The notes under the pieces: model-generated
Databases searched by the model: none
The model's input: only the letters and a program-made list of their open reading frames with translations
Told to the model about the DNA's origin: nothing
DNA from: Gemmatimonadaceae bacterium
GTDB taxonomy: Bacteria; Gemmatimonadota; Gemmatimonadetes; Gemmatimonadales; Gemmatimonadaceae
DNA: 40,663 bases
Reading direction: 5' to 3'
Assembly (NCBI GenBank): GCA_013817305.1
Contig: JACDCY010000014.1
Coordinates: forward strand, 1 to 40,663
Position numbers and translations under genes: made by a program
Shown here: positions 1 through 40,663 of the stretch, piece after piece
How positions within the stretch are numbered: the first letter of the stretch is position 1
How the letters are laid out: each line of letters begins with the position of its first letter

Positions 1-2
1 CG

Positions 3-2690
3 CAGACCCAAGCTGAAAGCACCCGTCCCGGCCGCGTCGTGGGCCGAATCATCGACGCCGCGTCTGGCGAAGGACTGGCGGGCGTCGGGGTCCAAGTGGT
101 CGGCACTACTATTGGCGCGCAGTCGGGACTCGACGGACGGTTCACCATCGGCGGCGTCTCGGCGGGCACCATCTCCGTCCAGGCGCGGCGGATCGGCTTC
201 TCCCCGAAGACGGTGACGGGAATCGTCGTTCCCGCCGGCGGAGTGATCGAGCAGGACATATCGCTCGGCGCCGCCGCGGTGACGCTCGACGCTACGATCG
301 TGACTGCGTCCTCGGAGCGCGGGACGGTCAACGAGGCGCTCGACGAGCAGCGGGCGTCCGTGAATGTCGTGAACTCCGTCACCCGCGAGCAGATTGCGCG
401 CAGCCCGGACAGCGATGCGGCCCAGGCTGTTCAGAGAGTAAGCGGCGTGACGGTCCAGGACGGCAAGTACGTCTTTGTTCGCGGACTCGGCGAGCGCTAC
501 ACCACCACGTCGCTCAATGGCGCAAGGATTCCCAGTCCCGAGCCGGAGCGCAAAGTGGTTCCGCTCGACCTCTTCCCGTCAGCGCTCATTCAATCCGTGA
601 CGACGTCGAAAAGTTTTACGGCCGATCAGCCGGCGGATTTCAGCGGCGCCCAGGTCGATATCCGGACAAGAGAATTTCCGGCGCGGCGCCAGACGCAGTT
701 CAGTACCTCATTCGGCTATAACGATGCCGCCACCGGCAAGCAGGTCGTCTCTCCCATCAGCCTCGGACGGGACTGGCTGGGCTTCGCTGGCGGCGCACGG
801 CAGATCCCGCAGCCGATAATCGCGGCCGGAAGCTTCGAGCCGGAACCATCGCAGGCACAGGTCAACTCGCTCGTGAACTCTTTCCGGAACGCCTGGACTC
901 CGCGCCTGGAGGACGGCTCGCCGAACCGCTCATTAGGCCTCTCGACCGGCGGCAATACGTCGCTGTTCGGTGTGCGCACGGGTTATATCGGCTCGCTCAG
1001 CTACTCGTACAATCAGGAAGTACGCGACAATGAAATCCGCGCGTACGCCGAGCCGACGGACGGCACGACGGAGATAGACAGGTTCGAGGGAAATACCGGC
1101 CGCGCCAGCGTTCTTTGGGGCGGGCTGTTCAACGCGAGCCTCATGTTCGGCGCCAACACCCGGCTATCCTTCAACAACACCTACAACCGCAGCGCGGACA
1201 GCGAAGCGCGACGCGAAGCCGGTTTCAATAACAATCTCGGATCAAGACTTGTCATTGATCGCCTGCGGTTCGTCGAGCGGGCGGTGAGGTCCAATCAGAT
1301 CGTTGCCAACCGCCAGTTCGGCGCGCGTGCGCGGCTCAATCTGGCCTTTACATCATCCGGCGTGAGCCGGGACGAGCCCGACCGGTCGGAGTTCGTGCGC
1401 GCGGATCCCGGCGACGGTCAGGCTCCCTTCTGGCTGGAGAATCCGCAGGCGGCAGTCCGCACCTATGGGAGTCTCACCGAATCGAATTACAACACGTCGG
1501 CTGATTACTCGCTTCAGCTCGGCGCGCCTGAACGTCAGCACGAGCTCAAGTTCGGCGGTCTGTATCGCTTTACGGAGCGCGCCTCCGACAACCGGGTTTA
1601 CAGCATCCAGGGTCGTTCCCTGTCGCTGGACAACCGGCGGCTTTCCGCAGAGGAGATTTTCGACGGTCGGTTCTCCACGCCGACCGATACCTATTTCCGC
1701 ATTACGCCGCTATCGCAGGGAGGCTCGTACCGCGCGGAAGACCAGCTCGGGTCCGGCTACGCAATGTTCGATTGGGCGTTATCGCAGAAGTTGCACGTAA
1801 TAACCGGCGCCCGGGTGGAGCACTCCGCCGTCATCGTGAATGCCAGCCCCACCGTGGGTTCACCCGTGCGCGCGACTCCGACTTACACCGACGTGCTTCC
1901 GTCGCTGGTCGTGAACTTCCGCGCGACTGACCGTCACGTGTTGCGCTTGTCCGCGTCGCAGACCCTGTCGCGTCCGGAGTACCGCGAGCAGGCCGAGGTC
2001 GGCTACCGCGACGTGCTCGGTGGAGAAAACATCATCGGGAACTCGGCGCTCCGCCGGACACTTATCCAGAACGCGGATTTGCGCTGGGAGTTCTATCCCG
2101 CAGCGGGTGAGGTGTTCAGCCTCGGCTTCTTCGGCAAACGCTTCGATGATCCGATCGAGCGCGTATACCTCGCGACGTCGGGAACGAGGGTCATCACCTT
2201 CGTCAACGCCGAATCAGCCACCAACTTCGGCGCCGAGCTGGAAGTTCGGGCAGGACTGGACCGGATCGCCGGTTTCCTGGCTCCGTTTACGGTCTTCTCG
2301 AACGCCACCTTCATGCGGAGCAGCGTGCAGCTATCCGCCGTGCAACAGGCGGCACAGGAAGAGCGATCGATGGTCGGCCAGGCGCCGTATGTGGTGAACG
2401 CCGGGCTCAGCTTTACGCCCGCGGGAAGCTCCGTCAGCGCGACCATTTTGTTCAACCGCGTGGGGCGGCGGGTATACAGCGCCAGCGAATTGCCGCTTCC
2501 ATTGACGTATGAGGAAGCGCGAACCGGTCTGGATTTCTCGCTGCGTACCCCGCTCTTCGGAGGAATCGCGGCCAAGATCGATGCCAAGAATCTGCTCGAC
2601 TCGGAATATCTGTTACGCCAGGGCACCGTGACCAGGGAATCTTACCGGGCCGGTCGCGTCTACTCGCTCGGACTTTCCTGGCAGCCGTGA
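3..2690 (+). CDS. TonB-dependent receptor with N-terminal carboxypeptidase-regulatory-like domain (5' partial)
   Basis: Outer-membrane active transporter; the substrate cannot be read from the sequence. The frame is open to the first bases of the window, so the true start and signal peptide lie upstream; a GTG at 39 is internal to the domain. Domains in order: a carboxypeptidase-regulatory-like beta-sandwich (about residues 1-80 from the GTG, with GRIIDAASGEGLAGV), a plug domain (about 100-215, including VRGLGERYTTTSLNG and a stretch rich in conserved Pro/Asp), then a long beta-barrel ending in SLGLSWQP. The barrel does not end in the usual aromatic residue. A lipoprotein gene follows 120 bases downstream and the pst operon lies further on. 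Phosphate or a phosphorylated compound is therefore an attractive but unproven substrate. The family call is secure; the substrate is inference. Confidence 0.93.
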   Translation, partial: QTQAESTRPGRVVGRIIDAASGEGLAGVGVQVVGTTIGAQSGLDGRFTIGGVSAGTISVQARRIGFSPKTVTGIVVPAGGVIEQDISLGAAAVTLDATIVTASSERGTVNEALDEQRASVNVVNSVTREQIARSPDSDAAQAVQRVSGVTVQDGKYVFVRGLGERYTTTSLNGARIPSPEPERKVVPLDLFPSALIQSVTTSKSFTADQPADFSGAQVDIRTREFPARRQTQFSTSFGYNDAATGKQVVSPISLGRDWLGFAGGARQIPQPIIAAGSFEPEPSQAQVNSLVNSFRNAWTPRLEDGSPNRSLGLSTGGNTSLFGVRTGYIGSLSYSYNQEVRDNEIRAYAEPTDGTTEIDRFEGNTGRASVLWGGLFNASLMFGANTRLSFNNTYNRSADSEARREAGFNNNLGSRLVIDRLRFVERAVRSNQIVANRQFGARARLNLAFTSSGVSRDEPDRSEFVRADPGDGQAPFWLENPQAAVRTYGSLTESNYNTSADYSLQLGAPERQHELKFGGLYRFTERASDNRVYSIQGRSLSLDNRRLSAEEIFDGRFSTPTDTYFRITPLSQGGSYRAEDQLGSGYAMFDWALSQKLHVITGARVEHSAVIVNASPTVGSPVRATPTYTDVLPSLVVNFRATDRHVLRLSASQTLSRPEYREQAEVGYRDVLGGENIIGNSALRRTLIQNADLRWEFYPAAGEVFSLGFFGKRFDDPIERVYLATSGTRVITFVNAESATNFGAELEVRAGLDRIAGFLAPFTVFSNATFMRSSVQLSAVQQAAQEERSMVGQAPYVVNAGLSFTPAGSSVSATILFNRVGRRVYSASELPLPLTYEEARTGLDFSLRTPLFGGIAAKIDAKNLLDSEYLLRQGTVTRESYRAGRVYSLGLSWQP

Positions 2691-2748
2691 CGGCCGTGCG
2701 TCGGGAACCGTGACGGTTTCGTGACGCATTGCCTACCAGACGTAGATA
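2686..2748 (+). promoter_or_regulatory. Putative Pho-box-like direct repeats and promoter before the lipoprotein gene
   Basis: CGTGACG occurs at 2709-2715 and again at 2720-2726, exactly 11 bases apart; a third copy (2686-2692) overlaps the receptor stop codon. Seven-base repeats spaced by four bases are the layout of PhoB boxes, and the second repeat lies where a -35 element would be. A possible -10, TAGATA at 2743-2748, follows a 17-base spacer. A similar 11-base-period pair precedes pstS. The repeats are seen directly; regulation by a PhoB-like protein is inference. Confidence 0.45.
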
Positions 2749-2810
2749 TGCGCCCCGCTTCTTTAGGGGGCGTATTTCTTTGCCTCCCCAACTTTCCTGA
2801 AGGGACTCCC

Positions 2811-4244
2811 ATGAAGCCTGTTTTTTCGTTCCCTCGCGTTTCCGTCCTCGCTCTGATTCTCGCCGGTTCGGCGTGCGGCGGAAGCGGTGACCTGATTGGT
2901 CCGATTCAACCGGACTGCGTCACTCAGGCGTGTGCCGCCGTGATCAGCAGCGATATCACCACGAACCGGACGCTGGACTCGGACACCACGTACACCCTGT
3001 CCGGGTTCATTCATGTCGCGAACGGCGCGACGCTCACCATCGAAGCGGGCACGAAGATCGTAGGGAAGTTCGACGTCCCGGGATCATCGCTATTCATTCT
3101 TCCGGGCGCCAGGATCAACGCGGTTGGAACCGCCGCGAAACCGATCGTCTTTACCTCGGAGAAGTCTTCCGGCCGTCAGGCCGGCGACTGGGGCGGACTG
3201 ATCATCATCGGTAACGGGGTGATCAACAAGACCGGCACGCCGATCATCGAAGGAACGGGCAATTCCTCCGCGAACCCGCAGGTCACGTACGGCGGGGGCA
3301 CGAACAACGCCGACAACAGTGGCACGCTGAGTTACGTGCGGGTCGAATTCGCCGGGTACGCCACCGCGGCCGACCAGGAGCTCAACAGCTTCACCTTCGC
3401 CGCGGTCGGCAGCGGCACGCAGATGTCCTTCCTGCAATCGCTGTACGGGCTGGATGATGCCTTCGAATGGTTCGGCGGCGCTGCCGACGCCAGGAATCTC
3501 GTTTCGTACGAGTCGGGCGACGATCACTTCGACATATCTGAAGGGTTCATCGGACGGCTGCAGTTCATCATCGCGTTCCAGTCCATCGTTCCCACGGCCC
3601 GGCCGGCCGCCGGCGGTGCTTCCGGCGATCCGCAGGGAATCGAGAATGACAACTGTGATGGGGCCGCGTGCTCGGCTGGGAGAAACTCCCTGCCCCGGAA
3701 CGATCCTCTCGTGGCGAACTTCACGCTCGTTGGAACCGGCACCGGCGTTGTTGACGCTACCAGCGGCGGCATCGGCATGATGCTCCGGAGAGGCACGGCC
3801 GGATCGTACGTAAATGGTATCGTCGCGCGGTGGCCACGGGCCGCTATCAGCCTCCGCGATGCTGAGACGGTGGCGCAGGCGACGGCCGGTACGCTCGTGC
3901 TGAAGAATATCTACGTCGTTCAGACCGGCCCGACCTTCCAGGCTCAGTCGGGATCGACAGTGCAGGGCTCGGTGGACCTCGCCGCCAACAACATCGAGGT
4001 AACCGGCGGCACTACTACGGCAGCGAGCGTCTTCACTGCTCTTCCGGCCACCCCCGGCACTGCGGCCGATCTCGACTGGAGCATGGCGGCTGGCGCAGCT
4101 CCCCGCACCGGTGGAACGGGCGCGTTCACCGGAGCTCTGGCGACAAAAGCCGGCGCGTCGGTCAGCGGCACTTCGTATCGGGGCGCGGCTGACCCGGCCG
4201 GCGCCAAGTGGTGGGCAGGCTGGACGAACTACGCCCGCAATTGA
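2811..4244 (+). CDS. Predicted surface lipoprotein with beta-helix-like repeats
   Basis: A protein of 477 residues. The ATG at 2811 is preceded by GAAGGGA and gives a lipoprotein signal peptide (basic start, hydrophobic stretch, LAGSAC with the Cys followed by GG). An upstream in-frame start would spoil this signal. The mature part resembles right-handed beta-helix proteins: short strands such as HVANGATLTIEAGTKI and ILPGARINAVGTAAKPIVFT, followed by GDWGGLIIIGNG and LDDAFEWFGG motifs. I recognise the style of protein, commonly found beside TonB-dependent receptors in diderm bacteria, but not a defined function. It probably works with the receptor just upstream as a surface or periplasmic partner. 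The Pho-box-like repeats in front and the pst operon downstream hint at phosphate-controlled expression (inference). A strong hairpin follows its stop codon. Confidence 0.75.
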   Translation: MKPVFSFPRVSVLALILAGSACGGSGDLIGPIQPDCVTQACAAVISSDITTNRTLDSDTTYTLSGFIHVANGATLTIEAGTKIVGKFDVPGSSLFILPGARINAVGTAAKPIVFTSEKSSGRQAGDWGGLIIIGNGVINKTGTPIIEGTGNSSANPQVTYGGGTNNADNSGTLSYVRVEFAGYATAADQELNSFTFAAVGSGTQMSFLQSLYGLDDAFEWFGGAADARNLVSYESGDDHFDISEGFIGRLQFIIAFQSIVPTARPAAGGASGDPQGIENDNCDGAACSAGRNSLPRNDPLVANFTLVGTGTGVVDATSGGIGMMLRRGTAGSYVNGIVARWPRAAISLRDAETVAQATAGTLVLKNIYVVQTGPTFQAQSGSTVQGSVDLAANNIEVTGGTTTAASVFTALPATPGTAADLDWSMAAGAAPRTGGTGAFTGALATKAGASVSGTSYRGAADPAGAKWWAGWTNYARN

Positions 4245-4259
4245 TCAATCTGGACCTCG

Positions 4260-4303
4260 CTGCAGGAAAGCCGGCGCGCATGCGCCGGCTTTCTTGCAGT
4301 TTT
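4260..4303 (+). terminator. Intrinsic-terminator-like hairpin overlapping the next gene's start
   Basis: Arms 4260-4277 and 4282-4299 pair over 18 bases with one mismatch, closing a four-base GCAT loop, and TTTT follows at 4300-4303. It lies 15 bases after the lipoprotein stop, as a Rho-independent terminator would. The ribosome binding site and ATG (4280) of the following gene are inside the hairpin, so it may also mask translation of that gene. Confidence 0.7.
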
Positions 4304-4894
4304 CTGGCAGCGATCTTCACGGTGCTTGCTGCCTGCGAGCCCGCACAGGACAGCGGACCGGCCGTTGCCGCCGATACCGCCCAACCAGCGGGGCGGATCG
4401 ACAGCATTCTTCCGATGGCTGAGGCCGTCAGGCGCTTCCGCGAAGGCCTTACCGAAGTAACGCATTTGGAAGGTGGAGCGACTTCGCGCGACCAGCTCGT
4501 CAAGGATTTTGTCAGAGCCATCGAGAGCAACGATACCACCGCCATTCAACGGATGGCGGTTTCGCGGGCCGAATACGCTTACCTGTATTTTCCGACAAGC
4601 ATGTACATGAAAAAACCCTACGAGCAAGCGCCCGCGCTCGCCTGGTTTCTCAACGCGCAGAATAGCGAAAAAGGAATCTCCCGTGTCATGCGTCGTTTGG
4701 GCGGTCACGACCTCGCGTTTGATAGTTACACGTGTTCGGAGGAAACGCGCGAAGGAGAGAACACGTTCTGGCGCTCCTGTACGGTTACATACGTGGATCC
4801 GCAGGACGGTGCCCGGGCGACGCGCAGATTGTTCGGGACGATCATCGCGCGGGCCGGACGTCATAAGTTCCTCAGCTTCGCCAACGACTTCTAG
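4280..4894 (+). CDS. Small lipoprotein of unknown function
   Basis: A protein of 204 residues. The ATG at 4280 is chosen because it follows AGGAAAG and yields a textbook lipoprotein signal (MRR, hydrophobic core, LAAC with Cys near residue 19). A longer frame exists upstream but would bury this signal. The mature part has no motif I recognise. It is acidic and mixed alpha/beta in appearance, with two Cys (SYTCSEET and WRSCTV) about 14-15 residues apart that could form a disulfide. It sits between the beta-helix-like lipoprotein and the porin, so it may be part of the same envelope set. Its start codon is in the loop of the preceding hairpin, which is unusual. Function unknown. Confidence 0.7.
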   Translation: MRRLSCSFLAAIFTVLAACEPAQDSGPAVAADTAQPAGRIDSILPMAEAVRRFREGLTEVTHLEGGATSRDQLVKDFVRAIESNDTTAIQRMAVSRAEYAYLYFPTSMYMKKPYEQAPALAWFLNAQNSEKGISRVMRRLGGHDLAFDSYTCSEETREGENTFWRSCTVTYVDPQDGARATRRLFGTIIARAGRHKFLSFANDF

Positions 4895-4953
4895 CTGAGA
4901 CCCGAAGCCCGACCGCTGGACACGGAGGGAGGCAGCGCGTAAAGTCACGGCCC

Positions 4954-6144
4954 ATGCCTTTCTGGCCCGGCCGAGTCTTTTGCGCCATCGGTTTTGCTGC
5001 GCTGTTCGCGTCTGCCACGCCGGACAGCGCGGCGGCACAGCAGCAACCTCCCGCGACGCCACCCCCGGACACAACGCCGCCAGCAGCTAGGAGAGCCCCG
5101 CAGCTGGACTTTTCCGGGGTAATCTTCGCCAACTACCAGTACCGCCTGGACCGCGGCCCAGCGCGGTCCGCGAACAAGTTCGACATCGAGCGCGTGTACC
5201 TGAATTTCCGCCTGCCAGCGGGAGAGCGGGCCAGCGTGCGGGTCACGACCGACCTCTTTCAGCAGACGAGCAGCGGGAACGATCAGTACTACCGGGGCTG
5301 GGTACTGCGCGCAAAGTACGCGTATCTGCAGTACGACTACCTCAAGCGCGGCGGCCTGACGGCGGTCGCCAGGCTCGGACTCGTGCATAACGTATTCATC
5401 GACCACGATGATTCGTTTTGGCCGCGCTGGATAAGCTCGGCCGCCGTGGATCGCTTCGGATTTTTTTCTTCCGCGGATGCCGGGCTTGTGACCCTGATCA
5501 CCTTCCCTGGGAAGCGTGGTGAACTGTACGCCACGCTGGTCAACGGCCCGGGATACACATCCCGCGAAACCGACAGGTTCAAGGATTACGCTGCGAGGGT
5601 GACGCTGACACCCCTGGCCGGTTCGTCCACCGGATTCTGGCGAACTCTCGCGCTCACCGGCTGGATGTACGATGGCGCGGTCGGATCGCGGTTCGCCTCC
5701 GGCGGCACGGGCCAGGTTGGCCCGATCGGGTCCTCGCTCGAGCGCGACCGGTGGGGCGTTTTTGCGGCGGTTAAGGATCCCCGCCTGACGCTTGCGGCGC
5801 AGTATTCCAACCGCCGGGACCAGGGCGAAGCCGGCGACAACACGGCATTATCGCCAAGGGTTGTCGTGGACAGCAGCGGGTCACTGATCTCCACGTACGC
5901 CGTGGCGCGCTTGCTCCGCGGACGGGGCAAGGCACCGCGGCAGCTACATGCCCTGGCGCGGTTGGACCGTGTCACCACGCATCGGGACCGCGGCGACCGG
6001 CATCATCTGGTCGTGGGGGGGCTGATCTGGGACTTCACCAGCGCGGCGTCACTATCGCTGGATTACCAGGAAGTCCTGCCCGAACGTGGCTCGGCGGCAG
6101 CTCCCAACAAGGCGGTGTTCATGCATTTGGTCGCCCGTTTCTGA
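4954..6144 (+). CDS. Outer-membrane porin, phosphate-selective (OprP/OprO) type
   Basis: A protein of 396 residues with a signal peptide (hydrophobic to about residue 28, cleavage near SAAAQ), then a Pro/Thr-rich linker and a beta-barrel of alternating strands ending in HLVARF, with the terminal Phe typical of outer-membrane barrels. Strands such as FSGVIFANYQYRLD, FDIERVYLNFRLP and LSLDYQEVLPE match the style of phosphate-selective porins. Such porins let phosphate or polyphosphate diffuse into the periplasm, where PstS would capture it; pstS starts 171 bases downstream. A purine-rich GGAGGGAGG lies about 20 bases before the ATG, rather far for a ribosome binding site, but no better in-frame start is visible. 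Family assignment is moderate; selectivity is inferred from context. Confidence 0.75.
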   Translation: MPFWPGRVFCAIGFAALFASATPDSAAAQQQPPATPPPDTTPPAARRAPQLDFSGVIFANYQYRLDRGPARSANKFDIERVYLNFRLPAGERASVRVTTDLFQQTSSGNDQYYRGWVLRAKYAYLQYDYLKRGGLTAVARLGLVHNVFIDHDDSFWPRWISSAAVDRFGFFSSADAGLVTLITFPGKRGELYATLVNGPGYTSRETDRFKDYAARVTLTPLAGSSTGFWRTLALTGWMYDGAVGSRFASGGTGQVGPIGSSLERDRWGVFAAVKDPRLTLAAQYSNRRDQGEAGDNTALSPRVVVDSSGSLISTYAVARLLRGRGKAPRQLHALARLDRVTTHRDRGDRHHLVVGGLIWDFTSAASLSLDYQEVLPERGSAAAPNKAVFMHLVARF

Positions 6145-6178
6145 CACTCGGCGCCCTGACCCTGGGCTCCGCGACGTG

Positions 6179-6210
6179 CTGTCATATTTTTTCGTGACAA
6201 TCTCGTTACG
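6179..6210 (+). promoter_or_regulatory. Putative Pho-box-like site upstream of pstS
   Basis: CGTGACA (6193-6199) and CGTTACG (6204-6210) are 11 bases apart, the same period as the repeats before the lipoprotein gene at 2709-2726. CTGTCAT at 6179-6185, which matches the enterobacterial PhoB half-site, lies just upstream but is out of phase. The site is about 105 bases before the pstS ATG. Position before pstS, the classic PhoB target, supports the reading; the binding protein is not encoded in the window. Confidence 0.5.
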
Positions 6211-6314
6211 ACCACTCCGTGCCGCGCGTTTCCGCTCGCCTATCTTATGTGTGCGCCGCCCGTGGCATCACACCTCCGCAAATCACCCGAACATCCGCCT
6301 CCAGGAGACCGCGC

Positions 6315-7388
6315 ATGTCGCGTCGCCGCTTTGCCGCGCTGGCCTTGGCCGCGTTGGCTTGCACTTCATCGGACAAGAATGACGATGCCGGGGGCCCGGC
6401 ATCCCGATCCGGCTCAGTGGATCTCACCGGCGCTGGAGCGACATTCCCTTACCCGCTCTACTCCAAGTGGTTTTCGGACTATGCCACCGCGACCGGCGTT
6501 CGGATCAATTATCAGTCGATAGGATCGGGCGGCGGTATACGGCAGCTGTCGGAGGGCACGGTGGACTTCGGCGCTACGGACGGCCCAATGAGCGACGAGG
6601 AGTTGAGCAAGGCCAAGGGTGGGGCGATCATGCACTTCCCGACGGTGCTCGGCGCCGTGGCGATCGCGTACAATCTGCCGAATGTCACCGGTGAGCTTCG
6701 ACTGTCGGGCCCAGTCATCGCTCAGATCTTCCTCGGCACAATCAAGAAATGGAACGACCCGAAGATCGTCGCGCTCAACCCTGGCGTCACGCTCCCGGCG
6801 AGCGACGTACTGGTCGTGCACAGGTCGGACGGCAGCGGTACCACCTACGTCTTCAGCGATTACCTCGCCGCGGTGAGTCCTGCCTGGGCCAGCGGTCCCG
6901 GCCGTGGCAAGGACGTCGCCTGGCCAGTCGGCTTGGGCGGTAAGGGAAACGAAGGCGTAGCCGGCCAGATCAAGCAGATCCCCGGCGCCGTCGGCTACGT
7001 CGAGCTGGCTTACGCCAAGCAGAACAATCTCCCCGTCGCCTCGATCCAGAACGCCGCGGGCGCGTTCGTGGCGCCGAGCATCGAAGCGGTCACCGCTGCC
7101 GCAGCGGGCGTCGGCGCGCGTCTTCCGGCGAATACCGATTACAGGATCTCGATCGTGAACAGCCCGGGCGCCGATTCTTATCCGATCTCGTCCTTCACCT
7201 GGCTGCTGGTGTACCGCCAGCAGGCTGATTCCGTCAAGGCTCGCAAGCTGATCGACTTCATGCGCTGGGCGCTAACGGACGGTGGGAAGCAGGCGGCGGC
7301 GCTCGATTACGCTCCGCTTCCCCCGGCCATCGCCGAGCGGCTGCGGCAGCGGCTCGACTCGATCCAAATAAGCGCCAGCGGTGGCTGA
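6315..7388 (+). CDS. pstS: Phosphate ABC transporter substrate-binding lipoprotein PstS
   Basis: Periplasmic phosphate-binding protein that feeds PstCAB. The ATG at 6315 follows AGGAGA and gives a lipoprotein-type signal (MSRRR, hydrophobic stretch, LAALAC), so the protein is probably anchored to a membrane; 357 residues. Phosphate-binding motifs are clear: GAGATFPYPLYSKW near the mature start, SIGSGGGIRQL followed by DFGATDGPMS, and HRSDGSGTTYVFSDYL in the second lobe. These contain the Ser, Asp, Arg and Thr residues that hold phosphate in this family. A GTG further upstream would extend the frame but destroys the signal peptide. It overlaps pstC by eight bases and leads an operon running through phoU. 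Pho-box-like repeats lie upstream. Confidence 0.96.
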   Translation: MSRRRFAALALAALACTSSDKNDDAGGPASRSGSVDLTGAGATFPYPLYSKWFSDYATATGVRINYQSIGSGGGIRQLSEGTVDFGATDGPMSDEELSKAKGGAIMHFPTVLGAVAIAYNLPNVTGELRLSGPVIAQIFLGTIKKWNDPKIVALNPGVTLPASDVLVVHRSDGSGTTYVFSDYLAAVSPAWASGPGRGKDVAWPVGLGGKGNEGVAGQIKQIPGAVGYVELAYAKQNNLPVASIQNAAGAFVAPSIEAVTAAAAGVGARLPANTDYRISIVNSPGADSYPISSFTWLLVYRQQADSVKARKLIDFMRWALTDGGKQAAALDYAPLPPAIAERLRQRLDSIQISASGG

Positions 7389-8370
7389 CGCCGTCGCGCC
7401 CACGGGCGCGAGCGGAGGCATTGGTAGCAGACGGCGGGCGATGATCCTGGCAGGGGTCGCCCCCGGCGACCGCGTCTACCAGCTCGCGATCACCGCGTTT
7501 GCTCTCGTAGTACCGGCGCTGCTCGTGCTCATCGCCATCGCGATCGGCGTCGCGGCCTGGCCTGCGTTCGCCACGGCCGGCCTGTCGTTCATCACGAGCA
7601 GCGAGTGGAACGTGCAGGCCGGGAAGTTCGGGGCCGCGCCGGCCATCTATGGCACTCTCGTGTCGTCGTTCATTGCACTGCTGCTCGCCACGCCGCTCGC
7701 CGTTGGCGTCGCGATTTTCCTGTCGGAGATCGCCCCCAAATGGCTGCGTCAACCGGTGGCCTTCCTCGTGGATCTGCTCGCGGCCATACCGAGCGTGGTG
7801 TACGGGCTCTGGGGGATTTTCTTCCTCGTGCCGATGCTGCGTGAGCACGTTGTGCCGTTTCTCCGCGACACGCTCCACCTCGGCAGCACGCCCCTGTTCA
7901 GCGGGCCCGCGTACGGCCCCAGCATGCTGGCCGCGGGCGTCATCCTGGCAATCATGGCGCTGCCGTACATCTCGGCGGTGACGCGCGAGGTTCTGCTCGC
8001 GGTGCCGCGCTCGCAACGCGACGCGGCGCTGGCGCTCGGCGCCACGAAGTGGGAGATGATCTGGGACGCAGTGATCCCGTATGCGCGCTCCGGCATCATC
8101 GGCGGGATCATCCTGGGTCTGGGCCGCGCGCTCGGCGAGACCATGGCGGTGACGATGGTCATCGGAAACCGGCCCGAGATCTCGGCTTCCCTGCTCGCCC
8201 CTGGTTACACGATGGCTTCGCTGATCGCCAACGAGTTTACCGAAGCGACGAGCGACCTGCACCTGTCGGCGCTGATGGCAGTGGGTGCGGTGCTGTTCAC
8301 CATCACGCTCATTGTCAACGCGATCGCGCGCTGGCTGGTATGGCGCGTCGCCAGCGGACCGCGCTCGTGA
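7381..8370 (+). CDS. pstC: Phosphate ABC transporter permease PstC
   Basis: Inner-membrane permease of the high-affinity phosphate importer, pairing with PstA. 329 residues starting at GTG 7381, overlapping the end of pstS by eight bases. Six hydrophobic segments are visible (for example ALVVPALLVLIAIAIGVAA, YGTLVSSFIALLLATPLAV, MLAAGVILAIMALPYIS and GIIGGIILGLGRALGETMAV). The cytoplasmic EAA-type loop is represented by QRDAALALGATKWEM followed by GRALGETMAV, which docks onto PstB. The N-terminal cytoplasmic leader of about 30 residues is rich in Gly and Arg. Its stop overlaps the pstA start by four bases (GTGA), suggesting coupled translation. Confidence 0.95.
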   Translation: MADAVAPTGASGGIGSRRRAMILAGVAPGDRVYQLAITAFALVVPALLVLIAIAIGVAAWPAFATAGLSFITSSEWNVQAGKFGAAPAIYGTLVSSFIALLLATPLAVGVAIFLSEIAPKWLRQPVAFLVDLLAAIPSVVYGLWGIFFLVPMLREHVVPFLRDTLHLGSTPLFSGPAYGPSMLAAGVILAIMALPYISAVTREVLLAVPRSQRDAALALGATKWEMIWDAVIPYARSGIIGGIILGLGRALGETMAVTMVIGNRPEISASLLAPGYTMASLIANEFTEATSDLHLSALMAVGAVLFTITLIVNAIARWLVWRVASGPRS

Positions 8371-9215
8371 GCTCCCTCCGCCGTAGGAAGACCGGCAACG
8401 TCGTGATGCTGGCGCTTACCTACATAGCAGCCCTCCTCGCTACACTGCCGCTCGTCTTCATTCTCTTCCACCTGTTGCGGCAGGGCGCGAGCACGCTGAC
8501 GCCCGACTTCTTTACGAACATGCCCCGCCCCGTGGGTGAGGCGGGCGGCGGGATGTCGAACGCGATCGTCGGCACCCTGATACTCATCGCCATCGCGTGC
8601 GCGATCGGCCTGCCGGTAGGCGTCGGCGCCGGATTATATCTCGCCGAGAAACGGGCCGGCGCGCTGGCCATGACCGTACGCTTCCTGTCGGACGTGCTCA
8701 ACGGTCTGCCGTCTATCGTCCTGGGAATTTTCGCGTGGCAGTTTCTCGTGCGACCATTCGGGAGGTTCTCCGCGCTCGCTGGCGGAATCGCCCTGGGCGC
8801 GATGATGATCCCGCTGGTCACCCGCACGACCGAAGAGATGATCCGCCTGGTCCCGAACTCGCTGCGCGAAGCCGCGCTGGCCCTTGGGTATCCGCGCTGG
8901 CGTACGTCCATGAGCGTGATTCTGCGAACCGCGCTGCCCGGAATCGTGACCGGTGCCCTAGTCGCCGTAGCGCGCATCGCCGGAGAGACTGCGCCGCTCC
9001 TCTTCACCGCCTTCGGCAACCAGTTCTGGTCAACCTCGCTCGATGAGCCGATCGCCGCGCTTCCACTCCAGATCTTCGCATACGCGATCAGCCCGTACGA
9101 CGAATGGCACGCGCAGGCATGGGCCGGCGCGCTGGTCCTCATCGTCATAGTCCTCATCATCAGTCTCGCGGCCCGACACGTCACCCGCGCACGCTTTGGC
9201 TCAGCTACAGATTGA
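8367..9215 (+). CDS. pstA: Phosphate ABC transporter permease PstA
   Basis: Second inner-membrane permease of the phosphate importer. The GTG at 8367 (GTGAGCTCC) overlaps the pstC stop by four bases and gives 282 residues, the usual length. The open frame continues far upstream into pstC, but that extension has no hydrophobic segments and is an out-of-frame read of pstC. Membrane segments include VVMLALTYIAALLATLPLVF, SNAIVGTLILIAIACAIGL and ALVLIVIVLIISLAA. The ABC-docking loop is LREAALALGYPRWRTSM, followed by ARIAGETAPLLFTAFG, typical of PstA. It ends inside the start of the first pstB. Confidence 0.95.
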   Translation: MSSLRRRKTGNVVMLALTYIAALLATLPLVFILFHLLRQGASTLTPDFFTNMPRPVGEAGGGMSNAIVGTLILIAIACAIGLPVGVGAGLYLAEKRAGALAMTVRFLSDVLNGLPSIVLGIFAWQFLVRPFGRFSALAGGIALGAMMIPLVTRTTEEMIRLVPNSLREAALALGYPRWRTSMSVILRTALPGIVTGALVAVARIAGETAPLLFTAFGNQFWSTSLDEPIAALPLQIFAYAISPYDEWHAQAWAGALVLIVIVLIISLAARHVTRARFGSATD

Positions 9216-10017
9216 TCCCGCGGTGATCGCGGAGGAGATCGAAGACTCACCGCGCAAGCCGTGCCTGGCCGCGCGCGAGCTGAGCGCGTTTTTTGGCCGA
9301 TCACGCGTCGTGTCGAATGTGACGATCGACTTTCGCGACCGCGAGGTCACGGCCATCATCGGGCCGTCCGGGTGCGGCAAGTCCACGCTTCTGCGCTGCC
9401 TCAACCGGATGCACGAGACCGCGCCGGGCGCGACGGTATCGGGTACCGTGACGCTGGACAGCACCGATATCTACGCGCCGGGCGCGGACCCGATAGCGGT
9501 CAGGCGCCACATCGGAATGGTATTTCAGCGACCGACGCCATTTCCCACGATGTCCATCAGCGACAACGTCACCGCGGGCCTCAAGATTCTGGGGCGAAAG
9601 GCGCCACGTGGCAAAGACGCGGAAGACATTGTCGAGGGCGCGCTCCGGCACGCCGGCTTGTGGGAGGAGGTGAAGGATCGCCTTGGAGAAAGTGCCATCG
9701 CTCTGTCCGGCGGGCAGCAACAGCGGCTGTGTATCGCGCGCGCTCTGGCAATCCGCCCGCGGGTGATTCTGCTGGACGAGCCGACGGCGTCGCTCGACCC
9801 GCTCAGCTCGCAAAAGGTCGAAGAGCTCGTTTATCAGCTCAAACAGGACATTGCAGTCGTCATCGTCACGCACAACCTGCAGCAGGCGGCCCGCGTGTCC
9901 GACCGGACGGCGTTTTTGCTCCTGGGAGATTTGATCGAAAACGCGCCAACTAACACGCTATTCACCGCGCCGGCGGATCCGCGCACTGAAGCGTACATCA
10001 CCGGAAGATTCGGATGA
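9196..10017 (+). CDS. pstB: Phosphate ABC transporter ATP-binding protein PstB (copy 1)
   Basis: ATPase that powers phosphate import through PstCA. Visible motifs: Walker [10 protein letters not shown] (about residues 56-64), Q-loop VFQRPTPFP, signature [16 protein letters not shown], Walker [14 protein letters not shown] and the switch VIVTHNLQQ. Start choice is uncertain: TTG 9196 overlaps pstA by 20 bases, while GTG 9223 would begin after pstA; neither has a clear ribosome binding site. The 30-residue leader before the ABC fold is acidic and could be shortened. It is followed at once by a second pstB whose ATG overlaps this stop codon by four bases. Confidence 0.94.
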
Positions 10018-10787
10018 ACGTTGCCGCTCCTGTAACGCCCACCGTGGAGGCACGGAACTTCTCCTTCTGGTACGGGAAGAAGCAGGCGCTGTACGACATC
10101 ACGCTCACGATGCCGCCACGCTCGATAACGGCGCTGATCGGACCGTCAGGTTGCGGAAAATCCACGTTCCTTCGTTCCATCAACCGGATGAACGATACGA
10201 TTCCAGGCGCGCGTCATGAAGGCAGCATCCTTCTGCGTGAGCGGGACGTGTATGCGCGGGACATGGACGTCGTTCATCTGCGGCACCGCGTGGGAATGGT
10301 GTTCCAGCGGTGGAACCCGTTTCCCAAATCCATTTACGACAATGTGGCGTACGGCCCCCGGATCAACTCCGGACTGCGGGGACGCGAACTGGACGAAGTG
10401 GTGGAGCGGTCGCTCCGGCGGGCGGCGCTATGGGAGGAAGTCAAGGACAGGCTTCGCCAGAGCGCGCTCAGTCTGTCCGGCGGGCAGCAGCAGCGACTGT
10501 GCATCGCGCGGGCGCTGGCGAATCAGCCGGAGGTCCTCCTGCTGGACGAGCCGGCCAGCGCGCTGGATCCCGGCTCCACTCAGAAGATCGAGCAACTGCT
10601 GTCCGAGCTGAAATCCGAGCTGGCAATTGTGATCGTGACGCATAACCTTCAGCAGGCGGGACGAGTGTCCGACTATACGGCGTTCTTCTATCTGGGGCGT
10701 CTGGTCGAATGCGATGACACCGCCCGACTCTTCACAACTCCACGCGAACAGCAGACCGAAGCGTACATAACCGGGAGGTTCGGATGA
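10014..10787 (+). CDS. pstB: Phosphate ABC transporter ATP-binding protein PstB (copy 2)
   Basis: A second, complete PstB directly after the first (ATGA overlap). 257 residues with Walker [10 protein letters not shown] (43-51), Q-loop [11 protein letters not shown], signature [16 protein letters not shown], Walker [14 protein letters not shown] and switch [20 protein letters not shown] after the Q-loop Gln is the common PstB form, whereas copy 1 has PTPFP. The copies share the signature and the C-terminal [10 protein letters not shown] but differ in many other positions, so the duplication is not recent. They could form a heterodimer on PstCA or act alternately. All catalytic motifs are intact in both. 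Confidence 0.94.
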
Positions 10788-11473
10788 CGGCAGCGATCGA
10801 ACCGAGCGGAGGCTTCCGCCACTTTCACGACCAGCTCGCGGAGCTGAAGCAGCGCCTCCTCGACATGTCCGAGCGAGCCGAGCATCTCGTTGAGCTCGCG
10901 GTCAGCGGTCTTCTGACCAGGGATCGGGGCAAGGCAGAGCTGGTCATCGGTGGCGACAAGGATTTGAACTCGATGGAGATCGAGATCGAGCAGCGCGCAA
11001 TCGCCCTGCTCGCGCTGCAGCAGCCGATGGCGAGAGACCTCCGCTTCATCATCGGCACGATCAAGATCTCCAACGATCTCGAGCGGGTGGGCGACCACGC
11101 CGTGAACATCGCCGAGTCGTCGCTACGGCTCATAGACTCGAACGCGACGATCATTCCCGACCCCGAGCTCGAGGACATGGCCCGGCGTGCGCGGGCGATG
11201 CTGAGCGACGCGCTGGACGCGTTCATTCAGGCCGACGGTGCGCTCGGCCGCGAGGTCTGCCGCGCGGACGATGTCGTTGACGCACTCCACAACTCCGTCT
11301 TCCGGATTCTATTGACGCACATGATGGCGGACGCGCGCACGATCACTCCGTCCCTCGAGCTCCTGCTCGTGAGCCGGAATCTCGAGCGCGTTGCAGACCT
11401 CGCGACCAACATCGGCGAGGACGCCGTATATCTGGCCGAAGGCAAGCAGATCAAGCACCATTTCGAGGATTGA
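10784..11473 (+). CDS. phoU: Phosphate signalling protein PhoU
   Basis: Cytoplasmic negative regulator that links the Pst transporter to the PhoR/PhoB two-component system and restrains phosphate uptake. 229 residues, all-helical, with the two repeated three-helix PhoU bundles. The metal-binding type motif appears in each half: [13 protein letters not shown] in the first and [16 protein letters not shown] in the second. The N-terminus [22 protein letters not shown] is family-typical. The ATG overlaps the preceding pstB stop by four bases, so it is translated with the transporter. No PhoR or PhoB gene lies in the window. Confidence 0.95.
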
Positions 11474-11501
11474 TCGCCCGGGTGCACGCGTGGCCCCGAA
11501 C

Positions 11502-13154
11502 ATGCGCCATCGACTCGTTATGAAGACCGCATCCGACCTCAAGACGCCAACCGCAAGACCCCGCGCGCCCGGCAAGCCTGACGGCGTGTCACGCATCGCG
11601 GCGATCGACATCGGATCGAACTCCATCCGCCAGATAGTGGCCGACGTGGGCGCCGACGGCACGATCCGCATCGTGGACGAGATGAAGGCCGCTCCTCGAC
11701 TCGGAGCGGGGACGCGTGAGACGCGCCGGATAGACGAAAGCAGGATGCGGGATGCTCTCGAAGTGGTGGGGCGCATGGCCACTCTCGCGCGCCAGCTCGG
11801 AGCCGAGCGCGTCGAGGCGGTCGCCACCAGCGCCGTCCGGGACACGACCAACGGCCACCTGTTCATGGACCTCATTCGTGAGGAGAGCGGACTGAACGTG
11901 CGCGTCCTCGACGGCGTGGACGAAGCCCGGCTCAGCTTCCGAAGCGCGCTCGCGCATTTCGAGATCGGCAAGGGACGGGCGGTCGTGCTCGACATTGGCG
12001 GTGGGTCGCTCGAGCTCGCGCTCAGCGCGGATGGACTGCTCGAGCGATTGATCTCGCTCCCGCTGGGCGCACTCCGGCTGACGGAAGAGTTTCTGCCCGG
12101 GAAGGTCCGGCGCTCGCGGGTGAAGAAATTGCGGCGCAAGATCCGGCGCACCTTGAGCCGCAAGCTGCCCGTGCGCAACTGGCGCGGCGCGATGGTCATC
12201 GGCTCGGGCGGCACCTGCACCAACATCGGCGAGATGTTTCTTGCCCGCCGCGGGCTTCACATGGCCCAGACGGTTCAGGGGACGAAGGTGCCCTGCGCCG
12301 AGGTAGAGCGGATCCTCGACATGCTCGTCGATCTCCCCGGCGAGGAGCGTGCAAATATCCCTGGACTCAATCCGGCGCGCTCCGACATCATCGTCGCGGG
12401 AATCTGCGTCATCGTCGAAGTGCTCGAGCGCCTCGACTCGCAGGAGCTCACCGTGTCCAGCTACGGCATCCGCGAGGGGCTACTCCTCGAAACCGCGCGC
12501 GTGCGACCCAAGATCGCGGACCCTGGCCAGACCCGGCAGCGGTCGGTGATGCAGCTCGCCGAGCGATCGCATTACGAGGAGCTGCACTCGAAGCACGTCC
12601 AGGCGCTCTCTCTGCAGATCTTCGATCAGATCGGCGAGCGTCTCGGCTGCGAGCCCGGGGAGCGCGATCTGCTGGCGGATGCCGCGCTGCTGCACGACAT
12701 CGGCTACCACATCAATTACGAGAGCCACCACAAGCATTCATATCACCTGATCAGCCATGCCGAGCTGCTCGGAATGTCTCCCGTGGAGCAGGTGATCGTG
12801 GCAAATGTGGCGCGGTATCACCGGGGGCCGCGACCGAAGAAGAAGCACCCCCACTACTCCGGGCTCGACAAACAGTCCCGCCGCGTGGTCGAGCGGCTGT
12901 CCGCCATTCTCCGCGTGGCTGACGGCTTCGACCGCGGTCACTCCGCTGCCGTGCGGAGCGTGCATGCGGAGTGGGGCGCCGACGCGATCACGCTCAAGGC
13001 AAGATCGGCCGACACCGGCCGCGAGATTCAGCTCGAGCTCTGGGGGGCAGACCGGAAAGCGCGGCTCCTCGAGAAGGTCTCGGGAGTGTCCGTGCGCATC
13101 GTGGGTCCCGCGGGCGCCGTAGTCACTTCAGACGCGAAGACCGAGGGCGAGTAG
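11502..13154 (+). CDS. ppx: Exopolyphosphatase / guanosine pentaphosphatase (Ppx/GppA) with HD-type C-terminal domain
   Basis: Releases phosphate from polyphosphate ends, or converts pppGpp to ppGpp; sequence alone does not separate the two. The N-terminal half has the actin-like ATPase fold motifs AAIDIGSNSIRQIVADVG and VVLDIGGGSLELAL, and a later GSGGTCTNIGEM. The C-terminal half carries an HD-like helical domain with LLHDIGYHINYESHHKHSYHLI and VARYHRG. The start is uncertain: ATG 11502 gives 550 residues, ATG 11520 gives 544 and GTG 11490 is also in frame; none has a good ribosome binding site. The conserved fold begins about 30 residues in. The gene follows phoU by 28 bases and converges on ppk, leaving four bases between the stop codons. 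The neighbourhood favours a polyphosphate role. Confidence 0.9.
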   Translation: MRHRLVMKTASDLKTPTARPRAPGKPDGVSRIAAIDIGSNSIRQIVADVGADGTIRIVDEMKAAPRLGAGTRETRRIDESRMRDALEVVGRMATLARQLGAERVEAVATSAVRDTTNGHLFMDLIREESGLNVRVLDGVDEARLSFRSALAHFEIGKGRAVVLDIGGGSLELALSADGLLERLISLPLGALRLTEEFLPGKVRRSRVKKLRRKIRRTLSRKLPVRNWRGAMVIGSGGTCTNIGEMFLARRGLHMAQTVQGTKVPCAEVERILDMLVDLPGEERANIPGLNPARSDIIVAGICVIVEVLERLDSQELTVSSYGIREGLLLETARVRPKIADPGQTRQRSVMQLAERSHYEELHSKHVQALSLQIFDQIGERLGCEPGERDLLADAALLHDIGYHINYESHHKHSYHLISHAELLGMSPVEQVIVANVARYHRGPRPKKKHPHYSGLDKQSRRVVERLSAILRVADGFDRGHSAAVRSVHAEWGADAITLKARSADTGREIQLELWGADRKARLLEKVSGVSVRIVGPAGAVVTSDAKTEGE

Positions 13155-13158
13155 TCTC

Positions 13159-15288
13159 TTACGGCGCGCGCTCTGCCGGGTGATGCGGGATCTCCGCGAC
13201 CGGCCGCGCCTCCCGGTCGACCAAGCCCCACGAATCGAGCAACAGCGTGCGGTGAGTTGCCCGCTCCACGTCGGCCCCGGGCAGACGCTGCACGTACGTG
13301 CCGTCGGGCTTCAGCTCCCACGCCTGGCGATTGTCGACGAGGCAGGTATCCAGCAGCGACTTCACGCGCGGGTGCAGCAGAGGATCCTCCACCGGCACGA
13401 CGCACTCGACGCGGCGGTCGAGATTGCGCGGCATCCAGTCGGGCGAGCCGAAGTAATATTCGGGCGCGCCGCCGTTTTCCCAGTACCAGATGCGGGAATG
13501 CTCGAGGAATCGTCCGACGATACTCGTCACACGGATGCGGTCGCTCACGCCGGCCAGCTGCGGACGGAGACAGCATATCCCGCGAATTATCAGATCGATC
13601 TCCACTCCGGCCTGTGAAGCCGCGTACAGCGCGGTGATGATCTCTTCGTCCACGAGAGCGTTCATCTTCGCTATGATGCGGGCGGGCTTCCCTTCCCTGG
13701 CGAACTGAACCTCGCGCTCGATCATGTCGAGAAAGCGCCGGCGCATGTTAGCGGGAGCTATGATCAGCTTCCTGTAGATGCTTTGCCTCGAGAAGCCGGT
13801 CAGCGCGTTGAACACGTCGCTGACGTCGGCGCCAATGGACGGGCTGCACGTGAACAATCCAAGATCCGTATAAATCCGCGCGGTCTTGGAGTTGTAGTTG
13901 CCGCTTCCGATGTGCGCGTAGCGGCGGATGCCGTCCCCTTCCTTCCTGACGACCAGCGCGGTCTTGCAATGTGTCTTCAAGCCCGGCAGGCCGTACGCGA
14001 CATGCACGCCGAAGCTCTCCAGCGTCCTCGCCCACGTGATGTTGTTCGCTTCGTCGAAGCGCGCCTGAAGCTCGACCAGCACGGCGACCTGCTTTCCGCG
14101 CTGCGCTGCCTCGGTTAGCGCCCGCACTATCGCCGTGTCGCCCGACGTCCTGTACAGCGTCATCTTGATGGCGAGCACGTGCTCATCCAGCGCCGCCGCC
14201 TGCAGAAAATTCTCGACGCTGGCGGTGAACGAATCGAACGGATGGTGCACGAGGATGTCGCGTTCCCGAATCGCGGCAAAAACCGATCGCGTGGGGTCGC
14301 GAAGCTCGGGCGGGATGACCGCTGTATAGGGCGGATCGCGCAGCTCCGGGACGTCGAGCATCGCGATCGCCATGAGGTCGCCCAGCTCGAGCAGAGGTCC
14401 GGTCTCCACCAGATCTTCCTCGTGCAGCAGAGCGTTCTCCGAATCCAGATCCTGCTGCTCGGCGAGCTCCTCGCGCAGCAACGCGCGCAGCGCCGGCGGA
14501 GTCCCGTCCTGCAGCTCGACGCGAACGACCTCCGCGAACCTGCGCTGGAAAACCTGCTCCTCGATCATGGCGAGCAGGTCCGAGGTGTCATCGGACGCGG
14601 CCAGCTCGAGATCGGAATACCGGGTCACACGGAATGCATGCCAGCCGCGCATCTCCATCCCGGGAAAGAGCGCGCCGAGGTTCGCGCCGATCACCTGCTC
14701 GAGCGGAACGAAGTGGTGCGCCCGCCCGAACGGCACCCACCGCGGCAGACTCTTGGGGACCTTTACGCGCGCGAAGTGCTCAGTCCCGCTCTGAGGATCA
14801 AAAACCTGGACCGCGAGCGAAAGGGAGAGATTCGAGATGTACGGGAAGGGGTGCCCCGGATCGAACGCCAGCGGAGTGAGGACGGGAAAAACCTGCGATT
14901 CGAAAAATTCGTCGACCACCTGCCACTCGGGCGGCGTGAGGTCGTCCATCGTGACCAGCTTGATTCCATGCTCGGCCAGCTCGGGAAGAAGCAGGTCGTG
15001 CAGGCAGGTGCGCTGCAACGCCATCATCTCCGCGATCTTTTTGTTGATTGCATCGAGCTGCCCGCGCGTAGCCACCCCGTCCGCGCTCGGCTGCTCTACG
15101 CCGGCGGCAAGCTGGCGCCGCAGTCCCGCTATGCGAACCATGTAGAACTCGTCCAGGTTCGTCGCGAAGATCGCCAGAAATTTGAGGCGCTCGAGCAGAG
15201 GATTGCGCTCGTCGAACGCCTCGTGCAGAACACGGGAGTTGAACTCGAGCCAGCTGAGCTCGCGGTTGAAGAAGAGTGTGGATGTCAC
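13159..15288 (-). CDS. ppk1: Polyphosphate kinase PPK1
   Basis: Makes polyphosphate from the terminal phosphate of ATP and can run in reverse. 709 residues, the normal PPK1 length. The N-terminal domain begins FFNRELSWLEFNSRVLHEA and contains FLAIFATNLDEFYMVRIAGL. The catalytic core has the phospholipase-D-like motif AHIGSGNYNSKTARIYTDLG; the autophosphorylated His should be about residue 459. DHVLAIKMTLYR-type and VECVVPVEDP segments follow. It starts with GTG, whose GTGA overlaps the stop of the upstream rhomboid gene by four bases, so the two are translated together. It faces ppx, so making and breaking of polyphosphate are encoded tail to tail beside the phosphate transporter. Confidence 0.96.
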   Translation of the reverse strand: MTSTLFFNRELSWLEFNSRVLHEAFDERNPLLERLKFLAIFATNLDEFYMVRIAGLRRQLAAGVEQPSADGVATRGQLDAINKKIAEMMALQRTCLHDLLLPELAEHGIKLVTMDDLTPPEWQVVDEFFESQVFPVLTPLAFDPGHPFPYISNLSLSLAVQVFDPQSGTEHFARVKVPKSLPRWVPFGRAHHFVPLEQVIGANLGALFPGMEMRGWHAFRVTRYSDLELAASDDTSDLLAMIEEQVFQRRFAEVVRVELQDGTPPALRALLREELAEQQDLDSENALLHEEDLVETGPLLELGDLMAIAMLDVPELRDPPYTAVIPPELRDPTRSVFAAIRERDILVHHPFDSFTASVENFLQAAALDEHVLAIKMTLYRTSGDTAIVRALTEAAQRGKQVAVLVELQARFDEANNITWARTLESFGVHVAYGLPGLKTHCKTALVVRKEGDGIRRYAHIGSGNYNSKTARIYTDLGLFTCSPSIGADVSDVFNALTGFSRQSIYRKLIIAPANMRRRFLDMIEREVQFAREGKPARIIAKMNALVDEEIITALYAASQAGVEIDLIIRGICCLRPQLAGVSDRIRVTSIVGRFLEHSRIWYWENGGAPEYYFGSPDWMPRNLDRRVECVVPVEDPLLHPRVKSLLDTCLVDNRQAWELKPDGTYVQRLPGADVERATHRTLLLDSWGLVDREARPVAEIPHHPAERAP

Positions 15289-16085
15289 TTGAGGTGCACG
15301 TCCGCAGGATGTTTGCTGTCGCTCCAGACCGCGCCCGCATCCGCGACCAGCGAGCGCCGTCGTACAAGCTTACGGTCCTCGAACAGCTTGACGAGTAACA
15401 CTCCTGCAACAAACCCACCGACATGGGCCCAGACCGCCGTGCCGCCGGTGAGCTCGGGGCCCGGGCGGAGCTGCGGAAGCCCTTCGAGGATCTGCAGCGC
15501 GAACCAGTAGACGAGAACTATCCACGCCGGGATTCGAAACACGCGAAAGATTATGATGAAGATGAACAGCATGCGTACCCGCACCCGGGGGTACAGCAGC
15601 AGATAAGCACCCATCACTCCCGAGATGGCCCCGGACGCCCCAATCGTAGGCAAAACGGACGAGGGCTCGACGAATACATGGGCTGCAGCAGCCGCCAGCC
15701 CGCATATCACGTAGAACGCAGCGAACCGGACGTGCCCCATGCTGTCTTCGATGTTATTGCCGAACACCCACAGAAAGAGCGAGTTGCCGAGCAGATGCCC
15801 CCAGCCGCCGTGGAGGAACATGGAGGTAAAAGGCGTGATGATGTTGACGGGCTCCCTGTCAATGACGCACGCGAGCCCTTCTCCAATCGGAACCCCGGTG
15901 CCCACCTCTGCCAGCCGGGTGAGCTCGCCCGGCACCATGCCGTAATTGCAGGCACTCGCCGCCAGCGCATATCCGTCGAACCCGGCACCCTGAACCAAAA
16001 ACCAGACCGCAGCGATGCTACCCAGGATCAGGTAAGTGACCCAAGGCGTGCTTAACGTCGGATTTTCGTCCCCAATTGGAATCAT
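15285..16085 (-). CDS. Rhomboid-family intramembrane serine protease
   Basis: A protein of 266 residues with about six or seven membrane segments. The catalytic dyad is intact: Ser151 in GASGA and His221 in AHVGGF. The conserved HGGWGHLLGN (residues 92-101) is also present. Rhomboids cut transmembrane proteins within the bilayer; the substrate here is unknown. A sizeable loop between segments 1 and 2 (about 50-80) carries two Cys. The gene overlaps ppk by four bases and is upstream of it, so it is the first gene of a two-gene operon. Divergent from dnaK across 146 bases. Confidence 0.92.
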   Translation of the reverse strand: MIPIGDENPTLSTPWVTYLILGSIAAVWFLVQGAGFDGYALAASACNYGMVPGELTRLAEVGTGVPIGEGLACVIDREPVNIITPFTSMFLHGGWGHLLGNSLFLWVFGNNIEDSMGHVRFAAFYVICGLAAAAAHVFVEPSSVLPTIGASGAISGVMGAYLLLYPRVRVRMLFIFIIIFRVFRIPAWIVLVYWFALQILEGLPQLRPGPELTGGTAVWAHVGGFVAGVLLVKLFEDRKLVRRRSLVADAGAVWSDSKHPADVHLK

Positions 16086-16231
16086 GGCGCCAGTATCGAG
16101 ACATTCGGACTACTCTGCCAAACCGGCAGATTAATCCGGCCCTTGAGTTGCTTTATTCGGGGTCAGCAAATCGTTGGCTCGCAGGTCTTTAGCCAACAGC
16201 CAATGCCCACCAGCCAACAGCGAGCACCTCA
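16086..16231. promoter_or_regulatory. Divergent spacer between rhomboid and dnaK, with hairpin
   Basis: Promoters for both directions must lie here. GTTGGCT (16173-16179) and AGCCAAC (16191-16197) form a seven-base hairpin in the probable dnaK leader, and AGCCAACAGC is repeated directly at 16191-16200 and 16212-16221. No CIRCE element (TTAGCACTC inverted repeat) is present, so HrcA control is not suggested. I could not assign a promoter with confidence. Confidence 0.35.
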
Positions 16232-18169
16232 ATGGCAGACAAAGTAATCGGAATCGACCTCGGCACGACCAACTCGGTCGTTGCGGTCATGGAAGGCGGA
16301 GACCCCGTCGTGATCCCGAACGCAGAGGGCGGCAGGACCACCCCCTCGGTCGTTGGGTTCACCAAGGATGGCGAGCGCCTCGTCGGCCAGATAGCCAAGC
16401 GCCAGGCAGTGACCAACCCCACCAACACCGTCTTCTCCATCAAGCGGTTCATGGGGCGCAAGACGAGCGAGGTCTCCGAGGAGAAGCAGCGCGTCCCCTA
16501 TAAGGTGACGAGCGGCGCCAACGACGTCGCCACGGTCGAGGTGCAGGGCAAGAACTTCACGCCCCCCGAAATCTCCGCGATGATCCTGCAGAAGATGAAG
16601 CAGACCGCGGAAGACTACCTCGGCCAGAAGGTCGTGAAGGCTGTCGTGACCGTCCCCGCGTACTTCAACGACTCGCAGCGGCAGGCCACCAAGGACGCCG
16701 GCAAGATCGCCGGCCTCGACGTGCTCCGCATCATCAACGAGCCGACAGCAGCTGCGCTCGCTTACGGGCTCGACAAGAAGAAGGACGAGAAGGTCGCCGT
16801 GTTCGATCTCGGCGGCGGCACGTACGACATCTCCGTGCTCGAGCTGTACGACGTGGAAGGCTCGCGGCAGTTCGAGGTGAAATCCACGAACGGCGACACC
16901 CACCTCGGCGGCGACGACTTCGATCAGCGTGTGATCGACTGGCTCGTGGCCGAGTTCAAGCGCGACCAGGCGATCGACCTCTCCAAGGATCCGATGGCGC
17001 TGCAGCGGCTCAAGGAAGCGGGCGAGAAGGCGAAGATGGAGCTGTCGACGACGCAGTCGACGGACATCAATCTTCCGTTCATCACCGCCGACCAGAGCGG
17101 CCCGAAGCACCTGAACTACACGCTCACACGCGCGAAATTCGAGCAGCTCGTGGACGACCTCATCAAGCGGGTGATCCCGCCGATGGAGCAGGCGCTCAAG
17201 GACGCGAACCTCAAGCCGGAGGAGATCGACGAGATCCTCCTCGTCGGCGGCTCGACGCGCATCCCGCGGATCCAGGAAGAGGTCAAGAAGTTCTTCGGCA
17301 AGGAGCCCAACAAGGGGGTGAACCCGGACGAAGTAGTCGCGATCGGCGCGGCAGTCCAGGGCGCGGTCCTCACGGGCGAGCAGAAGGACGTTCTACTGCT
17401 GGACGTGACGCCGCTCTCGCTCGGAATCGAAACGCTCGGCGGCGTGACCACGGTGCTCATCCCGCGGAACACGACGATCCCGACCAAGAAGACCGAGACC
17501 TTCTCGACCGCAGACGACAACCAGACCACGGTAGAGATCCACGTTCTGCAGGGCGAGCGCGAGCTGGCCCAGTACAACAAGACCATCGGAAAATTCCAGC
17601 TCACCGGGATTCCGCCGGCACCGCGCGGAATGCCCCAGGTCGAGGTCACCTTCGACATCGATGCCAACGGCATCCTGCACGTGACCGCGAAGGACAAGGC
17701 CACCGGCAAAGAGCAGAAGATCAAGATCGAGGCTTCGAGCGGCCTGTCCGACGGCGAGATCGACCGCATGGTCAAGGACGCGGAGAAGAACTCGGCGGAA
17801 GACAAGAAGCGCCGCGAGGAGATCGACGCGCGCAACCGGCTCGACAGCATGACGTACGAAGTCGAGAAGAACGTGAAGGAGTGGGGCGACAAGGTCGCGC
17901 CGGAAGTGAAGACCCGCGTGGACGAAGCCGTTGAGCGCGCGCGCAAGGCGCTCAAGGGCGACGACGTCGGCGAGATCAAGGCGGCGCAGGAAGAACTCAC
18001 TAAGGTCTTCAGTGAGGCCGGCCAGGCGTTCTACCAGCAGCAGTCACAGCATGCGGGCCCGACCGGCGACGCGGCGACCGGGGAGCCGGGCGCAGCTTCC
18101 GAAGGTGCTGCTCCCGCCGACGACGTGGCGGAGGCGGATTACGAGATCGTGGACGAAGACAAGAAGTAG
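16232..18169 (+). CDS. dnaK: Chaperone protein DnaK (Hsp70)
   Basis: ATP-driven chaperone that binds exposed hydrophobic stretches of unfolded proteins. 645 residues. The ATPase domain has [12 protein letters not shown] (7-18), [43 protein letters not shown] and [11 protein letters not shown]. The interdomain linker is [19 protein letters not shown], after which come the substrate-binding beta domain ([21 protein letters not shown]) and the helical lid. The C-terminus is acidic, [11 protein letters not shown], close to the usual DnaK end. There is no obvious ribosome binding site before the ATG. grpE and dnaJ are not adjacent: a structured repeat and then htrA follow. Confidence 0.98.
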
Positions 18170-18176
18170 GTCCGCC

Positions 18177-18272
18177 GGCCGGGCGGAGCCCGGGGATGGT
18201 CTTCGACCGCTACGCGCGCAAACTACGCGCGCTAAGACGCGGCCTGCGACCACCCCCGGGCTCCGCCCGGCC
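18177..18272. repeat. Structured intergenic repeat, copy 1
   Basis: Outer arms 18177-18201 and 18248-18272 are inverted repeats of 25 bases with one mismatch. They enclose a 46-base core (18202-18247) that folds into two further stems: core positions 4-9 with 38-43 and 13-18 with 26-31, separated by TAC and TAAGAC, with an AAAC-containing loop. The core matches copy 2 (29059-29104) at 36 of 46 positions. At all four variable stem pairs, copy 2 is fully paired; three pairs are exchanged for another Watson-Crick pair and one A-C mismatch here becomes G-C there. It starts eight bases after the dnaK stop codon. No poly-T follows, so it is not an ordinary terminator. Confidence 0.8.
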
Positions 18273-18359
18273 TGCTGGCATCTGAAACCCGCACGGGGGT
18301 TCGGGTGTCATACCCTGTAGCTCCGTAACTCTCCCCAAGCTTCAACAACAGGTTCGCAT

Positions 18360-19934
18360 ATGGTCCCCTCGTTCTCTCGTGCCCGCTGGACCCTAGCGGT
18401 AGTGATCGCGTTCCTCGGCGGGTTGATGATCGCCTCCGGCATGAACTGGACGCGCCCTACGTTCGCGCAGGGCCGCCCCTCCGCGATGGACGTTCAAACG
18501 GTAGCTGAGGCGAGCAACGCGTTCGTCTCGATCTCCGAGAGCGTTACGCCTGCCGTCGTATCGATCACGGTGAACATTCGGCCGGACACGACGCGCCCGC
18601 GCGGACGCACGCAGATGCAGATCCCGCCGGGCATGGTTCCCGAAGGAATGGAAGAGCTGTTCGAGCAGCTGCAGCAGGGGCAGCAGGCCCCGAGAGTGCA
18701 GACGGGAATGGGTTCGGGCGTGATCGTCTCGAAGGACGGCTACATCCTCACCAACAATCACGTCGTCACCCGCAGCGACATGCGGACGGTGGCCGACAGG
18801 GTGACGGTGCGCCTCCTCAACGGGCGGCAGTACACTGCAAGAGTAGTCGGCACGGATCCGACGACCGACGTCGCCGTGCTCAAGATCGAGGGCGACGATT
18901 TTCAGTTCGCCGTGCTGGGCGATGACACGCGCTCGCGCGTCGGTGAATGGGTCCTGGCCATCGGCAATCCGCTCGGCTTCGACCATACGGTTACCGCGGG
19001 AATCATCAGCGCGAAGGGCCGAGGTGGCCAGGTGCTGCAGAACCTCGCGGCGAACAACCAGTACGGGATCTTCGACTTCATTCAGACCGACGCCGCGATC
19101 AATCGCGGCAACTCGGGCGGCCCGCTGATCAACAGCCGCGGCGAGGTGATCGGCATCAACACCGCGATCGCCAGCCCGAACGGGTTCAACGCCGGCTACG
19201 GCTTCGCGATTCCGATCACGCTCGCGCGCAAAGTCATGACGGACATCATCGAGCACGGCCGAGTTCGCATCGCGGTGCTCGGCATCCAGATCGACGAAGT
19301 CGATGCGCAGGACGCGGCAGCAGCCAGGCTCGCGGATGTGCGCGGCGTGATCGTCGGCGGGTTCAGCGGCGAGAACACGCCGGCGAGGCAGGCGGGCGTG
19401 CGCGAGGGCGACGTCATTGTCGCCGCCGACGGCCAGCAGGTGGACCGGGTAGCCGGGCTGCAGCGAATTGTTCGCAGCCACACACCAGGCGAAACTGTCG
19501 AGTTGCAGGTGGTTCGGTTCGGCACCCGCCATACTTTCCGCGTTCGCCTCACGGAAGCGCCGTCACAGCAGGCGGCGGCGACACCGGCGCGAGGACCAGC
19601 GCGGATCGCCCCCGGCGTGGTAACGAACAGCAATCGCCTCGGGGTTTCGGTAACGGACGTCACGCCGGAAGTAGCGCAGGGCCTCCGCATTGGGAATCAG
19701 CGAGGCGTGATTGTGACTGATGTCGTGGGTCTCGGGCCGGCCTACGAGCGCCTCTACGCCCAGGAGATCATCGTGGCCGTCCTGTCACCCGTTGACCGGG
19801 AGATTCGTGCTGCAACGGAACTGCAGCAGGTGTTGTCGGGGATGAAGGCGGGCGACTACATCTCACTCCGCGTGCTGCGACCGCAACCAAATGGCACCCC
19901 GCAATCACGGGTAGTGAATATCAGAGTGGACTAA
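18360..19934 (+). CDS. Periplasmic serine protease of the HtrA/DegP family
   Basis: Envelope quality-control protease, exported or tethered by an N-terminal hydrophobic segment (about residues 10-28). 524 residues. The trypsin-like domain has the full triad: His134 in TNNHVV, Asp170 in TTDVAVLK and Ser252 in GNSGGPL. Two PDZ domains follow, the first around 300-390 (VRGVIVGGFSGENTPARQAGVREGDVIVAADG, with the usual hydrophobic core) and the second around 425-520 (LGVSVTDVTPEVAQGL). A Gln-rich segment (QLQQGQQ) sits in the LA-loop region. A strong terminator follows its stop codon. The family is certain; which paralogue (DegP, DegQ, DegS type) cannot be told, so no gene symbol is given. Confidence 0.95.
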   Translation: MVPSFSRARWTLAVVIAFLGGLMIASGMNWTRPTFAQGRPSAMDVQTVAEASNAFVSISESVTPAVVSITVNIRPDTTRPRGRTQMQIPPGMVPEGMEELFEQLQQGQQAPRVQTGMGSGVIVSKDGYILTNNHVVTRSDMRTVADRVTVRLLNGRQYTARVVGTDPTTDVAVLKIEGDDFQFAVLGDDTRSRVGEWVLAIGNPLGFDHTVTAGIISAKGRGGQVLQNLAANNQYGIFDFIQTDAAINRGNSGGPLINSRGEVIGINTAIASPNGFNAGYGFAIPITLARKVMTDIIEHGRVRIAVLGIQIDEVDAQDAAAARLADVRGVIVGGFSGENTPARQAGVREGDVIVAADGQQVDRVAGLQRIVRSHTPGETVELQVVRFGTRHTFRVRLTEAPSQQAAATPARGPARIAPGVVTNSNRLGVSVTDVTPEVAQGLRIGNQRGVIVTDVVGLGPAYERLYAQEIIVAVLSPVDREIRAATELQQVLSGMKAGDYISLRVLRPQPNGTPQSRVVNIRVD

Positions 19935-19958
19935 ACGCAGGCACCAGCCTGTGAACGC

Positions 19959-19993
19959 AAAAGCGGCGCCGATGATCGGCGCCGCTTTTGTTT
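19959..19993 (+). terminator. Rho-independent terminator after the htrA-type gene
   Basis: A 15-base perfect inverted repeat (19959-19973 and 19975-19989), GC-rich in the middle with AAAA at its start and TTTT at its end, followed by GTTTG. The A-run and T-run mean it can work in both directions. It separates the protease gene from tRNA-Leu, 22 bases further on. Confidence 0.85.
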
Positions 19994-20015
19994 GGCGGGT
20001 GTAATTTCCAGCTAC

Positions 20016-20097
20016 GCGGAAGTGGCGGAATTGGTAGACGCGCTGGACTTAGGATCCAGTGGAGCAATCCGTGGGGGTTCGAGTCCCCCCTTTCGCA
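20016..20097 (+). tRNA. tRNA-Leu (anticodon UAG)
   Basis: Acceptor stem GCGGAAG (20016-20022) pairs with CTTTCGC (20090-20096), followed by discriminator A. The anticodon stem CTGGA/TCCAG encloses loop CTTAGGA, giving anticodon TAG. The T arm has GGTTCGAGTCC, and the D arm contains TTGGTAGACG. An extra-long variable arm between 20061 and 20072 marks a type II tRNA, as expected for leucine. The 3' CCA is not encoded and must be added after transcription. Confidence 0.97.
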
Positions 20098-20114
20098 TAT
20101 ATTCCTCATTAGAG

Positions 20115-20798
20115 ATGCAATCCCCTGTTGGAGACGAGAGCGGCAGCCGTCCGCTGAATCCTCGGACAGAGACGCCGGACACGACGCCTCCGCCGTACCG
20201 TGCACTGATGCGCCCGGGACTGGCTCTTGTGGCAGCGGCTCTCCTCATCATGATCGCCGCCGGTTACTGCAGCAACCGCATGCCGTTCGCCTTCTTCAAG
20301 GGCGGCACCAAGGTCACGCACGACCTGGTCATCGAGCAGATGCGCGCGGTGGCTAAGCTGGTATCCAGCGAAGCGACCGTACGCGACGTGATCGTATACG
20401 AGAACACGTGGTACGGGTCCACGAAGCGATCACTTGTCGTCGTCACCGGGCGGCTCCTGGCCGGCATCGACCTGGGCGACAAGCCCGACGTCACCATCGA
20501 TCACTCTGCCAAGCGTATCACGATGCGCGTCCCGTCCGCGCGCCTGATCGGCATCGAGATTACGGACATGACGACGTATGACGAGCGCGGCGGATTGTGG
20601 AATCCGTTCAGACCGGCTGATCGGGATACGATACAGCGGCAGGCGCGGGCGCAGCTCACCTCCGCAGGGAGCACGCTCGGGCTGCTGCGCCATGCCAATG
20701 AGAGCGCCGTTCAGCTGCTTCGCGCGTTGCTGGCGAAAGACGGATATACGGTGGACGTGACCATCCGCGGTGCGCCGCCACCTGCACCACCAGGTTAG
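20115..20798 (+). CDS. DUF4230-family membrane-anchored protein
   Basis: A protein of 227 residues from ATG 20115; a later ATG at 20208 would start directly at the membrane segment. One hydrophobic anchor ([17 protein letters not shown]), then a soluble domain with [30 protein letters not shown] and [16 protein letters not shown], followed by [16 protein letters not shown] and a helical end. This pattern fits DUF4230, a widespread family with no established function. The frame is open back across the tRNA gene, but an upstream start would have to read through tRNA-Leu and is rejected. The gene begins only 17 bases after the tRNA, with no separate promoter visible. Confidence 0.75.
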
Positions 20799-20869
20799 CG
20801 GCTCGGGCCACCGAGCCAGCGCGCGGCGACGCCCTCACAGGAGCTTGCGCGCCTGAATTAACTTAAGGA

Positions 20870-22111
20870 ATGGAGTTTACCGCCAAAGAATCCACCGGAG
20901 TCGACCGCCGAATTCAGGTGTCAGTTCCGGTTGAAGCCGTGAAGCAGGCCGAAGAAAAAGCCGCCCGCCGCTATGCCACCAAGGTGCGCATGCCGGGCTT
21001 CCGCCAGGGCAAAGCTCCACCGGCGATGATCCGCAAGAAGTTCGGCGAGGCCATCCGGCAGGAAGCTCTCGAGGCGCTCGTGCGCGATGCGTACGAGGAA
21101 GTGATCACGAAGCAGGACCTCAAGATCGCTTCGCAGCCGCATATCCACGACGTGAAGTTCGAGGAGGGCAAGCCGCTCACGTTCGAGCTGCACGTCGAGG
21201 TGAGACCTACGATCGAACTTGCGCGCACGAGCGGATTCAAGATTGCGCGTCCGAAGATCGCGATCACCGACGACATGCTCGCCGAGCAGCTCGAGCACGT
21301 TCGCGACGAGAAGGCCATCTGGACGCCGACGGAAGGCCGCCCGGAAGTCGGCGATCAGGTGCGCGTCACGCTGGCGACGAAGGAAGAGTCGGGAGACTTT
21401 GCAGAGCCGCGGGAGTACCCCGTGGAGCTGGGCGGCGGCCAGGCAATCGCTGGTATCGAAGATCTGATCATGCAGCTTTCGCCCGGCGAAACCCTCGAGC
21501 GTCCCGTTCAGTGGCCGGACGATTTCCCCGACGAATCCCAGCGTGGCAAATCGAAAACGGTCCGGGTCACGCTGCACGACGTGAAGCGTAAGTCCGCGCC
21601 CGCGCTCGACGACGCGTTCGCTCGCGAGGTCGGTGATTTCGATTCCGTCGACGCGCTGAAGGCGGCCGTACGAGCTGACCTGGAGCGGCAGGCGGAGCGC
21701 GACGCCGACGGTCTCGTCCGGCACCGCGTCATCGGTGAGATTTTAGCGGCGAACGCGTTCGACATTCCGAAGAGCTGGGTGCGCCAGATGGTCGACAGCT
21801 ACGCCGAGGCATACCAGATCCCGGAGGCCGAGCGGGAGAATTTTACCGCGGAATTCCTTCCGATCGCGGAGCAGCAGGTGCGGCGCGACCTCATTGTCGA
21901 TACGCTGGCCGAGAGGGAGAACTTGACGGCGAGCGAGAAGGACCTCGACGACCGGATCACGGAGATGGCGGAAAAGCGCGGCGCGAATCCGGGGCAGGTG
22001 TATGCTTCACTCGAGAAGTCGGGGCGACTCAAGGAGCTCGAGCGCAGCCTGACCGAAGACAAGGTTTTCAAGTGGTTGCTCGACCAGAACGAAATTCAGG
22101 CAGATGCCTAA
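20870..22111 (+). CDS. tig: Trigger factor, ribosome-associated chaperone and prolyl isomerase
   Basis: First chaperone to meet nascent chains at the ribosome exit. 413 residues. The N-terminal ribosome-docking signature GFRQGKAP is at about 43-50. An FKBP-type isomerase domain follows ([34 protein letters not shown]), then the helical C-terminal cradle. An in-frame TAA at 20864-20866 fixes ATG 20870 as the start. The only purine-rich sequence, AAGGA, touches the ATG with no spacer, which is unusual; another, AGGAG, is 26 bases away. It is the first gene of the cluster tig-clpP-clpX-lon-engB, a common arrangement for protein quality control. Confidence 0.95.
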
Positions 22112-22139
22112 GCCCGATCACGAGGAAGAAGAGAACGAC

Positions 22140-22757
22140 ATGCCAACCATCTACACTCCATACGTAATCGAGCGGTCCAGTCGCGGTGAGCGGACGTACG
22201 ACGTCTTCTCGCGGCTGCTCATGGACCGCATTGTCTTCATCGGCACGCCCATCAACGACGACGTCGCCAACATCGTCATTGCCCAGCTCCTGTTTCTCGA
22301 GGCCGACAATCCGGAGCGCGACATCCACCTGTACATCAACTCGCCGGGTGGCTCTGTTTCAGCGGGAATGGCGATCTACGACACCATGCAGTTTCTCAAG
22401 TCGCCGGTGAACACGAACTGCATGGGGCTCGCGGCAAGCATGGGCGCGTTCCTGCTGGCGGCGGGTCGCCCGGGCAAGCGCTCCGCGCTGCCGCACGCGC
22501 GCGTGATGATCCACCAGCCTTCCGGCGGCGCGCAGGGCACGGCAGCCGACATCGAGATCATGGCGCGCGAGATACTGTACCTCCGCTCGCAGATGAATCA
22601 GCTCTTCGCCAAGCACACTGGCAAGCCGATCGAGCAGATCGAGCGCGACATGGACCGCGACCGCTTCATGTCCGCCGAGGAGGCGAAGGCGTACGGAGTG
22701 ATCGACAACGTCATCTCGCACCGTGGCGAGATAGAAGAAGCGATTAACAAGAAATAG
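22140..22757 (+). CDS. clpP: ATP-dependent Clp protease proteolytic subunit ClpP
   Basis: Barrel-shaped serine peptidase that degrades proteins fed to it by ClpX. ATG 22140 is preferred: it gives [27 protein letters not shown], the normal family start, and follows the purine-rich GAGGAAGAAGAG. An in-frame ATG at 22104 overlaps the tig stop codon and would add 12 highly acidic residues. From 22140 the triad is Ser100 (GLAASMGAF), His125 ([10 protein letters not shown]) and Asp170 ([10 protein letters not shown]). 205 residues, the usual length. clpX follows after a spacer of 167 bases. Confidence 0.97.
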
Positions 22758-22848
22758 CGCAGTTTGACTGGGATGCGGACCCCACGGGGCGGGAGTATCC
22801 AGTTAACTTGGTGTATCAGTTAATAAGCAGCACCCCGGCACATTGTTC

Positions 22849-22877
22849 TTGACCGTTTCGGGAGCCGTCATTAACTC
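22849..22877 (+). promoter_or_regulatory. Possible promoter for clpX
   Basis: TTGACC (22849-22854), a 17-base spacer and TAACTC (22872-22877) lie about 48 bases before the clpX start, in the 167-base clpP-clpX gap. The -35 is good; the -10 matches poorly. The gap also contains CAGTTAA twice (around 22800 and 22817), not explained otherwise. A second TTGACC follows at about 22891. Confidence 0.3.
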
Positions 22878-22924
22878 TCGAATCAGGATGTTTGACCGGG
22901 TAAAACGTCTGGCGCCGAGCGCTC

Positions 22925-24168
<1,244 letters not shown>

Positions 24169-24169
<1 letters not shown>

Positions 24170-24262
24170 CGAGCCGGATTGTGGTTCTGGTTTGTGGTTT
24201 GCGAGGCGTTAGTCAGCCGCGCCGCGCAAGCCAAAATCCAAAAACCATGAACAGCGGCTCGC
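24169..24262. repeat. Imperfect long inverted repeat between clpX and lon
   Basis: GCGAGCCG (24169-24176) and CGGCTCGC (24255-24262) are perfect inverted ends. Inside, a TGGTT-rich left side (24182-24204) pairs partly with an AACCA-rich right side (24226-24250), with several mismatches and small bulges. AT-richer sequence in the arms stands out from the surrounding GC-rich genes. It begins within the clpX stop codon and leaves 25 bases to the lon start. Confidence 0.5.
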
Positions 24263-24287
24263 GCGGTACCATGCATCTCCCCCACAA

Positions 24288-26723
24288 ATGCCCATAGAGT
24301 TCCTGAGGGACAACGAGACGTTCACGACGAGCGATCGGCTGCCCGTGCTGCCGCTTCGTGACCTCGTGCTCTTTCCGTACGTGGTGATCCCGCTGCTCGT
24401 GGGGCGGCAGGCGTCGCTCGCGGCCGTCGAGGCCGCCGTCAACGCGGACAAGCACCTGCTGCTCGTGGCGCAGAAGAACGGGGAGATCCAGGAGCCGGGG
24501 GCGGATGACCTCTATCGCGTCGGCGTCGTCGCGCGGGTGCTCCAGGTCGCGCGCGTGCCCAACGGCACCACCAAGGTGCTCGTCGAGGGAATCGCCCGCG
24601 CCCGCGTAAAGCGGTTCGGACGCCCGGGCAAGCTGCTGCACGCGACGATCGAGCCCTTCCCCGTCGTACCAGGCGGGACTGCGTCCGATGGGCAGGCGGC
24701 GCGGCGGCGCGCGCTCACGCTGTTCGAGGAATACGTCGCGCTCCACCGCCGCATCCCGGGCGAGGTCGTCGCCATGGTGCAGGCCGCCGACTCGGAGCAG
24801 CGCCAGGCCTTCGGCATCGCCGCGCACGTGTCGCTCAAGCACGAGGTCCGTCAGCAGATTCTCGAGATCCCGTCGCTGCCCGACGTCTTCGACAGACTCG
24901 GGGACATTCTCTCGAGCGAGACCGAGCTGCTGAACCTCGAGCGCAAGATCGACGATGACGTGCGCGGCGCCATGGTGCAGAACCAGCGCGAGTTCTACCT
25001 CCAGGAACAGCTGCGCGCGATCCATCGCGAGCTCGGCGAAGACGAGTCGGACGATTTCTCGGATCTCGAAGCCCAGATGAAAGAGAAGGCGCTGCCCGAC
25101 GCGGTGCAGACCCGCGCCACCCGGGAGCTGCGCAAGCTCCGGCGCATGTCGCCCATGTCGCCAGAGTATACGGTCGCCCGCAATTTCGTGGACTGGATCG
25201 TCAGCCTCCCGTGGAACGAGCGCACCGACGACGTGCTCGATGTCGCCCACGCTCGCCAGACGCTCGACGCGGACCACTACGGACTGGACGAGGTCAAGGA
25301 CCGGATCATCGACTTCATCGCGGTGCTGTCGCTCGTCGGTCGCATCGAGGGCCCGATCCTCTGTCTCGTCGGACCGCCGGGCGTAGGCAAGACTTCGCTC
25401 GGCAAGTCCATCGCGCGCGCGCTCGGCCGCAAGTTCATCCGCATGTCGCTCGGCGGCATCCGCGATGAAGCGGAGATCCGCGGTCACCGGCGCACGTACA
25501 TCGGATCGATGCCCGGCCGAATCATCCAGGCCATGCGGCGCGCCGAAGTCGTGAACCCGGTCATCCTGCTGGATGAGATCGACAAGCTGGGAGCCGACTT
25601 CCGTGGCGATCCTGCGGCGGCGCTGCTGGAAGTTCTCGATCCCGAGCAGAACAAGGCGTTCAACGACCATTACCTGGAGGTCGACTACGATCTCTCGCAG
25701 GTGCTGTTCGTGACCACCGCAAATTCGCTGCAGGGCATTCCGGATCCGCTGCGCGACAGGATGGAGATCATTCGGCTGGCCGGCTATCTGGACCACGAGA
25801 AGCTCGCAATCGCGCGCCAGTTCCTGGTGCCGCGCCAACTGCAGACGAACGGCCTTGACCCCGCCGAGGTGACCTGGGAGCCTGACGTGCTGCCCGAGAT
25901 TATGCGCAACTACACGCGCGAGGCGGGGGTGCGTGAGTTCGAGCGCCGCATCGGGCGCGTCGGGCGGAAGCTGGCCCGCCGCATCGCGGAGAACCCTGGC
26001 TCGATCCCCGATCGCGTCGTGCGCGTCCCGGACATCAAGGGATTGCTCGGCACCCCGCCGCACGATCCCGACGATGTCTCGCTCGAGGACAAGATCGGCG
26101 TTGCGGCCGGGCTCGCGTACACGCAGAGCGGTGGCGAGCTCCTCGAAGTCGAAGTCAGCGCGGTCCCCGGTCGCGGCAAGCTGCAGCTCACCGGCACGCT
26201 CGGCGACGTGATGAAAGAATCGGCCTCGGCGGCGCTCAGCTACACGCGCTCGCGCGTGGACGCGCTCGCGATCCGCCCGGACTTCTACCGCACGCGTGAC
26301 ATACACGTGCACCTTCCCGCGGGCGCTACGCCCAAGGACGGGCCGTCGGCGGGAATCGCGATCGCTACCGCGGTGATCAGTGCGCTCGCGCAGATCCCCG
26401 TGCGCGGCGACGTGGCGATGACGGGGGAGATCACTCTCCGCGGCCGCGTACTCCCCATAGGGGGACTCAAGGAAAAAGCCGTCGCGGCGCACCGGAACAA
26501 GGTGCGGGAAGTGATAATTCCGCACGGCAACCTTCGCGACCTGGACGAGCTGCCGGAAGAAGTGCTGCGCACCGTTCGCTTTCACCCTGTGAAGACAATG
26601 GATGAGGTCCTCGCCATCGCGCTCCGCGGCGGAGCCGGGGTAGCCGCGATCCCGCCGGCTCTCGACCAGCCGGCCGCGTTCGCCAAGCCACCCGCGGGCT
26701 ACGAGCAGCCGACGGCGCACTGA
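24288..26723 (+). CDS. lon: ATP-dependent protease Lon
   Basis: Cytoplasmic AAA+ serine protease for misfolded and short-lived regulatory proteins. 811 residues. The N-terminal substrate-binding domain begins [23 protein letters not shown] and runs to about residue 200, followed by a helical region ([19 protein letters not shown]). The AAA+ domain has Walker [10 protein letters not shown] and Walker [12 protein letters not shown]. The protease domain carries the Ser-Lys dyad at Ser687 (PKDGPSAG) and Lys730 (GGLKEKAV). The C-terminus ends in a Pro/Ala-rich tail. No clear ribosome binding site is seen before the ATG. engB starts one base after its stop codon. Confidence 0.97.
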
Positions 26724-26724
26724 G

Positions 26725-27360
26725 TTGAGCTCGGAGCGAGCCGATCCACTGGTAATCAGAGGCATCGAGTTCCTCGGCGGGCTGGCCAGCGTCGGGGGGT
26801 GGCGGCCCGAGATAACGGTCCCCGAAGTCGCATTCGCCGGGCGGTCGAACGTAGGAAAGTCCTCGCTGCTCAACGCGCTCGTTCGCAGGAAGGCGTTTGC
26901 CCGGGTGAGCAGAACCCCCGGCCGCACGCGCGAGATCAACTTCTTTCTGGTCAACGGCGCGTTCGTTTTCACGGACCTCCCGGGCTACGGCTACGCGCGG
27001 GTTTCCAAGACGCAGCGAGCTGAGTGGGAGCCGCTGATCGAGAGCTACCTGCGTGGGACGCGGCAGCTCCGCGGGATTGTTCAGATCTATGACAGCAGGC
27101 GTGACCTGTCGCCAGAGGACCGGACGATGCTGGGGTTCCTTGCGGAAACCGGTGTTCCTGCGATCTTCGTGGCGACGAAGGTAGACAAGTTCACCAAGCG
27201 CACCGCCGCCGAGCGAATTGTCGAGATCGAGAGACAGCTCGGGTTCGAGGAGGCAGAGGTGATTCCGTTCAGTGCGACGACCGGAGAAGGACGAGACGAG
27301 GTTGCATCCGCGATCGACCAACTGCTCAGCGAACCCGTGAGTGCCGATGAGACTCGGTAA
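26725..27360 (+). CDS. engB: Ribosome-biogenesis GTPase EngB/YsxC
   Basis: Small GTPase needed for assembly of the large ribosomal subunit. 211 residues from TTG 26725, one base after lon. GTPase motifs: G1 GRSNVGKSS (39-47), G2 region SRTPGRTREINFF, G3 DLPGYGYARV, G4 TKVDKF and G5-like FSATTGEG. The family hallmark GYGYA is present. Overlapping the lon end so closely suggests co-transcription in the tig-clpP-clpX-lon-engB cluster. The TTG start has no strong ribosome binding site, so translation may depend on lon. Confidence 0.94.
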   Translation: MSSERADPLVIRGIEFLGGLASVGGWRPEITVPEVAFAGRSNVGKSSLLNALVRRKAFARVSRTPGRTREINFFLVNGAFVFTDLPGYGYARVSKTQRAEWEPLIESYLRGTRQLRGIVQIYDSRRDLSPEDRTMLGFLAETGVPAIFVATKVDKFTKRTAAERIVEIERQLGFEEAEVIPFSATTGEGRDEVASAIDQLLSEPVSADETR

Positions 27361-27994
27361 GTCGCCCTGGATATCGACGCTGTTTGTCGCCCTGTCGTGC
27401 GCCCCGGCGCAGACGACGGGAGGCAGCGCGCAAGCCACTACTGCGGTGAGCGACACGACTGGATTGGATCTGGTTCCGCCCGGGTACGGCACCCTGCGCC
27501 AGGACGAGATCGCGATTCGCCTGCAACCGCCCGGACTGGTTGTGCGCCTGCTTCCGCTCGAGGAAGGGTTGATCCGTCTGCTCACGCCGGATTCCTATCG
27601 AGCGCTCCGTGACCTGCAACAGAGCGCATCGCGGCGGGTCGGTGAGCTGTCGCAGAGATTCGGCGCACGCCAGCTGTCGCTCTGGCTCGTGTCGTTCTAC
27701 GGCGTGGAGCCCGACATCCGGTTCAGTCCCATGGATCTCATCATCACGAGCACCGGGCGGGACTTCCGTCCCGTGGACGTGATCGCGCTGAGCTCAGGCT
27801 TCGGTGAGCAGCGTCTCAAGCAGCGCGAGACGCAGAGCGCGATCTTTGTCTTCGACGGCGAAATCGACCTCGACCAGCCGCTCATAGCACGATTTCTCAA
27901 TGAGCAGAACGCGTTCTGGGAGCAGGTGTTGCCACGCATTGAGCGGGAGCGGGCGTTGGTAAGGGCCAGATCGTTGCGGGCGCCAACTCCTTGA
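27347..27994 (+). CDS. Predicted lipoprotein or secreted protein of unknown function
   Basis: A protein of 215 residues from ATG 27347, which overlaps engB by 14 bases; a GTG six bases earlier is also possible. The N-terminus has a basic start and hydrophobic stretch ending LSCAPAQ, consistent with a lipoprotein, although Ala rather than Leu stands at -3 of the lipobox. The mature part contains GYGTLRQDEIAIRLQPPGLVVRLLPLEEG and DIRFSPMDLIITSTGRDF, and a long C-terminal helix rich in Glu and Arg. I recognise no family. Position next to engB is probably co-transcriptional only. A long inverted repeat follows 28 bases after the stop codon. Confidence 0.65.
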   Translation: MRLGKSPWISTLFVALSCAPAQTTGGSAQATTAVSDTTGLDLVPPGYGTLRQDEIAIRLQPPGLVVRLLPLEEGLIRLLTPDSYRALRDLQQSASRRVGELSQRFGARQLSLWLVSFYGVEPDIRFSPMDLIITSTGRDFRPVDVIALSSGFGEQRLKQRETQSAIFVFDGEIDLDQPLIARFLNEQNAFWEQVLPRIERERALVRARSLRAPTP

Positions 27995-28022
27995 GCAGTA
28001 CCGGCTCCAGGAATATTCCAAA

Positions 28023-28148
28023 CGGGATGCAAGCTGTGGGTGCGAGTGGATGAGTAAGGGTTAATGAGTAACTGTCGGAATTCCACGGAGCGGGCGCAGT
28101 AACTCACCAACTCCAACTCATACACTCGCACCCACAGCTTGCATCCCG
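28023..28148. repeat. 126-base palindrome-like inverted repeat
   Basis: The outer 26 bases of each arm (28023-28048 and 28123-28148) are perfect complements. The pairing continues inward for another 27 bases with eight mismatches, so each arm is 53 bases (28023-28075, 28096-28148), around a 20-base centre that contains GGAATTCC. The centre and inner arms are AT-richer than the genes around. No target-site duplication and no coding capacity are seen. It may be a mobile-element remnant or an RNA hairpin ending the upstream transcript; no T-run follows. Confidence 0.85.
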
Positions 28149-28194
28149 CCAGTTGTCTGGCAGGACCTTCGGGCCACATCAACCGGTTCCCCCC

Positions 28195-29025
28195 ATGGCG
28201 CTGCTGCCCTTAAGAAAAATTGCGGACCGCCCCAATTCCTCTCTTGCCACGGCGTGGCTGGGCCAGATCGCAGCTGCCCTGGCGGACGATGCCACCGACC
28301 GTGCGATTCTGTGCCGCGAAACGCTTTGCGAGATCACGTATCCGGAGTACGCGACCGATTGGGAGAGCGCCGTCGAGGACCGAGGCCTGCCGCTGGCAAC
28401 GAGGCTCGCGCTGTCCGCGCTCGACCCGCGCAACGTCACGCTGGAGCCCGAGTATTACGCGGAGTGCGACGACACGCGCTTTCAGAAGGTGAAGCCGCTG
28501 CTCTGGCTCTGGTACTCGTTCGACCGCACGGCGCTGGGCGGGCAGAACGTGGAGCTGGGCGTGCAGCTTCGCCGGCTCCTCGCGCCGCACATCTTCAAGC
28601 GGTGCGGAGAAAACTTCAAGGCATTTCACCACGTCGAGTTTTCCTTCGGCTACAACTTGGACGTCGGGGATAACGTAGTGGTCCACCGTCACGTGCTGCT
28701 CGACGACCGTGGCGGAATCGTGATCGGCGACGGCGCTTCCATCGCCGACTACGCCAACATCTACAGCCATACGCACAGCATCGTGGATCAAAAGGACGTC
28801 ACCAACGCGGTGACCACGCTGAGCGACGGGACGCGCATCACTTATCACGCGACGGTGCTCGCAGGAGTTCATGTGGGCGAGAACGCGATGGTGGGAGCCG
28901 TGGCGGTGGCGACCAAGGACGTGCGGCCGTATCACGTGAACGTCGGGATTCCGGCCAAGAGCGTGCGCGTAAAGCCGAACGCGCCGCAGGACGCGCTGCA
29001 TGTCACCACAGTCAAGCCGCGATAG
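28195..29025 (+). CDS. Hexapeptide-repeat (left-handed beta-helix) acyltransferase
   Basis: A protein of 276 residues from ATG 28195; a TTG at 28153 is in frame, but the region before 28195 lies beside the inverted repeat and is not protein-like. The first 120 residues are helical (ALADDATDRAILCRETL and ERTY-like segments). From about 140 on come hexapeptide turns: NLDVGDNVVVHRHVLLDDRGGIVIGDGASIADYANIYSHTH, then HATVLAGVHVGENAMVGAVAVATKDV and the typical closing NVGIPAKSVRVKP. The His in SHTHS and the family structure fit an O-acetyltransferase (maltose/galactoside or sugar acetyltransferase type). The substrate is unknown. A structured repeat follows 14 bases downstream. Confidence 0.8.
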   Translation: MALLPLRKIADRPNSSLATAWLGQIAAALADDATDRAILCRETLCEITYPEYATDWESAVEDRGLPLATRLALSALDPRNVTLEPEYYAECDDTRFQKVKPLLWLWYSFDRTALGGQNVELGVQLRRLLAPHIFKRCGENFKAFHHVEFSFGYNLDVGDNVVVHRHVLLDDRGGIVIGDGASIADYANIYSHTHSIVDQKDVTNAVTTLSDGTRITYHATVLAGVHVGENAMVGAVAVATKDVRPYHVNVGIPAKSVRVKPNAPQDALHVTTVKPR

Positions 29026-29038
29026 CATCGGCGCGGGA

Positions 29039-29124
29039 GCGATGGCGCCGATGTCCCCTTCGGGAGCTACGCGAGCAAACAGCGCTCGCTAAGACGCTCC
29101 CTGTGGGGACGCGGGCGCCATCGC
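29039..29124. repeat. Structured intergenic repeat, copy 2
   Basis: Outer arms 29039-29058 and 29105-29124 are complementary over 20 bases with three mismatches. The enclosed core, 29059-29104, is 46 bases, exactly as in copy 1 (18202-18247). The two cores agree at 36 positions; the differences fall in the stems, where pairing is retained or improved, plus two loop bases and the last position. The outer arms have no similarity to those of copy 1. It lies in the 127-base gap between an acyltransferase gene and the convergent gspE-nudix gene. Confidence 0.8.
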
Positions 29125-29152
29125 CCTCTCCACATTCGGAGCGCGGCTCAGT

Positions 29153-31282
29153 TCAGATGATCCGCAGCACGTCTTCGAGCGGTCCGGCGTTGCCATCGGG
29201 CAAGAGGATAGCGATGTGAGCGAGGGCCTCGCGCTCGCGGGGCCATGCGAAGCGACGGGCCGCGTCCGCGAGCGAGAGCCACTCTGACTGCACGTGCTCG
29301 GGGCCGAGCGATGGCTCGATGGCATCTGATACGACTGCGGCGAAGGCGATCGAGAGGTGGACGGTTTCCTCCCGGTGCAGATAAAAGGCGTTTACCGTGA
29401 CGTTGTAGAGGCGCTCCGCATCCAGACCGGTCTCTTCCTTGAGCTCGCGGATGGCGGCGTCTTCCGGCTTCTCGCCCCCGGCGATATGGCCATGCACTGA
29501 TTCCCACGAGCCCGGGCACCTCGTGTCATCGGCCCGTTGCAGCGTCAGCACGCGCCACCCGGCGCCGTCCCGGGAGATCGCGTATACATCCACTACGCCG
29601 GCTTTGATCTGCGTCATTTCCCTCTTGGGCTTTCCGCTGCCGGAATGATATCGCGCGGCTGGAGCCGCGCTGGGAGTGGCGTCCTGTGGACGCTCAGCGA
29701 CACGAAGGAGCTCCTCGAGCGTCGTTTCCCCGTTGACCACGTGAGCCATCCCTGACTCCCAGATGGATGCGGCGCCGTCGGCGCGGGCGGCTTCTGCCAG
29801 GGAGGCCGCCCCGTGCCCTTCCGCTATGCGCCGATCCAGCTCGGAAGTTGAGATCACTATCTCAGCGACGGCGATCCGGCCGTGGTAGCCGGTAGCGCCG
29901 CACCGGGCGCAGCCCTCCCGCGAGCCACAGGTGCAGACGCGTCGCACGAGTCGCTGCGCAATCACCCCTTTGAGCGAAGCAGCCATCTTTTGCGGCTCGA
30001 TGCCAAGGTCCGTCATGCGGGCAATCGAGCTGCACGCATCGATTGTATGGAGCGTCGCGAGCACGAGATGGCCGGTGAGCGAGGCCTGGATGGCGATCGC
30101 GGCGGTCTCGCGGTCACGAATCTCACCGATGAGCACGATGTCCGGATCCTGGCGGAGTATGGATCGCAGCGCGGCGGCGAAGGTGAGTCCCGCCTTTTCG
30201 TTGACCTGAACCTGTACGATCCCCGGCGTGCGGTACTCGACCGGATCCTCCACTGTTATGATATTCACGCCCCGCGACTGCAGGTGCCGCAGCATCGCGT
30301 ACAGGGTCGTGGTCTTGCCGGAGCCCGTCGGTCCCGTGACAAGAACCAGCCCCTCGCGCGCGTCGAGCAATCGGTGAATTCGCGCCGACTCGTCCCGGGC
30401 GAAGCCCAGCGAGTCGAGCGTTCGCGCAGTCGTGCGCGCGTCGAGAATGCGTATCACTACCTTCTCGCCGTGGGCTGAGGGGAGCGTCGAAACGCGCAGA
30501 TCGATCCCGACCCCATTCGCTCCGACCCGCGCGCGGCCGCCTTGCGGTCGAAGCCGATCGGCGATGTCCATGTTCGCCATGATCTTGATGCGCGAGACCA
30601 ACGGAACCCCGATCATGCGAGGAAGCGTCATCGCGTGACGCAGCACTCCGTCCACGCGATACCTCACGGCAACGCCCTGCTCTTCCGCTTCGAGATGTAT
30701 GTCGCTTGCGCGCGACGCAATTCCCTCGGCGACTATGTGATCGACGAGCTTGACCACGGGGCGCTCGATCGCGGACTCGTCGAGATACGTGTACGAGTCC
30801 TCGGCGGGTTCAGGAATGTCGTCGAGCTCGCGTCGCTCGGCGACACCTTCGAGGATCTTCGCGACGGCGTCCTCCGGGCGATATACCTCATCTATCCGCT
30901 TATTGATCTGGGACGGAGGCGCAAGCAGCATCCGTACGCGGCGACCGGACGAAAACGCGAGCATTTTCTCGCAGTCCATGTCAAATGGATTGGCCGTGGC
31001 TATCTCCAACACAGCGTGGGTCACGGATAGCGGGAGAATTCGATATCGCCGCGCTAGGTCCTCCGGTACGCGTTCGCGCGCCTGGGAGGTTACGAGAAGG
31101 CGGCTCGCCGTCGGGACACGCAGTCTCTCGGCGATTGCCGAGAGAATCTCATCGTCCTTGAGTGGCGAGACGCTCGCGGCTGCCTCCCAGTAGCTATCCG
31201 TTACCGCTGCGTCGACCGCGGCCAGATCGGTGAAGTCGAGCAGGTCCGCGAGAATCGGACGGAGCCACGTGTCGGTCGGCAC
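29153..31282 (-). CDS. GspE/PilB-type secretion ATPase fused to a Nudix hydrolase domain
   Basis: A protein of 709 residues. Residues 1-545 are a type II secretion/type IV pilus assembly ATPase: an N-terminal MshEN-like region, ASDIHLEAEEQGVAVRYRVDG, Walker A GPTGSGKTT (317-325), Asp box ITVEDPVEY, Walker B-like DIVLIGEIRD, His box GHLVLATLHT and a four-Cys zinc site (VCTCG...CARCG) followed by GYHGR. Residues about 546-555 are a Ser/Gly/Lys linker. Residues 556-709 are a full Nudix domain with a perfect box, G598 to L620 (GX5EX7REUXEEXGU). The Nudix part starts with its own Met at 556 and has AGAGGGA-like purines just before it, so it may also be made alone. The fusion is unusual. The ATPase would drive pilus assembly or secretion; the Nudix role is unknown. 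Confidence 0.9.
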   Translation of the reverse strand: MPTDTWLRPILADLLDFTDLAAVDAAVTDSYWEAAASVSPLKDDEILSAIAERLRVPTASRLLVTSQARERVPEDLARRYRILPLSVTHAVLEIATANPFDMDCEKMLAFSSGRRVRMLLAPPSQINKRIDEVYRPEDAVAKILEGVAERRELDDIPEPAEDSYTYLDESAIERPVVKLVDHIVAEGIASRASDIHLEAEEQGVAVRYRVDGVLRHAMTLPRMIGVPLVSRIKIMANMDIADRLRPQGGRARVGANGVGIDLRVSTLPSAHGEKVVIRILDARTTARTLDSLGFARDESARIHRLLDAREGLVLVTGPTGSGKTTTLYAMLRHLQSRGVNIITVEDPVEYRTPGIVQVQVNEKAGLTFAAALRSILRQDPDIVLIGEIRDRETAAIAIQASLTGHLVLATLHTIDACSSIARMTDLGIEPQKMAASLKGVIAQRLVRRVCTCGSREGCARCGATGYHGRIAVAEIVISTSELDRRIAEGHGAASLAEAARADGAASIWESGMAHVVNGETTLEELLRVAERPQDATPSAAPAARYHSGSGKPKREMTQIKAGVVDVYAISRDGAGWRVLTLQRADDTRCPGSWESVHGHIAGGEKPEDAAIRELKEETGLDAERLYNVTVNAFYLHREETVHLSIAFAAVVSDAIEPSLGPEHVQSEWLSLADAARRFAWPREREALAHIAILLPDGNAGPLEDVLRII

Positions 31283-31376
31283 CTCTCACGCTAAGGGCTC
31301 GCGCCTCCACCCTGTCAATCGACCGGTTGGCGCCGTGATCAAAAACCCGCTGTCAAGGACTCGCTATGCCGGTAAC

Positions 31377-31470
31377 AAGCCATGGCCACATGGCTTTATG
31401 ACTGTGTGTCAAGTTTCGCGACGTGATCTGCGATTTCGGATTGAGGATTTTGCGGCCTCGATCCTCAATC
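31377..31470. repeat. Two hairpins in the gspE-outer membrane protein spacer
   Basis: AAGCCATG (31377-31384) with CATGGCTT (31389-31396) and GATTGAGGAT (31439-31448) with ATCCTCAATC (31461-31470) are perfect inverted repeats within a 250-base gap (31283-31532) between two reverse-strand genes. The second could help end the transcript of the gene at 31533-33698, although no T-run follows on that strand. Nothing else is evident in the gap; the promoter of the gspE-nudix gene should lie here. Confidence 0.55.
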
Positions 31471-31532
31471 AAAGTCGCGACAACACGGGCAAGGCTGGAC
31501 TCGCCGTCCGAGTGCCGCGGGGCTCTGCTGAC

Positions 31533-33698
31533 CTAGAGGACCGGCCAGAAGTCCCTGTTCACGTCCACCGAAAAGGTCCAGCGTCCGTCGCGAAGACCGC
31601 GTGCGACGTCCACGCGAAGTATGTCGAACACGGTCAACGCGCCCAGACCGACGCTGGGATACAAACCGTGCCCGCGCCGCATGGATGCGGCGCCGCTGTT
31701 GATCGCAAGCAGGTTCACGTACGGCGCCAGAGTCATGCGCGCAGGCGCGCGCCCGAAACGCCCCAGCGATATCGACGGAAAGGGCGCCTGTGCTTGCCAC
31801 TCGAGCCTTGTCGACAACCCGGAAGTGCCAACGAATTGGTGGAAGTCGTAGCCGGGGCCGGTCACCGCACCGCCCAGGTACACGAGCTGCTGCGGCTGCA
31901 GGGATGGAGAGGGCGACGGGAACGGCGGCACTACCCCGGGCAGGCTGGTCGGGAAAGAAAGTTGAGCCCCCCCCTGGCCAACCGCCGCGAAGACGACCTG
32001 CGTGACGAGCCGGTTCGTGCCGAAGGGTCGCTCAAGGCGGGCGTGCACCGCGATCTTCCGCCCGTTCGCCCAGACACTTTCATCGGGCGCGAGCGCGAAC
32101 CTGAACAATGACGCGGCGACGCGATACTGCGCCTCGAATCCGCCCCACGTCAGCCGCGTCGGACGCTCCAACACAAGCTCCGCCCGTCGCTCCTTCATCT
32201 TCGCGGCAGGCACCGTGCGAGCGAAGGCGCCGAGTGCCGGCGTTGCGTGGACCTCGAGCGCGCGATGCTGCTCCTGCGCGAACGAAAGGGACGCGCGCCA
32301 GGCTCCTACTGCCGGCGCGAACAACGAAGCACCGATTCCGCGCGATCCAAAGGGATCCGTATGATCGCTGCCGAACTCCTGCGCGGCGACGCTGTTGATG
32401 AACAGCGAGCGCTCCAACTCCTCGCCCGCCAGCTCGTGATCGTCATACGCCGCGAGCGCGAACCCGGCCCCGCTCGCGCGGCGATACGAAATCCCGCCCC
32501 TGCCCTTCCAGTCGTAGTCTGCAAAGCCGTATCGTCCGCCGGCAAACAGAGACACTCCCGCCCCCAGCCGCTGCGACAGCCCGGCCCCCAGCGCCAGACC
32601 TTCCACACGGTTGAACCTCACGAAGTCCGAGATGCGGCGGCCAGCGAGCGAGGTCGAGCGCGTCTGGGTCAGCGCCTGCGCGCGCACCAGAGCGCGCGCT
32701 TCCTCCTGCACGGCCAGCACATCCTCGTCCGTCACGGCGCGGACGTCGTCAGGGAGGTTGTCGAGGATCTCGCCAGTGAACAGCGGGCGGCGCGCTGAAT
32801 CCCCCGCCGCTCCCGCAGGCACGAAGGCAGTCACGATTTCGGGGCCCGCGAACATGGCCGGATTCAGACCGTTGTTCACCGAGTAGCAGCAGATCTCCCA
32901 CCGCCCGCGGATGATCCCGCGCGCCGGATAATCGAGCCACGTGCCGGTGCGCCTGATCTCTATCTCCTGCCTCCGCGGCAGCCAGAAGCGGCCCTCTATC
33001 AATCCATTTTCGAGCACGACCGCGACGTCCTCGAGATCGCGATCCTTCAAAGCCGCGCGCGTGAAGCTCAGCGCCATGCGCGCCAGCTCCGCCGTTTCGC
33101 GATCTATGTACAGCGCGCCGATCGCGCGCGGAAGGCGATCGTCCTTCGGGCGCACCTTCGTCTCGTACACGTACAGCGTGCGCGGGCCAAGGCGGATCTC
33201 GAGCGAATCGCTTATCGCGAAGTCATACTCCTCGAGGCCTGCCGCGGAGAGCGGATGCGGAACGTCTCGCACTTCGTCGCCATCGCCCAGACGGATCATC
33301 TCCGGGAAATTGTTCTGGATTATCCCAAGATGGTCGCGGTGATAGTTGATGTCGGTGGGCAGTAGGAGCGTGTCGCGGCGCCCGCGTATCATCTGCTTGC
33401 TGAGGTTGGGCGCCATCCAGTAAACATCGAGGGCGAGCTCGTCGGCCTTGACGATCTTCGGCGGCTCGGTGAACCCTTCCCCAAGCTGGGCGAGGAAGGT
33501 GACGTATCCGTGCGCTTCCGCACGGTAGTCCCGGAGCGCCGTATCGGCCAGCTGCATGGCCCGAAGCGCGGTCGCGCGCTCTACGAGGGCACGCGTGCGG
33601 ATATCATTCCACCGTTGCGCCGCAGCAGGTTTCGCGACGGCTCCCAGAGCAATGCAGAACAGCAGGGTGACGGAGGCCATCGCGGGCTTCAACCTCAT
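31533..33698 (-). CDS. Predicted outer-membrane beta-barrel protein with long periplasmic N-terminal region
   Basis: A protein of 721 residues with a clear signal peptide (hydrophobic to about residue 22, cleavage near AAAQ). The N-terminal half (about 30-360) is soluble and contains VYWMAPNLSKQMIRGRRDTLLLP and RAIGALYIDRETAELARMALSFT. It resembles the periplasmic part of large outer-membrane proteins of the DUF5686 style, but the match is not certain. The C-terminal half is a beta-barrel with alternating strands (VSLFAGGRYGFADYDW, FEAQYRVAASLFRFAL, LAPYVNLLAINSG) and ends FWPVL. Function unknown. It is divergent from trpE with only 31 bases between start codons. Confidence 0.7.
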   Translation of the reverse strand: MRLKPAMASVTLLFCIALGAVAKPAAAQRWNDIRTRALVERATALRAMQLADTALRDYRAEAHGYVTFLAQLGEGFTEPPKIVKADELALDVYWMAPNLSKQMIRGRRDTLLLPTDINYHRDHLGIIQNNFPEMIRLGDGDEVRDVPHPLSAAGLEEYDFAISDSLEIRLGPRTLYVYETKVRPKDDRLPRAIGALYIDRETAELARMALSFTRAALKDRDLEDVAVVLENGLIEGRFWLPRRQEIEIRRTGTWLDYPARGIIRGRWEICCYSVNNGLNPAMFAGPEIVTAFVPAGAAGDSARRPLFTGEILDNLPDDVRAVTDEDVLAVQEEARALVRAQALTQTRSTSLAGRRISDFVRFNRVEGLALGAGLSQRLGAGVSLFAGGRYGFADYDWKGRGGISYRRASGAGFALAAYDDHELAGEELERSLFINSVAAQEFGSDHTDPFGSRGIGASLFAPAVGAWRASLSFAQEQHRALEVHATPALGAFARTVPAAKMKERRAELVLERPTRLTWGGFEAQYRVAASLFRFALAPDESVWANGRKIAVHARLERPFGTNRLVTQVVFAAVGQGGAQLSFPTSLPGVVPPFPSPSPSLQPQQLVYLGGAVTGPGYDFHQFVGTSGLSTRLEWQAQAPFPSISLGRFGRAPARMTLAPYVNLLAINSGAASMRRGHGLYPSVGLGALTVFDILRVDVARGLRDGRWTFSVDVNRDFWPVL

Positions 33699-33729
33699 GG
33701 ACGAAAGCTATGTCACGCACTGACCACCT

Positions 33730-35244
33730 GTGACCTTCGAGGAATTCGCCAGCTGCGCATCCGCGGGCGGGCTGATCCCGCTCCGGACCGAGATCCTGCT
33801 CGACCTGGACTCGCCGGTCGCGGCGTTCGCCAGGATCCGGCGCGGACCGTTTGCGTTCCTGCTGGAGTCCGCGCCCGCCGGCGGCGAGACGTGGTCGCGG
33901 TACACCTACCTCGGAACGGAGCCACGCAGCGCCTGGCGGCTGCGCGACGGCGTCGTCGAGGATTGGGCACCCGGGCAGGGCTGGCACAACCACCGCCGGC
34001 CAACCGATCCGATCGATGACCTCGACCGGCTCATAAACGCGGAGACGCCGCTGAGCTCGCCCGAGCTCGGCCCCTTCTGGACCGGCGCGGTCGGCTACTT
34101 CGGATACGACGTCGTGCGGCATTTCGAGCGAATAGGCGCACCGCCTCCGCGGGCCGGAAACGTTCCGGATGCGCTGTTCATATTCACGCGGTCGCTGGTG
34201 GTCATCGACAACCTGCACGGAACGGCCAACATCGTCATCACCGTCCTCGTCCCGCAGGGCGCGAGCGATGGCGACCTGCGCGCGGCATACGACTCGGCGA
34301 GCGCGGAAGCCGCGGACATTCGCGAGCGGCTTCAGGGGCCGTCAGTGCTGTTGCCGCTGGAGCTGGCCGAGGATCGGGGGGTCGCTGGAACCTCGAGCCT
34401 GGACAAGGGACAGTTCGAGCGCGCGGTCGAGCGAATCAAGGAACACATCCTCGCGGGGGACGCGTTTCAGGTGGTACTCACGCGCCGCATCGACGTGCCC
34501 GCGACATTCGACACGATCGATCTTTACCGTGCATTACGCGCGATCAATCCGTCGCCGTACATGTACTGTCTCATGCTCGACGAGATGGAGATCGTGGGAA
34601 GCTCGCCTGAGCTGCTCGTGCGACTCGAGGACGGCGTGACGACCGTCCGCCCGATCGCGGGAACCCGGCCGCGGCCGAAGCTGGCCGGAGACTACGACGG
34701 CGTCGCGGCGGACCTCCTCAACGATCCCAAGGAGCGCGCCGAGCATCTGATGCTGGTGGACCTCGGGCGCAACGACATCGGGCGCGTGTGCGAGTTCGGC
34801 ACCGTGCACCCGACGGCCCTGCTCCGCGTCGAGAAGTATTCGCATGTGCTGCATCTCGTCAGCGACGTCCAGGGGAAGGTGCGGAGCGGCATTTCCGCGC
34901 TGCAGGTCCTGCGCGCTACTTTTCCGACCGGGACACTCACCGGCGCCCCCAAAGTCAGGGCCATGCAGATCATCGACGACCTCGAGACAGTTCGGCGCGG
35001 GCCGTACGCGGGCGCACTCGGCTACGTTGCCGCGGGAGGCGCACGCATGGAGCTCGCGGTGACCATCCGCTCCTGCGTGATCGCGGACGGCGTGGCGGCC
35101 GTGCAGTCGGGGGCCGGGATCGTGGCTGATTCCGTTCCGGAGTGCGAGTGGATTGAGACGGAAAACAAGGCTCGCGCAATCATGTCGGCCATCGGCCGGA
35201 TACCGGTGCGGACGAGGGCAGCCAACCGAACAAACGGGGACTGA
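33730..35244 (+). CDS. trpE: Anthranilate synthase component I
   Basis: Converts chorismate to anthranilate, the first step of tryptophan synthesis, using ammonia from TrpG. 504 residues from GTG 33730. The feedback-inhibition site LLES (44-47) with Ser56 in the ETWSRYTYLG stretch is intact, so Trp inhibition is expected. Catalytic and chorismate-binding motifs: PIAGTRPRP, HLMLVDLGRNDIGRV, FPTGTLTGAPKVRAM, GPYAGALGYV, and IQSGAGIV-like VQSGAGIVADS. The GTLTGAPK form favours TrpE over PabB. trpG is not adjacent; the next genes are LPS-core-like, two bases downstream. No ribosome binding site is seen before the GTG, and the divergent gap of 31 bases is very short. Confidence 0.93.
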   Translation: MTFEEFASCASAGGLIPLRTEILLDLDSPVAAFARIRRGPFAFLLESAPAGGETWSRYTYLGTEPRSAWRLRDGVVEDWAPGQGWHNHRRPTDPIDDLDRLINAETPLSSPELGPFWTGAVGYFGYDVVRHFERIGAPPPRAGNVPDALFIFTRSLVVIDNLHGTANIVITVLVPQGASDGDLRAAYDSASAEAADIRERLQGPSVLLPLELAEDRGVAGTSSLDKGQFERAVERIKEHILAGDAFQVVLTRRIDVPATFDTIDLYRALRAINPSPYMYCLMLDEMEIVGSSPELLVRLEDGVTTVRPIAGTRPRPKLAGDYDGVAADLLNDPKERAEHLMLVDLGRNDIGRVCEFGTVHPTALLRVEKYSHVLHLVSDVQGKVRSGISALQVLRATFPTGTLTGAPKVRAMQIIDDLETVRRGPYAGALGYVAAGGARMELAVTIRSCVIADGVAAVQSGAGIVADSVPECEWIETENKARAIMSAIGRIPVRTRAANRTNGD

Positions 35245-35246
35245 CC

Positions 35247-36005
35247 GTGCGGATCGATATTCCTGGTTACGTGAGGTTTCGCGTGGGACGCGCGCGGGTT
35301 ACGGCGCTCGAAGCCGCCGAAGACGCGATTCGTGAAGCGCTGCAGCAAGGCACTCTGTATGAGTATGCCGGGCGGCACCCGGGGCGCCGCCAGATGAAGG
35401 GCCGGGGCGACGTCTTCGCTGCTCCGCTTCCGGGACACGACCACGCGGTCGTCGTCCGGCACGCATTCCGAGGCGGGGCACCGGCCACCGTGACACGTGA
35501 TCTCTTCTTCCCGCCCACGCGCGGTCTTCGCGAGCTGCTCGTATCCCAGCGGCTTCGCGCCGCCGACGTGTGCACCCCCGAGGTCGTGGCGTACGTCACG
35601 TATCCCGCCGGCGCGATCCTCCGGCGCTTCGACATCGCGACGCGCGAGATACCGAACGGCGCTGATCTCTTCGCCTGGCTGGCCGCTACCGACGATGAAG
35701 GCGCCCGCGACGTCGTGCTCAACGCGGCGGCCGGCGCCGTCGCTTCGCTGGTCTCGGTGGGCGCGCACCATCAGGACCTGAACATTCGCAACGTGCTCGT
35801 AGCACCAGGTCCGGACGGCGGCCTTATCGGGTGGATTCTCGACGTCGACCGCGTGCGATTTCATGTGCCGGGCTCGCCGACAGTCCGCGACGCGAACCTG
35901 GCGCGACTGCGCCGCTCGCTCAGGAAATCGATGCGCCTTGGGCTGCCGATCAGCGAAGAGGAGATCACCGCGATACTCGACCGCGTGCGGGAGCTGGCCG
36001 AGTGA
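35247..36005 (+). CDS. Kdo kinase-like (KdkA/LPS kinase) protein
   Basis: A protein of 252 residues from GTG 35247, two bases after trpE. The kinase-like fold is recognised by the catalytic loop HHQDLNIRNVLV (Asp177, Asn182) and by the metal-binding DVDRVRF (about 199). The N-terminal lobe has GRGDVFAAPLPGHDHAVVVRHAFRGG. This matches the family of 3-deoxy-D-manno-octulosonic acid kinases, which phosphorylate inner-core LPS. It is immediately followed by a GT9 glycosyltransferase with a four-base GTGA overlap, which supports an LPS or surface-glycan role. The exact substrate is not certain; protein kinase activity is not excluded. Confidence 0.8.
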   Translation: MRIDIPGYVRFRVGRARVTALEAAEDAIREALQQGTLYEYAGRHPGRRQMKGRGDVFAAPLPGHDHAVVVRHAFRGGAPATVTRDLFFPPTRGLRELLVSQRLRAADVCTPEVVAYVTYPAGAILRRFDIATREIPNGADLFAWLAATDDEGARDVVLNAAAGAVASLVSVGAHHQDLNIRNVLVAPGPDGGLIGWILDVDRVRFHVPGSPTVRDANLARLRRSLRKSMRLGLPISEEEITAILDRVRELAE

Positions 36006-37054
36006 ATGTGCCGCTGGACCGGGTCTGCATCGTGATGATGAGCGCCGTGGGCGACGCCGTGCACGTGCTGCCCGTGATCAACGCGATCAAGCGCCATTCC
36101 CCCGGGAGCCGGATCACATGGGTCGTGCAACCCGGGCCGAACTCCCTCGTGAGCGGCCACCGCTCGGTCGACGAGACCATCGTATTTGACCGGAGCGCGG
36201 GCCTTCGCGCCTTCCGCGACGTGAGGGCAGCGCTCGACGCGCGGGAGTTCGACGTTGTCCTGAACCTGCAGGTGTACTTCAAGGCGGGCGTCGTCACGGC
36301 GTTCACCCGCGCGCCCGTGAAGCTGGGCTTCGACAAGGAGCGGGCACGCGACCTGAATACGATGTTCACGACGCACACGATCCAGCCGCACGAGCCCCAG
36401 CACGTGCAGGATCAGTATTTCGAGTTTCTGACGCACCTGGGCGTGCCGCACGAGCCGGTCGAATGGGATCTCGGGCCGTGGGAGAGCGAGCGCGATTGGC
36501 AGCGATCGTTCGCCGCGCAGTTCGACCGTCCGATCGCGTCGGTCGTGGTGGGCACCAGCAAGATCGTAAAGGACTGGGCGCCTGAACGCTGGGCCGAAGT
36601 GTGCGACGCGTTATACGACGACTACGGCCTTCAACCGGTTCTGGTCGGTGGAGGATCCGAGCGCGAGCGCCGCGCTGAGCGAGCCATTCTCGCAGGCAGC
36701 AGAAATCCGCATTTTTCCGCGCTGGGCAGCGGGCTCCGCAACCTGGTCGGGATCCTCGACGCCTCCGCGCTGGTCCTTGCCCCCGATACCGGCCCGCTGC
36801 ACATGGCCGTCGCGCTGGACAGGCCCGTGATCTCGCTCATGGGGTACACGAACCCGAAACGCAGCGGACCATATCGCGCGTTTCAAGATCTTATCGTCGA
36901 CGCGTTCGGCGACCCCGGCGAAAGGTACGACGCCTCGGCGACGAACCGGCCGGGACGGATGTCACGCATCCAGCCGCGCGATGTCCTCGTGAAAGTGGAC
37001 CTCTGGAGGACCCGCTACTCGGCGGCCGCCCTCTCCACGTTGCCGAAGCGGTAG
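36002..37054 (+). CDS. Glycosyltransferase family 9 (heptosyltransferase-like)
   Basis: A protein of 350 residues from GTG 36002, overlapping the kinase-like gene by four bases. The frame continues upstream into that gene, but that part is not protein-like for this family. The N-terminus RVCIVMMSAVGDAVHVLPVINAIKR is the typical ADP-heptose binding start, and the C-terminal DTGPLHMAVALDRPVISLMGYTNPKRSGPY (from about Asp262) is the GT9 signature. It probably adds heptose or a related sugar to lipid A-core. The last 40 bases overlap the convergent maf gene. The sugar donor is inferred from the family only. Confidence 0.9.
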   Translation: MNVPLDRVCIVMMSAVGDAVHVLPVINAIKRHSPGSRITWVVQPGPNSLVSGHRSVDETIVFDRSAGLRAFRDVRAALDAREFDVVLNLQVYFKAGVVTAFTRAPVKLGFDKERARDLNTMFTTHTIQPHEPQHVQDQYFEFLTHLGVPHEPVEWDLGPWESERDWQRSFAAQFDRPIASVVVGTSKIVKDWAPERWAEVCDALYDDYGLQPVLVGGGSERERRAERAILAGSRNPHFSALGSGLRNLVGILDASALVLAPDTGPLHMAVALDRPVISLMGYTNPKRSGPYRAFQDLIVDAFGDPGERYDASATNRPGRMSRIQPRDVLVKVDLWRTRYSAAALSTLPKR

Positions 37055-37617
37055 CTCAGACCTGAATCGCGCAGAAGTCCGATCAAGCGGACCAGCGGAA
37101 GCCCCATCACCGCGAAGAAATCTCCCTCGACCCGCTCGACGATCGTGGCGCCGAAGCCCTGAATGCCGTACGCGCCCGCCTTGTCCATGCCCTCGCGCGT
37201 CGCTACATAGTCGTCCATTTCTTCAGCGGTGAGCCGCTTGAAGGTGACGGCGACCTCTTCCGTGCCCTCCCGCGTCCCGCCCGCGTGCGCCACCGCTACG
37301 GCTGTCACGACTGTGTGGGTCCTCCCGTTGAGCAAGCGGATCATCTCGCGCGACGCCTCGAGGGTGGGTGGCTTGCCAAGGACCTTCCCATCCAGGACTA
37401 CGACCGTGTCCGCACCGATGACCACTGCCTCCGGATACGTCCTGGCTATCGCGCAGGCCTTCTCGACCGCGAGCCGAAGGGCGTGCCCGGCCGGCGCCTC
37501 TCCCGGCTTGATCGTCTCGTCGATGTCGGCGGGATGCACGACGTGCTCGATCCCGATGAGGGAAAGCAGCTCGCGGCGCCGCGGCGACGCGGAGGCGAGG
37601 ATTACTTTGGCGGTCAC
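37015..37617 (-). CDS. maf: Maf-family nucleotide pyrophosphatase
   Basis: Hydrolyses nucleoside triphosphates, notably dTTP/UTP and modified forms, as a house-cleaning or division-related enzyme. 200 residues from GTG 37617. Family motifs: [13 protein letters not shown] (7-19), [28 protein letters not shown], and [10 protein letters not shown]-like [13 protein letters not shown]. Its GTG overlaps the dtd stop codon by four bases, and it is last in the glmM-glmS-dtd-maf run. Its 3' end overlaps the end of the opposing GT9 gene by 40 bases. Confidence 0.93.
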
Positions 37618-38051
37618 CGCTCGAGCACCAGCGTCACCGGCCCGTCGTTTACCAGCTCGACGTCCATCATCACGCCGAATTCTCCCGTCGCCACTGGATG
37701 GCCGCGCACGCGGAAAGCCTCGACAAATCGCTCGTACAGGGGAGTGGCGATCTCCGGCGGCGCGGCGGCGATGAAGCTCGGCCGCCGTCCCTTCGCCGCA
37801 TCGCCGTACAGCGTGAACTGCGACACGACCAGGACACCGCCGCTCACGTCCTCGAGCGCCAGGTTCATCTTCCCTGCGTCGTCGCCGAAGATACGGAGCG
37901 TGGCGATCTTGTCCGCTATCCAGTCCACCGTGTCCGCGGTGTCGGTGGCGGTGAACCCGGCGAGCAGCAGAAGCCCCTTGCCTATTTCTCCGGTCACCTT
38001 GCCGGCGACGGTTACGCGCGCGCTCGAAACGCGCTGCAGGACTACGCGCAA
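37614..38051 (-). CDS. dtd: D-aminoacyl-tRNA deacylase
   Basis: Removes D-amino acids wrongly attached to tRNA. 145 residues, the standard length. Signature motifs are intact: [13 protein letters not shown] at the start, SQFTLYGD (77-84) with the catalytic-site Thr, and NDGPVT (135-140) near the end. It starts with TTG (38051), seven bases after the glmS stop codon, with no evident ribosome binding site. It overlaps maf by four bases, so dtd and maf are probably translated together. Confidence 0.95.
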
Positions 38052-38058
38052 GAGAGCG

Positions 38059-39885
<1,827 letters not shown>

Positions 39886-39904
39886 AGTGTCGTTTGTTAG
39901 AGGG

Positions 39905-40663
39905 CTATCCGGCCAGCTGATCGAGCAGCGTCCTGGCCTCTAATATCATATGCCGTGCCCCCGCTTCATCGGGCGCTTCGGCAATCACCCGCACGATCGG
40001 CTCCGTCCCGGACGGCCTGACGTGAACCCAACGGTCGGGCCAGGCCAATCTCAGGCCATCCTGCGTGTCAGCCGTCGCGTCCGGAAACGCCTTTCGGAGC
40101 GCGTCGTACACGCCGTCGAGCGGGAGAGCCGGCCGGTCGAGCTTGTCCTTCACGATCGCGTAACGAGGATAGCCGGCGACAATCTGCGATAGCGGCTTCC
40201 CTTCAGCGGCGAGAAGATGGAGAACGAGCGCCGCGCCTACCGGCGCATCGCGACCAAGGTGGACTTCCGAGAGAATCACGCCGCCATTCCCTTCGCCGCC
40301 GATGGGCGCCCCTTCCTCGCGCATCCGCACGGCGACGTTCACCTCGCCGACCGGGGCGCGTATGACCTTGCGGCCTGCTTGGGCGGCGACGTCTTCCATG
40401 ATCCGGCTGGTCGACAGGTTCGTCACGAGATCGCCCGGCCGGTACTTGAGGACGACCCGCGCGGCGAGGGCGAGAGTGAAGTCCTCACCGATGGCCTTGC
40501 CCTGATCGGAAACGAGCGCGAGCCGGTCCACATCCGGATCGACAGCGAGCCCGACGTCCGCGCCGCGACCCTTCACCAGAGCCTCGAGCTCCCCAAGGTT
40601 CTCGGCGATCGGCTCCGGAGCGCGTGGAAAGCGGCCATCCGTCTCCATGTTGATCGACGTCAC
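39905..40663 (-). CDS. glmM: Phosphoglucosamine mutase-type phosphohexomutase (5' partial)
   Basis: The frame runs off the window end, so the N-terminus with the catalytic Ser is missing; 252 residues are visible. Remaining motifs: metal-binding DPDVDR (42-47), sugar-binding GEGNGGVI, and phosphate-binding RPSGTEPIVRVIAEA near the end. These define the alpha-D-phosphohexomutase family. The adjacent glmS, 19 bases downstream, favours GlmM (glucosamine-6-P to glucosamine-1-P), although phosphomannomutase cannot be excluded from the part seen. It heads the run glmM-glmS-dtd-maf on the reverse strand. Confidence 0.8.
   Translation of the reverse strand: MTSINMETDGRFPRAPEPIAENLGELEALVKGRGADVGLAVDPDVDRLALVSDQGKAIGEDFTLALAARVVLKYRPGDLVTNLSTSRIMEDVAAQAGRKVIRAPVGEVNVAVRMREEGAPIGGEGNGGVILSEVHLGRDAPVGAALVLHLLAAEGKPLSQIVAGYPRYAIVKDKLDRPALPLDGVYDALRKAFPDATADTQDGLRLAWPDRWVHVRPSGTEPIVRVIAEAPDEAGARHMILEARTLLDQLAG

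Follow-up and report, generated by a model that had tools for sequence, protein, structure and literature searches.

A genus-restricted family of extragenic hairpins with a conserved internal loop and freely varying stems in Gemmatimonadaceae

Introduction

Two stretches of one chromosome that fold alike while sharing little of their stem sequence raise the question of what is being retained at such loci, and whether the structure is one of RNA or of DNA. The window analysed here, a stretch of 40,663 nucleotides, belongs to one (G000) of four Gemmatimonadaceae metagenome-assembled genomes (MAGs) of a single genus (G000 to G003; completeness 89-99%). A first-pass annotation had singled out a 46-base core at 18202-18247 that recurs at 29059-29104, proposing a selected structure, either an RNA or a cruciform. 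The two cores are indeed identical at 36 of 46 positions, the differences falling at positions 5, 6, 7, 16, 23, 24, 28, 40, 41 and 46, and the pair changes are those it had listed (6/41 C-G to G-C, 7/40 C-G to A-T, 16/28 C-G to A-T, and 5/42 A.C to G-C). The TAC, TAAGAC and AAAC loops carry the same letters in both copies, and the outer arms, without any sequence in common between the copies, pair within each. The features of the two hairpins and their neighbours are as follows.

18177..18272, structural signature on the minus strand: copy 1, whole hairpin, immediately past the dnaK stop codon and ahead of a degP/htrA-like gene
18177..18201, no strand: copy 1, variable left outer arm, pairing with 18248-18272
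18248..18272, no strand: copy 1, variable right outer arm
18205..18210, no strand: copy 1, 5' side of stem 1, covarying, partner 18239-18244
18239..18244, no strand: copy 1, 3' side of stem 1
18211..18213, no strand: copy 1, asymmetric internal loop, TAC side, invariant (n = 173 copies)
18214..18232, no strand: copy 1, stem 2 with 7-nt terminal loop, a replaceable tip (GCnnGC-AAACTnC-GCnnGC in copy 1)
18233..18238, no strand: copy 1, internal loop, TAAGAC side (read as TANCAC throughout G002 and in many copies of G003)
29036..29127, structural signature on the minus strand: copy 2, whole hairpin, 10 nt past the stop of a dapD-like gene, with a convergent pilB/gspE-like gene opposite
29059..29104, no strand: copy 2, conserved tip, 46 nt
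16232..18169, plus strand: dnaK, neighbour of copy 1 (Pfam HSP70, 2e-268)
18360..19934, plus strand: trypsin-like/PDZ protease, DegP/HtrA-like, neighbour of copy 1
28153-29025: dapD-like gene, neighbour of copy 2 (weak hexapeptide match)
20016-20097, plus strand: tRNA gene, the sole Rfam match in the window at gathering score

The gene opposite copy 2 (29153-31282, minus strand) is a single 709-aa frame that joins MshEN and T2SSE (PilB/GspE) domains to a C-terminal NUDIX domain, and is either an unusual fusion or two genes joined by the assembly.

Results

A multicopy hairpin family confined to one genus

Folded as RNA, copies 1 and 2 are more stable than their shuffles (z = -9.2 and -6.6); both also fold as DNA on either strand, copy 1 being somewhat more stable as the minus strand (-53.4 kcal/mol) than as the plus (-48.7 kcal/mol). 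A first search with copy 1 alone returned 42 matches in the window's genome. A covariance model of 44 copies, in which copy 1 was included and copy 2 left out, scored the window copies at 77.5 and 74.6 bits (E about 1e-15), the third-best match in the window being at chance level (13.8 bits). With up to 150 candidates scored per genome, this model identified at least 80 copies in the window's genome and at least 74, 60 and 69 in the three genus-mates, the last figure being that of G003. Many copies of the same fold with compensatory changes had been named as the observation that would support a selected structure, and the covariance-model search of the host genome and its relatives provided it, with at least 60-80 copies per genome in four genomes, covariation far above that of shuffled alignments and 443 double Watson-Crick swaps.

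The family is confined to one Gemmatimonadaceae genus. Among 295 genomes of the class scanned with the covariance model, the four of the genus included, no credible copy was present in the other 291, where three weak matches reached at most 31.5 bits, near chance level. When 84,980 species representatives were scanned for the exact pattern, matches came only from two Gemmatimonadaceae MAGs, CALMKE (taken as G003) and JANLGX (G002), and zero exact-pattern matches among 2.9 million viral contigs led us to discard a phage origin. Literature searches retrieved no described family that combines a fixed loop with a free stem.

Anatomy and covariation of the hairpin

On the plus strand the hairpin consists of a variable outer stem, a 3x3 loop, the six-pair stem 1, the TAC/TAAGAC internal loop, stem 2 (GCnnGC/GCnnGC) and the terminal loop AAACTnC. 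The stem measures 30-45 bp and differs in sequence at every site, the arms being about 30-45 nt long (median 36 on each side, with 30 Watson-Crick pairs), and stem 1 may be of any sequence across copies. Only two features are kept, namely the pairing of the stem and the asymmetric internal loop, C-TAC-G opposite C-TA(AG or NC)AC-G. Between CTACG and CTA(AG/NC)ACG, flanked by long pairing arms, the tip ranges from 5 to 53 nt, and as stem 2 and its loop are thus wholly replaceable across copies, the invariant element is the internal loop with its closing pairs. When tips of ten bases, bounded by CTACG and CTANNACG, were sought by pattern, all matches resembled coding sequence.

In a gap-free alignment of 44 distinct cores, standard pairs occupied 88.2% of the pair cells as compared to 74.4% in shuffles, and the covariation score was 0.341 against 0.113 +/- 0.013 for shuffles, none of 500 reaching the observed value; the best slid version of the alignment scored 0.113. 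Changes on both sides were found at 12 of 17 pairs, and stem 1 (helix 2 of the alignment) was 98.5% paired with five of its six pairs altered on both sides. The retention of a loop motif and of pairing, with stem letters left free, points to a factor that reads the shape of DNA (or RNA) over its sequence.

Location relative to genes

The copies are extragenic and usually lie directly past a stop codon, the distance from stop to core being most often 40-55 nt, so that the stem begins immediately past the stop. Classification yielded 41 converging doublets and 96 singles, a doublet being present at about 30% of sites with a core-to-core spacing of 76-266 nt. Gene context was studied on stretches fetched because they contain copies, and the proportions of gaps of at least 60 nt that hold a copy (tandem 74/184, convergent 35/51, divergent 7/48) are accordingly to be compared only between gap types; divergent gaps are avoided (7/48 vs 109/235, p = 4e-5). 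Orientation relative to transcription showed no preference in tandem gaps (28 vs 23, p = 0.58). Of 138 copies, about one in four has CATC or GCAT within 14 nt past its right arm, perhaps as the outer boundary of the element. At L030:9344-9618 and its orthologs, the spacer of a doublet is of equal length in the four species and includes a conserved block, GTTCGCGCGAGACNCACAAACGGCGGCCCGACGC, which is perhaps a regulatory site for the adjoining pyrimidine-related genes.

The position past stop codons, the enrichment in convergent gaps and the depletion in divergent ones would suit terminators of transcription, or insulators, operating at gene ends without a U-tract. We regard this as improbable, since among single copies in tandem gaps roughly every second one has the polar cap the other way round, and since an ordinary U-tract terminator (GGGGCGTCCAGAAATTGGGCGCCCCGTTTTTTTT) is present near one hairpin copy (L178 near 2283). 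Neither arm is flanked by a T-run or U-tract, which rules out an intrinsic terminator.

Strand polarity and apex loops

The structural signature was found to reside on one strand, designated F, which is the complement of the plus strand that the first-pass annotation had read; its structure was upheld, its strand corrected. The central dinucleotides of stem 2 on the plus strand were GA/TC in 59 copies, TC/TC in 52, GC/GC in 45, TC/GA in 14 and GA/GA in none. TC/TC, which gives two adjacent pyrimidine mismatches on the plus strand and a tandem G.A on F, was encountered 52 times while its mirror was never seen. Likewise, a conserved A.C mismatch on the plus strand, 14-17 pairs outward of the core, reads as G.T on F, with A.C alone accounting for 60 copies as compared to 5 for G.T, 5 for T.G and 2 for C.A. 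F is assigned as the structure-bearing strand because it tolerates tandem G.A but never the mirror, and because A.C on the plus strand corresponds to its G.T. Over pairs 18-30 each of the four genomes had more A.C plus C.A than G.T plus T.G mismatches (20:13, 17:6, 12:5 and 25:11), a tendency that is weak in each genome by itself. RNA, too, accommodates tandem G.A and G.U.

With the loop bases left free, the pattern CTACGC-NNN-GCTANNACG gave 26 matches in the four genomes, with the F-strand loop being GAA in 20, GTA in 4, GCA in 1 and AAA in 1. These short-tip copies, at sites partly shared by descent, carry GC(GNA)GC on F in 25 of 26 instances and on the plus strand in none, and on that one strand two or more G-C pairs close the GNA loop. 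In all 20 triloop matches examined the pairing arms scored 22-31, as against 1-3 for the chance matches examined in other genera. G-N-A is likewise the F-strand reading of the canonical loop, in which all 173 copies have the first G and 153 of them the A. GC(GNA)GC is a class of extraordinarily stable DNA mini-hairpins, GCGAAGC having a Tm of 78 C (PMC4686876). The short-tip copies, with GCGAAGC, GCGTAGC or GCGCAGC on F, resemble the d(GCGNAGC) mini-hairpins, although the latter are in vitro structures while the sequences described here cap a natural repeated element (PMC4686876).

The original alternative of RNA or cruciform can thereby be narrowed, as the GNA loops on F, the strand polarity and the lack of preference for the direction of transcription favour a DNA hairpin. 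The opposing view is that of a structured RNA of untranslated regions (a 3' stability hairpin, a leader or an independent small RNA), with a protein bound to its cap and a stem left free since pairing suffices. The very strong covariation and the tight placement, with the core mostly 40-55 nt past the stop codon, speak for it, as does the view that REPs elsewhere act partly as RNA (PMC3733652). However, a polar structure occurs equally commonly in both directions relative to transcription, and the short loops conform to the DNA GNA family and to no RNA tetraloop family. At gathering score the hairpin matches no Rfam family, for which reason a known RNA family was ruled out; below threshold it matches only microRNA-precursor models, which describe a generic long hairpin. 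We therefore consider RNA unlikely, though a serious contender.

Evolution at shared sites

Homologous flanks on both sides identified 127 pairs of copies at shared sites. Their 2184 comparable stem cells comprised 1430 unchanged, 246 changed on one side and 508 changed on both, and 443 of the 508 two-sided changes led from one Watson-Crick pair to another. The extent of stem change was not correlated with flank identity (rho 0.10, p = 0.33), certain stems being kept and others being fully replaced despite flanks that are 88-93% identical (e.g. G001 L148:3540 vs G002 L090:1452). Copy 1 and its G001 ortholog (L164:2672) have related stems, the two differing by a 3-bp insertion that is matched between the arms.

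The internal-loop letters shift genome-wide, TAAGAC being found in 48 of 49 cases in G000 and TANCAC in 30 of 30 in G002, with G003 mixed. Such a shift at shared sites would be expected if one reader protein drifts, and together with the free stems it suggests a trans-acting reader of the cap.

Could the hairpins instead be a functionless mutational by-product, the arms being matched by template switching within hairpins (quasipalindrome correction)? The excess of double over single changes (508 vs 246) and the indel matched in both arms of copy 1 and its ortholog agree with this, and template switching could nevertheless drive stem turnover. As a complete account we find it highly improbable, given that the cap is polar and is the best-conserved intergenic sequence at the one fully aligned site, and that its orientation is kept though template switching inverts spacers too. 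Tip orientation was the same in 126 pairs at shared sites, and all apparent flips concerned doublet partners, thereby ruling out arm inversion by template switching.

Hairpins are gained and lost among members of the genus. Copy 2 is missing at the dapD gene end in all three relatives, and at L037:1750 G001 has no copy and G002 a short-tipped one. At L040:1564 (L195, L207, L213) the hairpin of the window's genome stands on a GTGACTAG/CTAGTCAC base at the exact position where G001 and G002 have tandem copies of a palindrome, GTGACTAGTCAC, and G003 has a diverged full element. The palindrome is possibly the scar of hairpin loss; insertion into pre-existing palindromes was not adopted, loss with a scar being equally likely as G003 has the full element. 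Near-identical copies at new sites, which would directly demonstrate recent mobility, were not seen, stems differing everywhere.

Discussion

We propose, at a probability of about one half, that these hairpins constitute a REP-like extragenic DNA family, adopting a single-stranded or cruciform state and read by a putative trans-acting protein. The F strand would be single on the lagging strand, or as a cruciform arm in negatively supercoiled DNA, and would then form a stem of 30-45 bp, with the 5'-CGTCTTAG...CGTAG-3' internal loop and an apex of the very stable GNA type as its cap. The long stem may serve only to extrude and hold up this cap, which would explain why its letters are free while its pairing is kept. 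A putative trans-acting protein would read the cap by shape and a few loop bases, would have spread the copies in the past and would now maintain them at gene ends; searches of the four genomes for Y1_Tnp, reverse transcriptase and integron integrase yielded no candidate for it. A stricter formulation, which we advance tentatively and hold to be rather doubtful, is that of a near-purely structural chromosomal element, a GNA-capped DNA hairpin with a fixed asymmetric loop and an arbitrary self-complementary stem, read on one strand by a non-HUH factor, and with the stem kept and re-made by arm-to-arm copying.

About 280 natural copies in four species present a hairpin in which selection acts on pairing and on a few loop bases and leaves stem sequence free. 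The set allows recognition of DNA structure to be separated from recognition of sequence and the rate of arm co-evolution to be measured, and it is a lead to a new protein that reads structure and is distinct from the RAYT, IS200 and integrase families.

Similarities to REP, BIME and REPIN sequences include high copy number, extragenic location in tandem and convergent gaps downstream of coding sequences with depletion in divergent gaps, close inverted pairs (here the converging doublets) and one polar strand, and some REPs sit within longer palindromes (PMC3733652). A classic REP/REPIN family whose RAYT transposase has since been lost or was missed would account for copy number, extragenic place, converging pairs and a polarity of the single-stranded DNA type, and the F-strand tip starts with CGTC and finishes with GTAG, which are two known REP tags (PMC3733652). 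However, GTAG, expected 5' of the hairpin, is located 3' of it, and CGTC is lost to CGTG in the TANCAC variant. REP stems of 6-13 bp, within a conserved palindrome of 20-40 bp, are conserved in sequence, whereas the stems described here are long and free, the conserved part being the internal loop at the tip. The host range also differs, being one genus of Gemmatimonadota. The RAYT/IS200 domain Y1_Tnp (PF01797) was absent from six genomes, including the four of the genus, in a search in which controls were detected, and RAYT/IS200 was accordingly rejected as partner. As the stem is long and free, GTAG lies on the 3' side and Y1_Tnp is lacking, we place the hairpins outside the REP/RAYT family as defined, and view a lost or missed transposase as quite unlikely at the completeness of the four genomes.

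The REP-like reading of a DNA hairpin recognised in trans has further parallels. The location, the doublets and the one-strand polarity are akin to those known for proteins that read folded single strands (PMC8266576). A retron, DGR or group II intron origin was dismissed, as only one of the four genomes encodes a reverse transcriptase. The promoters of the N4 virion RNA polymerase are small DNA hairpins that are extruded and read as structure, as is proposed for the present family. Integron attC sites are folded single strands of variable sequence that are recognised by structure in a strand-specific manner, and in this they resemble the hairpins; in attC, however, the boxes at the base are kept and the tip varies, which is the reverse of the arrangement found here. 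Integron attC was rejected, as a full-length integrase is present in G002 only, among the four genomes. Integrase matches above cut-off occur only in G001 (fragments) and G002, with none in G000 and G003 despite their at least 80 and at least 69 copies. The genes concerned are one full-length integrase of 423 bits on C446 of G002 and four partial ones on C5, C8, C14 and C20 of G001.
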